From the NCBI GenBank assembly GCA_016784965.1, contig JADHTQ010000028.1, forward strand, positions 1-52,506: a stretch of 52,506 nt of DNA. The letters are read 5' to 3'. How positions within the stretch are numbered: position 1 is the stretch's first letter; the number at the start of each line of letters is the position of its first letter. Made by a program: the position numbers and the translations under genes. Source of the DNA: Bacteriovoracaceae bacterium. Its GTDB lineage: Bacteria; Bdellovibrionota; Bacteriovoracia; Bacteriovoracales; Bacteriovoracaceae. Shown piece by piece: positions 1-52,506 of the stretch. The notes under the pieces were generated by a model. It searched no databases. It was given only the letters and a program-made list of their open reading frames with translations, and was not told the origin of the DNA.

Positions 1-144
1 AATGTTATATTTATTTCTTTAAAAGCAAAAAGGAGTGAGTCAAGCGTCTATTTGGCCATTGAGGTTAAGTTTTAATGTTGACAAAAGAGCGAATACAAGA
101 ACGATGTCAATTTTGGAGAGAAAAATACACGACAGTATACAAGT

Positions 145-765
145 ATGACGTACACGGGTAGAGAATACGATATTGAGAGTGGGCTTTATTACTACAGGGC
201 ACGTTATTATGACAGTTCTATAGGTAGGTTTTTACAAAGTGACCCTGATCCTGGAAGGTTGACCAATCCTCTCACAGTAATGAATAAGTATATATATGTA
301 GTAAACAATCCAGCTAATTTTACAGACCCCACTGGGATGAGCATTTTTAGTGATATACTGCATGTAATTTTTGGATTTACCAGGGTACTATTAGATGTTG
401 CTGTAGGCTCTTTTTTTACTCTATTAGGGGCACTTATTTCTGTGATTGATAGTGATTTGGGAAGTAAAGTAATAGATGCTGGTATAGACCTTGCGATTGG
501 TTTCGATGATGTTGTTTATGAAAAATCAAAGACAATTTACAAGTCATTTGAAGAGGATGAAACAATTGATAGTGGTACATATGACTTACTTTACAAAAAT
601 GGTATTATTGTAGATGATAAAATTTGTTATAGAGGAAACTGTGTCTTTATAGAAAAAAACCCAGATGGATCATATAATGTGAAAGCTCGAATAACGTTAA
701 AATTTGAAATTAAAGTGCTACATGTACAGTCAGTGCCATTTAAGAGGTGGGTAAGTTATTTCTAG
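145..765 (+). CDS. RHS repeat-associated core C-terminal module with variable tail (orphan or truncated)
   Basis: The first ~65 residues are the conserved end of the RHS/YD-repeat core: TGREYDIESGLYYYRARYYD, then GRFLQSDP and NPANFTDPTG. In complete RHS proteins this segment closes the beta-cage just before a variable C-terminal effector domain. The following ~140 residues match no family I recognise. They begin with a hydrophobic stretch (about residues 70-120) and end in a Lys/Val-rich part. A complete RHS protein is usually over 1000 residues, so this is only the tip. The frame is open upstream to a stop at 79-81 but offers no start before the ATG at 145, which has no ribosome site. It is therefore probably a displaced tip or the remnant of a broken gene. 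No immunity gene can be recognised within 766-917. Confidence 0.6.
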   Translation: MTYTGREYDIESGLYYYRARYYDSSIGRFLQSDPDPGRLTNPLTVMNKYIYVVNNPANFTDPTGMSIFSDILHVIFGFTRVLLDVAVGSFFTLLGALISVIDSDLGSKVIDAGIDLAIGFDDVVYEKSKTIYKSFEEDETIDSGTYDLLYKNGIIVDDKICYRGNCVFIEKNPDGSYNVKARITLKFEIKVLHVQSVPFKRWVSYF

Positions 766-917
766 TTGTATTTTTTAGTATGGTTTGGCTCCAAGTGTCT
801 TTTTCATGTTAACATAGTATTTTCCGGTATTACACACTTTGTAGGGATCATATCATTAAAGTTTAAATCCTGATTAATATAACATTCATTGGAGGTACCT
901 ACTGGCATCTAGAAAAT

Positions 918-2477
918 TTATAGAGAGCTTAGTACTTCATTGTAGATCCCTGACATATTTAGAAAGTCCGACACCGCATTTTCTGTGCTGCTACCTGTTT
1001 TGATCATAGCTAAGCTTACCCTCTGTGCATCTAGAATTCGTTTTTGTAGTTGAGGATTGTCAAAGAACATGGGATCAGTGCTCCAGTCGTGCAGCAGCCA
1101 CTTGATTTGATCACCCGAGGTGGACTCAACTACATCGTTGCTGGAGCTAACAATACTTTTTCTTATTTGGTCTTTTAAATTTGGGGTTAGAAGGTCTTTT
1201 ACTTGTTCTGGGGCATTGTGAAAAATACTACCCCAATCGTCAACGTCGTACCACACTTTTGAAAGGGCGTCTGCGGGGTCATTGCCACCTGCAACCTCAT
1301 TAAACCATTTCATTATTCTCTTTTGAGCAGGTACATTTGGCTTGGTTCTTTCCATGAATTGTTGAATTTTATTTAGGACATGGGTGGTGAATTCAATTTC
1401 ACTCGAGCTAAGCCCGTGGCTGATTACCCTGTATTCAATTCCAAACAAATTTGGGGCGTCATACTTGTCACTTCCACGAAAGCCCGCAAAGGCCATTTTT
1501 ACTTTATCTCCCAATTGTGCATGTTTGCCGTCGGAGATATCTAGTAAATATGTGACGACGCTTTTTAACTCAAAGGGGGATAAGTTATCAAATAAAGTGT
1601 GGCCATCTACGGTCTTTCTTTTTCCGATGTTACCGCCATTTTTTACTACACTTAGCTCGGCCAACAGGTTCACTCTGCGATAGAAATCGGCAATTTCTAG
1701 GGAGGTTGGCACGGGATTTGAAAATAACTCTTTTGGAAGGTCACCTACAATATGTACATGTTGATGGGTTGAGACGCGCAACTTTTTTTGTAATTTCCGG
1801 GCATCTTCAGACATTGTACCTGCTTTCATATTTCCTCGAAAGTGTAGCTCAATGCCTTGAAGTGACTTCACATCACCGTTACTTCTGATTTCAACTTTTT
1901 TAATTAAGTCACTGATTTTTACCTTGTGGTGGCCTGGTAAAAGTACTTTTCCCTGAAAAGTCATTGGCCTAAACAAATCAAATTCCACAAATTCTTTGAC
2001 CTTCACACCGTGAAGAATTCTATCTTTTGTAAACTCAACTCCTCGAAGCTTTGTCACGTGCTCTAAAAGAGATCTTTTTTGCCTGATAGCTAGTGAGTCC
2101 CAAGGGGTTTTATAAACATCATCAAGAACTTTAATATGTAAGGTGGATGCAAACTCTTCTTTAGTCAATTTTTGAGCTTCGTTGGTAAAGAGCGGGCCAA
2201 TTGTGCCATCTTCGGTAGTTAACAGCCTAATGACTCGATTATTTAGCTCCATTTCTAGTTCAACGGCACTCTCTTTTTTGGCCAATAACTTATAGCCAGC
2301 ATTTTTTGGTGCAATATTGTCTAGACGGCGGGCCAGGCGATTTAAAAATGAGTGACAATTACTGCCTGAATCTGAGTTTGATGCTGCTAGTGTGGACTCA
2401 ATTAGGCTTGTTGAAAATAGTAGAAAAAGAGAGAATGAAATAGCTTTCTTATTGAGATTACTAAAAAAAGACGACAT
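918..2477 (-). CDS. Hypothetical secreted protein (519 aa)
   Basis: I do not recognise this family. I chose the ATG at 2477 over the in-frame ATG 12 codons upstream because GGAGAAG lies six bases before it. The shorter product also begins with a clean signal peptide: charged N-terminus, ISFSLFLLFSTSLIESTLA, and a likely cut after TLA. The mature protein is soluble-looking, mixed alpha/beta, with no membrane segment, one early Cys (NCHSF) and a His-rich motif (THQHVHIVGDLP) near the middle. It is monocistronic: the next minus-strand gene upstream is ~100 bases away. A periplasmic or exported role is inferred from the signal peptide alone. Confidence 0.7.
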   Translation of the reverse strand: MSSFFSNLNKKAISFSLFLLFSTSLIESTLAASNSDSGSNCHSFLNRLARRLDNIAPKNAGYKLLAKKESAVELEMELNNRVIRLLTTEDGTIGPLFTNEAQKLTKEEFASTLHIKVLDDVYKTPWDSLAIRQKRSLLEHVTKLRGVEFTKDRILHGVKVKEFVEFDLFRPMTFQGKVLLPGHHKVKISDLIKKVEIRSNGDVKSLQGIELHFRGNMKAGTMSEDARKLQKKLRVSTHQHVHIVGDLPKELFSNPVPTSLEIADFYRRVNLLAELSVVKNGGNIGKRKTVDGHTLFDNLSPFELKSVVTYLLDISDGKHAQLGDKVKMAFAGFRGSDKYDAPNLFGIEYRVISHGLSSSEIEFTTHVLNKIQQFMERTKPNVPAQKRIMKWFNEVAGGNDPADALSKVWYDVDDWGSIFHNAPEQVKDLLTPNLKDQIRKSIVSSSNDVVESTSGDQIKWLLHDWSTDPMFFDNPQLQKRILDAQRVSLAMIKTGSSTENAVSDFLNMSGIYNEVLSSL

Positions 2478-2575
2478 ATGGCTTCTCCAAATTATAAAAT
2501 TTGAAAAATTCATACACTGTTGATTAACGCATTAACAATTGCAGATATACAACTAGGTAATTTATACAGAAACGC

Positions 2576-3202
2576 TTAGTTTTGACTTGTTGCGGTATAA
2601 ATAACATTTTTTACCAAAGCTTGTATAGGTGCGGGAGAAGCATTGGAAAAAGTTATTGGTATACTGATAAAAGATGTCGATGACTCATTTACCTGAAGGT
2701 GAAGGTGGGGACCAGAGCTATATCCACTATTACCACTTTGTCCGATCGAATCTCCCTGTGAGACGGTGTCATCTACTGAGACATCTGAGCCATTTTGTGT
2801 CAAGTGCACATATATGGCCACTGTGCCGTCAGCATGTCGAATTTGTATATAATTAGCTTCTGTAGCCACTTCATTATCGTCTTCATAGGATTCTTCTACT
2901 TTTATAACCGTCCCCGATCTAATTGCAACGATTGTAGTTCCAATTTCCATACTAAAGTCGTAGGCGTATTTATTGTTACCGTAATGAGTAGTAGTTTCGC
3001 AATTGCTCTGAGATAGCAAGTATGCCTCACCTACCACATATGGAAGAATATACTCTGAGGAAGCCGGAGCTGTGTATCCGTTGCAAGCGCCAGTACCTGT
3101 AATAAAGGAATCTCCGTCGCCGCAACTATGTAGATTAACGGTTGCCAATAAAATAGCAGCGGTAGTTAGGAAATGCCAAATACGTTTGTGTTTTACATTC
3201 AT
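2576..3202 (-). CDS. M23-family peptidase-like lipoprotein
   Basis: Likely peptidoglycan endopeptidase fold (LytM/M23) anchored as a lipoprotein. The N-terminus is a signal peptide ending LHSC, a slightly unusual lipobox with His at -2 and Cys27 as the lipid-modified residue. M23 metal-ligand positions are visible: His73 and Asp82 in THYGNNKYAYDF (the H...YAxDF variant of HxxxD), His133 in YVHL, and the HLH pair at 166/168. All residues needed for zinc hydrolysis therefore appear present. The ATG at 3202 is preceded by AAAGGA eight bases upstream; a TTG one codon earlier is less likely. The stop of the barrel-like gene upstream lies ~15 bases before it, so the two are probably co-transcribed. 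Cell-wall remodelling is the family role. Confidence 0.75.
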   Translation of the reverse strand: MNVKHKRIWHFLTTAAILLATVNLHSCGDGDSFITGTGACNGYTAPASSEYILPYVVGEAYLLSQSNCETTTHYGNNKYAYDFSMEIGTTIVAIRSGTVIKVEESYEDDNEVATEANYIQIRHADGTVAIYVHLTQNGSDVSVDDTVSQGDSIGQSGNSGYSSGPHLHLQVNESSTSFISIPITFSNASPAPIQALVKNVIYTATSQN

Positions 3203-3217
3203 CAACGTTTCCTTTTA

Positions 3218-3739
3218 CTAGAAATTGTAACCTAACCCAAGATAGGGAATATATTGGATGATAGTCTTAAGGGATTGTCCATCGGTTATTGCTTTGTATA
3301 CAATGGGCAGAGATATCCTTAAATTAAAGCGTCCAATTTGAAACTTTGTGCCAATTTTACCAATAATGCCGTAACCAGTGTCTTCAAAGCCGCCTATCTC
3401 TCGCTTAAGCAAGCCGCCTCCTAGCTCTAAAAAGTACTGATCCCCAAATCCAATAGCACCACCTAAAATGTATTCAAAGTCATTTTCAGAGGGAATTTCA
3501 TACTGGACCATTGCTCCGTAGTACAATTTAGTGGTACCCAAAAAGAACGTGGTGTTACTTCTAAAGCTGGTGCCAGTTGTTGCCTCAGATGCTCCATCTA
3601 GTGTCTCAGAATAACCAGAAAAGATAGCATCAATATTAAGGCTAAGTGGTGCACCAATTGCCGTTGTTGAAAATAAAAGGGCCACAAGTGCTAGAGCAAA
3701 GTTAAATATCAGTGCCTTTTTTAATTTTTTTGCATTCAA
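3218..3739 (-). CDS. Small outer-membrane beta-barrel-like protein
   Basis: The 173-residue product starts with a signal peptide (KKALIFNFALALVALLF, cut after AIGA). The rest is alternating hydrophobic/polar strands rich in Gly and Tyr, and it ends in YNF. A terminal aromatic residue after a beta strand is typical of outer-membrane barrels inserted by BAM. The start is a TTG at 3739 with AAAGGAG eight bases upstream; the nearby ATG is out of frame. It is the first gene of a two-gene unit with the M23 lipoprotein, so a joint envelope role is plausible. I recognise no specific family, and the barrel call is inferred from pattern. Confidence 0.6.
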   Translation of the reverse strand: MNAKKLKKALIFNFALALVALLFSTTAIGAPLSLNIDAIFSGYSETLDGASEATTGTSFRSNTTFFLGTTKLYYGAMVQYEIPSENDFEYILGGAIGFGDQYFLELGGGLLKREIGGFEDTGYGIIGKIGTKFQIGRFNLRISLPIVYKAITDGQSLKTIIQYIPYLGLGYNF

Positions 3740-3823
3740 GGTGTACGCTCCTTTTTTTGTACCTTATTACTGAGGTCAAATATTGAGTGCTCCAAAAACT
3801 CAAAGAATATGATATAACAACTA

Positions 3824-3852
3824 TTGACTTAAAAGCTATTTTTTTTCATTAT
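3824..3852 (+). promoter_or_regulatory. Possible sigma70-type promoter for the ABC gene cluster
   Basis: TTGACT at 3824-3829 and CATTAT at 3847-3852 are spaced by 17 bases, upstream of the ABC ATPase gene at 3985. The -35 is a 5/6 match to consensus and the -10 about 4/6. The leader would be over 100 bases long, and the region is AT-rich, so chance matches are common. Confidence 0.3.
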
Positions 3853-3984
3853 TATTAGTGTTACTAAGTTAACAACTAACCAAAATGCTAATGATAACAG
3901 CACATTGCGGCGCACACAGAGGGAATGGTGGATCGATTTACTAGGTAATATTTTCTAGTTTAAAATTTGTGACGGAGGCTATAA

Positions 3985-4722
3985 ATGATAGAGGTAAAAA
4001 ACCTAAAAAAGGTTTTTGGAGAGGTGACGGCTGTTGATGATATCTCCTTTAAGGTTAAAAAAGGGGAAGTCTTAGGTTTTTTAGGACCAAATGGCGCGGG
4101 AAAATCAACCACGATGAAAATTATCAGTTGCTTCATTGCACCAACTGCAGGTGACGTCTTGGTTTGCGGCGACTCAATAATGGCCGAACCTATTAAAATT
4201 AAAGAAAAAATTGGCTATATGCCAGAAAATGCACCCTTGTATGCTGAAATGACAGTGGGTGATTTTTTAACATTTGTGGCGGAGATGAGAGGAATCGACA
4301 AAATGGGGTTAGAAAATGCAGTTCACAATACCGTTGAGCTTTGTGGATTGTGTGATGTTTTTTATCGGCCGATTGAAATGTTATCAAAGGGCTATAAAAA
4401 GAGAGTTTCAATGGCCCAAGCCTTTATCCACGATCCAGAGATTTTAATTTTAGATGAGCCAACAGATGGCCTTGATCCAAACCAAAAGCATGAAGTGCGG
4501 GAATTGATCAAGCAGCTCTCAAAAGATAAATGCATAATACTTTCTACTCATATTTTGGAGGAAGTGGAAGCCATTTGTACCAGAGCAATTATCATTTCTG
4601 AGGGGAAAATTCGATATAATGGAACGCCAGTGGATTTAAAATCAAAATCTACAACTGGAGTTGTTCATGATGTTTTTAGGGCCATTACAACGGGAGCAAA
4701 AGTGCAAGGGGTAACATTATGA
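3985..4722 (+). CDS. ABC transporter ATP-binding protein (GldA/CcmA type)
   Basis: Cytoplasmic ATPase of an ABC-2 type exporter. The Walker A is GPNGAGKST, the signature loop is LSKGYKKR (the variant seen in gliding-motility GldA-type ATPases), and the Walker B is ILILDEPTDGLDP followed by an H-loop STHILEE. Its 245 residues are normal for a single nucleotide-binding domain. GGAGG sits six bases before the ATG. Its stop overlaps the start of the permease gene by four bases, so the two are translationally coupled. With the next three genes it forms a GldA-F-G/DUF4340 cluster. The substrate is unknown: such clusters occur in many non-gliding bacteria, so gliding should not be assumed. Confidence 0.9.
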   Translation: MIEVKNLKKVFGEVTAVDDISFKVKKGEVLGFLGPNGAGKSTTMKIISCFIAPTAGDVLVCGDSIMAEPIKIKEKIGYMPENAPLYAEMTVGDFLTFVAEMRGIDKMGLENAVHNTVELCGLCDVFYRPIEMLSKGYKKRVSMAQAFIHDPEILILDEPTDGLDPNQKHEVRELIKQLSKDKCIILSTHILEEVEAICTRAIIISEGKIRYNGTPVDLKSKSTTGVVHDVFRAITTGAKVQGVTL

Positions 4723-5468
4723 TTCTAACGAGTGCTACTAGAAGTATTGTAAAAAGAGAATTGACGGGGTACTTCGCTTCACCACTAGGTTTTATTTTCA
4801 TAGTAATTTTTGTATTTGCCATAGGGCAAGTAACATTTGAGCCAGGAAAAGGTAGCTTTTTTCTCATGCGCCAAGCTGATATGAGCAGCTTTTTTCGATA
4901 TGTACCATGGTTGTTTATTTTTTTAGTGCCAGCAGTTTCCATGCGCTTATTTGCTGAAGAGAGGAAGTCTGGAACTATTGAATTACTATTTACCCTGCCT
5001 ATAACTGTGAAAGAAGCTGTGATCGGGAAATTTTTAGCGTCGTGGATATTTATAATTATTTCTTTGTTTTGTACATTTCCTATGATCATGACGGTTATGT
5101 ACCTTGGAAATCCAGATTTAGGAGTTATCATTGTTAACTACATGGGGGCGATGCTGCTTGGTGGAAGCTTTTTGGCAATTGGAATCTTTTTTTCGGCCTT
5201 GACTAAAAACCAAGTTGTAAGCTTCATTCTTTCGGTGGTTTTTTGTTACATCTTTTTGATGGCTGGTTCCCCGCCAATTCTTGGGTTTTTATCGAAATTT
5301 ATGCCCAGCTATGTTGTTGACCTTTTTGAATCACTTAGTATTTTAGGACACTACGAGGCCCTTGGACGTGGAGTTGTACGCATTGGAGACTTATGGTTTT
5401 TTGCAGTTATGATTATCGGTTGGCCATATGCTGCAATATTGCTGCTTAACGAGAACAAAGCGAGTTAA
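4719..5468 (+). CDS. ABC-2 type permease (GldF/NosY-like)
   Basis: Integral membrane subunit with six likely membrane helices (around residues 20-40, 62-80, 108-130, 140-160, 168-190 and 225-243). The segment RLFAEERKSGTIELLFTLP at ~82-100 is the conserved cytoplasmic coupling motif of ABC-2/NosY/GldF permeases. At 249 residues it matches GldF length. The gene overlaps the ATPase by four bases and is followed 11 bases later by the GldG-like gene, so it belongs to one operon. The family moves unknown substrates across the inner membrane or drives envelope assembly. Confidence 0.88.
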   Translation: MILTSATRSIVKRELTGYFASPLGFIFIVIFVFAIGQVTFEPGKGSFFLMRQADMSSFFRYVPWLFIFLVPAVSMRLFAEERKSGTIELLFTLPITVKEAVIGKFLASWIFIIISLFCTFPMIMTVMYLGNPDLGVIIVNYMGAMLLGGSFLAIGIFFSALTKNQVVSFILSVVFCYIFLMAGSPPILGFLSKFMPSYVVDLFESLSILGHYEALGRGVVRIGDLWFFAVMIIGWPYAAILLLNENKAS

Positions 5469-5479
5469 AGGACTAAAGC

Positions 5480-7411
5480 ATGAATAAACAAAAAGAAACA
5501 TATTTTGATATCATTTTAAGTATTTTGATAATGATCTTCATTATCTATATTGGATCAACTCTTGGAAAAAGGGCCCAGTTAGATCTTACTTCTGAAAACT
5601 TGTATACGTTGTCAAAAGGTACCAAAGCAATATTAAAAAAGATAAATGCCAAAATTGATATTAAGCTTTACTACTCCAAAACAGCTGCTAATCAAGGTTC
5701 TGAGGGAATACGTTATTTTAACACTTATTATAACTATGTTAGGGACCTTTTAGAGGAATATGAAGGTCTTTCAAATAATAAGATTTCACTGCAAGTAATT
5801 GATCCAAGACCTGACACTAAAGAGGAAGAGGATGCAATCAGGGCGGGTCTTAAGAGATTTCCTCTAACGCAAACCGAACAGTACTTTTTTGGATTGGTAG
5901 CTACTAACGAAAATGGAACGGAAAAAATAATAGAGTTTTTTGATCCCCAAAAACAGTCAAACCTCGAATACGACCTGACCAAGCTTATCTATTCTTCAAC
6001 TAACCCCAAGAAAAAGACTGTGGGAATACTTTCATCCCTTGAAGTACTAAATGATAAAATGAGCCCTTACATGATTCAGATGATGAAGATGCAAGGTAAG
6101 TCGCCTCCGACCTCTTGGATTATAACTGAGATGATGAAAGAGTTTTATAATGTAAAAAAGGTCATGCCCACTGAAACGGAATTTATCGGTATTGATATTT
6201 TGTTAGTGATTCATCCCAAAAGCTTCTCCGAAGCTTTGCAGTTTGCAATTGATCAATTTGTGTTAAAAGGTGGCAAGTTAATCGTACTGGCTGATCCACA
6301 TTCAATAATTGATCAAACATCTAATAAGCAACAACAAATGATGATGGGTGCAACACCTCCAACTAACTCAAACCTGGCCAAACTATTTAACACTTGGGGA
6401 GTGGATCTAAGAGACAATCAATTTGCAGGAGACAAGTATCTTTCAGGGATGGGACGCCTAGATCGCTTTTCTCCTCCAGCTAGAATTCTTCCTCTTTTAA
6501 ATTGTGATAAAAGGTGCACCAGTGAAAGCAAAGATACAATGACTAGCTCACTGAATAAGCTTACCTTTTTATATCCAGGTGCTCTAAATAAGCTTAATCC
6601 AGCCGCTACTAATATTAGTGCACTTATTACAACTACGGATAAGGGTAATGTATATCTTGCACAGGGCTTTGAAAGAAATAATCCAAAAGCTTTAATGAGT
6701 AAATTTAAAGAGGGCGTAGCCCCTGTAGTTATTGCTTATAAAATCATTGGGAAGTTTAAATCGGCTTTTCCAGATGGGATTAAGGTAAGCGAAAATCAAA
6801 AAGATGATAAAAAAGATGCCACGAGCACTATGATGAAGCATATAACCGGTCTCAAAGAGTCTAAAAGGGAGTCGGCAATCATTGTGGTTGCAGATGTGGA
6901 TTTTATTCATGATCAATTTGCCTTTCAGCAAAGTATTTTTGGAACAGCTGTTGCAAACGATAATTCGGCATTTTTGTTGAATGCCTTAGAGAATTTGACC
7001 GGTTCGAATGATTTAATGTCAGTACGTTCTAAGGGCAAGTTTAGTAGATCATTTGTCCGAATTGATGCGATTGAATTTGAAGCAGAAAAAAGGACTGAAG
7101 GGAAGGTACAAGAAATTAATGCCAATATAGCCCGCTTTACTCAAGAGATGCAAAGCTTGGGAGGCAAAGGTAAGTCACAGGCCTTGATTAGAAACGAAGT
7201 GGTTAAAAAGAAAAAGCAACTGATGAAAAAGATTGCTCAACTGAAATCTCAACTAAGAGATGTCAAAAGAGAAGGTCGTGAGGAGATCGAAAAAATTGGT
7301 AAAGGTCTTCAATATATCAATATTTTAGTTATTCCAATTATTGTTACAATCTTGGGAATTATTCTTGGTATCAGAAGAGTCAGAAGAAGACAGTTAACGT
7401 TTAGACGGTGA
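5480..7411 (+). CDS. GldG-family ABC auxiliary membrane protein
   Basis: The 643-residue protein has one N-terminal membrane helix (residues ~11-28), a large extracytoplasmic region, and one C-terminal helix (about 612-632) ending in a basic tail. The start LTSENLYTLSKGTKAILKKI is characteristic of GldG proteins (COG3225), as are IVVADVDFIHDQF and NALENLTGS near residues 475 and 510. A charged coiled-coil-like stretch (about 540-605) precedes the last helix. AAAGGA lies seven bases before the ATG. Position between permease and DUF4340 is the standard arrangement. It probably forms the periplasmic part of the ABC complex. Confidence 0.85.
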   Translation: MNKQKETYFDIILSILIMIFIIYIGSTLGKRAQLDLTSENLYTLSKGTKAILKKINAKIDIKLYYSKTAANQGSEGIRYFNTYYNYVRDLLEEYEGLSNNKISLQVIDPRPDTKEEEDAIRAGLKRFPLTQTEQYFFGLVATNENGTEKIIEFFDPQKQSNLEYDLTKLIYSSTNPKKKTVGILSSLEVLNDKMSPYMIQMMKMQGKSPPTSWIITEMMKEFYNVKKVMPTETEFIGIDILLVIHPKSFSEALQFAIDQFVLKGGKLIVLADPHSIIDQTSNKQQQMMMGATPPTNSNLAKLFNTWGVDLRDNQFAGDKYLSGMGRLDRFSPPARILPLLNCDKRCTSESKDTMTSSLNKLTFLYPGALNKLNPAATNISALITTTDKGNVYLAQGFERNNPKALMSKFKEGVAPVVIAYKIIGKFKSAFPDGIKVSENQKDDKKDATSTMMKHITGLKESKRESAIIVVADVDFIHDQFAFQQSIFGTAVANDNSAFLLNALENLTGSNDLMSVRSKGKFSRSFVRIDAIEFEAEKRTEGKVQEINANIARFTQEMQSLGGKGKSQALIRNEVVKKKKQLMKKIAQLKSQLRDVKREGREEIEKIGKGLQYINILVIPIIVTILGIILGIRRVRRRQLTFRR

Positions 7412-7423
7412 GGTTATTAAAAG

Positions 7424-8461
7424 ATGAATAAAAAAACGATACAGCTGAGTGTGATAGCGGGCATTTTATTTATTATCTCGCTAATTGTACATTTTAATGA
7501 ACACAAGTTGGCTACAACCTTGGCAGTTGGCACGGAGTTTATTTCAAATTTTGATGTTGAAAAGGTTACTAGAATCTCCATTAATGAAAAAGGCAAAGAG
7601 GTTTTGGCACTTAAGCTTGAGGGAGAAAGTTTTGTTATCACAAACCACAATTCCTTCCCGGCAAGTAATAAGAAGGTCAGTGACTTACTGTTTAAAATTT
7701 CAAACATCATTATAGGTGGTGAAATATCTGACAATGAAAAAAAGTATGAGGGTTATGAAGTAGATAGCAAAAGCTCAGGTACGCATATTACCCTATATGA
7801 CCGGTTTGATAAAAAACTGACAGAGTTTTTTGTGGGTAAAAAATCGACAGCAAAAGGCAATTATATAAGAAGGGCCAGTAAGGAAATGGTCTATGTGAGC
7901 GATGATTCTATTAATATTTCCACTGATGTTGATAGTTACATTGATAAAGAAATTTTTAATATAGATTTAAAGAATGTAACTAGTATTAAAACATCAAAAA
8001 ATGTAATTGTGGCAAAGGTTGATGATAAGTTCATTCTACAAGGGCCACCTGCTGAAGAAGTAGACGAGATAAAAGTGAAAAGATTCATAACCTCACTTTT
8101 GAACATATCGTTTGATAAATTTATTGATGGTGCTGACCAGAAAGTTAGTTCGGTGCAATTTGAAAATGAATACCAGATCGCTTTATTAGGAAAGCTTGAG
8201 TATTTGCTATATACAGCAAAACACAAGGATAAATGTTATTTAAAAGTTGAAGCTAAGTTTAATCCAGAAAAAGAAGAGCTCACTTTGGCCCGTGATTCAG
8301 GGACTGAGGAACTTAAAGTCGCTGAGCAGGTTCTTTTAAATAGAGATGTTTCACAAAAATTTAATATGCACAATAAGCGATGGATTTATGAAATCGCAAA
8401 ATATACTTATGAAGAGATTTTGAAGGTACCAACAGACTTTAACAAAAGTAGTGAGCAGTAA
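7424..8461 (+). CDS. DUF4340 domain-containing protein
   Basis: The N-terminus holds one membrane anchor (IQLSVIAGILFIISLIVHF), followed by a periplasmic beta-rich repeat region. Typical DUF4340 phrases are FDVEKVTRISIN, the FPASNKKVSDLL segment and SVQFENEYQIAL. DUF4340 proteins are usually encoded right after GldG-like subunits, as here (12-base gap, GAGG before the start). The product probably completes the envelope ABC complex. Its 345 residues fall within the family range. The molecular role is unknown. Confidence 0.8.
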   Translation: MNKKTIQLSVIAGILFIISLIVHFNEHKLATTLAVGTEFISNFDVEKVTRISINEKGKEVLALKLEGESFVITNHNSFPASNKKVSDLLFKISNIIIGGEISDNEKKYEGYEVDSKSSGTHITLYDRFDKKLTEFFVGKKSTAKGNYIRRASKEMVYVSDDSINISTDVDSYIDKEIFNIDLKNVTSIKTSKNVIVAKVDDKFILQGPPAEEVDEIKVKRFITSLLNISFDKFIDGADQKVSSVQFENEYQIALLGKLEYLLYTAKHKDKCYLKVEAKFNPEKEELTLARDSGTEELKVAEQVLLNRDVSQKFNMHNKRWIYEIAKYTYEEILKVPTDFNKSSEQ

Positions 8462-8512
8462 CTAGTATCGTTGAACCTCTTACCCCAAATAACTTAAAAC
8501 AGGAGGTTTGTT

Positions 8513-8797
8513 ATGCATGGCCCAGCGGTTGAACTCGCAGAAGACAAGGCAAGTGATGCTAAGTCGAAACTTGGAGTTTATTTATTTATTGTTTATTCAT
8601 TAGTTTATGCAGGTTTCGTGATTATCAATACAGTATCACCTAAACTAATGGGAATAGAAATGTTCATGGGTCTTAATTTGGCTGTTGTTTATGGGTTCGG
8701 GCTCATTATTTTAGCTATTGTTATGGGACTAATTTACAATCACATCTGTACTAAAATGGAAGATGAAATGAACAAAGAACAAGGGGATAAGCAATGA
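8513..8797 (+). CDS. DUF485 small membrane protein, ActP partner
   Basis: The 94-residue protein has two membrane helices (about 24-42 and 55-78). The segment LFIVYSLVYAGFVIINT is a typical DUF485 first helix, and NHICTKMEDEMNKE closes the protein. AGGAGG lies six bases before the ATG. Its last codons overlap the ATG of the symporter gene by four bases. DUF485 proteins (YjcH in E. coli) nearly always precede acetate/solute:Na+ symporters and are thought to be accessory to them. The 51-base gap from the ABC cluster suggests a separate unit, though no terminator is evident. Confidence 0.85.
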   Translation: MHGPAVELAEDKASDAKSKLGVYLFIVYSLVYAGFVIINTVSPKLMGIEMFMGLNLAVVYGFGLIILAIVMGLIYNHICTKMEDEMNKEQGDKQ

Positions 8798-10680
8798 TTT
8801 ATGAAGCTTCAACTATTGCAATTGTTCTTTTTGTCTTTTTTGTTCTGTTGGTTTTGGGGCTTTCATTTTACTTTGCTCGGATGACAAAAACATCTAGCTC
8901 ATATTTTGCTGCAGGAGGAACCATCCCCTGGTCAGTTAACGGAATTGCATTTGCGGGTGATTATCTATCGGCAGCATCATTTTTAGGCATTTGCGGAATG
9001 ATTGCGACTGTAGGATATGATGGATTTTTATATTCAATTGGCTATTTATCAGGTTGGGTTGTGGCCTTGTTTATTGTCGCAGAACCCATGAAGCGTTTGG
9101 GAAAATATACATTTACTGATGCACTGGACTCCACATTTAACTCCAAAGGGATACAGCTCTCAGCTGCCATAAGTACACTTGTTGTATCAATGTTCTATCT
9201 TATTCCTCAGATGGTCGGTGCCGGAGCTTTGATTACTCCACTTCTTGGCTTTCCTCACTACGTTGGGGTTATCATGGTAGGGTTGATTGTTACTTTTATT
9301 GTAGCGACTGCAGGTATGACTTCTACGACCTATGTGCAGTTTTTAAAAGGTGGACTGTTAATAGTCTTTTCAACTCTTTTAACCATCTATTTGTGCAATA
9401 ATGGTATTAATAAGAAGCCATCTGCTAATTACCATGACTTTCAAACAATTAATGCCAATGTCCAGGGTGGCTCAGTCGTATCTATTAATTCAGATCGTCA
9501 AGTAGTTGGTGAGCACAAAACTGCCAGCCTACACTTTGTAAAGTTGGCAAAAAATGGAGTAAATACCTGGTGGAAGTTAAACCACAACGTACTAGAGGAA
9601 GCACTGTCTAAGACAACTCTTAGCTCCGGTACTGTTTTGTATAATGGAGCACCCAAAAAAGAGAGGAAATTTTACTCCGTTGGACATGTCAAAAAATTAA
9701 TCCACAACGGAAAAGAAGTTGAAGCAACTGGACCAATTAGCCCCTTTGGGCTACTTGAGGTAGTTAAAAATAGTGAAATAGTTCGTTTTGCTAAGAAAAA
9801 GTTTATGGATGGTGGTAACAAAGTGACTGTTTGGTATCAAAATCCAACATCTGGTGCAACAATTATGCGTCCTGGTGTTAAGTTTAAAGTGGATGAAGGT
9901 TCTACTTGGATGTCTAAGCTTAATTTTGTCTCGCTTATGTTGGCCCTGTTTTTTGGTACTGCAGCTCTACCTCACATTTTGATTCGTTATTATACGGTAC
10001 CAAGTCAAAAAGATGCAAGAAAGTCTACTATTGTGGCCATTGGAGCAATTGGCTTTTTCTACATTCTGACGTTGTTTATGGGGCTTGGAGCGATGACTTA
10101 TGGAGTGCTTGATGTTGAAAGTAGCAATATGTCTGCTCCCCTTCTTGCAAAGTATTTTGGAGTTGGGCTATTTTCAATAATTTCTGCCATTGCCTTTGCA
10201 ACAGTGCTAGGAACTGTCAGTGGTCTAATTGTGGCCTCATCAGGTGCAGTTGCTCACGATTTGATCGATAACTACATGGGCATTAAAATGACCGACAAAA
10301 CAAAAGTTTTTGCAGGTAAGATGTCAGCTGTGGCAGTTGGCGTTTTGGCAATTATTCTTGGAATTGTCTTTAAAGGGATGAATGTTTCCTTTTTGGTCGG
10401 TTGGGCATTTGCAGTAGCAGCATCTGCTAACCTGCCGGCAATCGTTATGCTACTATTTTGGAAAAAAACTACTGCCGCGGGTATTACGTCATCCATAATT
10501 GTTGGGATCACTGCTGCACTAACTATTATCTTGTTATCTCCAAGTATGTTTTCAAAGTATGGGCTAGATCCAAGTTCAGCACCATTTGGGCTAAATAATC
10601 CAGGAATTATTTCAATTCCTCTTAGTTTTATTACCTTAATTTTGGTTTCACTTTACTATAAGCAAAAAGAAAAAGTATAA
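8794..10680 (+). CDS. actP: Cation/acetate symporter, SSS family (ActP-like)
   Basis: Secondary transporter that would import acetate or a short carboxylate with Na+. The SSS core is clear: ARMTKTSSSYFAAGG, GIAFAGDYLSAASFLGICG, YTFTDAL and the later GTAALPHILIRYYTVP. About 13 membrane helices can be traced. At 628 residues it is longer than E. coli ActP (about 550). The extra length is a hydrophilic insertion of roughly 165 residues (about 205-370) between two helices, facing one side of the membrane. Overlap with the DUF485 gene indicates coupled translation. Substrate is inferred from family and partner gene. Confidence 0.85.
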   Translation: MIYEASTIAIVLFVFFVLLVLGLSFYFARMTKTSSSYFAAGGTIPWSVNGIAFAGDYLSAASFLGICGMIATVGYDGFLYSIGYLSGWVVALFIVAEPMKRLGKYTFTDALDSTFNSKGIQLSAAISTLVVSMFYLIPQMVGAGALITPLLGFPHYVGVIMVGLIVTFIVATAGMTSTTYVQFLKGGLLIVFSTLLTIYLCNNGINKKPSANYHDFQTINANVQGGSVVSINSDRQVVGEHKTASLHFVKLAKNGVNTWWKLNHNVLEEALSKTTLSSGTVLYNGAPKKERKFYSVGHVKKLIHNGKEVEATGPISPFGLLEVVKNSEIVRFAKKKFMDGGNKVTVWYQNPTSGATIMRPGVKFKVDEGSTWMSKLNFVSLMLALFFGTAALPHILIRYYTVPSQKDARKSTIVAIGAIGFFYILTLFMGLGAMTYGVLDVESSNMSAPLLAKYFGVGLFSIISAIAFATVLGTVSGLIVASSGAVAHDLIDNYMGIKMTDKTKVFAGKMSAVAVGVLAIILGIVFKGMNVSFLVGWAFAVAASANLPAIVMLLFWKKTTAAGITSSIIVGITAALTIILLSPSMFSKYGLDPSSAPFGLNNPGIISIPLSFITLILVSLYYKQKEKV

Positions 10681-10690
10681 AAGAAGTCTA

Positions 10691-10731
10691 GACGCAAGCT
10701 CTTTTTATAAAATTAAAGAATGGTTTGCGTC
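10691..10731. terminator. Inverted repeat between convergent genes, possible terminator
   Basis: GACGCAA (10691-10697) pairs with TTGCGTC (10725-10731), with a 27-base AT-rich middle. It sits between the converging ends of actP and the DUF4143 ATPase gene. On the minus strand it is followed by a T-rich stretch; on the plus strand no T tract follows. The long middle makes it a weak terminator candidate. Confidence 0.3.
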
Positions 10732-11875
10732 AATAACTTCCATTCCATGCTTTAGATAAGAAATTTTTATAATAAACGCACTCGATGCCATCAACTAATC
10801 TTTCGTTTTGGTCCCTGGAGATTAGATAGTAATTTTTAAATTTTTCTTCCTCTTTCAAGGCCTTAAGGCCTTTTAAGTGTTTGGTGGTAGTACTTTTAGT
10901 GGATTTTATCTCAATGGCACTCTCTCCAAAAAGTAGATCAACCTCGTGTCCTGCAGTAGACCTCCAATAATTCAAATCATATCTTCTTCTTTGATATGAA
11001 TTTATACAACGTAGCTCATTGATTATAAAATGCTTAAACCTCTTGCCCCACTCAGTTGATCCTTCTGATACAGGCGTTACTTTTGAAATAAAATTCAAAA
11101 CGCCAACATCAAAAAAATAAAATTTGCTTGTTGCGATTGCCTTTCTTTTTTTGGATTCTAACCAAGGTTCCAAATTATAACCAATAAGGGTATCTTCAAG
11201 GATTTGATAGTGCTCCTTTACAGTTGATGCAGGAACTCTAGAGTCAGAGGCAATATTTTGAAAATTGAGTATTTCTCCTGAGTTTAGAGCTGCAGTTTTG
11301 ATGAACCTGGAAAATGCAGGGATTTTTCTTATTATTCCCTCTGCCTTGATCTCTTGTTCGATGTATGTTTTTAAGTAGTTATCAAGTTCTTCCTTTGGGT
11401 AATCACTTGTCCAAACTTGTGGGAGTGAGCCAAATTGAATGTATTTGTTTAAGTCAAAGTTCTTTTCGAGGTCATTTATTTCAAAGAAGTTGAGTGGATG
11501 CATTCTAGCAAGCCAGGCCCTGCCGGCAAGGAGGTTTACTCCATGAGACTTTAATTTTCTAGCACTAGAGCCAGTAAGCAAGAATCTGGTTCCATACTCC
11601 TCTATGAGCCTGTGAACTTCATCTAGAAGTGCTGGAACTTTTTGAATTTCATCGATGACTACAGTTTTGTTACGACTGTATTTTACAATATTCTCAAGCT
11701 CTGTTGGATCAGAGCTTAAAAGCAAAAACTCACTAGACTTTAAAAGGTTGATATAATGAACATCTTCTAGCTCGTTTCTAATATAAAAACTTTTACCTGT
11801 GGACCTAGGCCCAAGCAGTAATATTGATTTTTTTTTAAGTAGTTCAGAAATTGCAATGTTTCGTTTATATTTCAT
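10730..11875 (-). CDS. AAA ATPase with DUF4143 C-terminal domain
   Basis: The Walker A is LLGPRSTGKSF near residue 26 and the Walker B is KTVVIDEIQKVP, followed by the sensor LLTGSSARKL. The second half carries the DUF4143 pattern: nuclease-like beta core with EVDLLFGESAIEIKSTKS, where E, D and ExK are placed as in PD-(D/E)XK folds. The family is widespread, often in accessory DNA, and of unknown function; an NTP-dependent nucleic-acid role is suspected. I chose the ATG at 11875 because AAGGAG lies eight bases upstream; the longer TTG-initiated frame would read through that site. It has no obvious operon partner. Confidence 0.85.
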   Translation of the reverse strand: MKYKRNIAISELLKKKSILLLGPRSTGKSFYIRNELEDVHYINLLKSSEFLLLSSDPTELENIVKYSRNKTVVIDEIQKVPALLDEVHRLIEEYGTRFLLTGSSARKLKSHGVNLLAGRAWLARMHPLNFFEINDLEKNFDLNKYIQFGSLPQVWTSDYPKEELDNYLKTYIEQEIKAEGIIRKIPAFSRFIKTAALNSGEILNFQNIASDSRVPASTVKEHYQILEDTLIGYNLEPWLESKKRKAIATSKFYFFDVGVLNFISKVTPVSEGSTEWGKRFKHFIINELRCINSYQRRRYDLNYWRSTAGHEVDLLFGESAIEIKSTKSTTTKHLKGLKALKEEEKFKNYYLISRDQNERLVDGIECVYYKNFLSKAWNGSY

Positions 11876-11961
11876 CAAATTAACTCCTTCCAACAACAAT
11901 TCTACTGTTATATATCATGATAATCAACAGTAGCATTGTGAATTATAGCATTTTTAAGGTG

Positions 11962-12501
11962 TTATTGATGAGTAATCAGATACTTAGCAAGATTTCCAAA
12001 TTTGAAGCTAAATAGACCTCCAAGTACACTTCCACTCCACCAAATAAAGGCCATTTCTAAGTATACTGGGGCACCAAAAGTAGCAAAAATGGCGATGGAA
12101 ATTGCTCCAAATAGAGGGAAGTAGAGATACTTGTATTTTTTAATACTATTAATTTCAGCAGTAGATAACAGCAAACTAGCAAGCAGGGAACCACTGCCGA
12201 TAAAGAAAAAGCCACAAGCAATCATACAACCGTATGGGCCAAAGCTGTGTACTAAAAAATGAAAGAGGCGTTGATTGTCAAAAAAACCAATCTCAAATTG
12301 AGGACAAAATAACAGTGATGTAATGCCTGCTAAAAAATGTAGAGCCACTAGTTTTAAGATCGTGTACAAAAGAGGAGGATTTAGATCCCTTTGCACTTTG
12401 TTTAAAATAAGGCCTGAGAGCTTGTTTGGTGGATCGATTGGATCGATATGACAAAAGGCCCTAAATTCTTCATGTATCTTTTTGTTATTGTTACCTTCCA
12501 T
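11962..12501 (-). CDS. Multi-TM protein coupled to an ECF sigma factor, putative anti-sigma
   Basis: The 179-residue protein has a ~45-residue cytoplasmic N-terminus (HEEFRAFCHIDPIDPPNK...) and then about four membrane helices (45-66, 88-112, 122-142, 144-166). The gene overlaps the sigma gene by 11 bases, the classic arrangement for a sigma and its membrane anti-sigma. The N-terminus shows no HxxxCxxC zinc anti-sigma motif, so if it binds the sigma it does so differently. I recognise no named domain. The anti-sigma call rests on gene order and topology only. Confidence 0.5.
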   Translation of the reverse strand: MEGNNNKKIHEEFRAFCHIDPIDPPNKLSGLILNKVQRDLNPPLLYTILKLVALHFLAGITSLLFCPQFEIGFFDNQRLFHFLVHSFGPYGCMIACGFFFIGSGSLLASLLLSTAEINSIKKYKYLYFPLFGAISIAIFATFGAPVYLEMAFIWWSGSVLGGLFSFKFGNLAKYLITHQ

Positions 12502-13042
12502 TTCTAATCTCCTTGTTTGAAAAGGCCAAGGATTTCATCCTTTTGATGGCCCGACTTACCAATTGCCGTGCATTTGATGGAGTTGTTTTAAGTTCCATGG
12601 CAATTTCTTCAAAGGAAAAATCATCTGAAAATCTCATCTCTACTGCTTTTTTTTGGTTTTTATTAAGCTTACCAACTAACACTTCTGCGTCTTGGAAGTC
12701 CGTACTAGTGGGTCTGGGTATTGCGTGTATGTCATGAGTATCCGTGGTAAAAGTAACATTATTTTGGTGTTTTGATTCCCTTCTTAAATAATCCACGATC
12801 ACATTTTTGGTGAGAGTAAAAAGCCATGGCAGAAATGGATATTTTTCCTTATAGTTCATGCGAAACCTATGAAATTTTAAAAATACTTCCTGAAAGACTT
12901 CATCTATATTTTGAGCTTTGAGCTTTGATCTGATATAGGCATACACTTTTGCTTTATGTCTATCATAGATAGCATCAAAGGCACCAAAATCGCCATTTTG
13001 ATAGTCTCTCATAAGTAGTTTGTCAGTTTTATCGCTATACAT
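12491..13042 (-). CDS. RNA polymerase ECF-type sigma factor
   Basis: Region 2 spans about residues 15-85 (FDAIYDRHKAKVYAYIRSKL, DEVFQEVFLKFHRF, PWLFTLTKNVIVDYLRRE). Region 4 spans about 125-175, with the helix-turn-helix DFSFEEIAMELKTTPSNARQL and a basic recognition helix. At 183 residues it has ECF size and lacks regions 1 and 3. The start lies ~30 bases after the stop of the His-rich DUF3347 gene, so it may be the sixth gene of the metal-efflux operon. That suggests metal- or envelope-stress-linked transcription. The overlapping downstream gene may restrain it. Confidence 0.88.
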   Translation of the reverse strand: MYSDKTDKLLMRDYQNGDFGAFDAIYDRHKAKVYAYIRSKLKAQNIDEVFQEVFLKFHRFRMNYKEKYPFLPWLFTLTKNVIVDYLRRESKHQNNVTFTTDTHDIHAIPRPTSTDFQDAEVLVGKLNKNQKKAVEMRFSDDFSFEEIAMELKTTPSNARQLVSRAIKRMKSLAFSNKEIRNGR

Positions 13043-13071
13043 ACTTTTTACTCTCTAACCCTGTAGGTCTG

Positions 13072-13623
13072 TTATCCTTTTTTTGTACCACATCCTTTCA
13101 TAGTTGGCATATATGGATTTTTTACTTTGCTATGGGTTTTTTTGCTGTTTTGAATCCACTGCTTATCGGCCATAGAACAGTAATATTCATCGTAATCCTT
13201 GCTGATATTATACATTTTCAAAATATGAACTAGATGGCTTGAAAAGAAGGCATAAAATTTGTTGTTATCTTCTCTTTTACTGGTCGCTTTGATTTTTTCC
13301 AATTTTGGTTTTGACATCATAAGCATGTTTCTGATGGGATCATTTGATATTTTAGATATTGCTTCTACTACAAGCTTTGCATTTTTTTGAACCATTTTAG
13401 CATCGTAATTAAAAAAGGATTGATGCAATTTTTCGTTTAGTTCAAAGACAGTATGAATTTCTTTAAGTTCTTGGGAAGAAAGATCTTTCCTCTTTGGCTT
13501 ATGCGCCATTGTTTTTTGATCATGACTGTGACCGTGACTGTGGTCGTGATGGTCACCTGAGGAATAAACGTAATTAGTTTGCATGGTTAAACAAAAAGTA
13601 AGAGTTATAAATATAAATTTCAT
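13072..13623 (-). CDS. His-rich periplasmic DUF3347-domain protein
   Basis: A signal peptide (FIFITLTFCLTMQTNYVYS) is followed by an HDHSHGHSHD metal-binding run near residues 26-40. The body is helical. The C-terminus reads YYCSMADKQWIQ, then KNPYMPTMKGCG, matching DUF3347 (typically C-P-M...W-L-Q...NPY...M...CG). The family accompanies Cus/Czc systems and probably binds or delivers copper or silver in the periplasm. Its ATG overlaps the stop of the pump gene by four bases, so translation is coupled. The same domain is also fused to the adaptor encoded upstream in this operon. Confidence 0.75.
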   Translation of the reverse strand: MKFIFITLTFCLTMQTNYVYSSGDHHDHSHGHSHDQKTMAHKPKRKDLSSQELKEIHTVFELNEKLHQSFFNYDAKMVQKNAKLVVEAISKISNDPIRNMLMMSKPKLEKIKATSKREDNNKFYAFFSSHLVHILKMYNISKDYDEYYCSMADKQWIQNSKKTHSKVKNPYMPTMKGCGTKKG

Positions 13624-16600
13624 GGGTTCTCCTTTAGCTTGAGGCTTAGGTTAAAGTTGTTATTAAAACGTATCTCTTTTATTAAACAATAAAGTACAGG
13701 CACTACGAATATGGTAATGATAACCAGAAGCATCCCTCCAAAGGATGGAATTGCCATAGGCACCATGACATCAGCTCCGCGACCTGATGAAGTTAAAACC
13801 GGAATGAGTGCTAAAATGGTGGTAGCAGTGGTCATGAGGCATGGTCTTACTCTGCGCACCCCCGCTTGTATAGTTGCTTCGCGGATTTCATGAATTGATT
13901 TTGGAGTATTTTTTAAAAAAACCTGATCTAAGTAGGTAGCGATGATTACACCATTGTCGGAAGCAATGCCAAAGAGTGCTAAAAAACCTACCCAAACAGC
14001 AACACTTAGGTTTAATGGGCGGATTTGAAATAATTCTCTGAGGTTCATACCTAAAAAAGAAAAATCAAAAAACCAAGGTTTACCATAGAGCCACAATAGG
14101 ATAAAGCCTCCTGCCCAGGCGACAACAATTCCTGAAAATACAAGTCCCGTGGTGCTGATATCTTTAAACTGAAAATATAAAATCATAAAAATTATAAATA
14201 GTGCCAAAGGCAAAACGATCATGAGCTTTTTTTCAGAGCGGACTTGATTTTCATAACTTCCAGCAAACGTAAAACTTACCCCGGCAGGTAGTTTAAACTC
14301 ACCACTTTTTATTTTATCATCGAGGTATTTTTTGGATTGATTGACTACATCTACTTCAGCAAATCCAGGTTTTTTATCAAGCAGAACATATCCCACCAAA
14401 AATGTATCTTCGCTTTTGATAACTTGTGGTCCCTGGACGTAATTAATTTTAGAGAGTTGTTTTAGTGGAACTTGAACTCCTCCGGGAGCTGCTACAAGTA
14501 TTTTACCAAGAGCATCGATGCTATCTCTAAGCTCACGTTGATAGCGGACTCGAATAGGATATCTCTCTCTGCCCTCTAAAGTGGTTGAGATTTGTTTTCC
14601 ACCTATTGCTACTTCAATAATATCTTGTACTTGCTTGAGCTTAATACCGTAACGGGCAATTGCTTTTCGATCAATATTGATTTCAAGATAAGGTTTACCA
14701 ACAATTCTATCTGCAAATACAGCAGATGCCTCAACAGATGGAACTTGTTTTAAAAGTTTTTCGATCTGGAACCCAGCAAGTTCTATGGCCTTCAAGGTTG
14801 GTCCTTTAATTTTCACTCCCATTGGAGCACGCATGCCACTTTGAAGCATAACGATTCTTGCACTAATAGGCTGAAGGCGTGGAGCAGAGGTTGTTCCTGG
14901 TATTTTGGTTGCTTTGATGATCTCTTGCCAAATATCATCAGGCTTTTGAATTCCTCTCCAGTAGGACCTACTTGTGTTGATTTTAGGATCAAGGGCCGCT
15001 CGCCACTGTCTAAATGGGATTCCACTTTTGTCTTTAATTAATCTGCCAGACTTATCTCTGATGTATTTTCCATGTACCATGTATGGTCTGCCATCAGGGG
15101 CAAGTAGTTCATTTCCCGAAAAGTCTTTTACTGTTTCTGTTTGATCTGGATTGTACTTAAATTTTATACGATTTCCGTTTTTATCTACAACATACTTTGG
15201 TTTGTAATTAATAATTGTTTCAATCATAGAAATTGGAGCAGGGTCTAGAGGTGTCTCTGCTCTTCCCAGTTTTCCTACCACAGAGTCAATTTCAGCAATA
15301 TTATCAAGTCTGATGTCCTGTTTAACCAGCACATCCATTGACTCACTGATTGAGGCGTGAGGCATGGTCGTTGGCATATACAGGTACGAGCCCTCATCAA
15401 GAGGAGGCATAAACTCTTTGCCAAGTCCTGGAAAAGAGTGGGCAATGTAAGAAATGGGAGCAAAAGAGCGCAAAGACCTTGGTAGCCATCCAAAAAAGGT
15501 ATCAAAGCCAAGCCAGGTAAAACTACCAAGAACTATGATAAAAGTCGGCAAGATTAAAAATTTGCCCTTATTATCCAGGCACCACCTAAGAAGTGACTCA
15601 TAAATATTTTGAAAATAAAAGATTAGACCTAAAAGGATACCAATTAACGAGGAAACTAAAATAAAGTTTAGGATAAATCCTTTCTCTGGACCAAGTGGCA
15701 ACCAATGACCAGTTAGTATGTAAGTAACAATTAGCACTGCAAGTCCATTGGTGATGAGTGATCTATTTTGACGTAACACAGTTGGCATTTTTTCTTCTAG
15801 CCACTTAAACAATGAAAATCTAGAAGTTTTTTTATTGCCAAACAAGATAAGGGCAACAGATGGAATGATTGTTAAAGCGACTATAATAGATGCTAAAAGC
15901 GCAAAAGTTTTAGTAAAGGCCAAAGGTCGAAAGAGCTTCCCCTCAGCGGCTTCCATAGTAAAAACAGGTAGGAAGCTGACAATAGTTGTGGAAACTGCTG
16001 TTAATATGGCGCTACCAACTTCTGCTGTAGCATTAAAAATTATGTCGCGTTTGCTCACACCAGTAGGCGCTTGATCTAAATGTTTTATTATATTTTCACA
16101 CACCACTATCCCCATATCAACTATGGTGCCAATGGCAATCGCAATGCCAGAAAGGGCCACAATATTGGCATCAACTCCAAAGTTCTTCATAGCAATAAAG
16201 CACATTAAAACAACCAGTGGTAGCGAGCCAGTAATCAGCATTGAGCTTTTAAAATTCATGAGCATCACTAGAATGACAATAATTGTTATTAAAATTTCTT
16301 CGGTGAGAGCATTTTTTAAAGTGCCCAAGGTCTCGTAAATAAGTCCCGACCTATCATAGAAAGGAACAACCTTAACCTGGCTGACAGTACCGTCTGCTAA
16401 AGTTTTTTTAGGAAGTCCTGGTGAGATCTCTTTGATTTTTTTCTTCACATTTTTGATAGCTGCCAGCGGATTATCACCATACCTTGCAACTACAACCCCT
16501 CCTACTGCTTCGGCTCCTCCCTTATCGAGGGCTCCTCGACGAAGGGCAGGACCCAAGCCGACTTTGGCGACATTTTTAACGTAGATTGGAACATTGCTAT

Positions 16601-17432
16601 TCATCTTTATCACAGAGTTTTCCACATCCTCTATGGATTTAAAAAAGCCAATACCGCGAATAAGATATTCGACCTTGTTGACCTCAATTGTTCTGGCACC
16701 AACATCTAAGTTTGCCTGTTTTATGGCCATTACAACTTCTTGTAAGTTAACCTTATAGGCCCTAAGGGCATCTGGATCTACATCGATCTGATACTCTTTT
16801 ACAAAACCTCCAATTGAGGCAACTTCACTAATGCCGTCTGCTGAGAGTAGTCCATACCTTACATACCAATCTTGAATGGTTCTAAGCTCGTGCAAATCCC
16901 ACCCACCGGTTTGATTACCATTTTCATCTTGTCCTTCCAGTGTATACCAAAAAATTTGCCCCAAAGCAGTGGCATCGGGGCCAAGGGTTGGACGCACCCC
17001 TCCTGGGAGTACTCCCATAGGGAGGCTACTTAGCTTTTCTAGAACTCTGGATCTGGACCAGTAGAAATCGATTTTTTCTTTGAAGATCACATAGATAGTG
17101 GAAAATCCAAGCATTGAATAGCTACGAATAGTTTTAACTCCTGGAATCCCTAGAAGTGAAACGGTTAAAGGGTATCCGACCTGGTCTTCAATGTCTTGAG
17201 GGGATCTTCCCATCCATTTGGTAAATACAATCTGTTGATTTTCTCCAATGTCAGGAATGGCATCAACTGGTACTGGGTCGCGAGGAAGTCCTCCGACATC
17301 CCAATCAAAAGGGGCAACCATAACCCCCCAGCCAAGAATAAAAATGGTAGCAATAATTACCAAAATGGTATTATCAAGGCAAAACGCGATGGTCTTTGGT
17401 ATCAATCCTTTAGTTTCGTTTAAATTATCCAT
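13620..17432 (-). CDS. cusA: CusA/CzcA-type heavy-metal efflux RND pump
   Basis: Inner-membrane proton-driven pump that exports heavy-metal ions through a tripartite complex. RND hallmarks: IPDIGENQQIVFTKWMGRSP near the N-terminus, GIAIAIGTIVDMGIVVCENI in the proton-relay helix 4 region, and GIASDNGVIIATYLDQ in the second half. TMPHASISES lies in the periplasmic pore domain. The 1270 residues exceed the usual ~1040. There is an insertion of about 100 residues at ~740-840 (KPKYVVDKNGNRIKF, RQWRAALDPKINTSRSYWRG) and extra hydrophobic segments at ~555-660. It follows the adaptor gene by 12 bases. Metal specificity is inferred as Cu/Ag from the DUF3347 and HMBD partners. Confidence 0.88.
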   Translation of the reverse strand: MDNLNETKGLIPKTIAFCLDNTILVIIATIFILGWGVMVAPFDWDVGGLPRDPVPVDAIPDIGENQQIVFTKWMGRSPQDIEDQVGYPLTVSLLGIPGVKTIRSYSMLGFSTIYVIFKEKIDFYWSRSRVLEKLSSLPMGVLPGGVRPTLGPDATALGQIFWYTLEGQDENGNQTGGWDLHELRTIQDWYVRYGLLSADGISEVASIGGFVKEYQIDVDPDALRAYKVNLQEVVMAIKQANLDVGARTIEVNKVEYLIRGIGFFKSIEDVENSVIKMNSNVPIYVKNVAKVGLGPALRRGALDKGGAEAVGGVVVARYGDNPLAAIKNVKKKIKEISPGLPKKTLADGTVSQVKVVPFYDRSGLIYETLGTLKNALTEEILITIIVILVMLMNFKSSMLITGSLPLVVLMCFIAMKNFGVDANIVALSGIAIAIGTIVDMGIVVCENIIKHLDQAPTGVSKRDIIFNATAEVGSAILTAVSTTIVSFLPVFTMEAAEGKLFRPLAFTKTFALLASIIVALTIIPSVALILFGNKKTSRFSLFKWLEEKMPTVLRQNRSLITNGLAVLIVTYILTGHWLPLGPEKGFILNFILVSSLIGILLGLIFYFQNIYESLLRWCLDNKGKFLILPTFIIVLGSFTWLGFDTFFGWLPRSLRSFAPISYIAHSFPGLGKEFMPPLDEGSYLYMPTTMPHASISESMDVLVKQDIRLDNIAEIDSVVGKLGRAETPLDPAPISMIETIINYKPKYVVDKNGNRIKFKYNPDQTETVKDFSGNELLAPDGRPYMVHGKYIRDKSGRLIKDKSGIPFRQWRAALDPKINTSRSYWRGIQKPDDIWQEIIKATKIPGTTSAPRLQPISARIVMLQSGMRAPMGVKIKGPTLKAIELAGFQIEKLLKQVPSVEASAVFADRIVGKPYLEINIDRKAIARYGIKLKQVQDIIEVAIGGKQISTTLEGRERYPIRVRYQRELRDSIDALGKILVAAPGGVQVPLKQLSKINYVQGPQVIKSEDTFLVGYVLLDKKPGFAEVDVVNQSKKYLDDKIKSGEFKLPAGVSFTFAGSYENQVRSEKKLMIVLPLALFIIFMILYFQFKDISTTGLVFSGIVVAWAGGFILLWLYGKPWFFDFSFLGMNLRELFQIRPLNLSVAVWVGFLALFGIASDNGVIIATYLDQVFLKNTPKSIHEIREATIQAGVRRVRPCLMTTATTILALIPVLTSSGRGADVMVPMAIPSFGGMLLVIITIFVVPVLYCLIKEIRFNNNFNLSLKLKENP

Positions 17433-17444
17433 CGGTACGATCCT

Positions 17445-19412
17445 CTATTTTTTTTCACCACAGGTTAACATTGATTGTCCGTAATATGGATTTAATGTTG
17501 AGTCAGATTCTTGAAGCCAAAAGGCCCCCGAACCAAATGCCATTGGGCAGAAGAAGCGGTTTGTTTTCACTTTGCCACTAGTACCTAATGACTCTACGGC
17601 AATTATTAAAGCATCAGAGATAACCTTAAAGTGCTCTCTACCTTTTGTAATATCACCAGCTTTCATCAACTGACTTGCTCCACTTGTCAAATCCTTCAGA
17701 AGCGGCATCCATTTATTATGAGCTTCACCTTTTAATAAGGACATATCGACTTGCTCAAGAGATTTTAAAAAGGCAGTAGACATTTTTGAAACTTCTTTAA
17801 ATTTATCTTCTGTTAGTGCCTTATGTATTGAGTAATAATTTAAAATAACTTGGTCTAACTGTTTTTTAAACTCACTTGCTGTGCTTAAAGCGGTTGCTGT
17901 CTTTTTGCTCTTTTGTTTAACTTGGTTCATCATACTAGGTTTTGCCATTAGCTGGGCGCTACTGTCGATTTTAAAATTGCCATTGACGACAACCATTTCA
18001 TTTTCTTTGAGGCCCTCTAGGACAACATAGTGATCTCCAACTTTTGGTCCAAGTGTAATCTGACGGCCGACATACTTACCCTCACCTAAAGAGACATATA
18101 CTACCGCTCTTTGACCAGTGATAAGCGGAGCAGTAGCTGGTATTACCAGCGGTGGAGTTAGGTCATGATCATGTTTGATATATCCTAAACTGGTAGTTGG
18201 AACGAGGTCCATTCCACACACAGGGCAAGTATGGTCTTCATCTGCATCTTTATCTTTTAGAATTTCTGGGTGCATAGGGCAGACTAGCTTGTCTGCGAGT
18301 GACTCATCCATGACCACCCCATCAGTTGTTACTTTTGAAAATATTTTGGCGTGGACAAACATTCCTGGTCGAAATTTTCCTTCTTTATTTTCAACGGTGA
18401 CTCTAACCTTAATAGTTTGAGTTTTGGAGTTTAACACCGGATCGATGAATGATATGGTTCCTTTAAAAACTACTCCTGGAGAACTTTCAGTATAAAATTC
18501 TACAAGTTGGCCATATTTTATAAACTCAATATCTGACTCATATACATCTAGCTTTACCCAAAGGTGAGATAAATCAGCTATGCTGTAGATTTTACTTCCG
18601 GTTTTAACATACATTCCTTCTTGAACGTGCTTTTTAATGACCACTCCTCCCACAGGAGCGTAGACGGTCATTCTATTGGAGGTCTTCTTTCTTTTTTCAA
18701 TCTCTTTGATCTGCTTATCTGAAAAACCCCAAAGTCGAAGCTTACTTCGAACGTTATTTACAGTTTCTTTGGTGAGTTTTCTGATACCAGAATAATTACT
18801 TCTTGAGATATTTTTTGCCGCTTTTTTTGCCTGCAAGAGTTCTTCTTGGGCTGCTAGAATTTCAGGGCTATAAATTTGCACCATATGGTCACCTTTATTT
18901 ACCCGTACACCTGTGTAGTTAACAAAAAGGCGCTCAATTCTACCTGGAAACCATGCTGCGATATGTGCCTGTCTAGTTTCATCAAACGCAATTTTGCCCA
19001 CCACTTTAATTTCAGTAGACAGAAGCTCTCTTTTTACTGGCACACTTTGTATTTCTGCTAATTTTATTGCTTGCTTACTAAGCTTTACAGTGTATCCTTC
19101 ACCCTCATCATTATCGTCACCCGTTTCTGCTGGAATTAAGTCCATACCACAAATTGGGCATTTGCCTGGTTTGCTCTCTCTGATGTTAGGATGCATCGAA
19201 CAGGTCCACACCTCGGCTTTCACTTTATTTGAGGTTGAAATATCATTGGTTACGTGATCATGCCCACGGTGTGGATCATCTGTACCACCTACAATTAGAC
19301 CACCAAACAATCCCAAGGCCATAGAACAACCGATGATTATAAGGATCATTTTATAATTGTTACTTTTGCATAATTCTTTTAAATAATTAAGTAGCTCTTT
19401 TATATTTTTCAT
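17445..19412 (-). CDS. cusB: CusB-type periplasmic adaptor with two metal-binding domains and DUF3347 tail
   Basis: Membrane-fusion protein linking the RND pump to the outer-membrane channel. Order: one membrane anchor (~22-42), a His/Asp linker (DDPHRGHDH), a first heavy-metal binding domain at ~69-94 (C71, H74, C85, C88; WTCSMHP...CPICGMD), barrel-sandwich and coiled-coil hairpin (~110-260), then beta-barrel (~270-365). A second heavy-metal domain follows at ~378-404 (CPMHPEIL...CPVCGMD), then the membrane-proximal domain, and a C-terminal DUF3347 (~510-655, ending FFCPMAFG, WLQ, NPYYGQSMLTCG). Usual CusB is about 400 residues; here 655 because of these metal modules. It sits between the channel and pump genes in one operon. 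Confidence 0.88.
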   Translation of the reverse strand: MKNIKELLNYLKELCKSNNYKMILIIIGCSMALGLFGGLIVGGTDDPHRGHDHVTNDISTSNKVKAEVWTCSMHPNIRESKPGKCPICGMDLIPAETGDDNDEGEGYTVKLSKQAIKLAEIQSVPVKRELLSTEIKVVGKIAFDETRQAHIAAWFPGRIERLFVNYTGVRVNKGDHMVQIYSPEILAAQEELLQAKKAAKNISRSNYSGIRKLTKETVNNVRSKLRLWGFSDKQIKEIEKRKKTSNRMTVYAPVGGVVIKKHVQEGMYVKTGSKIYSIADLSHLWVKLDVYESDIEFIKYGQLVEFYTESSPGVVFKGTISFIDPVLNSKTQTIKVRVTVENKEGKFRPGMFVHAKIFSKVTTDGVVMDESLADKLVCPMHPEILKDKDADEDHTCPVCGMDLVPTTSLGYIKHDHDLTPPLVIPATAPLITGQRAVVYVSLGEGKYVGRQITLGPKVGDHYVVLEGLKENEMVVVNGNFKIDSSAQLMAKPSMMNQVKQKSKKTATALSTASEFKKQLDQVILNYYSIHKALTEDKFKEVSKMSTAFLKSLEQVDMSLLKGEAHNKWMPLLKDLTSGASQLMKAGDITKGREHFKVISDALIIAVESLGTSGKVKTNRFFCPMAFGSGAFWLQESDSTLNPYYGQSMLTCGEKK

Positions 19413-19434
19413 CTTTTATCCTCTTACAACATGA

Positions 19435-20715
19435 CTAGAGTGTCTTTCCAACTAACATTTCTATGTAGGCAAAATGCTTAAACCTTTGAGCAAGGGCCTT
19501 GTGATATAAAAGCTCAAACTCAATTAATGCCCTTTGAGCATCAATTAAACTTAAAAAATTTACTTTTCCCGCTTCAAACGATTGTTGAGTGACACCTAAG
19601 GACTGTTTGCTTTTTGGAATTAGGGTATGTCGATATAAATTAATTTTTCGTTGTGAGTCTTTAAACTTATATATCGACATTTGAAGCTCGGCCCTCAGGT
19701 TATTTGCTCGCTGTGCTTTTTTATTTACTATCCATTGATGGCGATTAACAGACTCCTGTACACCTCCGTTGTATTTTGAAAACCACATTGGAATGTTGAT
19801 TGAGACCGATAATGCAAGTGGGTCCTTCCCACTGTCTTTTGTAACCATCATGGAATCGTCGGTTTCAATGTAGTTAATTCCAAATGTGAAGTCTGGAAAA
19901 TAGTTCTTCTTTGAAAGAGCAATGGAAAACTTTTCTTTGCTAATCTTGTGGTTCATAGATTGCAACTGCGGATTATTATCTAGAAGTGCTTTGAACAGAT
20001 CAGCGTCTTTTAGTACAATCTTATTTTTAGGAATTGTTTTAGGCCAAGCAATTGGCTCAGTTTGGGGTCTATTTAAAGCGGCATTAATCTTTGCGACCAA
20101 TGGGGCCTTAAACTCCTGTAGTGACTTCAGTTTATTCTCTAATTTACCAAATTCTACCTGGGACCTTATGATCGAAGAATGTGGAGCTCTTCCAGCTTTA
20201 TATTTAGTCCTGGCAACACTTTCAAAGTATTTGACTAACTCCATGTTATGTTTGGTGGTCTGGATTGCTTTTGACGTATAATAGTATTCACCGTAAAGAC
20301 TTTTAATTTTATAGAAAAGTTTAAGTTTCTTTAATTTAAAATCAAGTTGCAGCGCTTTGGCACCTTCTTTGGCCATATCCTCTTTTAAACCAAGTTTGCC
20401 AAACCAAGGAAGCTTCTGCATTAAGCCAAATTTTCTCTTTTGTGGTCCAACTCGGGTTTCAACATTTTCAATGAATTGTGTATAGGTAAACTTTGGATCG
20501 GGTAGTCCCCTCACTCGGTTAATTTTAAAAACAGCAGATTGCCACTTATAAAAAGCGGCCTTTAATTCCTGATTGTTGAGTGCCGCATACTTTAAATAGT
20601 CTGATAAATCTTTAAGCTCAGAAGCAGGGACTTGAATTGAAATTACAATAAAAATAATAAAAAATATATATTTAGTTAAAAACATGTATTGGTCCCGTAA
20701 AATTGTTAATTTCAT
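19435..20715 (-). CDS. TolC-family outer-membrane efflux channel (CusC-like)
   Basis: Outer-membrane channel of the tripartite metal exporter. The 426-residue protein has a signal peptide (YIFFIIFIVISIQVPASE) and two repeated long-helix coiled-coil halves (about 35-210 and 230-420). DYLKYAALNNQELKAAFYKWQSA opens the first half and SFEAGKVNFLSLIDAQRALIE is the typical OEP C-terminal helix. There is no lipobox. The ATG at 20715 has AGAGGTAA nine bases upstream; an ATG ten codons later would also give a signal peptide. That ribosome site lies inside an inverted repeat (20722-20755). The adaptor gene follows 22 bases downstream. Confidence 0.85.
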   Translation of the reverse strand: MKLTILRDQYMFLTKYIFFIIFIVISIQVPASELKDLSDYLKYAALNNQELKAAFYKWQSAVFKINRVRGLPDPKFTYTQFIENVETRVGPQKRKFGLMQKLPWFGKLGLKEDMAKEGAKALQLDFKLKKLKLFYKIKSLYGEYYYTSKAIQTTKHNMELVKYFESVARTKYKAGRAPHSSIIRSQVEFGKLENKLKSLQEFKAPLVAKINAALNRPQTEPIAWPKTIPKNKIVLKDADLFKALLDNNPQLQSMNHKISKEKFSIALSKKNYFPDFTFGINYIETDDSMMVTKDSGKDPLALSVSINIPMWFSKYNGGVQESVNRHQWIVNKKAQRANNLRAELQMSIYKFKDSQRKINLYRHTLIPKSKQSLGVTQQSFEAGKVNFLSLIDAQRALIEFELLYHKALAQRFKHFAYIEMLVGKTL

Positions 20716-20721
20716 ATATTG

Positions 20722-20755
20722 TTACCTCTTGATATTTAATACGTTCAAGAGGTAA
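20722..20755 (-). promoter_or_regulatory. Perfect 11-bp inverted repeat covering the efflux-channel ribosome site
   Basis: TTACCTCTTGA (20722-20732) and TCAAGAGGTAA (20745-20755) are exact reverse complements separated by 12 AT-rich bases. On the minus strand the arm nearer the channel gene contains AGAGGTAA, its only good ribosome site, so a folded transcript would hide it. No T tract follows, so it is not a terminator. It may instead, or also, be a dimeric repressor or activator operator. Confidence 0.6.
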
Positions 20756-20803
20756 AATTTGTGACAAAAATATTTTATGTATAAAGAGTTTATTCAATTA
20801 TGG

Positions 20804-21187
20804 TTATAGAAGATCGATGACATTTTTTAGTTTGTCTCTAACCTCTGTTGCAATACCAAATAAATCTTCATTTTTAATAGCACTCATAGATGCAATTGGA
20901 TCAACCGCAGCAACTTCAATGTTCCCATTGTCTAATTCTCGCACTATTACATTACAAGGAAGCATCGTTCCAATGTGAGGTTCAGCACTCAAGGCCTTAT
21001 GGGCAAATCCGGGATTGCAGGCACCTAAAATTTGGTACTTGGGAAAATCCACATCTAGTTTTTCCTTAAAGGATTTTGTAATATTTATTTCAGTGATTAT
21101 ACCAAATCCCTCAACTTTTAGTTTTTCAGTAACAAGGCCAATTGCATCTTCAAACTGCCCTTTTATCTCTTTTTTGAAGTAGTACAT
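20804..21187 (-). CDS. DUF302 domain-containing protein
   Basis: The 127-residue cytoplasmic protein matches DUF302: an opening DAIGLVTEKLKVEGFGIITE, then KYQILGACNPGFAHKAL (the conserved LGACNP block), then GTMLPCNVIVRE and VAAVDP. The two cysteines in those blocks are conserved in the family. DUF302 proteins are often found with metal efflux or sulfur genes, but have no established activity. AAGAGGAG lies six bases before the ATG. It is the first gene of the minus-strand efflux region, 88 bases before the channel gene. Confidence 0.82.
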   Translation of the reverse strand: MYYFKKEIKGQFEDAIGLVTEKLKVEGFGIITEINITKSFKEKLDVDFPKYQILGACNPGFAHKALSAEPHIGTMLPCNVIVRELDNGNIEVAAVDPIASMSAIKNEDLFGIATEVRDKLKNVIDLL

Positions 21188-21203
21188 ATTTATCTCCTCT
21201 TAA

Positions 21204-21231
21204 TCTGTATGTGTACAGAAGGTGCTTCTGT
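21204..21231. promoter_or_regulatory. Overlapping inverted repeats upstream of DUF302, possible operator
   Basis: ACAGAAG (21215-21221) and CTTCTGT (21225-21231) are exact inverted copies around GTG. A second pair, TCTGTA (21204-21209) and TACAGA (21214-21219), overlaps it. They lie 17-44 bases before the DUF302 start, in the divergent region shared with adk. This fits a dimeric regulator site for the metal operon, but no regulator gene is in the window. Confidence 0.4.
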
Positions 21232-21325
21232 GAATTAGGGAGTAAGTTTATCAATAGTTGAAGGTATAGGTAAAGAATTAAATAACTTATAATACACAGG
21301 ATCATTTCTCATTTGGTGCTGTTGT

Positions 21326-21353
21326 TTGCAATTTACTTTTTTTTATGTATAAA
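21326..21353 (+). promoter_or_regulatory. adk: Likely sigma70-type promoter of adk
   Basis: TTGCAA (21326-21331) and TATAAA (21348-21353) are separated by 16 bases. The predicted start near 21360 leaves a ~33-base leader to the TTG start of adk. Confidence 0.45.
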
Positions 21354-21392
21354 GGATGTTTTTAAAATTTAATATATTTTGGGGAGGTTGGC

Positions 21393-22040
21393 TTGAAATT
21401 AATACTTTTGGGAGCACCTGGAGCGGGAAAAGGTACGGTATCGAAATTGTTGACAGCAATTGACGGATCCGTGCAAATTTCCACAGGAGATATTTTAAGG
21501 GGTGCTGTCAAGGCCCAAACAGATCTTGGTAAGAAAGCTCAAGGCTTTATGAGTCGCGGTGAGTTGGTTCCTGATTCGCTAATAATGGGAATTATGGAAA
21601 AAAGACTGCAAGAAGATGACTGCCAAAAAGGGTTTCTCTTGGATGGCTTTCCACGCACTATTCCCCAAGCAGAAGCTTTAAATGAGCTACTTTTAAAGTT
21701 AGATATCAAATTAGATATGGCGGTTAATTTGGATGTACCAAGAGAAACCATCATGGAGCGGCTAACTACTAGAAGAACCTGCTCCAACTCATCTTGCCAA
21801 GAAATTTACAACATAAAAAGCAAACCTCCAAAGGTTGAAGGTATCTGTGATAAATGTGGAAGCCCAGTTGTTCAACGCGATGATGAGACTCCAAATGTCA
21901 TAGGCCAGCGTCTCGATAGCTACAATGAAAAAACAGCTCCTTTGGCCAATTTTTATGAAAAAGAGGGACTCTTAAAAAGTGTTGATGCCACAGTCACCGA
22001 AGATGTGATTAATTTCATCAAAAAGCAACTTCAGTCATAA
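21393..22040 (+). CDS. adk: Adenylate kinase
   Basis: Converts AMP plus ATP to two ADP in the cytoplasm. The P-loop GAPGAGKGT begins near residue 7; STGDILRGAV and GFPRTIPQAEAL are the AMP-binding and core segments. The LID domain carries four cysteines (CSNSSC ... CDKCG), indicating a zinc-stabilised long-form enzyme, and 215 residues is typical for that form. The start is TTG at 21393 with GGGGAGG five bases upstream. It is divergent from the metal operon. Confidence 0.96.
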   Translation: MKLILLGAPGAGKGTVSKLLTAIDGSVQISTGDILRGAVKAQTDLGKKAQGFMSRGELVPDSLIMGIMEKRLQEDDCQKGFLLDGFPRTIPQAEALNELLLKLDIKLDMAVNLDVPRETIMERLTTRRTCSNSSCQEIYNIKSKPPKVEGICDKCGSPVVQRDDETPNVIGQRLDSYNEKTAPLANFYEKEGLLKSVDATVTEDVINFIKKQLQS

Positions 22041-22119
22041 ATTCCTTAGTTTGACCAAAATTAATTTGGATGAGAGAATAAACTTACCCTAAAACTAATG
22101 TGTAAAAATTGATATACTT

Positions 22120-24183
22120 ATGGATGAGTTGCCAGATCTTCCAAATGACAATACTGCTACCAGAGAACAGTCTGTTTCGTACAAAATAGTTTTGCTCGTA
22201 AATCACTTCTTACTCAATCATTTTGAAAAAATTTTCATCATATCAATTTTGCTGTTAATTATTGCCATTAACTATTTGGTAGACCCAAAGATCACTTTTT
22301 TGAACCTATTTTTTCTTCCTGTAATCATCGCTGGACAATATTTAGGCACTCGTTTTTCTGTGACTGGGGCATTCATGTGTGTATCTCTTGTGACTTTATA
22401 TTGCACCCTGTATCCAACTCATTTTGTCACAACCTATGATCTCTCGAGCGTGTATCTCTATATTTCGGCCTGGGGTGGTTTTTTAATTATGGCAGGAGCG
22501 GTCGTAGGTAAACAGCGAGATAGTTTACAAAACAAAATTGATCAAACTTATAAGTTAAACAAAGACCTAGCTAATTCTGAACAAGCACTCCAATCTGCAA
22601 ACCAGAACTTAAAGGCACACTCTGAAGGCTTAGAGCAGCAAATATCAGTTCGGACTAAGGAGCTGCAGACTTCTTACGAGTCAATTCAAGAGTTAAAAAA
22701 TAAGGTGGAGACAACTCTATATAGTACAATGGATCCCGTCGTTGCCCAGCAGATTATTTCAGGGAGGCTTCGCAATGAAAAACGTGAAATCAGTGTTATG
22801 TTTACTGACCTTGCAAATTTTACCAATTATTCTGAAGAGTTAAGCCCAGAGTTAGTAGTAAGAGACCTAAATAGATACATGAACTTTATGGACCCACAAA
22901 TTTCCAAATATAAAGGTCACATTGATAAACATATTGGTGATGGAATTATGTGTGAGTTTGGAGCTCCAGTTGTTTATGAGCAGTATAAACTGCTTGCTGT
23001 TATTGCAGCAATAAAAATGCACGAAGAGATGAAAAGGCAAAGTTTCCCCTGGAGCATGCGAATAGGTATAGCATCCGGTCCTGCCATTGTCGGTATGATT
23101 GGAGCAAAACGACAGTCATATACAGCGATAGGAGATGTCGTCAATGTGGCATCAAGGCTTGAATCTTTATCTCTACCTGGCAAAATACTAATCGATAAGG
23201 ATACATATGATGGTGTCTCTAGAATTATAGATGCCATTCCCTTTACAAAAATAGATGATGAAACTGTTGAGAATCAGCTAAACACAGAAAAAGAAATTGC
23301 ATTATACAAGTCTAAGTTACAAAGTTCTGTCGATAAACAAGATAAGTGCTTGCTCATTTACCAACTTGGTTACTTATATATGTCTTTAAAAGAATATAAA
23401 ACGGCAGCCACATATTTTAAAGATGCTCTAACACTCTCTCCAAATACCATTGAATATAAATTAGCTTATGCTGAGGCAACACTTAATGATCAGTCAAATG
23501 AAGAGTTAAATGTCAAAGGAAGATCTAAAAGTGTTCAGGCCTATAAGGTTATAGGCATAAAAGATCCTTTGACTGATAGAGCAAAGCTACCAATACAATT
23601 GGTGAGTGAATTTGAAGAAGCCAAGAGTTATCTAAATTTTTGTGAAGATGATATTCTTCCCGTTGAGGTATTGGATTGTTCAGTGGGCCACAGTAAGATT
23701 GTTGCTTTTTTGGCTTACCTTATTGCCAAGGATTTAGGACTATCAAAAAGTGAGCGCACTTCTGTTATTAATGCAGCTTTTATGGCAGATGTTGGAAAAG
23801 AGGTCATCCCTCAATATGTTCTAAACAGGATGGGACCCCTAAGTAATCGCGAGTTTGATGAGGTAAAAAAACACCCAATCGAGTCAACCAGAGTAGTAAA
23901 AAGAATGGGACATACTGACGAGAACCTTTTGAGTTATATCAGTCATAGCCATGAGAATATTGATGGTAGTGGTTATCCAGACGGTCTAAAGGGCGAAGAC
24001 ATTCCGCTAGGTTCAAAAATTTTATCGGTGGTTGACTGTTATGCGGCCTTAATTTCTTGGAGACCTTATCGAGAGCCTTGGAACCTCAATGTTGCCTTGG
24101 ACGAATTATTAAAAGGTGTTGAAAAACACAAATATGATAAGAATGTAGTTTCATCACTTTGTAAAATTATAAATATTAGGTAG
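22120..24183 (+). CDS. Membrane class III adenylate cyclase with TPR and degenerate HD-GYP domain
   Basis: Domains in order: several membrane helices (about 37-130), a coiled coil (~135-195), class III cyclase (~220-350), TPR-like helices (~405-470) and an HD-GYP-like domain (~515-685). The cyclase appears active. Metal aspartates are D230 (FTDLANFT) and D274 (HIGDG). K270 and T335 are the pair that specifies ATP, and N342/R346 complete the site, so cAMP is the likely product. The HD-GYP part keeps GYP (618-620) and D557 but reads MADVGK where HDxGK is expected, and S610-H611 where HH is expected. Loss of His556 suggests a sensory rather than hydrolytic role. No clear ribosome site precedes the ATG. 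Confidence 0.85.
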   Translation: MDELPDLPNDNTATREQSVSYKIVLLVNHFLLNHFEKIFIISILLLIIAINYLVDPKITFLNLFFLPVIIAGQYLGTRFSVTGAFMCVSLVTLYCTLYPTHFVTTYDLSSVYLYISAWGGFLIMAGAVVGKQRDSLQNKIDQTYKLNKDLANSEQALQSANQNLKAHSEGLEQQISVRTKELQTSYESIQELKNKVETTLYSTMDPVVAQQIISGRLRNEKREISVMFTDLANFTNYSEELSPELVVRDLNRYMNFMDPQISKYKGHIDKHIGDGIMCEFGAPVVYEQYKLLAVIAAIKMHEEMKRQSFPWSMRIGIASGPAIVGMIGAKRQSYTAIGDVVNVASRLESLSLPGKILIDKDTYDGVSRIIDAIPFTKIDDETVENQLNTEKEIALYKSKLQSSVDKQDKCLLIYQLGYLYMSLKEYKTAATYFKDALTLSPNTIEYKLAYAEATLNDQSNEELNVKGRSKSVQAYKVIGIKDPLTDRAKLPIQLVSEFEEAKSYLNFCEDDILPVEVLDCSVGHSKIVAFLAYLIAKDLGLSKSERTSVINAAFMADVGKEVIPQYVLNRMGPLSNREFDEVKKHPIESTRVVKRMGHTDENLLSYISHSHENIDGSGYPDGLKGEDIPLGSKILSVVDCYAALISWRPYREPWNLNVALDELLKGVEKHKYDKNVVSSLCKIINIR

Positions 24184-24190
24184 AAAAATT

Positions 24191-24221
24191 AAGGTGGGAG
24201 ATGCCCCCCATGCCCCACCTT
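24191..24221. terminator. Stem-loop terminator between convergent genes
   Basis: AAGGTGGG (24191-24198) pairs with CCCACCTT (24214-24221). It lies between the cyclase gene and the Arg-rich gene, whose ends face each other. On the minus strand the stem is followed by AATTTTTC, a fair T tract, so it mainly suits the Arg-rich gene; on the plus strand it is weaker. Confidence 0.6.
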
Positions 24222-24247
24222 AAAGCTAATTTGACTTACAAATTTTA

Positions 24248-24976
24248 TTAATCCCAAATATAATCGTCAGACAGTCTTTCTGAGCAGAAGAAACGGTATT
24301 GTCCAGAAAGATCGTTTAGGTCATCTCTGCGGTCGGAACAAAGGTCATAGCCCATGTTGCATGTGTAGTCCGTGTATGATCTACGCACGCTGTAGTTGTT
24401 GCTATCAACCAAGTCATAGTTACAATAGTCTAAGTCACTATATCGATGGCGATATCCGTTGTAAACGAAGTATGGATAGCCGTCATAGTAGTGATATCCG
24501 TCTATTAAATCGAGTATATAACGGACCCATCTTCTTTGAGCAATGTATCTTCTTGGCACTCCCACGTGATATAAGTGGGGTTTTTTAAATCTTCTACGAG
24601 GAGATTGAATCCTGCGGTATGGAACATGCCTGTTGCGTCTATAATTTCTTCTACGTCTACCAATATTACGGTTATCCCGGCGACCATTATCTCGGCTTCT
24701 TCTGCCAACATTACTAGTACCTCGGCGATTGTTGCCTCGGTCTCTTCTACCAACATCACGAGTGCTTCGCCCTCTTCTTTGGCGAGTGTTGACTCTAGGA
24801 GCTCTACGAGTATTATTTCGATTACCTCTGTTGGATCGAACATTGCGACTGTTGCGCCTTCCATTTCGGTTTCTGCGACCACCTCGATCTCTAGCGGCAA
24901 AAGATTCAGAAACTACTCCAATTGTCAGCAATATTGCTAACAAAAGGGGAATGATCTTAGTTATAGATAATTTCAT
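24248..24976 (-). CDS. Secreted arginine-rich protein of unknown function
   Basis: I do not recognise a family. A signal peptide (IIPLLLAILLTIGVVSESFA) precedes a mature protein whose residues 28-117 contain 37 Arg and no Lys, mixed with Asn and Gly (RRNRNGRRNSRN, GRRRRNYRRNR). After a short basic hinge (~120-150) comes a Tyr/Asp-rich segment (YHYYDGYPYFVYNGYRHRYSD) and a C-terminal part with five Cys (~185-235). AGGGAGG lies just before the ATG. The bipolar charge layout suggests binding to a polyanion such as LPS, nucleic acid or peptidoglycan-linked polymer; this is inference. Simple-sequence expansion of Arg/Asn codons is likely. Confidence 0.75.
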   Translation of the reverse strand: MKLSITKIIPLLLAILLTIGVVSESFAARDRGGRRNRNGRRNSRNVRSNRGNRNNTRRAPRVNTRQRRGRSTRDVGRRDRGNNRRGTSNVGRRSRDNGRRDNRNIGRRRRNYRRNRHVPYRRIQSPRRRFKKPHLYHVGVPRRYIAQRRWVRYILDLIDGYHYYDGYPYFVYNGYRHRYSDLDYCNYDLVDSNNYSVRRSYTDYTCNMGYDLCSDRRDDLNDLSGQYRFFCSERLSDDYIWD

Positions 24977-25283
24977 AAATAATCCCTCCCTTTAATATTT
25001 GGTAATAAGTCGTAACGTTAGTACTTATACTTCTATTTGATGGGATTGAAAATAAAAGTCAATGAGATTCAATAAGCGAACAGGTATTGAGTTAATTTCT
25101 TACATTTTTTAAGTGTGGTGTCTTTTTGGCACTTGCTTTGGAAACATTAATAAATTCTGTGTTTACAAGAATTTCTATAAGGTATTGGTGCAATATCCCA
25201 TGGAGCTTCTTACTTTATGGTTATTGAATATTATAAAAAGAGGTGACAAATTGCCCTGAGCCAGCTCTGGCACATGAAGTTAT
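24977..25283. other. Intergenic region upstream of the Arg-rich gene
   Basis: About 300 AT-rich bases between two minus-strand genes. It holds the AGGGAGG ribosome site of the Arg-rich gene at its left end and a small inverted repeat (GCCAG/CTGGC, 25260-25271) near the lipase-like gene's stop. I see no further gene, RNA or convincing promoter. Confidence 0.5.
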
Positions 25284-27959
25284 TTAATAAACTGTATAGA
25301 ATTCTCTGGCGTATGGGTACCAATCGTATTGATAGTCTTTGGCCTTTTTGTTTTTAAAACATTTTACAGTTATATCTTTTCTGATCGTTTTAGATTTCGA
25401 TACGTAGTCCATTAAATTGTCAAAGATTTCTTCTGCTTTATATTTTCGCAATTTTCTGACCACAAGTTTCTCGAAGACGGTGTCATCTGGTACCAAGTCT
25501 ACATCGACAACATTGATCCAACGTACACCGCGGGTAGCTGTGATGTGAGTAAATTTCTTGACTCCATCTTGTGCGCGTATTTGAGGTGACGTGACAAGAT
25601 AACGATCAATGTACTTGGCCCCACAGTTGTTTTTTTCAAACTTTCTACGCTTTTTGCGATTACAGGGGACACTCACTCCGCTCATTTTGCTCATTTTACC
25701 AGTAGCGTATCTACCAAGAACTTCTAAGGGAGTCCCAGGTCTTAATGTTTTATCAATAGTTCTGCCTTTATACTCAAATGGTTTGGGTATTTTCACGGCT
25801 ATTTTTGAGTTGAAATATCTATATAGTCGAACTTTGCTTGGAGCATACGCTTCCCATCGTGAGTTATTTACTCCCATGGGTACACTCTTTCCCCGATCAT
25901 CTAGCCTGAACTCTCTGCCGTCTTTGTCGGTGGTATTTGCCGCCAAACCAATTTGACATCGCCCGATGCTATCTTTTTCAATTTTTCCGCTTGTAATATA
26001 ATGAGAGAGCTTACTTTTTTTAACCTTTGCGTCTACAACGCTCAATTTACCATGCCGATTGTCCCTCACACCTATAACCTTGACCATATTTTTTCCCAAA
26101 TCCACAGTGGCAATCGCTTTAAATTTAACTTTATATCCCTCTTTCTTTGGTACACTCAAAGTAGCAGGTGGCATAACCTCAGGATGCTTAAAAGGGTGGT
26201 AGGGCTTTAAGTAGACCTCAGTAAAACTGTTAAACGTTGGCATTACATGAGCAGTAAATTCCTTTTTTTCGAAACCCAAGATGTCAACTTCGTATTTTAA
26301 TGGATAACCTAAAAAACCTGGTTCTTCTGCCTGAAATCGATCTTCTGCTTTTTGAGTCCTTGGGCGAAACACCTCTTTATCACTCATTTTGCCGATATGG
26401 TAGTATGAAAGAGAGTATAAATCTCCGGGAATGAGACCTTTTGGATTGGTAGCTTCTCCTCGTACATAGGTGGAATCTTCTAGCTTTGCTTTTTTTATGA
26501 TTCTACCATTATCTGGAAGTGTGATCTTTACATCACCTTTTCTTTTTTTATTATCTCTACGAATTTTAACAGGTCTTTGGTAGCCATCGGGGAAAATAAA
26601 CCTTATTTCAGAGGTGAAATTTTCAAGTTTGGCAGGGAAATACTTAATTTTTTCATCCCTCGACAGTTCGTAATGGGTATTTTTACCTTCAATTTCTGCA
26701 AAGTATTGTTTATACACTTTCTCAATAATTGCCCATCCTGGGTGCCCAACATAATTATCAAGTCTGATGTCCGCCATTCCGACCATTACACCGCTGAATC
26801 TATCGTCGTCGGTAACTGCATCAAGAAGCGGAAGAGGAATGGGGACGTGAAGCGCATTTATGGGATAATAAGCACCGTCAATTGTAGTTCTGCCTAGTAG
26901 GTTTGGACAACCGGGCCAGCGACTTTCGAGGTTATAGATGAAATTTAGTCTAGCTTCAGGGGCACCTACAATTATGTCCTGTTCATAGATTTCTGGTTGG
27001 ATAAAGTCCTCGAACATCTTTTTTGTAGCAATGGCCACGCCTGGTAGATCTCTGTATACGTTAGTGCTAAGGCCTGCAACATTGATAATTTTTAGTGATT
27101 TTGGATAGGGATTGTTCCATTTGGAGTATTCGATATCGGGATTTTTGCACCACTGTTCTTTGTTCGGGCGATTACTCATAAATAGTCGTTGCCAAGCCGT
27201 TCCCCGGCTGCCAACTTGTAAGCGTGTAACTTGCTCTTCGGGTAATTTTCCCATAAGGCGATCATAGAATTTAGCTTTTAATTTTCCTCCAAAATCAGTT
27301 AACGATTTCTTACTTCTATCTCTGGCCAGTTTCTTAGAGTTGTTGGCAGTAGCGGAGCCCCAAAATGGGCTGCCAAGGCTAATAATTCGATGAATATTAG
27401 TAGGTGTATTGAGATCCTTCATAGCGCCGTCGGGGTCCGCGAGGTTTGCTGCTTGCCTCAAGGCCGTTTTTGTTCCCAATTCGTTATAGATTTGTGCTGC
27501 CTTATCATATTTGCATCGTTTCCGTTGCTTTAAGTCCATCCGTAGGCATGAATTCAAATACACCATGCTTACAAGACCTCCCTGGCTGTGTACGATAAGT
27601 GAGTAGGGTGTATTTTCAAAATCGAGATTGTGTTTATAAAAGTAATTAATAATTTTTGCATTAATTATTTGGGCAAAGTCGTAAGGGTGTAGTTCGTCAT
27701 ACTTGGCAACGTCATCTTTGGGTGCTGTAGGGTATGTTAGAGAGGTAATCATCAAATTTCTACTTGGAAAGCTTCTCTTCAATACCTTATCGAGTTCCCC
27801 AAAGGTGTCTGAATTGCCCATTAAACCATGAATAAAGAAAATGACGTGTGCGTTATCTGCGGTAGATGCCAGTTGTCTGTTGGCAGAACCTTTGCCGTTA
27901 TACAGCTGACCTTGAGAACAGCTTACAAGGACGAGAAGTAAGATAATGTAGGACCTCAT
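25284..27959 (-). CDS. Large lipase/esterase-like lipoprotein (alpha/beta hydrolase)
   Basis: The N-terminus MRSYIILLLVLVSC is a lipoprotein signal with Cys14 at the lipobox. An alpha/beta-hydrolase domain follows: VIFFIHGLMGNSDTF (~39-53, oxyanion region) and YSLIVHSQGGLVSM with the nucleophile Ser125 in GxSxG form. A later LGSPFWGSATA resembles lipases that act on acyl chains. Candidate catalytic His and Asp lie around YVGHPGW (~405) and TDDDRFSG (~385). The C-terminal ~450 residues are beta-rich, without a named domain, and contain a few Cys. At 891 residues it is far larger than a simple lipase. AAGGAG sits six bases before the ATG. Phospholipid or ester hydrolysis in the envelope is a guess. 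Confidence 0.7.
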   Translation of the reverse strand: MRSYIILLLVLVSCSQGQLYNGKGSANRQLASTADNAHVIFFIHGLMGNSDTFGELDKVLKRSFPSRNLMITSLTYPTAPKDDVAKYDELHPYDFAQIINAKIINYFYKHNLDFENTPYSLIVHSQGGLVSMVYLNSCLRMDLKQRKRCKYDKAAQIYNELGTKTALRQAANLADPDGAMKDLNTPTNIHRIISLGSPFWGSATANNSKKLARDRSKKSLTDFGGKLKAKFYDRLMGKLPEEQVTRLQVGSRGTAWQRLFMSNRPNKEQWCKNPDIEYSKWNNPYPKSLKIINVAGLSTNVYRDLPGVAIATKKMFEDFIQPEIYEQDIIVGAPEARLNFIYNLESRWPGCPNLLGRTTIDGAYYPINALHVPIPLPLLDAVTDDDRFSGVMVGMADIRLDNYVGHPGWAIIEKVYKQYFAEIEGKNTHYELSRDEKIKYFPAKLENFTSEIRFIFPDGYQRPVKIRRDNKKRKGDVKITLPDNGRIIKKAKLEDSTYVRGEATNPKGLIPGDLYSLSYYHIGKMSDKEVFRPRTQKAEDRFQAEEPGFLGYPLKYEVDILGFEKKEFTAHVMPTFNSFTEVYLKPYHPFKHPEVMPPATLSVPKKEGYKVKFKAIATVDLGKNMVKVIGVRDNRHGKLSVVDAKVKKSKLSHYITSGKIEKDSIGRCQIGLAANTTDKDGREFRLDDRGKSVPMGVNNSRWEAYAPSKVRLYRYFNSKIAVKIPKPFEYKGRTIDKTLRPGTPLEVLGRYATGKMSKMSGVSVPCNRKKRRKFEKNNCGAKYIDRYLVTSPQIRAQDGVKKFTHITATRGVRWINVVDVDLVPDDTVFEKLVVRKLRKYKAEEIFDNLMDYVSKSKTIRKDITVKCFKNKKAKDYQYDWYPYAREFYTVY

Positions 27960-28132
27960 GCTTGTCTCCTTAATTTATATTGCTAATAATTTATTAAATA
28001 TTTTGGTTAATTATACACCACAACAAAGTAGAGTATCGGTATTAATTGAAGAAGAATGAACATTTTTTAGGTTTTTGTAAACTTTACGTGTTGCGCCATG
28101 GGTTAATCGGCTGGGGATGAGGCTTATATCCC

Positions 28133-29383
28133 TTAAAATAACTCGTATTTGAGAAGGCGACACTCAATATTGCCGTTATACATGGTAATGCGCCTTGATG
28201 TTTGCAGGGAAATACTTTTTCGAAGTTCAAGATTGCCTGTAAAAATATAAGCTCTAAACTGTTTGAAATTTCTTTTTAAATTTTCCCCATAGTCGTGATA
28301 AAGATCCCTTAGTCGATCATCGTCTTCTTCCATTCTCTCTCCATAAGGGGGATTGCAGATTACAATGCCAGATCTTCTGCCAACTGGTCGAAGTGACCTT
28401 GCATCTTTTCTGGCCAGTGGAATGATGCTTGGAGGAATTACAGCACGTCTTAAGTTTTTTTCAGTGGCCTTGAGTGCCCCGCTTGATATGTCAAATCCAT
28501 AGAAAACATTCGTCTTATAGGTGCTCCACTTTTTACCCCAGATTTCATGTTTGGCCTGCACCCGCTGTCTGAATTTTTTGACAAGGCCCTGATTTTTTTG
28601 GAACCACTTATGTTTCATGAAAGCAAATGGCGTAGCGTTGTGTTCAACAATGTCTTTGATTTTTAAAAATGTTGGAGGGACTCTTTCTTTTATCAAAAGG
28701 GCTTCGATAAGCAGTGTGCCTTGTCCACACATACTATCAATAAAAGTATCTTTTTTGGGATCCCAATCTGTAGATAGAATTATCCCTGCGGCCAAATTTT
28801 CCCTCATTGGAGCAGAGTGTTCTGCCCTCCTGTAGCCCCGATTGCTAAGCGGTTCATTGCCACAAAGGTCAATGAGAATTCTCCCATTCCATTGTTTGAG
28901 CTTATTGCGTCCAGTCTTATGCTCAATTCTAAGCAAAAATGTTATCTCAGGTTCGTTTAGATCGACGTCTGGTCTTTTTCTAGTTACCTCTCTAAATTTA
29001 TCTACAATCCCGTCTTTTAAGATTTGTGAAATAGCAATAGAGTTTCTAAAGCTGCTACTGGCAGCGTAGTCAAGCAGTGTGTTGATTTTAAATGTCTGTC
29101 TTAAGGAAAAAAATGAGGGCCAATTTTGTTTTTTTGCCCAATGATAAATATCCTTTTCTTTACCAAATTCGAAGTTATAAATTTCTTTAAAAACTCTACT
29201 GGCAATGCGTGACTCTAAAATGACTTCAAAGGCCTTCATTTCTTCGGCTTGAAATGAAACGCCCCCTTTGTGAATTTTAACGTCACTAATTCTTTGTTTT
29301 TTAATTTCATCGACAAGTAGTTCTTCCATTGCTCTTGGGCAAGAGGCGAAATATGTTGGTTTTGGACGATCAGTGTAATTCAT
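28133..29383 (-). CDS. rlmL: THUMP-domain RNA guanine-N2 methyltransferase (RlmL-like)
   Basis: Methylates a guanine in 23S rRNA in its family role. The N-terminus FASCPRAMEELLVDEIKKQ is the ferredoxin-like/THUMP start; THUMP spans about 45-160. The methyltransferase domain has the SAM-binding DTFIDSMCGQGTLLIEALL (~212-230), the DISSG acidic strand, and the catalytic NPPYGERM motif (~346). At 416 residues it equals the N-terminal RlmL half of the E. coli RlmKL fusion (or YpsC-type) and lacks RlmK. GGAGG lies six bases before the ATG, within a small hairpin. Confidence 0.85.
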   Translation of the reverse strand: MNYTDRPKPTYFASCPRAMEELLVDEIKKQRISDVKIHKGGVSFQAEEMKAFEVILESRIASRVFKEIYNFEFGKEKDIYHWAKKQNWPSFFSLRQTFKINTLLDYAASSSFRNSIAISQILKDGIVDKFREVTRKRPDVDLNEPEITFLLRIEHKTGRNKLKQWNGRILIDLCGNEPLSNRGYRRAEHSAPMRENLAAGIILSTDWDPKKDTFIDSMCGQGTLLIEALLIKERVPPTFLKIKDIVEHNATPFAFMKHKWFQKNQGLVKKFRQRVQAKHEIWGKKWSTYKTNVFYGFDISSGALKATEKNLRRAVIPPSIIPLARKDARSLRPVGRRSGIVICNPPYGERMEEDDDRLRDLYHDYGENLKRNFKQFRAYIFTGNLELRKSISLQTSRRITMYNGNIECRLLKYELF

Positions 29384-29386
29384 TTT

Positions 29387-29399
29387 GCGCCTCCGGCGC
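29387..29399 (-). promoter_or_regulatory. Small hairpin around the rlmL ribosome site
   Basis: GCGCC (29387-29391) and GGCGC (29395-29399) flank TCC, so the ribosome site GGAGG straddles the loop and one stem arm on the minus strand. A five-pair G/C stem may lower initiation. Confidence 0.3.
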
Positions 29400-29448
29400 T
29401 ATAATAGTTTAAGTAAAGTTTTTTTGTTGTTGTTATGCTGAAACTATC

Positions 29449-30267
29449 TTAAAAATGCTCAGCAATTTTCATTGCCAGAGTCGGCGATGCATATTTCAAC
29501 AATGCCACACTATTGACCACTTTGTCTAAGTGTCTTGTGGATTTACTGAAGAAATAACTTGAGACTTCATTGTCTTTTAAAAAAACGGTATGACCCTTGC
29601 CGGCAAACTTTCTTAGAATAAATTCAGAATCTAAAAAGCAAATTTCGCGGATCATAAAATTTTTAGCAAGGTAAATTATGATGCAATGATCACTAAGATC
29701 AACCAAGGTTTTTTTGATTTTAATACCTTTGGGTGATGAGTTGTCATTCCAACTGACTTTTACCTCTATCCTGACATCATTTGAGATGAAATCAAATCCT
29801 CTCTGAGAGGTTGATTTTTTTTGTTTTAATCCAAAGATGCTCCTTACATACCATTCTCCGAGTTGAACGGGCAGGTTTTTACCATTTAGGAGGATCTTAT
29901 GTGTGCGTAGCGTCTCGTAGAATTTGTTGACTTGTTCGATTGAGTTTAGAATTAACTGATCATCTGGTTTTTGAAGGAGAGTTATTTTTTTAACAAATTT
30001 TTGAGTGAGCTTTCTTGAAAATTGTTTCTCAAACCAACTAGGAAAGACTTCGCTTGTGATAAAATCACAAGCTTCATAGATAAATCCGTTAGAAGTTAAT
30101 TGAAGTGCCCCTTCAAGACCGTCTACTTTTTTAATAAGGTATCTAAGAGGTGCAAATTCTTCAGGTTCTTTGCCTTTGACAAAAAAATCATCACGGTCAT
30201 AGTCGGAACTTCCGTGAGTTTTTTCACAAAATACACTAATCTGTGCAAATAGTTCTTCTACATCCAT
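29449..30267 (-). CDS. Predicted PD-(D/E)XK nuclease-like protein
   Basis: I recognise no named family. The central region shows a restriction-endonuclease-like signature: E138 (QLGEWYVRSIF), D159 (RGFDFIS), then E168 and K170 in RIEVKVSW, spaced E-x20-D-x8-E-x-K. The strand GFDF...RIEVKVSW is how many PD-(D/E)XK nucleases present their metal site. The N-terminal ~120 residues are helical and charged. There is no signal peptide or membrane segment, so it is cytoplasmic. It stands alone with no methylase or helicase beside it. A DNA-cutting function is inference; a degenerate structural use is possible. Confidence 0.6.
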   Translation of the reverse strand: MDVEELFAQISVFCEKTHGSSDYDRDDFFVKGKEPEEFAPLRYLIKKVDGLEGALQLTSNGFIYEACDFITSEVFPSWFEKQFSRKLTQKFVKKITLLQKPDDQLILNSIEQVNKFYETLRTHKILLNGKNLPVQLGEWYVRSIFGLKQKKSTSQRGFDFISNDVRIEVKVSWNDNSSPKGIKIKKTLVDLSDHCIIIYLAKNFMIREICFLDSEFILRKFAGKGHTVFLKDNEVSSYFFSKSTRHLDKVVNSVALLKYASPTLAMKIAEHF

Positions 30268-30371
30268 GTTTTTCTTTTTCGTTAATTAGTTCTTGAGTAA
30301 TTGTAGCACTTTAGAAACATCTGTGTAAATATAAAACTATAATTCTTATCAAGAATTGGGGGGTGGGTGAT

Positions 30372-31016
30372 CTAGTCGATATTCTCTTCCCAAATTGTAT
30401 ATTTTGAACCTTCTCCAGTATTTGTATTGTAATAGAAAACTGGATTTGCGACTATTGGCTGGTTTAAATCTATGCCGTATATAATACCATTGTCGTCTTC
30501 CATTAAAAAAGCAGCATCATAACCAGTGTTTCCAGTCCACATAGGATAGCTACTAATTGCCCTATATGCAATTTGACATACCTTTTGAGCAATAGCCTGA
30601 TAGCTTGTTTCAACACTTCCGTCGCTTGGGCCATTTGGGTGTGTAATAACCCCGTAGTCGTCAACTCTGTTAAAGTATCCACCATCCAGAACTTCGCCAA
30701 ACTCACTGTATCTAATGAGTCCCCAATCATCTACAATTTCAGCAAAGAAAAACGTATCGTTATGAAAAGTCATTGAAGGGTACCACTTATTATAAAAGTT
30801 ACCATTACAAACTCTGTCTCTGAAATCCTCAAAAAAATAGACATTTTGTAGATAGTTAACAGGATTGTGCCTGATGTCTCCAAGTGGAGGCATCTTCAGA
30901 GCATTATCTGAAGTACTATCTTTACTATTAAATTGATTATCATCACCACCACAAGCGGCCAGCAAAAAACTAAAGATTACAACAGCTAGTATGTTTTTAA
31001 TAGTCGCGGTTTTCAT
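30372..31016 (-). CDS. Hypothetical lipoprotein
   Basis: The lipoprotein signal (IKNILAVVIFSFLLAAC) leads to GGDDNQ, with Asp at +4 of the mature end. The ~195-residue mature part is rich in Tyr, Asn and Asp, with two Cys, and matches no family I know. ATG at 31016 follows GGAGG by four bases; the longer TTG frame would contain that site. It is monocistronic. An envelope location is all that can be said. Confidence 0.65.
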   Translation of the reverse strand: MKTATIKNILAVVIFSFLLAACGGDDNQFNSKDSTSDNALKMPPLGDIRHNPVNYLQNVYFFEDFRDRVCNGNFYNKWYPSMTFHNDTFFFAEIVDDWGLIRYSEFGEVLDGGYFNRVDDYGVITHPNGPSDGSVETSYQAIAQKVCQIAYRAISSYPMWTGNTGYDAAFLMEDDNGIIYGIDLNQPIVANPVFYYNTNTGEGSKYTIWEENID

Positions 31017-31110
31017 AACGCCTCCGATCAAAAGATCAAACTTAAATGAATATATGACTTAATAATGCAATAAAGATGCCAGTTATTAGAGGTAGGGAAA
31101 GATTTCTATA

Positions 31111-31139
31111 TTCAAGTATATAGGCAAACAAGATACAAT
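31111..31139 (+). promoter_or_regulatory. gpmI: Possible promoter of the glycolytic operon
   Basis: TTCAAG (31111-31116) and TACAAT (31134-31139) are 17 bases apart, about 70 bases before gpmI. The -10 is a good match and the -35 weak. Confidence 0.35.
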
Positions 31140-31208
31140 AATTACATACATATATAAGTGACGATTGTAAAAAAGATGTACATTTGAGGGCAGTACTGGA
31201 GGCGAGTT

Positions 31209-32753
31209 ATGAGTTCGATAAAAAACTTGGGAAACAGGGTACTCCTTGTGGTAATGGACGGATATGGAATAAATCCAGACTCCCCAAAAAATGCCATTAT
31301 TGATGCCAAAACACCAACCATTGATGAGTTGTTTGCCAATTATCCCTATACAACAATTGAGGGAGGGGGCCTTGCAGTTGGTCTTCCAGAAGGTGTAGCA
31401 GGAAATTCTGAGGTAGGACACATGAATTTAGGCGCCGGCAGACCCATAAGGCAAGATTTGGTACGTATCAATGATGCGGTTCAAAGTGGAGTTCTGAAGG
31501 ATTTACCCATGATGAGAGAGCTTATCAATCATGCGAGCACTCACTCAAAAAAAATTCACTTGATGGGCCTATTATCTGATGGGGGAGTACACTCTGATAT
31601 CTCGCATATTAAAGAAATTATTAATTTGTTAAACAATGAAAATAAAAATTTTAAGATTTATTTCCATGCTTTAATGGATGGCAGGGATACTCCCAGAGAT
31701 AGTGGGGTTAAATATGTGCAGGAGTTACAAACTGTACCAAATTTTACTTTTGCCTCAATGCAGGGTCGGTCTATTGGTATGGATCGAGATAAACGTTACG
31801 AAAAAACAGAAGTCGCGTATAGGATGCTTACAGGTCAAGGGACCATTTTGAACGTCGATCCCATAAGCTACATTCAAAGTGAATATCAAAAAGAGATTTA
31901 TGATGAGTTTATAACCCCGGTACTATTTGATGATAATTGCAAAATCGGAAGTGATGACACTGTATTTTTTTGTAACTTTAGGCCAGATCGTGCCATTCAA
32001 ATTACTCAGTCTTTTACAAAGAAAAATTTCGATGAATTTGATACCTCTATACAGCCTTCATATTACCTATGTATGACTCCTTATATAACAGATGAAATAA
32101 TCCTACCGATTCTTTTTGATAAAGAGCCTCTTTCAAATGGGCTGTCTGAGTTTTTATCCAATATGGGGATAGAGCAACTCAAGATTGCCGAGACTGAAAA
32201 ATATGCACATGTTACGTATTTTTTTAATGGTGGAAAAAAGGATCCATATCCCGGTGAGCAAAGGATTTTAGTTCCCTCTCCTCAAGATGTGAAAACATAT
32301 GATGAGAAGCCACAAATGAGTGCTTTTGAAGTCTGCGATAAATTGCTGGATAAATTAGATGATGAAGCGATCAAGTTCTATCTGGTAAATTTTGCCAATG
32401 CTGACATGGTAGGACATACAGGAAATTATGAGGCTGCTGTAAAAGCTGTTGAGAGCGTTGAAGCCTGCATAAAAATGCTAGTTAAAAAATGCGACCAGCT
32501 AGGAGTTCCAGTTGTTATAACGGCAGATCATGGAAATAGTGATCAAATGATCCATGGTGATGGCGGTCCTCACACTTCACACACAGATTCCCCTGTACCA
32601 ATATGTATATATCACAAAACACTTAAAAACTCTGAAGTCAAAATGAATACTTCGGCTACAGCTTGGGCATTAAAAGATATTGCACCGACAGTGCTATATA
32701 TAATGGGTATTGAGTCACCAGAAAACTTTGAAGGTAAAAATATATTTATATAA
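31209..32753 (+). CDS. gpmI: 2,3-bisphosphoglycerate-independent phosphoglycerate mutase
   Basis: Interconverts 3- and 2-phosphoglycerate in glycolysis. All metal-site blocks are present: VVMDGYG (Asp), GNSEVGHMNLGAGR with the phosphoryl-accepting Ser, NADMVGHTG (Asp/His), ITADHGNSD (Asp/His), and HTSHTDSPVP. Its 514 residues are standard for the Mn2+-dependent alkaline-phosphatase-fold enzyme. GGAGG precedes the ATG by six bases. It heads an operon whose four genes are separated by only 3-21 bases, all for lower glycolysis. Confidence 0.96.
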   Translation: MSSIKNLGNRVLLVVMDGYGINPDSPKNAIIDAKTPTIDELFANYPYTTIEGGGLAVGLPEGVAGNSEVGHMNLGAGRPIRQDLVRINDAVQSGVLKDLPMMRELINHASTHSKKIHLMGLLSDGGVHSDISHIKEIINLLNNENKNFKIYFHALMDGRDTPRDSGVKYVQELQTVPNFTFASMQGRSIGMDRDKRYEKTEVAYRMLTGQGTILNVDPISYIQSEYQKEIYDEFITPVLFDDNCKIGSDDTVFFCNFRPDRAIQITQSFTKKNFDEFDTSIQPSYYLCMTPYITDEIILPILFDKEPLSNGLSEFLSNMGIEQLKIAETEKYAHVTYFFNGGKKDPYPGEQRILVPSPQDVKTYDEKPQMSAFEVCDKLLDKLDDEAIKFYLVNFANADMVGHTGNYEAAVKAVESVEACIKMLVKKCDQLGVPVVITADHGNSDQMIHGDGGPHTSHTDSPVPICIYHKTLKNSEVKMNTSATAWALKDIAPTVLYIMGIESPENFEGKNIFI

Positions 32754-32774
32754 TTAGATTTAGGAGGAATAAAA

Positions 32775-34034
32775 ATGGGAGAAGAGAATAATCAAACAGC
32801 AAGTGATAATCATATAAGGCCAACTAAAAAACTTGCTGATATTAAAAATTTCAAAGGAACAATCGGTATTTTAACTGGCGGAGGGGATGTTCCCGGACTA
32901 AATCCCGCGATTGCAGCAGTTACAATCAGGGCCATCCAAGAAGGCCATAAAGTTGTTGGCATAAGAAATGGTTGGGAGGGGCTAATAAATATTCATCGAG
33001 ATAGAAAAATTGAGGAGCAAGAAAGGATAACACTTTTAGATAGAGCTGCTGTTAAAAAAATTGCAAGATCGGGGGGAACGTTTTTACATAGCTCAAGAAC
33101 TAACCCCATTAAAGTTAGTAAAGACCTGGTCCCCAATCACCTAAAAGAGCAATACAATCAGGAGGTAAATGACCTTACCCCAGAAGTGTTAAAAAATCTG
33201 GAGTATTTAGGGATTGATTATATGGTCCCTATCGGAGGAGATGATACTTTAAGTTATGGGGCCCATCTTCATGGCCAGGGAGTGAAAGTAATTGCAATAC
33301 CTAAAACTATGGATAACGATGTTCCGGGGACAGATTATTGTATTGGATTTAGTACATGTGTAACCAGAACTGTTGAATATGTCCATCAACTAAGGACTTG
33401 CGCTGGATCTCACGAAAGGTTCTTAGTGGTAGAGGTGTTTGGTAGATATGCAGGCTTTTCTGCTCTAATTCCTACTATGGCCGGTGCTGCTGATAGGTGT
33501 GTTATTCCAGAACACAAATTTAACATAGATCGTCTGACAGAATTGCTACTAGAAGATAAAAGAAATCATCCAAGCAATTACTCTGTAGTTATGGTTTCTG
33601 AGGGAGCAATGTTTGAAGGTGGTGAAATGGTTTTTAGTGATCAACAAGTGGATGGTTTTGGTCATAAAAAATTAGGTGGTATTGGTGACTTGATATCCAT
33701 GAAATTGCGTGAGATCTCCCCTAAATATAATAACGGACAAGAAGTTCAAGTGATCAATCAACGATTAGGTTATATGGTACGTTCTGGTAATCCGGATGCC
33801 ATTGACTCCATTGTATGCATGGCCTTTGGGAATCTGGCGATGAACTTGATTGCTGCTGGAAAGTCAGGTCGAATGGTTTGTCTACGAAATGGTCGATATG
33901 AAAGTGTACCAATCGGAATTATAACATCAACTAAAAAGCTCGTTGAGGTTAAAAAATATTACAATGTAGAAAGGTATAGACCATGCTTTATGAATTTTGA
34001 AGATCGACCAATGTGGATCATGACAACTGACTAA
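32775..34034 (+). CDS. Phosphofructokinase with PPi-type donor signature
   Basis: PFK-family enzyme: GILTGGGDVPGLNPA near the N-terminus, GGDD at 154-157 and PKTMDNDVPGTD with Lys177. In this family Gly at the last position of GGDG plus Gly in PGT marks ATP use (E. coli Gly104/Gly124), whereas Asp plus Lys marks PPi use, as here (D157, K177). It therefore probably phosphorylates fructose-6-phosphate with pyrophosphate, reversibly. VEVFGRYAGFSA is the substrate/catalytic segment. Its 419 residues fit the long group of PFKs. It follows gpmI by 21 bases, with AGGAGG. Confidence 0.88.
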   Translation: MGEENNQTASDNHIRPTKKLADIKNFKGTIGILTGGGDVPGLNPAIAAVTIRAIQEGHKVVGIRNGWEGLINIHRDRKIEEQERITLLDRAAVKKIARSGGTFLHSSRTNPIKVSKDLVPNHLKEQYNQEVNDLTPEVLKNLEYLGIDYMVPIGGDDTLSYGAHLHGQGVKVIAIPKTMDNDVPGTDYCIGFSTCVTRTVEYVHQLRTCAGSHERFLVVEVFGRYAGFSALIPTMAGAADRCVIPEHKFNIDRLTELLLEDKRNHPSNYSVVMVSEGAMFEGGEMVFSDQQVDGFGHKKLGGIGDLISMKLREISPKYNNGQEVQVINQRLGYMVRSGNPDAIDSIVCMAFGNLAMNLIAAGKSGRMVCLRNGRYESVPIGIITSTKKLVEVKKYYNVERYRPCFMNFEDRPMWIMTTD

Positions 34035-34055
34035 ATGTGACAAGGACGTGAAACT

Positions 34056-35381
34056 GTGGCAAAAAAGAAAAAAACCAATAAAACTTTGAATCAAGCAGAT
34101 TTTCTGGTTGAAAATCTCGGTGAGAATAAGTTTCTTTCCCCTTTAAATGATCATAATCGGACTGATTTTTATAATGGGGAGCGAATCTTGTACAATAATG
34201 TATTTGCTGAGAAAAAACCCATAAAGTCTACTGACAAGCAAAGCTTTGAAAGAGCTGGGCCTCATCGCTACATCCATTTTGATCCAACTAAAATTAATGT
34301 AGGTATTGTGACTTGTGGTGGATTATGTCCAGGTCTAAATGATGTAATTAGGGCCATTACCTATAATAGCCTTGTAACGTACAAGGTAAAGACCGTATTT
34401 GGTTTTCGCTTTGGTTATAAAGGGCTAACTGCTAAATACGCAAACCAAGCAATGCGACTAAATAGTAAAAAAGTTGATCTTATACATGAACAGGGCGGTA
34501 CCATTCTTGGATCTTCTCGGGGTAGTCAATCTATTGAAGATATAGTTGATACTTTAGTTAAGTTTAATATCTCAATCCTTTATGTAATAGGTGGTGACGG
34601 AACTCAAAGTGGTGCAATTGCAATTACTGAGGAAATTCAGCGTAGAAAACTGGATGTGGCAATTATTGGTATTCCAAAAACTATTGATAATGACATATCC
34701 TTTGTACATAAGACTTTTGGATTTGACACTGCAGTTGAAGAAGCCAGAAAGGCAATCAATGCAGCACACGTTGAAGCCAAAGGGGCACATAATGGCATTG
34801 GACTTGTTAAGTTAATGGGACGCCACTCTGGCTTTATAGCAAACAACGCAACCTTGGCTTCAGGTAATGTTAATATTTGCCTGATCCCGGAAGAGGAATT
34901 TGACCTAGATAAAGTGTTTAAAAAAGTAAAGCAGCGCTTTGAAGAGAGCGATCATATTGTGATCGTGGTAGCAGAAGGAGCGGGGCAAGATTTTTTTAAC
35001 AGCAATAAAAAAGAACAAGAGTTTGATAAATCTGGAAATGTTAAGCTTAAAGATATTGGCAGTTATTTAAAAGAAAAGCTCCACGACCACCTGGTAGAGG
35101 AAGGTATAGAGCATACTATTAAATACATTGATCCCAGCTATCTAATAAGATCAACTTGTGCAAATGCGATTGATTCAAGTTTTTGTTTAAGACTTGGAAA
35201 CTATGCTGTACATGCTGGTATGGCCGGTAGAACCAACCTGCTCATTAGTTATTGGAATCAGCACTTCTGCCTTGTACCTACTAGGTTAGCCTTAAGTACC
35301 AGAAAACTAGTGGATATTGAAGGTGCCGAGTGGCAATCAGTTTTAGAAATTACTATTAAACTAGAAAATAATAAGGAATAA
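34056..35381 (+). CDS. pfkA: 6-phosphofructokinase with ATP-type donor signature
   Basis: Second PFK of the operon: VGIVTCGGLCPGLNDVIR, GGDGTQSGA with Gly182 at the donor-determining position, and PKTIDNDISFVHKTFGFDTA with Lys208. Gly at the first site and Lys at the second is the plant/trypanosome-like ATP-dependent pattern. The N-terminal ~75 residues form an extension rich in Lys/Asn not found in E. coli PfkA. VKLMGRHSGFIA is the substrate segment. It lies 21 bases after the first PFK and 3 bases before pyk, so all are co-transcribed. Confidence 0.88.
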   Translation: MAKKKKTNKTLNQADFLVENLGENKFLSPLNDHNRTDFYNGERILYNNVFAEKKPIKSTDKQSFERAGPHRYIHFDPTKINVGIVTCGGLCPGLNDVIRAITYNSLVTYKVKTVFGFRFGYKGLTAKYANQAMRLNSKKVDLIHEQGGTILGSSRGSQSIEDIVDTLVKFNISILYVIGGDGTQSGAIAITEEIQRRKLDVAIIGIPKTIDNDISFVHKTFGFDTAVEEARKAINAAHVEAKGAHNGIGLVKLMGRHSGFIANNATLASGNVNICLIPEEEFDLDKVFKKVKQRFEESDHIVIVVAEGAGQDFFNSNKKEQEFDKSGNVKLKDIGSYLKEKLHDHLVEEGIEHTIKYIDPSYLIRSTCANAIDSSFCLRLGNYAVHAGMAGRTNLLISYWNQHFCLVPTRLALSTRKLVDIEGAEWQSVLEITIKLENNKE

Positions 35382-35384
35382 ATT

Positions 35385-36824
35385 ATGGCCATTTGTGGAA
35401 AAAGAAAAGCAAAAATTGTCTGCACTCTTGGACCTGCGTCATCTGACACGGAGACCATTTGTAGTCTCATACGTGCAGGATTAAATGTTGCTCGTGTTAA
35501 TATGAGTCACGGTACTCATGAGGGCCATGCCCAAACGATTGCAAATATCAGGGAGGCATCTAAGATTACCGGGCGAGAGGTCGCCATTTTATTGGACCTT
35601 CAAGGACCTAAAATCAGGGTGGATAAGCTACCACAACAGCTTGAGTTAAAAGATGGAGACACCTGGTATATAGGTTCTTCAGCGGTTCAAGACAAGTATC
35701 CTCAGTATCAAAGCTGTTTTATTCCCACAATTTATGAAAAGTTGGTTGCTGACTGTGAGGTGGCCCAGAGGGTGCTATTTGATGATGGCCTAATCATTGG
35801 AGAAATCATTGAAAAGGAGCGGGAGGTTATTAAAATAAAGATAGCAACCGGGGGGATGTTAAAATCTAATAAAGGTATTAACCTGCCCGATACCGATGTT
35901 TCGGCCCCTAGTTTTACAGACAAAGATCGCAAAGATCTTACCTTTGGCCTTACACAGGATTTAGACTATGTAGCTTTGTCATTTGTCAGATCTGCCCAGG
36001 ATATTGAGTTAGTTAAGGAATTTATGAAAGAGCGTGGTGGTGAACTTCCTATTATCTCCAAGATAGAAAAGCCTCAGGCCATCGATAATATAGATGAAAT
36101 CATTGAGGTAACAGATGCTATCATGATAGCAAGAGGAGATATGGGAGTAGAAGTAGGAAACCATATCGTCCCAATTATCCAGAAAAAAATCATTAGAAAA
36201 TGCAATCATTTAGGAGTTCCTGTAATTACTGCTACTCAAATGCTTGAGTCCATGGTTGGGCACCCAACTCCCACAAGAGCTGAGGCTTCTGATGTGGCAA
36301 ATGCAATTTGGGATGGAACAGGTGCAGTTATGTTAAGTGCTGAAACTGCTTCTGGAAAGTATCCCATTGAAGCAGTAGAAACCATGAGTGATATAATTTT
36401 AGAAACTGAAAAGACGCCAAGGGAGCGACCTCTTCTAAGGGATTTAGATCTATCGACCATTAGTGCTTCGATTATGGTATCTGCTTCTTCTATCGCTGAG
36501 AAGATTAATGCTAAAAAAATACTCGTTATTACCCAAACTGGGAAAGCGTGCTTAGAGATGATGCGCTTTAGGCCAAGAACGCTGACTCTAGGAGTAACTT
36601 GCTCGCTGCACTTGGCAAGAAAAATGTGCCTATATTGGGGGATTAGGCCATTTTTAGTAGATAACTTTGAAGAAGATAACACAAGCATAGAAGCAGGAGT
36701 AATAGCAAAAGTAAAAGAAGAGTGTGGATTGGAGATAGGAGAGAGAATAGTTATTGCTAGAGGATCTGGTAAGTCCTTTAAAAGGGGAAGTTCAAATTCA
36801 GTTCGTGTTAAGTTTGTAGAGTAA
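35385..36824 (+). CDS. pyk: Pyruvate kinase
   Basis: Transfers phosphate from phosphoenolpyruvate to ADP. Start: KAKIVCTLGPASSDTETI with the conserved Arg/Asn VARVNMSHGTHE; LLDLQGPKIR; catalytic ISKIEKPQAIDNIDEII with Lys; Mg-binding MIARGDMGVE; and ATQMLESM. Its 479 residues include the C-terminal alpha/beta allosteric domain (from about 350). It is the last gene of the glycolytic operon and its 3' end overlaps the opposing esterase gene by 27 bases. Confidence 0.96.
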   Translation: MAICGKRKAKIVCTLGPASSDTETICSLIRAGLNVARVNMSHGTHEGHAQTIANIREASKITGREVAILLDLQGPKIRVDKLPQQLELKDGDTWYIGSSAVQDKYPQYQSCFIPTIYEKLVADCEVAQRVLFDDGLIIGEIIEKEREVIKIKIATGGMLKSNKGINLPDTDVSAPSFTDKDRKDLTFGLTQDLDYVALSFVRSAQDIELVKEFMKERGGELPIISKIEKPQAIDNIDEIIEVTDAIMIARGDMGVEVGNHIVPIIQKKIIRKCNHLGVPVITATQMLESMVGHPTPTRAEASDVANAIWDGTGAVMLSAETASGKYPIEAVETMSDIILETEKTPRERPLLRDLDLSTISASIMVSASSIAEKINAKKILVITQTGKACLEMMRFRPRTLTLGVTCSLHLARKMCLYWGIRPFLVDNFEEDNTSIEAGVIAKVKEECGLEIGERIVIARGSGKSFKRGSSNSVRVKFVE

Positions 36825-37553
36825 GTTGTCTAAAAAATATGGAAGTTGCTTAAACCACCACGGCCAATCGTGATCCACATCATGTCCCCAAATGTCTACC
36901 ACGGCAGGTATATTTTTACTTTGTAGGATTTGCTTCATTTTCTTTGTGTCCTCAAGCATTCCATCTTCCCACGCGCCTTGTCCGACACATATGAAAATGT
37001 TGCTTTGGCGGTACTTTTCAAAATAGTAATTATTATTGAGGTTTGGTAGGTAATCTAATGGTGAATTGAAGTAAATATCCTCATTCATTATGTCACCAAT
37101 AAAGTTTTTTGCGTGATACAGTCCTGAAAGAGCGATGACCCCCTTAAATTTGTCTGGATGGCGAAAGAAAAAATTTGCAGAATGATATGCACCCATGCTT
37201 GCGCCAGTAGTGATAATAGGTTCGTTTGATTTTTGATGTAAATTGTTTATAAACGGGACAACTTCTTCAACGATGTAATTATCATAGAGGTTGTGCCTCG
37301 CTGCTCTTGCAAATGGGTGTGCTTGATGATTGGCCCAAGATTCCCCATCGATACTATCTACTGTAACTATTTTTACCTGTCCGTTTTCAATATGATTTTG
37401 TAAAACATTAATCATTCCGAAATCTTCAAAATCATAAAATCTACCACCCAAACATGGAAAAGCAAGGAGTGTCAAACCGTGCTCTCCATATATTTTTAAC
37501 TCCATATCACGGTGTAAATTTTTACTAAACCATTTATGATATTTTACATGCAC
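36798..37553 (-). CDS. Esterase-like alpha/beta hydrolase
   Basis: The 251-residue protein has an alpha/beta-hydrolase fold of the esterase-D/mycolyltransferase type. The nucleophile Ser119 is in TTGASMGAY, with the strand ITTGASMGA and FKGVIALSGLY. A catalytic Asp is likely in VGQGAWED and the His in WGHDVDHDWPWW. No signal peptide is seen, so it is cytoplasmic. It is the downstream partner of an ATP-grasp ligase gene (15-base gap), a pairing that suggests peptide or amide metabolism. It converges on pyk and shares 27 bases with its 3' end. Substrate unknown. Confidence 0.78.
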   Translation of the reverse strand: MHVKYHKWFSKNLHRDMELKIYGEHGLTLLAFPCLGGRFYDFEDFGMINVLQNHIENGQVKIVTVDSIDGESWANHQAHPFARAARHNLYDNYIVEEVVPFINNLHQKSNEPIITTGASMGAYHSANFFFRHPDKFKGVIALSGLYHAKNFIGDIMNEDIYFNSPLDYLPNLNNNYYFEKYRQSNIFICVGQGAWEDGMLEDTKKMKQILQSKNIPAVVDIWGHDVDHDWPWWFKQLPYFLDNLLYKLNTN

Positions 37554-37568
37554 TTTAATAAATCCTTG

Positions 37569-38708
37569 TTAAGTGTAATTCTTTTGTAGCATCGTTGTAA
37601 TCATCTCGTTAATCCTAGCTTCATTGATAGATTTAAAAATATAAATATACCTACCCATGGCACCGCTAAAAATAGGTGGGTTTTCTCCAAATGCTACAAT
37701 ATTATCAGAATACTTACTGATAATTTCATCATGATCAATTGAGTAATGTCTATCTCTTCTACCAACAAAACCGCAAAAATACTTTATATTATTAATCTCT
37801 AATCCCGTTTTACCTGCAATCATTTGAGCATATAAGCGGTAGACATCATCATCTAGACTAAAATTTATCATATCCAAAATGGGTCCACCAGGTGGCCTGC
37901 AGTTTACCTCTAGAGGAATGTATCCATCTTTAGTTTTAAAAAACTCAAAGTGGAAAAATTTGCGTCTAATTAAAAAAGTGGACACAATTTTCTTCCCAGC
38001 ACGCCTTAAAGTGCTGTCGATATTTCTGGTGAGGTAAAATGAGGGATCATCTCCTTGGACAAACTCATAAATACCATCTGAGTATATCAAAGAATTATCA
38101 AACAAAATGTTTCCATCATAATCCACTAATCCATCATAAGTTACAATAGGAGCATCGATAAATTCCTCTATGAGGTATTCAGTGTTTATTGACGTTAGGA
38201 CCTTTTGTAGCTCATTTTCGTTGTAAACCTTATAGACTCCCTGTGCCCCAACACCCTCATTGGGTTTTAATATTACAGGATATCCAATACTGTCACAAAA
38301 AGTTATCGCCTGGTTTGTGTTTTGAACTAGTTCACCCTTGGCGACCATAAAGTTATTTTGCTTGAATATTTTTTTCATTACAGACTTTTTCTTCCAAGTA
38401 TCTATAAAGTCTGTCTTAATACCACTTAGATTAAATCTACTATTTATCATACTTTCAAGTCGCAACCAGTGCTCATCATGAGACTCCACTATATCAATAG
38501 GGCCGATATGATCCAGAGCTCTATTTACTTCTTGAAAGTCACTTAAGTTGGCCTTTTCATACCATTTGATTGATGTCTGTAAATCCTCTGGCATACTAAA
38601 AAAATCTGCTTCGCCAATCGCATAAACATCAATTCCTTCATTTTTTAAGCTGATAAGAAAATTTTTATAGTTTGCAGGAAACTCCGGTGCAATATAAAGA
38701 AATTTCAT
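37569..38708 (-). CDS. ATP-grasp carboxylate-amine ligase-like protein
   Basis: ATP-grasp enzyme that should form an amide or peptide bond through an acyl-phosphate. Residues ~1-110 are the pre-ATP-grasp domain (FLYIAPEFPANYKNFL). The ATP-grasp core holds GYPVILKPNEGVGAQGVYKV (~140-160, phosphate loop Lys), EYLIEEFIDAP, and FHFEFFKTKDG followed by PLEVNCRPPGG with the Mg-binding Glu/Asn (~255-285). Its 379 residues are normal. GGAGG precedes the ATG by six bases. The next gene is an esterase, so ligation and ester cleavage or transfer may be linked. No adjacent scaffold or peptide gene is seen. Confidence 0.8.
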   Translation of the reverse strand: MKFLYIAPEFPANYKNFLISLKNEGIDVYAIGEADFFSMPEDLQTSIKWYEKANLSDFQEVNRALDHIGPIDIVESHDEHWLRLESMINSRFNLSGIKTDFIDTWKKKSVMKKIFKQNNFMVAKGELVQNTNQAITFCDSIGYPVILKPNEGVGAQGVYKVYNENELQKVLTSINTEYLIEEFIDAPIVTYDGLVDYDGNILFDNSLIYSDGIYEFVQGDDPSFYLTRNIDSTLRRAGKKIVSTFLIRRKFFHFEFFKTKDGYIPLEVNCRPPGGPILDMINFSLDDDVYRLYAQMIAGKTGLEINNIKYFCGFVGRRDRHYSIDHDEIISKYSDNIVAFGENPPIFSGAMGRYIYIFKSINEARINEMITTMLQKNYT

Positions 38709-39026
38709 TTATGGCCTCCGTTTCAATCAAGTTTTAAAATTACAGTTTATTATTATAATAAAAACGAATTAAATTATATGAAAAAGTGATGCAAAAAGTT
38801 GGCACAGTAAATTTTACAGTTTTTGTCAAAACAGTTAATAGATTGGTCATATTAGAAGAAAAATCAACTAGCTAGGCGCGTTGCTATACTAAATGACTCT
38901 TTTATATATCTCGTGCTGATCTAATTTAGCTTGTATGCACTATAATTACTTAAGACAAACACTTTATCTACCGAGAAGAAGTCGAGGAAATGTGTGGTGA
39001 AATTAAAAAATTTAAGAGGATTTTTC
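38709..39026. other. AT-rich divergent intergenic region
   Basis: About 320 bases between the ATP-grasp gene and the large secreted-protein gene. It contains a good -10 (TATAAT, 38941-38946) without a strong -35 for the rightward gene. In-frame GTG codons at 38994 and 38997 are alternative starts. No RNA gene or repeat is apparent. Confidence 0.45.
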
Positions 39027-42000
39027 ATGAAAAACTTAAAAGTTTTACTTACTCTATCAAGTATTTTCGTTGTAAATGCCATCTTTGCATTACCGGGTGA
39101 GATAGATCATGTCTTTGATAACGTACGTCCAGTTCCTGCAAAGCAGAGCCATGAAATTGACTGTTTAATAACCGCTCTGAGTGCAAAACCTCTAAATAAT
39201 GCCACTCACGGCATTTTTAGTAAGTTGGTGTGTAATACAAAAAAAAATGACGTAGATTTTTGTAAATGTACCAAGGTCATTAACTCACAAAATAAAATTA
39301 CACCTAGAGATGTCAACAAGCTTGTAGAGGAAATGAGATCGAAACTTTTAAGGAGTGGCTTGCTGAATCTAGAGAAACAGTATGGAGACTTGAATTACAC
39401 AGTAACAATGTCGAACCGTAGTGGTTGGTTGGCACCTGTAAATGTCAAACGATTAGCAATGTGTACTGTAAAAGGGTCAAAGGATCTGCAAGAACATCTC
39501 TCTTCTCTTGGCGGAAAGTGTGACAAAAGGACATTTAGAGTTTTGGGTGCAGAATACAGAAAAATTGAGAAGGATAGATGTAAAAGAGATGGTGTAAATT
39601 GCAAAAATAGTACGGTTTTTACAGAAGATGATTACTCTATTGCTGAGAAGTTTGATAAGGAGTTTAACCTCGCAAAGAGTGCGGGTGCATTCTATCAGGC
39701 GCGTGGTAAAAAACATTATGGCGATACAGACAACAATATTGCATCCTTTACTGCTTACTCAAAGGAACTTCTCGCTTCTAGCAATGTGCAGCTTAGTCAT
39801 TATTTCCCCCAGTTGTTTAGGGAGTATAAAAAATCGGATGACGATTTAATGGTTGAAGAATTTTTTCGCTTTAGAACAAAAGACGGTGATGACGGGGAAA
39901 CTGTGGATACAACCATGCAAGATAAGGCATTTATACAGATGCTGAGGTATCATCCTTTTTTAAAAAGCTACTTTACCAGGGTCGATTGGGACAAGGGTCT
40001 CCGTTCTGGAGGATTTTTTAACCAAGGGCTAAATAGGCTACTCGCTGATTTAGACAGCAGCATAGCAAGACCCATGAGGCTTGATTCTAGTGAAGATATT
40101 AGAGATGGATTAAACACATTGTTTCATAAGATTTTAAACAAGAAATTATTTGATGAGTGTGATCAAATAGTTGAGAGTTATAAGCAGCTATGTGATGTTG
40201 TAAGCAGTAATCCGTTAAGGATAGATGATTTTTTACAAGTACCATTTAAAGGTAGCCTTAGTCGGCTAGATAGAATACAAAGCGTACTTGCTGAAGGCAA
40301 ATCAGATCAAGCAAAAACAAAATTACAATTGCATGTTGACCAGTTATATTGTCACATTAGTCAAGCAGGAGGAAAATCACTTCTACCAATTAAGGGACTA
40401 TCTGAGAATGATCTGATTCCATTTGAAAAGACCAAGGTAACTGATAAGCAAAAACAACAAAGAATTAGAGAGCAGTTTGAAAAGACAGAAGATGAATACA
40501 AAACACCAGAGGGATATCTGGATCAAGTTTGGAAACTAACGGATGCAGTTCAATCGTTTGAAAAAAAGGATCAAGTAATAGATGAGGACGATGTCCTACA
40601 GATCAAAAGACCCACTCCCGCAGTGTCAAGACCCAAACAGGCAACAGTTCAGGTTACAGATTCTACTCCAACACGGCCTCCCTCTATAGCTCCACGTAGA
40701 AGAAAAAATGCAGCTACAGGTTCTTCTCCAACAAGGCCACCTAATATTGCTCCTCGTAGAAAGGATAAAAGTTCAATGACAAAAAGCTCAGGGATTGTGG
40801 CCAATAGTATTCAGTCTTTTAACCCTAAGTCAATACGCCCTCACTATGATTATGAAGAACGCAGCACTAATCTGGAGTCTGACTCTGCTGTAAGTGCAAG
40901 TCGTGAATCTCATACACCCTCTGTGCCTACACCGGCTCCTATGATAGCACCGAGGCGTAAAATCAGACCGCCAGCGGAACCAGTGCTTGAAGCAGTAACT
41001 GATAAGGGCCCTGAAGCATCAACTGCAGCACCTGCTGCAGCCAAAGTAGTTAGTACTGATAAAACAACACCAAGTAACGAAGCCACTGGTGCGAACACTC
41101 CAGTAGAACCTGTAGCGCCGGCGGTATCTTTGAGTCCTGTGGATCAAGAGGGTCCTGTAGGAGTTATCGCACCCAATACACAAGCTCCAGTTCGACAAAG
41201 ACCCGCCTCGAACTTAGATATCACAGGTGTGACAGCAGCGCAGCCCCTTACAGTCTATCGGCCATCACCTGCTTTGTCGCCAACTACCCCTTTGGCCCCA
41301 ATACTGCCACAAGATCCATTGATGGGTGATGTGAATTTTAGACCACCTTCTGCAACAGAGACACTCGGGGCGATTTCTTCAAGGATTGCAGCCCTGCAAG
41401 CCTTACAAAAATCAGATGAACTCGATGAAACTCAAGAGGCTGAGCTAGAGTCGCTCTTGAAACAAAGGAAAGTACTAAATAGTCAAATTGGACAAAAGGC
41501 ACAACAACAGATTGAGGAGGCAAGCAAGAGACAGCAAGCAGCAGAAGAAGCCGAAAAAAGGGCCAAAACTGCACAAGATAGTCTCCAGCGACAAGTAGAT
41601 AGGTTAGAGCAATCCCAGGCCAAAGCAGGTTTTAGCAAAGAGCCAACAGCCCCAATACAAACATTAACCGCACCTGTAGTTAATTCTCCCACGGAACCTA
41701 CAACAAGTGCCGCTCCAATTGAGACCCCTGTAACAGAGCCTGCTGTGCAACAGCCAGATAACTTCAGGGAAGCACCTCAAGCCCATCAAGCCCATCAAGC
41801 ACCTATAGCGCCAACTGTCGGCAGAACTAATACTTCAGCTGGTGGTCAAAAGGGCACTTCTGGTGTTGCGCTAAGAGCTCAAACGAGCCAAACAGTATCT
41901 CAAGGTGGTGCAACACCTTCTGAGAGCGGTCAGGGCTATGCTACTGCTGATGTACTTGATACACTCAAGCCACTTATGGGTAGCGGAGAACCTCCGGGTA

Positions 42001-42314
42001 GCTTGTGTGATGCCAACAATAAAACCAAAAATGTTGCAGCTATGTGTAACGATGATGAGTTAGAGCTAATTTCAATTACCAAAGATGGTCAAAAATACCT
42101 TTGTACCGTTGAAATTGCACAAGACGGTAGCGGTAAAAGCTCACTTGGTAATTGTGTTGAGGTTGCTACTAAGAAAATTGCCAAGAAAAAGCAAAAGAAA
42201 AAAGGAAGAAGGCCAGCAGTTACAACCCCTGTTGAACCTGAACCTAAGCCGCGACCTAATCGCCATAAGGTACAAGATTTACTCCAACTTATGGGTGATG
42301 GAACCAAACAATAG
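39027..42314 (+). CDS. Large secreted Pro/Ala-rich protein with IAPRR repeats
   Basis: No known family. ATG at 39027 follows AAGAGG by seven bases and gives a proper signal peptide (NLKVLLTLSSIFVVNAIFA); a GTG 11 codons earlier is a second option. Mature order: a Cys-containing helical domain (~20-530), a disordered Pro/Thr/Ala region (~540-960) with three TRPPSIAPRRR-like motifs (TRPPSIAPRRRK, TRPPNIAPRRKD, MIAPRRKIRPP), a coiled coil (~805-860, EEASKRQQAAEEAEKRAK), and a C-terminal four-Cys domain (~990-1055). It then ends in a Lys-rich tail. LMGSG and LMGDG motifs flank the Cys domain. The stop lies three bases from that of the convergent Cys-repeat gene. Confidence 0.7.
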   Translation: MKNLKVLLTLSSIFVVNAIFALPGEIDHVFDNVRPVPAKQSHEIDCLITALSAKPLNNATHGIFSKLVCNTKKNDVDFCKCTKVINSQNKITPRDVNKLVEEMRSKLLRSGLLNLEKQYGDLNYTVTMSNRSGWLAPVNVKRLAMCTVKGSKDLQEHLSSLGGKCDKRTFRVLGAEYRKIEKDRCKRDGVNCKNSTVFTEDDYSIAEKFDKEFNLAKSAGAFYQARGKKHYGDTDNNIASFTAYSKELLASSNVQLSHYFPQLFREYKKSDDDLMVEEFFRFRTKDGDDGETVDTTMQDKAFIQMLRYHPFLKSYFTRVDWDKGLRSGGFFNQGLNRLLADLDSSIARPMRLDSSEDIRDGLNTLFHKILNKKLFDECDQIVESYKQLCDVVSSNPLRIDDFLQVPFKGSLSRLDRIQSVLAEGKSDQAKTKLQLHVDQLYCHISQAGGKSLLPIKGLSENDLIPFEKTKVTDKQKQQRIREQFEKTEDEYKTPEGYLDQVWKLTDAVQSFEKKDQVIDEDDVLQIKRPTPAVSRPKQATVQVTDSTPTRPPSIAPRRRKNAATGSSPTRPPNIAPRRKDKSSMTKSSGIVANSIQSFNPKSIRPHYDYEERSTNLESDSAVSASRESHTPSVPTPAPMIAPRRKIRPPAEPVLEAVTDKGPEASTAAPAAAKVVSTDKTTPSNEATGANTPVEPVAPAVSLSPVDQEGPVGVIAPNTQAPVRQRPASNLDITGVTAAQPLTVYRPSPALSPTTPLAPILPQDPLMGDVNFRPPSATETLGAISSRIAALQALQKSDELDETQEAELESLLKQRKVLNSQIGQKAQQQIEEASKRQQAAEEAEKRAKTAQDSLQRQVDRLEQSQAKAGFSKEPTAPIQTLTAPVVNSPTEPTTSAAPIETPVTEPAVQQPDNFREAPQAHQAHQAPIAPTVGRTNTSAGGQKGTSGVALRAQTSQTVSQGGATPSESGQGYATADVLDTLKPLMGSGEPPGSLCDANNKTKNVAAMCNDDELELISITKDGQKYLCTVEIAQDGSGKSSLGNCVEVATKKIAKKKQKKKGRRPAVTTPVEPEPKPRPNRHKVQDLLQLMGDGTKQ

Positions 42315-42317
42315 GGC

Positions 42318-42692
42318 CTAATCTATCTCGTATTCTACTTGTCTGAAATTATTATTCACACAGCTAACAAAAGAGTAGCTAAGCTCATCAGTTTGAGAAT
42401 TAAAGCAATGTTGAAAAAAGGGAGAGCTCTCCATCTGATAGCCAATTTTTGAAAAATTATCGTTGATACAACTGGTGTAACTATAGGAAACTTCATCATT
42501 ATAATTGTAACATGGAAAAAGAAATAGTCCGTCCACTGCGCGTTCAATGGTATCAAAATTCATATTCACACAGCTAACATATGAATAAGAAACGACTTCA
42601 GTTGACGAATAGTTGTGGCATTGAGAAAGAAAAATTGCGTGAGCTGAAAGAGAAAAAATCATCAAAGTGATAATAGTAAATAGTTTTTTCAT
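42318..42692 (-). CDS. Small secreted three-repeat cysteine protein
   Basis: The 124-residue product has a signal peptide (KKLFTIITLMIFSLSAHA), followed by three tandem units of about 34-38 residues. Each has the pattern C-x-N-x(6-8)-(V/L)SYS(Y/F)xSC(V/I)NxNF, with two Cys (QCHNYSSTEVVSYSYVSCVN; PCYNYNDEVSYSYTSCIN; HCFNSQTDELSYSFVSCVN). Six Cys suggest three intra-repeat disulfides. The start at 42692 follows an AGGTG site; the longer frame from 42731 lacks one. I know no family for it. It faces the large secreted-protein gene end to end. Confidence 0.7.
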   Translation of the reverse strand: MKKLFTIITLMIFSLSAHAIFLSQCHNYSSTEVVSYSYVSCVNMNFDTIERAVDGLFLFPCYNYNDEVSYSYTSCINDNFSKIGYQMESSPFFQHCFNSQTDELSYSFVSCVNNNFRQVEYEID

Positions 42693-42846
42693 TTGAGAGC
42701 ACCTGATCCTGATATAAGTTAAATTAGTCAATAAATGGTATTTAAAAAAAGATGATTCTGCAATTAATAATTTGGACTAGGGGTATGGCTCAGTGTTTCA
42801 AATGATTTGTGTTGTACTTATGGTGCAATTGGGCTAAAAATTATCA

Positions 42847-43716
42847 ATGAAATTACTAATAATTATAGTTTGTCTACTTGCTTCTTCACAACTGTTTTCA
42901 AGTCAACAAGTGTTGATATTGGCTACAACTACAAGCACTGAAAATTCGGGACTTCTTAGGCACATTCACGGTGACTTTGAAAAATCAACCGACATTAAAA
43001 TCAAAGTTATTCCCAAGGGGACGGGTGCTAGTATGCAACTTGGCAGAGATGGCAACGCAGATATTTTGTTAGTGCATGCTCCAGATCAGGAACGAGAATT
43101 TATTCTTAATGGATATGGGGATAAACGAGTCGAAGTTATGCATAATGATTTTGTAATTATTGGACCTTCAGATGACCCAGCTAATGTTAAGGGTGAAAAG
43201 TTTGCAGCAAAAGTCCTTGCAAAAATTGCAAAAGAGGGAGCAACTTTTATCTCCAGGGGGGATAATTCAGGCACCCACATGAAAGAGCAAAAGTTGTGGC
43301 ATCTGAGCAAAATGAAGCTCATATCGAAGGCAAAAGAGATAATAACTGCCAAGGGAAAAAAAGAAATTAAATTTATGCGACCAGTTGGCGGATGGTATCG
43401 ATCTATTGGTCGAGGGATGGGGGCAACTATTCACTATGCAACGGAGGTGCAGGCATACACATTAACAGATAGGGGCACCTACTATGCTTATCACCACGAT
43501 ACAAAACGATCAAAACCTCTAGTAATATTAAGTGAAGGAGGCAGTGATCTTTTCAATCAATATAGTGTTATTGCAATTAATCCAAGCAAGCACCCCCATG
43601 TGCAATATAGTGCTGCAAAGAAGTACGTTGCATGGATAACGTCGCCTCGTATTCAAAAAAAGATCGCCTTATATAAAAAAAATGGTAAGACTCTATTTTA
43701 TCCAGATGTCCTTTAA
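42847..43716 (+). CDS. tupA: Tungstate-type ABC substrate-binding protein
   Basis: Periplasmic binding protein for tungstate or a related oxyanion. A signal peptide (LLIIIVCLLASSQLFSS) precedes TTTSTENSGLL, the oxyanion-binding opening of TupA proteins. GNADILLVHAP, SRGDNSGTHMKE and YTLTDRGTYYAY are further TupA blocks; ModA and PstS differ at these places. Its 289 residues are typical. The permease gene follows after 31 bases, then the ATPase. Tungstate rather than molybdate is inferred from sequence resemblance. Confidence 0.85.
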   Translation: MKLLIIIVCLLASSQLFSSQQVLILATTTSTENSGLLRHIHGDFEKSTDIKIKVIPKGTGASMQLGRDGNADILLVHAPDQEREFILNGYGDKRVEVMHNDFVIIGPSDDPANVKGEKFAAKVLAKIAKEGATFISRGDNSGTHMKEQKLWHLSKMKLISKAKEIITAKGKKEIKFMRPVGGWYRSIGRGMGATIHYATEVQAYTLTDRGTYYAYHHDTKRSKPLVILSEGGSDLFNQYSVIAINPSKHPHVQYSAAKKYVAWITSPRIQKKIALYKKNGKTLFYPDVL

Positions 43717-43747
43717 TGACGAGTAAAGTGTGACTAACAGATACTAG

Positions 43748-44440
43748 ATGGAAAACTTCAATCTTGCATTTTTAAATGCCCTACATTTATTAGTATCACT
43801 CGATAGTGAGATCTTACAGTATGCATGGCGCTCAGTTTATATCGCATTAATCTCAACTACATTAGTGATAGTGGTGACACTTCCTATGGGGATACTGATC
43901 GCTGAAAATAACTTTCGATTTAAACGAGCAATCATTATTGTGTTAAATACTTTAATGAGTTTACCAACTGTTTTAATAGGTCTTGTTGTATATTCCTTCA
44001 TTGGGAGAATGGGAATTTTTGGAAGTTTTAAACTTCTTTTTACAATCCCTGGAATTATTATAGGGGAAGTTATTTTGATTTTTCCTCTTGTTTTATCCCT
44101 TGTAATTGCTGCACTTTCTAGAGACAACACTCAAATAACAAAAACGGCTAAAGCTTTAGGTGCCAGTCAACTACAAACATTTCTGATACTTATAAAGGAG
44201 TCTCGTTATGCAATTCTATCAAGCATTATTGCCGCCTTTGGCAGGGTGATAGGAGAAGTTGGAATAGCTACAATCATTGGAGGTAATGCTGAAAAATATA
44301 CCCGGACCCTTACAACATCCATTGTATTAAATATTAACATGGGTTACTTTGATTATGCTTTAGCAATTGGAATAGTTTTGTTAACACTCTCTTTAATTGT
44401 TAATTTGTTTATGCAATTACTGCAAGGGAGCAAAAGATAA
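43748..44440 (+). CDS. tupB: Tungstate-type ABC permease
   Basis: The 230-residue inner-membrane protein has about five to six helices. The coupling-loop motif is AKALGASQLQTFLILIKES (~138-156), followed by GRVIGEVGIATIIGGN, as in TupB permeases. It lies between the binding protein and the ATPase in one transcription unit; the ATPase start is 5 bases after its stop. No ATG-proximal AGGAGG is evident, so coupling from tupA is possible. Confidence 0.85.
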   Translation: MENFNLAFLNALHLLVSLDSEILQYAWRSVYIALISTTLVIVVTLPMGILIAENNFRFKRAIIIVLNTLMSLPTVLIGLVVYSFIGRMGIFGSFKLLFTIPGIIIGEVILIFPLVLSLVIAALSRDNTQITKTAKALGASQLQTFLILIKESRYAILSSIIAAFGRVIGEVGIATIIGGNAEKYTRTLTTSIVLNINMGYFDYALAIGIVLLTLSLIVNLFMQLLQGSKR

Positions 44441-44444
44441 AGTT

Positions 44445-45122
44445 ATGAACAACACAGTTATAAGGCTAGACAATATTTCTTACAGCTATACAGAAGATTA
44501 TAACTCGAACGTTCATGATCTAGTAATTGACCACCTTGAGATTAAAAAAGGTGAAATGTTAGCAATTATGGGCAGTAATGGAGCGGGCAAATCGACTCTG
44601 TTAGAAATAATGGGTCTTTTGTGCAGTCCTAAAAAGGGAGATGTGTATATAAATCAATTGAGGGTTGAAGCAAACAATCGTTCAGACTTAAGGCGACAGG
44701 TTCCAGTTTTGCTCCAAAGCACTTATTTATTTTCTACAACAATATTTGAAAACATTGCCCTGGGATTGCGTTTTAGAAAAGTTCCCGAAATGGAAATACA
44801 CAGTCGGGTCAACAGGGCCCTAAGTATTGTTGAACTTACACCTCATGCAAATAAACAGTATTTTGAATTATCTGGAGGCGAAAAACGCAGAGTAGATCTG
44901 GCAAGGGTACTGGTGCTAGAGACAGATATTTTGCTACTAGATGAACCAACGACCGGGCTTGATGATAAAAGTAGAGCAATAATTGAAGATGTGATAACTG
45001 AGTTAAATCAAAAGAAATGTCACACCATTGTCTTTACGACCCACAGCCATGACCAGGTAAAAACATTATCAAGTAATGTCCTACGTTTGCACAATGGATA
45101 TATACTTAATAATGAGCAATAA
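44445..45122 (+). CDS. tupC: Tungstate-type ABC ATP-binding protein
   Basis: Walker A MGSNGAGKST, Q-loop region VPVLLQSTYLFS, signature YFELSGGEKRRVDLAR, Walker B ILLLDEPTTGLDD and an H-loop TTHSHDQ. At 225 residues it is a compact importer ATPase. I set the start at the ATG at 44445; the ORF extends 16 codons upstream into tupB but without sense. It completes tupABC. It ends five bases from the stop of the convergent FHA gene. Confidence 0.88.
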   Translation: MNNTVIRLDNISYSYTEDYNSNVHDLVIDHLEIKKGEMLAIMGSNGAGKSTLLEIMGLLCSPKKGDVYINQLRVEANNRSDLRRQVPVLLQSTYLFSTTIFENIALGLRFRKVPEMEIHSRVNRALSIVELTPHANKQYFELSGGEKRRVDLARVLVLETDILLLDEPTTGLDDKSRAIIEDVITELNQKKCHTIVFTTHSHDQVKTLSSNVLRLHNGYILNNEQ

Positions 45123-45127
45123 AATTT

Positions 45128-45550
45128 TTACTTTTTGCCTTTATCAATAGAATTGCTTGTCCTTTCAAGTTTTGGATTTTCTTCTAAATTGATGGTAATC
45201 TCTCTTTTGTGAGATTTTCTACTTCCAGCTAAATGACTCCTGCGCTCTTCATGTGTCATGTCGTCTCTTAGTAGTTGTACCCTCACTTTTCCAAACTCTA
45301 CAAGATCTCCAAGATACAGACGTGAATCTGTAATCTCCTCACCATTGATTCGAGTACCGTTTAGTGAATTTAAATCTTTAACATAAGTGTTACCGTTAAT
45401 TAATTCTATAGAGCAGTGCTTGCCACTGCATTCACTGTCTTTAACTTGGACGGAACATTTTGAAGACCTACCAATAGTTATTGGCTGCCCATTATTAAGC
45501 TCTAGTTCTCCCTCTAAGTCTTCAAATTCAATGTATATTCTAATTGTCAT
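45128..45550 (-). CDS. FHA-domain protein
   Basis: The forkhead-associated domain fills residues ~15-85: ITIGRSSKCSVQV (the GR site), SGKHCSIEL (SxxH) and LNSLNGTRING (N-G), all phosphothreonine-binding positions. The ~50-residue tail is basic and Ser/Arg-rich (HLAGSRKSHKREI). There is no signal peptide, so it is cytoplasmic. It starts inside the last codons of the cis/trans isomerase gene (11-base overlap), so both are translated from one message. A phosphoprotein-binding regulator is the family role; its partner kinase is not in the window. Confidence 0.85.
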   Translation of the reverse strand: MTIRIYIEFEDLEGELELNNGQPITIGRSSKCSVQVKDSECSGKHCSIELINGNTYVKDLNSLNGTRINGEEITDSRLYLGDLVEFGKVRVQLLRDDMTHEERRSHLAGSRKSHKREITINLEENPKLERTSNSIDKGKK

Positions 45551-48152
45551 AAAGTGCTTCCAATGCTTGTAATTTGCTATCTATATATTTTGTAAATTTA
45601 TTAAATTTGACAGTGAATTTCTTATCTATAAGATCCAACGATTTAGATAGGTCCAAAGACTTTGATTTAATTGTCTCAAAAGATGAGTTAATAAAGTACT
45701 CTCCATAAAACATGGGACCTACATTGATTGCCTTTTCAACAGAGTTTCTAACAATATATTCAGAATTTTCTATGTTTTCCCCCACCTTGAGTTCGTCGGA
45801 TATGTTCATATACCGATTCAAATCAAAAATTCCACTCTCTGAAACATGGTCCTTTTTAAACTTTTCAGTAAACCAATCTAGTAACGACCAAAACCTTTGG
45901 TCATTTCTTCTAACTCCAAATTTATCTACAAACACTTTAAATGAGTTATTGTATTTACTAAGATTGCTAAATTCTAAAACGAACTGGGGTACTTCCTTTT
46001 GTTTTATTTCAAAAAATAGGTTGGGATAGCTGCCCACAAAACCTTTGATAACATGAACCGTATCCTCCTTATAAACTCTTCGGGTATTTTCCCCAAAAAG
46101 GAAACTAATGTTAGAATGGGCCTTATTTCTGATCATGGTATACACTAAATCATCTGCATTCTTTCTAACTACCCTAATAAATGCTAAGTCAAAGCGTTTA
46201 TAGGGAAGACCTAAAATATTAGCACCTGTGTGATTTGAAATTTTACCAAATTCTGTATCTATTTCTAATTCATTTTTTAAGTTATCTGAAGTAAGGAATG
46301 GTTGGTCGGTTGGATGTTCACAACAATTAATGGGGTCAACCACTCTAACATTTCGATTGAAATGCTTAAACAACACCCTATGCGTGAATTCTTTAATGTA
46401 ATCAGTGGTTTTAAAATCTATCAACGTATCTCTATTTAGACCATATAATGGGTTGCTAGTATCCATGAAGATTTTGGCTTCACTCCCTCGGTACCAGTGT
46501 GCCCTAATTTGTTGTCTGGCTACTTTTGGTAAAAAGCTAAGGGCAACATCTTCTCCCTCTACGCGTAAGTTATCCATGTACTGCCTGGTTGATAATTGAT
46601 GAGCTATATTTCCAAATACATTAAATCCTGCAACAAGGTTGTAATAGATTCTTTCAAATAAAGGGTAGTCAAGTACCCATAAAGTTTTGGGTATACCACC
46701 AATTGCTCCTGTAAGAACAGATGCACTATCGTGATGGCGGTAAATTGTTAAAAAAGCATTGCTGTTACTTTTGTCACCATTCCAAATGTCATCTAAGCCA
46801 AGCCCTTTGGGTCGCTCTTTTGCATAATATTTATCTCTTAGTAGTACATATTTTTTCTGCATTTTTTTAAATTGTGGATAATAGCTTGATAGAATATTGC
46901 TAGCTCCTTTGGCCGGAATTTGTAAATAACCAGAAGCTTCACTTAGAAATTTTTTATTTGTTACTGATAGATCAGAGTCCGGAGTTAAAAACATGACCCA
47001 AAAATGGTCGTTTATAACATTAAGTGCAATTTGTCCTTTGCACACCGGGCCACGTATAAAAGACATAACGTGATATTTGGCATTATCTAGTAGAAACTGG
47101 TACCTAGATCTAGCAGGTATTTGAGAAAATGCAACGAAGGGATTTGTACTGATTTCCAAATTATAAGATGGAACAGATATTGGGCCGACTCCCCAGTCTG
47201 ATCTTAAAAAGAGCTGTTTGAACCTCTCCATCTTATCATCATCAAGCTGATATGTTATATGGTTTTTATGTACTATGGAGGAAGCAACTTTTTGAAATCT
47301 ATAGTAAAACACAGGTATTGCTGGATCATCATATGGTCTAACCGTGGGGATCTCATCTATGGCCTTTGGGTAAGCAGTTTTTGACCTGACCAAGCGATAA
47401 AAGTCTCCAGGGATTTCTTTAAAATTAATATGGGCCAAAAATAAATGTTCATAGATATACCTTGCTGTGATGATTACTTTGGGTCTATCAGCATTAAAAA
47501 AGTACTCCCATCGTCTTAAAACACTTAAACCAGAATCTTTGGTGGAAGGTAAATTCATCGCCTCAATTGATCTGGGCGATGGACCAAAGGCACCAAGTTC
47601 CAGCCAGGTCTGTAAGCTTGAGTATTCAGAATCACTAATGGGTGGAAACCCAAAAGGCATACCTGAATATGGGTTCTTGCTGATAAATTCTTCTATCTCG
47701 GTGCCAGATTTTGCACAGGTTAGCTCTTCCGACTCAGGGAAATAGTCTCCGGATGTACCATTTTTTTTATGCTGGCTTAAAAGCTTTGACATTTGAGAAG
47801 GTTCACCACTAAGCTTTTTACTTACGGGAAAAAAATCTTTTTCATTGTGCCACTCCATTGCACTTTTTGCATCAATAAACAGTCTAGTGGGAGTGACCGC
47901 AAGTGGTCTTTCGGCCTTGTAAACTACTTGTTTAGTGGCACCTCTAGTAACGCCATCATAAGAACTAAGTTTCAACTGACAGGGGGAATTGTAGCATGAA
48001 TGACAAATCACGCAGCGCTTGTCGAGAATGGGCTGTATGCTTTTTTGGTAGTAATCATTATATGAATATTTTGGGACACCAATACTGGCATAGCATCCAC
48101 AGGATGCAATGAAGACAACAATAGCAATAGGTATGATCACTCTAAATGCCAT
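45540..48152 (-). CDS. cti: Fatty-acid cis/trans isomerase (haem-containing), lipoprotein
   Basis: Converts cis to trans unsaturated membrane fatty acids, a fast response to solvent or heat stress in the periplasm. The haem motif CVICH (C47, C50, H51) is followed by SCYNSPCQLKLSSYDGVTRG, a hallmark of Cti. Family blocks continue with ERPLAVTPTRLFIDA, GMPFGFPPISDSEY, KVIITARYIYEHLFLAHINF, DRDTLIDFKTTDYI-like segments and others. The N-terminus FIASC fits a lipobox at Cys18, which is unusual for classical Cti, a soluble periplasmic enzyme. At 870 residues it is of family length or slightly longer. It overlaps the FHA gene by 11 bases. Confidence 0.88.
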   Translation of the reverse strand: MAFRVIIPIAIVVFIASCGCYASIGVPKYSYNDYYQKSIQPILDKRCVICHSCYNSPCQLKLSSYDGVTRGATKQVVYKAERPLAVTPTRLFIDAKSAMEWHNEKDFFPVSKKLSGEPSQMSKLLSQHKKNGTSGDYFPESEELTCAKSGTEIEEFISKNPYSGMPFGFPPISDSEYSSLQTWLELGAFGPSPRSIEAMNLPSTKDSGLSVLRRWEYFFNADRPKVIITARYIYEHLFLAHINFKEIPGDFYRLVRSKTAYPKAIDEIPTVRPYDDPAIPVFYYRFQKVASSIVHKNHITYQLDDDKMERFKQLFLRSDWGVGPISVPSYNLEISTNPFVAFSQIPARSRYQFLLDNAKYHVMSFIRGPVCKGQIALNVINDHFWVMFLTPDSDLSVTNKKFLSEASGYLQIPAKGASNILSSYYPQFKKMQKKYVLLRDKYYAKERPKGLGLDDIWNGDKSNSNAFLTIYRHHDSASVLTGAIGGIPKTLWVLDYPLFERIYYNLVAGFNVFGNIAHQLSTRQYMDNLRVEGEDVALSFLPKVARQQIRAHWYRGSEAKIFMDTSNPLYGLNRDTLIDFKTTDYIKEFTHRVLFKHFNRNVRVVDPINCCEHPTDQPFLTSDNLKNELEIDTEFGKISNHTGANILGLPYKRFDLAFIRVVRKNADDLVYTMIRNKAHSNISFLFGENTRRVYKEDTVHVIKGFVGSYPNLFFEIKQKEVPQFVLEFSNLSKYNNSFKVFVDKFGVRRNDQRFWSLLDWFTEKFKKDHVSESGIFDLNRYMNISDELKVGENIENSEYIVRNSVEKAINVGPMFYGEYFINSSFETIKSKSLDLSKSLDLIDKKFTVKFNKFTKYIDSKLQALEALYDN

Positions 48153-48289
48153 AAACCAGTATCCGACTCAATTAATATTGCTGTGCATTATAAGCTAAAG
48201 AGCCACTTTTGACAATTTAAAACACAGGTAGATAGTAACTCTTACAGCAAGTATGTATATTTTATAATTTATATCTAATAAGATAAAGC

Positions 48290-50104
48290 TTATTTTACCT
48301 TGTTCTCTACAGTGGGAGGTTTTTCATCTTTTAAGTTGAAAAGGCGAGGGAAAGCCGTTTTAAGATATCTTACAGTTAAAATTTGAAATATGGAGGTTTC
48401 AGGGCGCTTCGAAATATCATCGGCATGATTATAGTCATAGACCGCTTCACCATCTATCGTTTTGTCAGCTGATACTTCCACCTTTTGTTTTTCTTCCAAG
48501 AAGCTTAAGTCAGGGCCACCTGGTCCATCAGATTGCTCTGGCTCAAATATATCTTCTGTCGAGCTTTCTAGATCACCCTTACCCTTTTTGCTGGTTCCAG
48601 TGGTTGTTGAAGCAGTATGCATTTGCCCATTTCCAGATAACTGCAATAACTTGTTGCGATCTTTTGGAGACATATCGGTCAAGGCTTTGTTAGTAGCATC
48701 AAGCAACTTTGATTTGAAAAAATTTCGACTCTTTTTAAAGTCAAATTGAGGTTTTTGCTCATTTTTGAGTCTTTTATTTATCTTGCCTTCAAGTGACTTT
48801 TTTAATTTATTAATCTTGGCGGCTCCCTGAATCATAGAGTCCCCATTAGTGATTGCACCTTGCAGGTTGCCACTATAGAGCGAATCAGCTGTTTGGGAGA
48901 GGTGACCTATGGAGTTGGTTAAAAATGGAGGTGTATCAAATGTCGGGAAATTAACATTCGGGATAGATGACGTTTTACAATTACCTGCTTTGCATTCATC
49001 GCAATTTTGAGGTTTGAGAGTAGTAGCATCACCCGAAAAACACATAGGTGATGTTGTTTGAATGCTTGCACCATTAGTCGTCGTGGTAATCATCTGCTGC
49101 GTGATAACTTGAGCTTGTCTCCCTATAAGACCAGAGGCATTTGCATTCATTAATTGAATTTTTAAACTCCGATATTTGTCTGCTCGATCATTAAGTTTAT
49201 CTGCAACAACTTGTAGTTTTTTATGAGTGTTTGAAGCCAAAAGTGCTGTTGCACCAAAAAGTGCAGCACGTATCAACCCATTACTCATTACCGCATCTTT
49301 TTTAAAAAGATACTTGCCGACGTAATCTTTGAGCATATACATAAGGCCAGCTCCAGCAAGACCTGCCCCAATTCCAAACTTTTCTACAGAGTTATCTTTA
49401 AGGCCCGCATAAGAGTTGGCACAGATAAAGCTCATATAGTTGAGTTGATTCTTGTTGGGCTGAATTCTGCTACTGGCGGCACCACTACACGCACCTCCTA
49501 GCATTTCCCAATCAGCAAAGGCTTCTACCAGCGAAACAGCTGCTGCAATACCAAATCCAACAGAAGCATACTTGGCCCACTTCGCTTTCTTTTGGGCGCC
49601 ATTGGCCGCTTCTTTTGTAACCTTCTCGGCAGCATCTAACGCTGCAACTTGCTTATCTTTGTCTTTATTGTCGTAGATGATCATTTTATGAGTTGATGCA
49701 TCTTCGTATTTGCCCCAATTTAACACCTCCATCCCCAAGTACATTACCGCAGTACCCGAGTAAATCCACACAGAAGGTTTATTTGAACAATTCATAAGAT
49801 ATGTTGGAGCAACAAGCGCAGCGGCGAAAAGGGCCATTGAAGACGCTTGTAGAGCATCTGCTTCAGCACTTTTTATATCTTGCTTAGATTTTTCATCTCC
49901 CGCTTGCTCATAAGACAGAGCTGTAGAATTACCATCTGTATCAATCGAGTATGCTTCAAAAATTGGTAAAAAAACTGAGACGATGATCAGCTTTACCAGC
50001 AATAATGGCAAAAATTTATCTGTTTTCAGGTATTTCTCCCTCTTTTTAATAAACAAAACTACTGTAAATATTATATCACATTTTGCACTTTTAGTGCTTG
50101 ACAT
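48290..50104 (-). CDS. Hypothetical secreted/membrane protein
   Basis: No family recognised. Coordinates use the ATG at 50104, which lacks a ribosome site and gives an odd first 25 residues. A CTG at 50029 follows AGAGGGAG by six bases and would yield the signal peptide KTDKFLPLLLVKLIIVSVFLPIFEAYS, so the true start may be CTG (579 aa). Beyond it are several hydrophobic helices between ~70 and 290, an Asn/Cys segment (NCDECKAGNCK, ~365), a helical middle and an acidic tail. It is divergent from the next secreted-protein gene, so the two may share regulation from 50105-50294. Confidence 0.6.
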   Translation of the reverse strand: MSSTKSAKCDIIFTVVLFIKKREKYLKTDKFLPLLLVKLIIVSVFLPIFEAYSIDTDGNSTALSYEQAGDEKSKQDIKSAEADALQASSMALFAAALVAPTYLMNCSNKPSVWIYSGTAVMYLGMEVLNWGKYEDASTHKMIIYDNKDKDKQVAALDAAEKVTKEAANGAQKKAKWAKYASVGFGIAAAVSLVEAFADWEMLGGACSGAASSRIQPNKNQLNYMSFICANSYAGLKDNSVEKFGIGAGLAGAGLMYMLKDYVGKYLFKKDAVMSNGLIRAALFGATALLASNTHKKLQVVADKLNDRADKYRSLKIQLMNANASGLIGRQAQVITQQMITTTTNGASIQTTSPMCFSGDATTLKPQNCDECKAGNCKTSSIPNVNFPTFDTPPFLTNSIGHLSQTADSLYSGNLQGAITNGDSMIQGAAKINKLKKSLEGKINKRLKNEQKPQFDFKKSRNFFKSKLLDATNKALTDMSPKDRNKLLQLSGNGQMHTASTTTGTSKKGKGDLESSTEDIFEPEQSDGPGGPDLSFLEEKQKVEVSADKTIDGEAVYDYNHADDISKRPETSIFQILTVRYLKTAFPRLFNLKDEKPPTVENKVK

Positions 50105-50294
50105 CTCGTGTAAATTGATGCATTATGTCATATAAATTTTACAATAGCTTTGGAAATGTCTAGATTTCGGGTTTATGTGATGTATAAGGTGGAATCTACG
50201 TAAATAAAGGTATGAAACAAACATTTATAAACTTAAAAATTTATAAATTGTAATGAACATATAAGTAAAAAGTTAATATTACAGGAGAATAGTC

Positions 50295-51374
50295 ATGTAT
50301 GCTAAATTACTCAAAAACACAGTGGTTGCAGTTTTTCTAGGAGCTGTATTATTATCATCACAAGCGTATGCCTCCGGTGCTTTGGCCAAGGCAATCTTGA
50401 GAGGACTCAAAGAGGGTCCTAAAGTTTTGGAAGAAGCATTAGTTGTCATGGGCGTAAAAGGTAGCGCCGCCGGTGACCTTGCAACCAGTATTGTAAACGG
50501 TGCAAGAGTTCAGTTGGATGGCAAGTCACTACCTTCAGTTGCCGACGCTGCGTTCGTTAGGTCTCTTTCTGACGGCGGAACTAATCAAAGATTGTTAAAG
50601 TTATTAAATACTGAAAAGGCCGGTGACGGTGAAGCAATTGAACTTAACAATAGGTTGTTTAAAGCTGCTGAACGAAAAGGGATATCATTCGGCAGAATGT
50701 GTGCTGCTTGTAAAATCGGCGCCGTTGCCAGAGAGTTGGATCGATCAGATATCGATGGGTTGATTGTGGACCTTCCACCATGGGCCAAGGGGATTTCAAC
50801 TAGGATGCCTTCAACAGTTAAAGATTTAAAAGGTGAAATTGAATTGCTTGCCAAAAAGCCACTTTTTAAAGACTTGAGTCCTATGACTGCTTTAGATAAT
50901 AATGCAAAACCTGATGAACTCGCTGACGTCCTACTTTTTTTGAGGTTAGCTGAAAGTAGTGACGCAGATGCCAGAAGGTTTTATAAAAATTACGTAGACT
51001 ATGTAACAGTTAAAGGACAAGGCACCAAGTTGTTTGGACACGACCCTTCAAAGCGCTCTACTATGTGGAGGATTGCACTAACTGATTTAGATAAAGAAAA
51101 TGAAGCTGCTGCACGAGAAACCCTTAATAAGTGGTCAAATTTTTATGAAAGAGTGGCCAAAGATGCACCAGATGGCGAACCAAGAGCTGAATATGTTGTT
51201 CAGCAGTTCCAAGTTCTTATATGTAATGACCTAGACAACGGTGGCAAGACATTGAAGACACATGGTAAAAACCTGCAAGATAACGGTTGTTATGATAAAA
51301 TTTTCTCTGAGCTTATGACAACTATCGATTGTGATGATTTACGACAAAGTGGCTTGTTGGCCAAGAAAAGATAA
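50295..51374 (+). CDS. Hypothetical secreted protein (359 aa)
   Basis: AGGAG lies seven bases before the ATG. A signal peptide (KNTVVAVFLGAVLLSSQAYA) precedes a helical, charged mature part with no membrane span. Cysteines occur as CAAC (~132-135), LIC (~318), GC (~337) and DCDD (~351); one CxxC could be redox- or metal-active. No family is recognised. It ends ~27 bases before a strong intrinsic terminator, so it is a one-gene unit. Confidence 0.72.
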   Translation: MYAKLLKNTVVAVFLGAVLLSSQAYASGALAKAILRGLKEGPKVLEEALVVMGVKGSAAGDLATSIVNGARVQLDGKSLPSVADAAFVRSLSDGGTNQRLLKLLNTEKAGDGEAIELNNRLFKAAERKGISFGRMCAACKIGAVARELDRSDIDGLIVDLPPWAKGISTRMPSTVKDLKGEIELLAKKPLFKDLSPMTALDNNAKPDELADVLLFLRLAESSDADARRFYKNYVDYVTVKGQGTKLFGHDPSKRSTMWRIALTDLDKENEAAARETLNKWSNFYERVAKDAPDGEPRAEYVVQQFQVLICNDLDNGGKTLKTHGKNLQDNGCYDKIFSELMTTIDCDDLRQSGLLAKKR

Positions 51375-51400
51375 ATTATATTTTTAATAAATTTACTTAA

Positions 51401-51432
51401 GGCGAGAATTTAACGAATTCTCGCCTTTTTTT
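51401..51432 (+). terminator. Rho-independent terminator
   Basis: GGCGAGAATT (51401-51410) pairs exactly with AATTCTCGCC (51416-51425) around a five-base loop and is followed by a run of T to 51432. It closes the secreted-protein gene ending at 51374. Confidence 0.9.
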
Positions 51433-51536
51433 ATTGTGCGGCTGAAAGTGTGGGATCATTTTTGAACTCTAGAGTGTAAAAAATTGAGCTGTTACCTAAA
51501 GTATCTTAATAATATTCATACGTTAGTAGTTGATAT

Positions 51537-52506
51537 ATGGGACACTACCATGCAGCCTACTTGGGTATGACACCCAGAAGAGATATAAACCGAGAAATTC
51601 AAAGGCAACATCGCTACGTGCCACCCTACTGCCCAAATCACAATTGTGAGCTTCATATTAAAAATGTAGACCATGGCAATTTCTTTCACTGCCATGGCTG
51701 GAAGGTCATCAAACGGTTCCCTTATAAAACCAAGCGCTACAAATGCACTCGATGTGATAAAACCTTTTCATATACTTTCTTTAAACTCGATTATTGGCAG
51801 AAGAAGTGGGGGCTAAATCAGCGCATTTTTGAGCTTAACCGGGTGGGGGTATCTAAGCGGGAGTGTGGGAGAATGTTAGGTGTTAGTGAGCACCTCATTC
51901 GTGGCAGAGTCGAGAAGATGGCCCGTTTTGCTCTTTTAAAACATGCCCAGCTAACTCAGCAGTTGGAGATCGAAGAGCCCATTGTTTATGATGGCCTAGA
52001 AAATTTTTCATATTCACAATATGACCCAAACAACATAAATCACGCCATAGGCAAGGATTCTCTATTTACCTATGATTTCAACTTTGCTCCGATTAATCGC
52101 AATGGGAGGATGTCTCCACGTCAAAAGGAAGTGAAACTAATGCTAGAGAAGGCCTATGGGAAATACCCGCCTAGAGCGATTCGAACGAGCACTGAAAGGA
52201 TCTTTAAGCGCTTATTTGAGAAAGCTGGTAAGAATTCACTAATAATTTATAGTGACAATCACTTTCAATACCGCAGGGTAGTTGAGCGGGATATGAGGGA
52301 TATGCCCATTGTCCATATCACAATTCCAGCAAAAATCTATCGGAACTATCGCAACAAGCTATTTGCCGTCAATAATTTCGATATGCAAATTAGACACAAT
52401 AGTGCTGCCTTTAAAAGGGAAACCATCGCTTTTAGCAAACATACTGTTGCCATGGTAGATCAATGCATACTCTTTATGGCCTTCAAAAACTATATGCGCA
52501 GTAAGT
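51537..52506 (+). CDS. Zinc-ribbon DDE transposase (partial, runs off the window)
   Basis: An open frame from ATG 51537 (or the ATG at 51567) continues without a stop to the window edge, at least 323 codons. The N-terminus has a zinc ribbon (YCPNHNCELH, then CTRCDKTFSY), then a helix-turn-helix (LNRVGVSKRECGRMLGVSEH). A DDE-type core follows: Asp in IVYDGLENF, Asp in IIYSDNHFQY, and a third acidic residue probably in NNFDMQIRHN or KRETIAFSK. The layout is that of an insertion-sequence transposase; I cannot fix the IS family. The left end of the element must lie between the terminator and 51537; the right end is outside. Confidence 0.75.
   Translation, partial: MGHYHAAYLGMTPRRDINREIQRQHRYVPPYCPNHNCELHIKNVDHGNFFHCHGWKVIKRFPYKTKRYKCTRCDKTFSYTFFKLDYWQKKWGLNQRIFELNRVGVSKRECGRMLGVSEHLIRGRVEKMARFALLKHAQLTQQLEIEEPIVYDGLENFSYSQYDPNNINHAIGKDSLFTYDFNFAPINRNGRMSPRQKEVKLMLEKAYGKYPPRAIRTSTERIFKRLFEKAGKNSLIIYSDNHFQYRRVVERDMRDMPIVHITIPAKIYRNYRNKLFAVNNFDMQIRHNSAAFKRETIAFSKHTVAMVDQCILFMAFKNYMRSK

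Follow-up and report, generated by a model that had tools for sequence, protein, structure and literature searches.

Our analysis indicates that the sequence between the DUF302 gene and tolC in the window, by which we mean the whole 52,506-nucleotide stretch of Bacteriovoracaceae DNA analysed here, is very probably the promoter of a tolC-cusB-cusA-cargo-ECF-membrane protein operon, and that a perfect inverted repeat overlapping this predicted promoter may well silence the efflux channel gene in RNA that reads through from upstream. This silencing role is put forward tentatively, and the explanation as a whole, in which a promoter fed by the operon's sigma factor is combined with a read-through silencing hairpin, is held with the same caution.

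The efflux operon and its predicted promoter

The operon lies on the minus strand, and its genes either overlap slightly or lie no more than 29 bp apart. Its content agrees with the metal-efflux context that a first-pass annotation of this DNA had given to the repeat. The genes considered here are the following:

20804..21187, minus strand: DUF302 gene, same direction as the operon, possible source of read-through RNA
19435..20715, minus strand: tolC/OEP outer membrane efflux channel, first gene of the operon
17445..19412, minus strand: cusB-like periplasmic adaptor with heavy-metal-binding domains
13620..17432, minus strand: cusA/czcA-family RND pump (TIGR00914 above cut-off)
13072..13623, minus strand: His-rich secreted cargo protein (LIC13259-like, but weakly so and below cut-off)
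12491..13042, minus strand: gene of the ECF sigma factor that probably reads the promoter (Sigma70_r2 and r4_2; motif present at homologues)
11962..12501, minus strand: membrane partner and candidate anti-sigma factor, in which C66, C92 and C96 are invariant

The DUF302 gene runs in the same direction as tolC and ends 37 bp before the predicted -35 element, and no terminator was detected between the two genes. DUF302 was considered as a regulon member and rejected, as the gene occurs in few relatives and is not preceded by the ECF motif in the form searched. A small palindrome, CTGTACACATACAG, lies directly before it (21200-21225, minus strand) and is a possible operator. For tolC, an in-frame ATG at 20685 offers an alternative start which, if used, would weaken the role of the SD located in the repeat.

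The elements of the intergenic sequence, in minus-strand order, are:

20758..20766, minus strand: predicted ECF -35 element TGTCACAAA, a family-wide motif
20745..20755, minus strand: left (5') arm of the repeat, TTACCTCTTGA, entirely inside the promoter spacer
20733..20744, minus strand: loop ACGTATTAAATA, containing the predicted -10 element
20738..20743, minus strand: predicted ECF -10 element CGTATT, a family-wide motif
20729..20737, minus strand: predicted transcription start zone, placed by the usual geometry of ECF promoters
20722..20732, minus strand: right (3') arm of the repeat, TCAAGAGGTAA, bearing the tolC SD (AAGAGG)

The repeat is as perfect as first described, with 11-bp arms that are 100% complementary and a 12-nt loop. 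The forward strand reads TTACCTCTTGA at 20722-20732 and TCAAGAGGTAA at 20745-20755, and the minus-strand order is TTACCTCTTGA-ACGTATTAAATA-TCAAGAGGTAA-CAATAT-ATG. The earlier placement of the ribosome site in the stem was also correct, the right arm on the minus strand holding AAGAGGTAA at 6 nt 5' of the ATG at 20715, and neither a T tract, whose absence had been reported, nor a terminator was detected at the repeat.

The first-pass annotation had missed the ECF-type promoter motif that overlaps the repeat, TGTCACAAA-N14-CGTATT. A scan for sigma-70 promoters found none on the minus strand. The motif was first spotted by eye in the comparison with the closest relative, genome G056, whose tolC is 62% identical, and the tests were done afterwards. 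TGTCAC-N17-CGTA precedes the cus operon in both genomes, and the genome-wide pattern TGTCAC-N16-18-CGTA gave 4 sites in the genome of the window and 3 in G056, against 24 and 20 for the reversed control. A second copy of the promoter in G056 (L031, G056:C37:86578-86603, plus strand) stands before the gene of a His/Met-rich secreted protein, a likely regulon member.

Homologues of the operon's ECF sigma factor were gathered across the phylum. Of 29 relatives, 24 have the motif ahead of the ECF sigma gene, a count that describes the closest homologues and not the whole family, because the loci (L034-L063) were those with the best matches to the sigma factor. At the loci of these homologues a second copy of the motif often precedes a neighbouring gene, and among 23 proteins encoded behind such copies, the TolC of the window included, 12 match OEP and 1 matches a metal-sensing repressor. 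Loose matches to the motif numbered 53, versus 4 for the reversed pattern. Conservation extends to bases that were not part of the search pattern: TGTCAC is followed by A in 50/50 promoters, by a further A in 45 and by a third in 38, and a T stands two positions after CGTA in 39 of the 50. The sequence of the spacer, in turn, varies across the family.

The ECF sigma factor and its membrane partner

The sigma factor is a protein of 183 aa in which Sigma70_r2 and Sigma70_r4_2 score above cut-off; it consists of regions 2 and 4 only, has zero cysteines, and carries no C-terminal extension or domain after region 4. A TGTCACA -35 element of the ECF41 type is present in 50/50 family promoters. By the features tested the sigma factor is neither an ECF41 nor a CorE-like protein, because it has neither the extension nor a cysteine-rich tail.

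The gene of the membrane partner adjoins the sigma gene on the same strand in 30/30 loci, and the partner was found in 190 of the 369 genomes searched in the phylum, about half. Its invariant residues are C66, Q68, F69, C92 and C96. The protein (11962-12501, minus strand) represents an uncurated family with invariant cysteines in CxQF and C-x3-CG motifs; its structural model is all-helical and confident (pLDDT 93.8), and sequence and fold searches returned no match in Pfam, NCBIfam or the PDB. From the gene pairing and the content of the regulon, we infer that the partner is a candidate anti-sigma factor whose cysteines would sense metal. The sigma/partner pair of G056 is encoded on a different contig from the cus operon, which nevertheless retains the promoter, an arrangement that fits action in trans.

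Among open-licence papers, we found none on this sigma/anti-sigma pair. It is conceivable, although we hold this with reserve, that the elements described here belong to a widespread and apparently undescribed metal-response system, made up of the ECF sigma factor, a novel three-cysteine membrane anti-sigma factor, efflux promoters of the form TGTCACAAA-N14-CGTAT, and a lineage-specific silencing hairpin. If this reading is true, the channel of the pump would be translated only from RNA made by the operon's own sigma factor. The conserved promoter provides a direct, testable regulon for the sigma/membrane-protein pair.

Possible roles of the inverted repeat

In the mechanism that we propose, metal stress would be sensed through the membrane partner and the sigma factor would be freed, and the operon-encoded sigma factor would then read its own promoter, giving positive feedback. 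RNA starting downstream of the -10 element (20743-20738) would be missing the left arm and its SD would be open, while RNA reading through from DUF302 would contain both arms, form the hairpin and bury the SD. In this way the repeat would keep unscheduled read-through transcripts from expressing the efflux channel, on the model of gene e of phage T4.

Because the whole left arm falls between the -35 and -10 elements and the loop contains the -10, RNA from the predicted promoter would have no left arm, whatever its exact start, and the hairpin is therefore possible only in RNA reading in from DUF302. The leader made from the predicted promoter would be at most 22 nt long, which is within the range of the relatives; mapped ECF41 promoters have leaders of 22 and 23 nt (PMC3426412). 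When the two RNAs were folded in silico, the SD of the read-through RNA had an unpaired probability of 0.00 and an opening cost of 13.5 kcal/mol, and that of RNAs starting at 20736-20729 had an unpaired probability of about 0.65 and an opening cost of about 1.7 kcal/mol. The effect of read-through makes the window an outlier among 32 family promoters (9.4 kcal/mol, the next value being 5.4 and the median 1.5). Seven other family promoters with an upstream ORF in the same direction showed no SD-hiding effect of read-through.

It is also quite possible, though we think it somewhat less probable, that the ECF promoter is real and the repeat a coincidence, a variable spacer that happens to complement the SD and has no function. 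The spacer is not conserved in the family, and repeats as long as this one, taken by themselves, are common. In the window there are 2 perfect repeats (arms of at least 11 bp, loop of 3-30) versus 0.63 per dinucleotide shuffle, and in 225 kb of the genome, a sample that extended the window by about 173 kb of extra sequence and was complemented by pattern searches, there are 11, or about 1 per 20 kb. By these counts the bare repeat is not exceptional and is barely above chance. Elsewhere in the window, at 51399-51427, a perfect 12-bp inverted repeat with TTTTT after it resembles an intrinsic terminator.

Coverage of an SD by a stem is rarer than the bare repeat. A stem of more than 5 bp covers the SD in 1 of the 70 SD-led genes of the sample, namely tolC, and when the intergenic sequence was shuffled 3000 times around a fixed promoter and SD, an 11-bp SD stem never arose (0 of 3000), which, like the window having the largest read-through effect of the 32 promoters, speaks against coincidence. 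An 11-bp SD stem also arose in 1 of 30 shuffled sets of SD-led genes, and the window-wide significance is only modest, because the interval was picked post hoc among many genes. That SD-hiding stems are a general habit of this genome was considered and rejected, none beyond that of tolC being seen among the 70 genes. At L069 (14650-14720 of G000:C102), in the same genome, another long inverted repeat pairs with an AAGGAG ribosome site, which precedes the start ATG of a short ORF that appears to be broken.

The comparison with relatives also favours coincidence. The inverted repeat is absent from G056, though the promoter motif TGTCACAAA...CGTAT is kept there with an equal TGTCAC-CGTA spacing of 17 nt, and no stem longer than 6 bp occurs at the other family promoters, all from genomes outside the genus. 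Covariation, which the first-pass annotation had suggested as a check, thus lends no support to a conserved RNA structure, and a search of GTDB contigs for close tolC relatives gave only 23-31% identity, too distant for a comparison of leaders. Since the other promoters tested have no such repeat, the hairpin is particular to this lineage and possibly due to chance.

That the repeat is a DNA operator, with a dimeric regulator bound to the arms over the spacer and start site and blocking the ECF promoter, appears improbable to us. Its perfect symmetry, with arm centres 23 bp apart, and its position over the -10 element and the predicted start would suit such a regulator. The genome-wide search that had been recommended, however, found a single copy of the repeat in the 4.59-Mb genome even when as many as 3 mismatches were allowed, the repeat is absent from the promoters of relatives, and the ECF sigma factor is the only DNA-binding regulator among the window proteins scanned, which were a part of all ORFs.

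Least probable of all is that the hairpin acts in the operon's own mRNA as an RNA switch or thermosensor, as the first-pass annotation had proposed: the stem does hide the SD, and its folding energy weakens from -17.2 kcal/mol (20 C) to -9.8 kcal/mol (50 C), as that of any stem would, but with a conserved ECF -10 element in the loop the operon's predicted mRNA misses the upstream arm, and thus the arms cannot serve this purpose on it, the hairpin is still strongly folded at 42 C, a covariance search of the window against Rfam at gathering thresholds gave no match, and the repeat is conserved neither in G056 nor at other family promoters. Transcription beginning within the repeat had been named as evidence against that proposal, and such a start is what the promoter motif predicts. 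From the earlier account, then, the SD in the stem, the missing T tract and the metal-efflux operon are retained, and control of the operon's transcript by a switch or thermosensor finds no support.

Comparison with known systems

The predicted promoter resembles that of ECF41 sigma factors, TGTCACA-n16-CGTC, in its TGTCACA -35 element, its similar spacing and an ECF-type -10 element with CGT (PMC3426412). In contrast to ECF41, the 183-aa sigma factor described here lacks a large C-terminal (SnoaL-like) extension, its -10 element is CGTA(T), its partner is a separate membrane protein, and its probable targets are metal-efflux genes in place of the carboxymuconolactone decarboxylase-type genes that ECF41 targets. 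With the CorE-like copper ECF sigma factors of Myxococcus xanthus (PMC8999054) it shares a tie to metal homeostasis, but it has no C-terminal cysteine-rich domain, and the invariant cysteines are found in the membrane partner instead.

For the silencing hairpin, the closest parallel is gene e of T4, where a hairpin buries the SD of the longer RNAs but not that of RNAs from the late promoter; the T4 genes soc, 49 and I-TevI also have SD-hiding hairpins, whose 5' strand is omitted by the late promoters (PMC3014915). As in gene e, the read-through RNA is predicted here to hide the SD, and RNA from the proximal promoter to be without the 5' strand of the stem. Unlike gene e, the genes concerned form a cellular metal-efflux operon read from an ECF promoter rather than a T4 late promoter, and the arrangement, predicted here from sequence, is absent from G056 and from the other family promoters. 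The present case suggests that a repeat pairing with an SD should not be named an RNA switch until the promoter has been located. If the hairpin works as proposed, the efflux operon would be translated only from RNA that its own sigma factor had initiated, a principle already known from the T4 genes.
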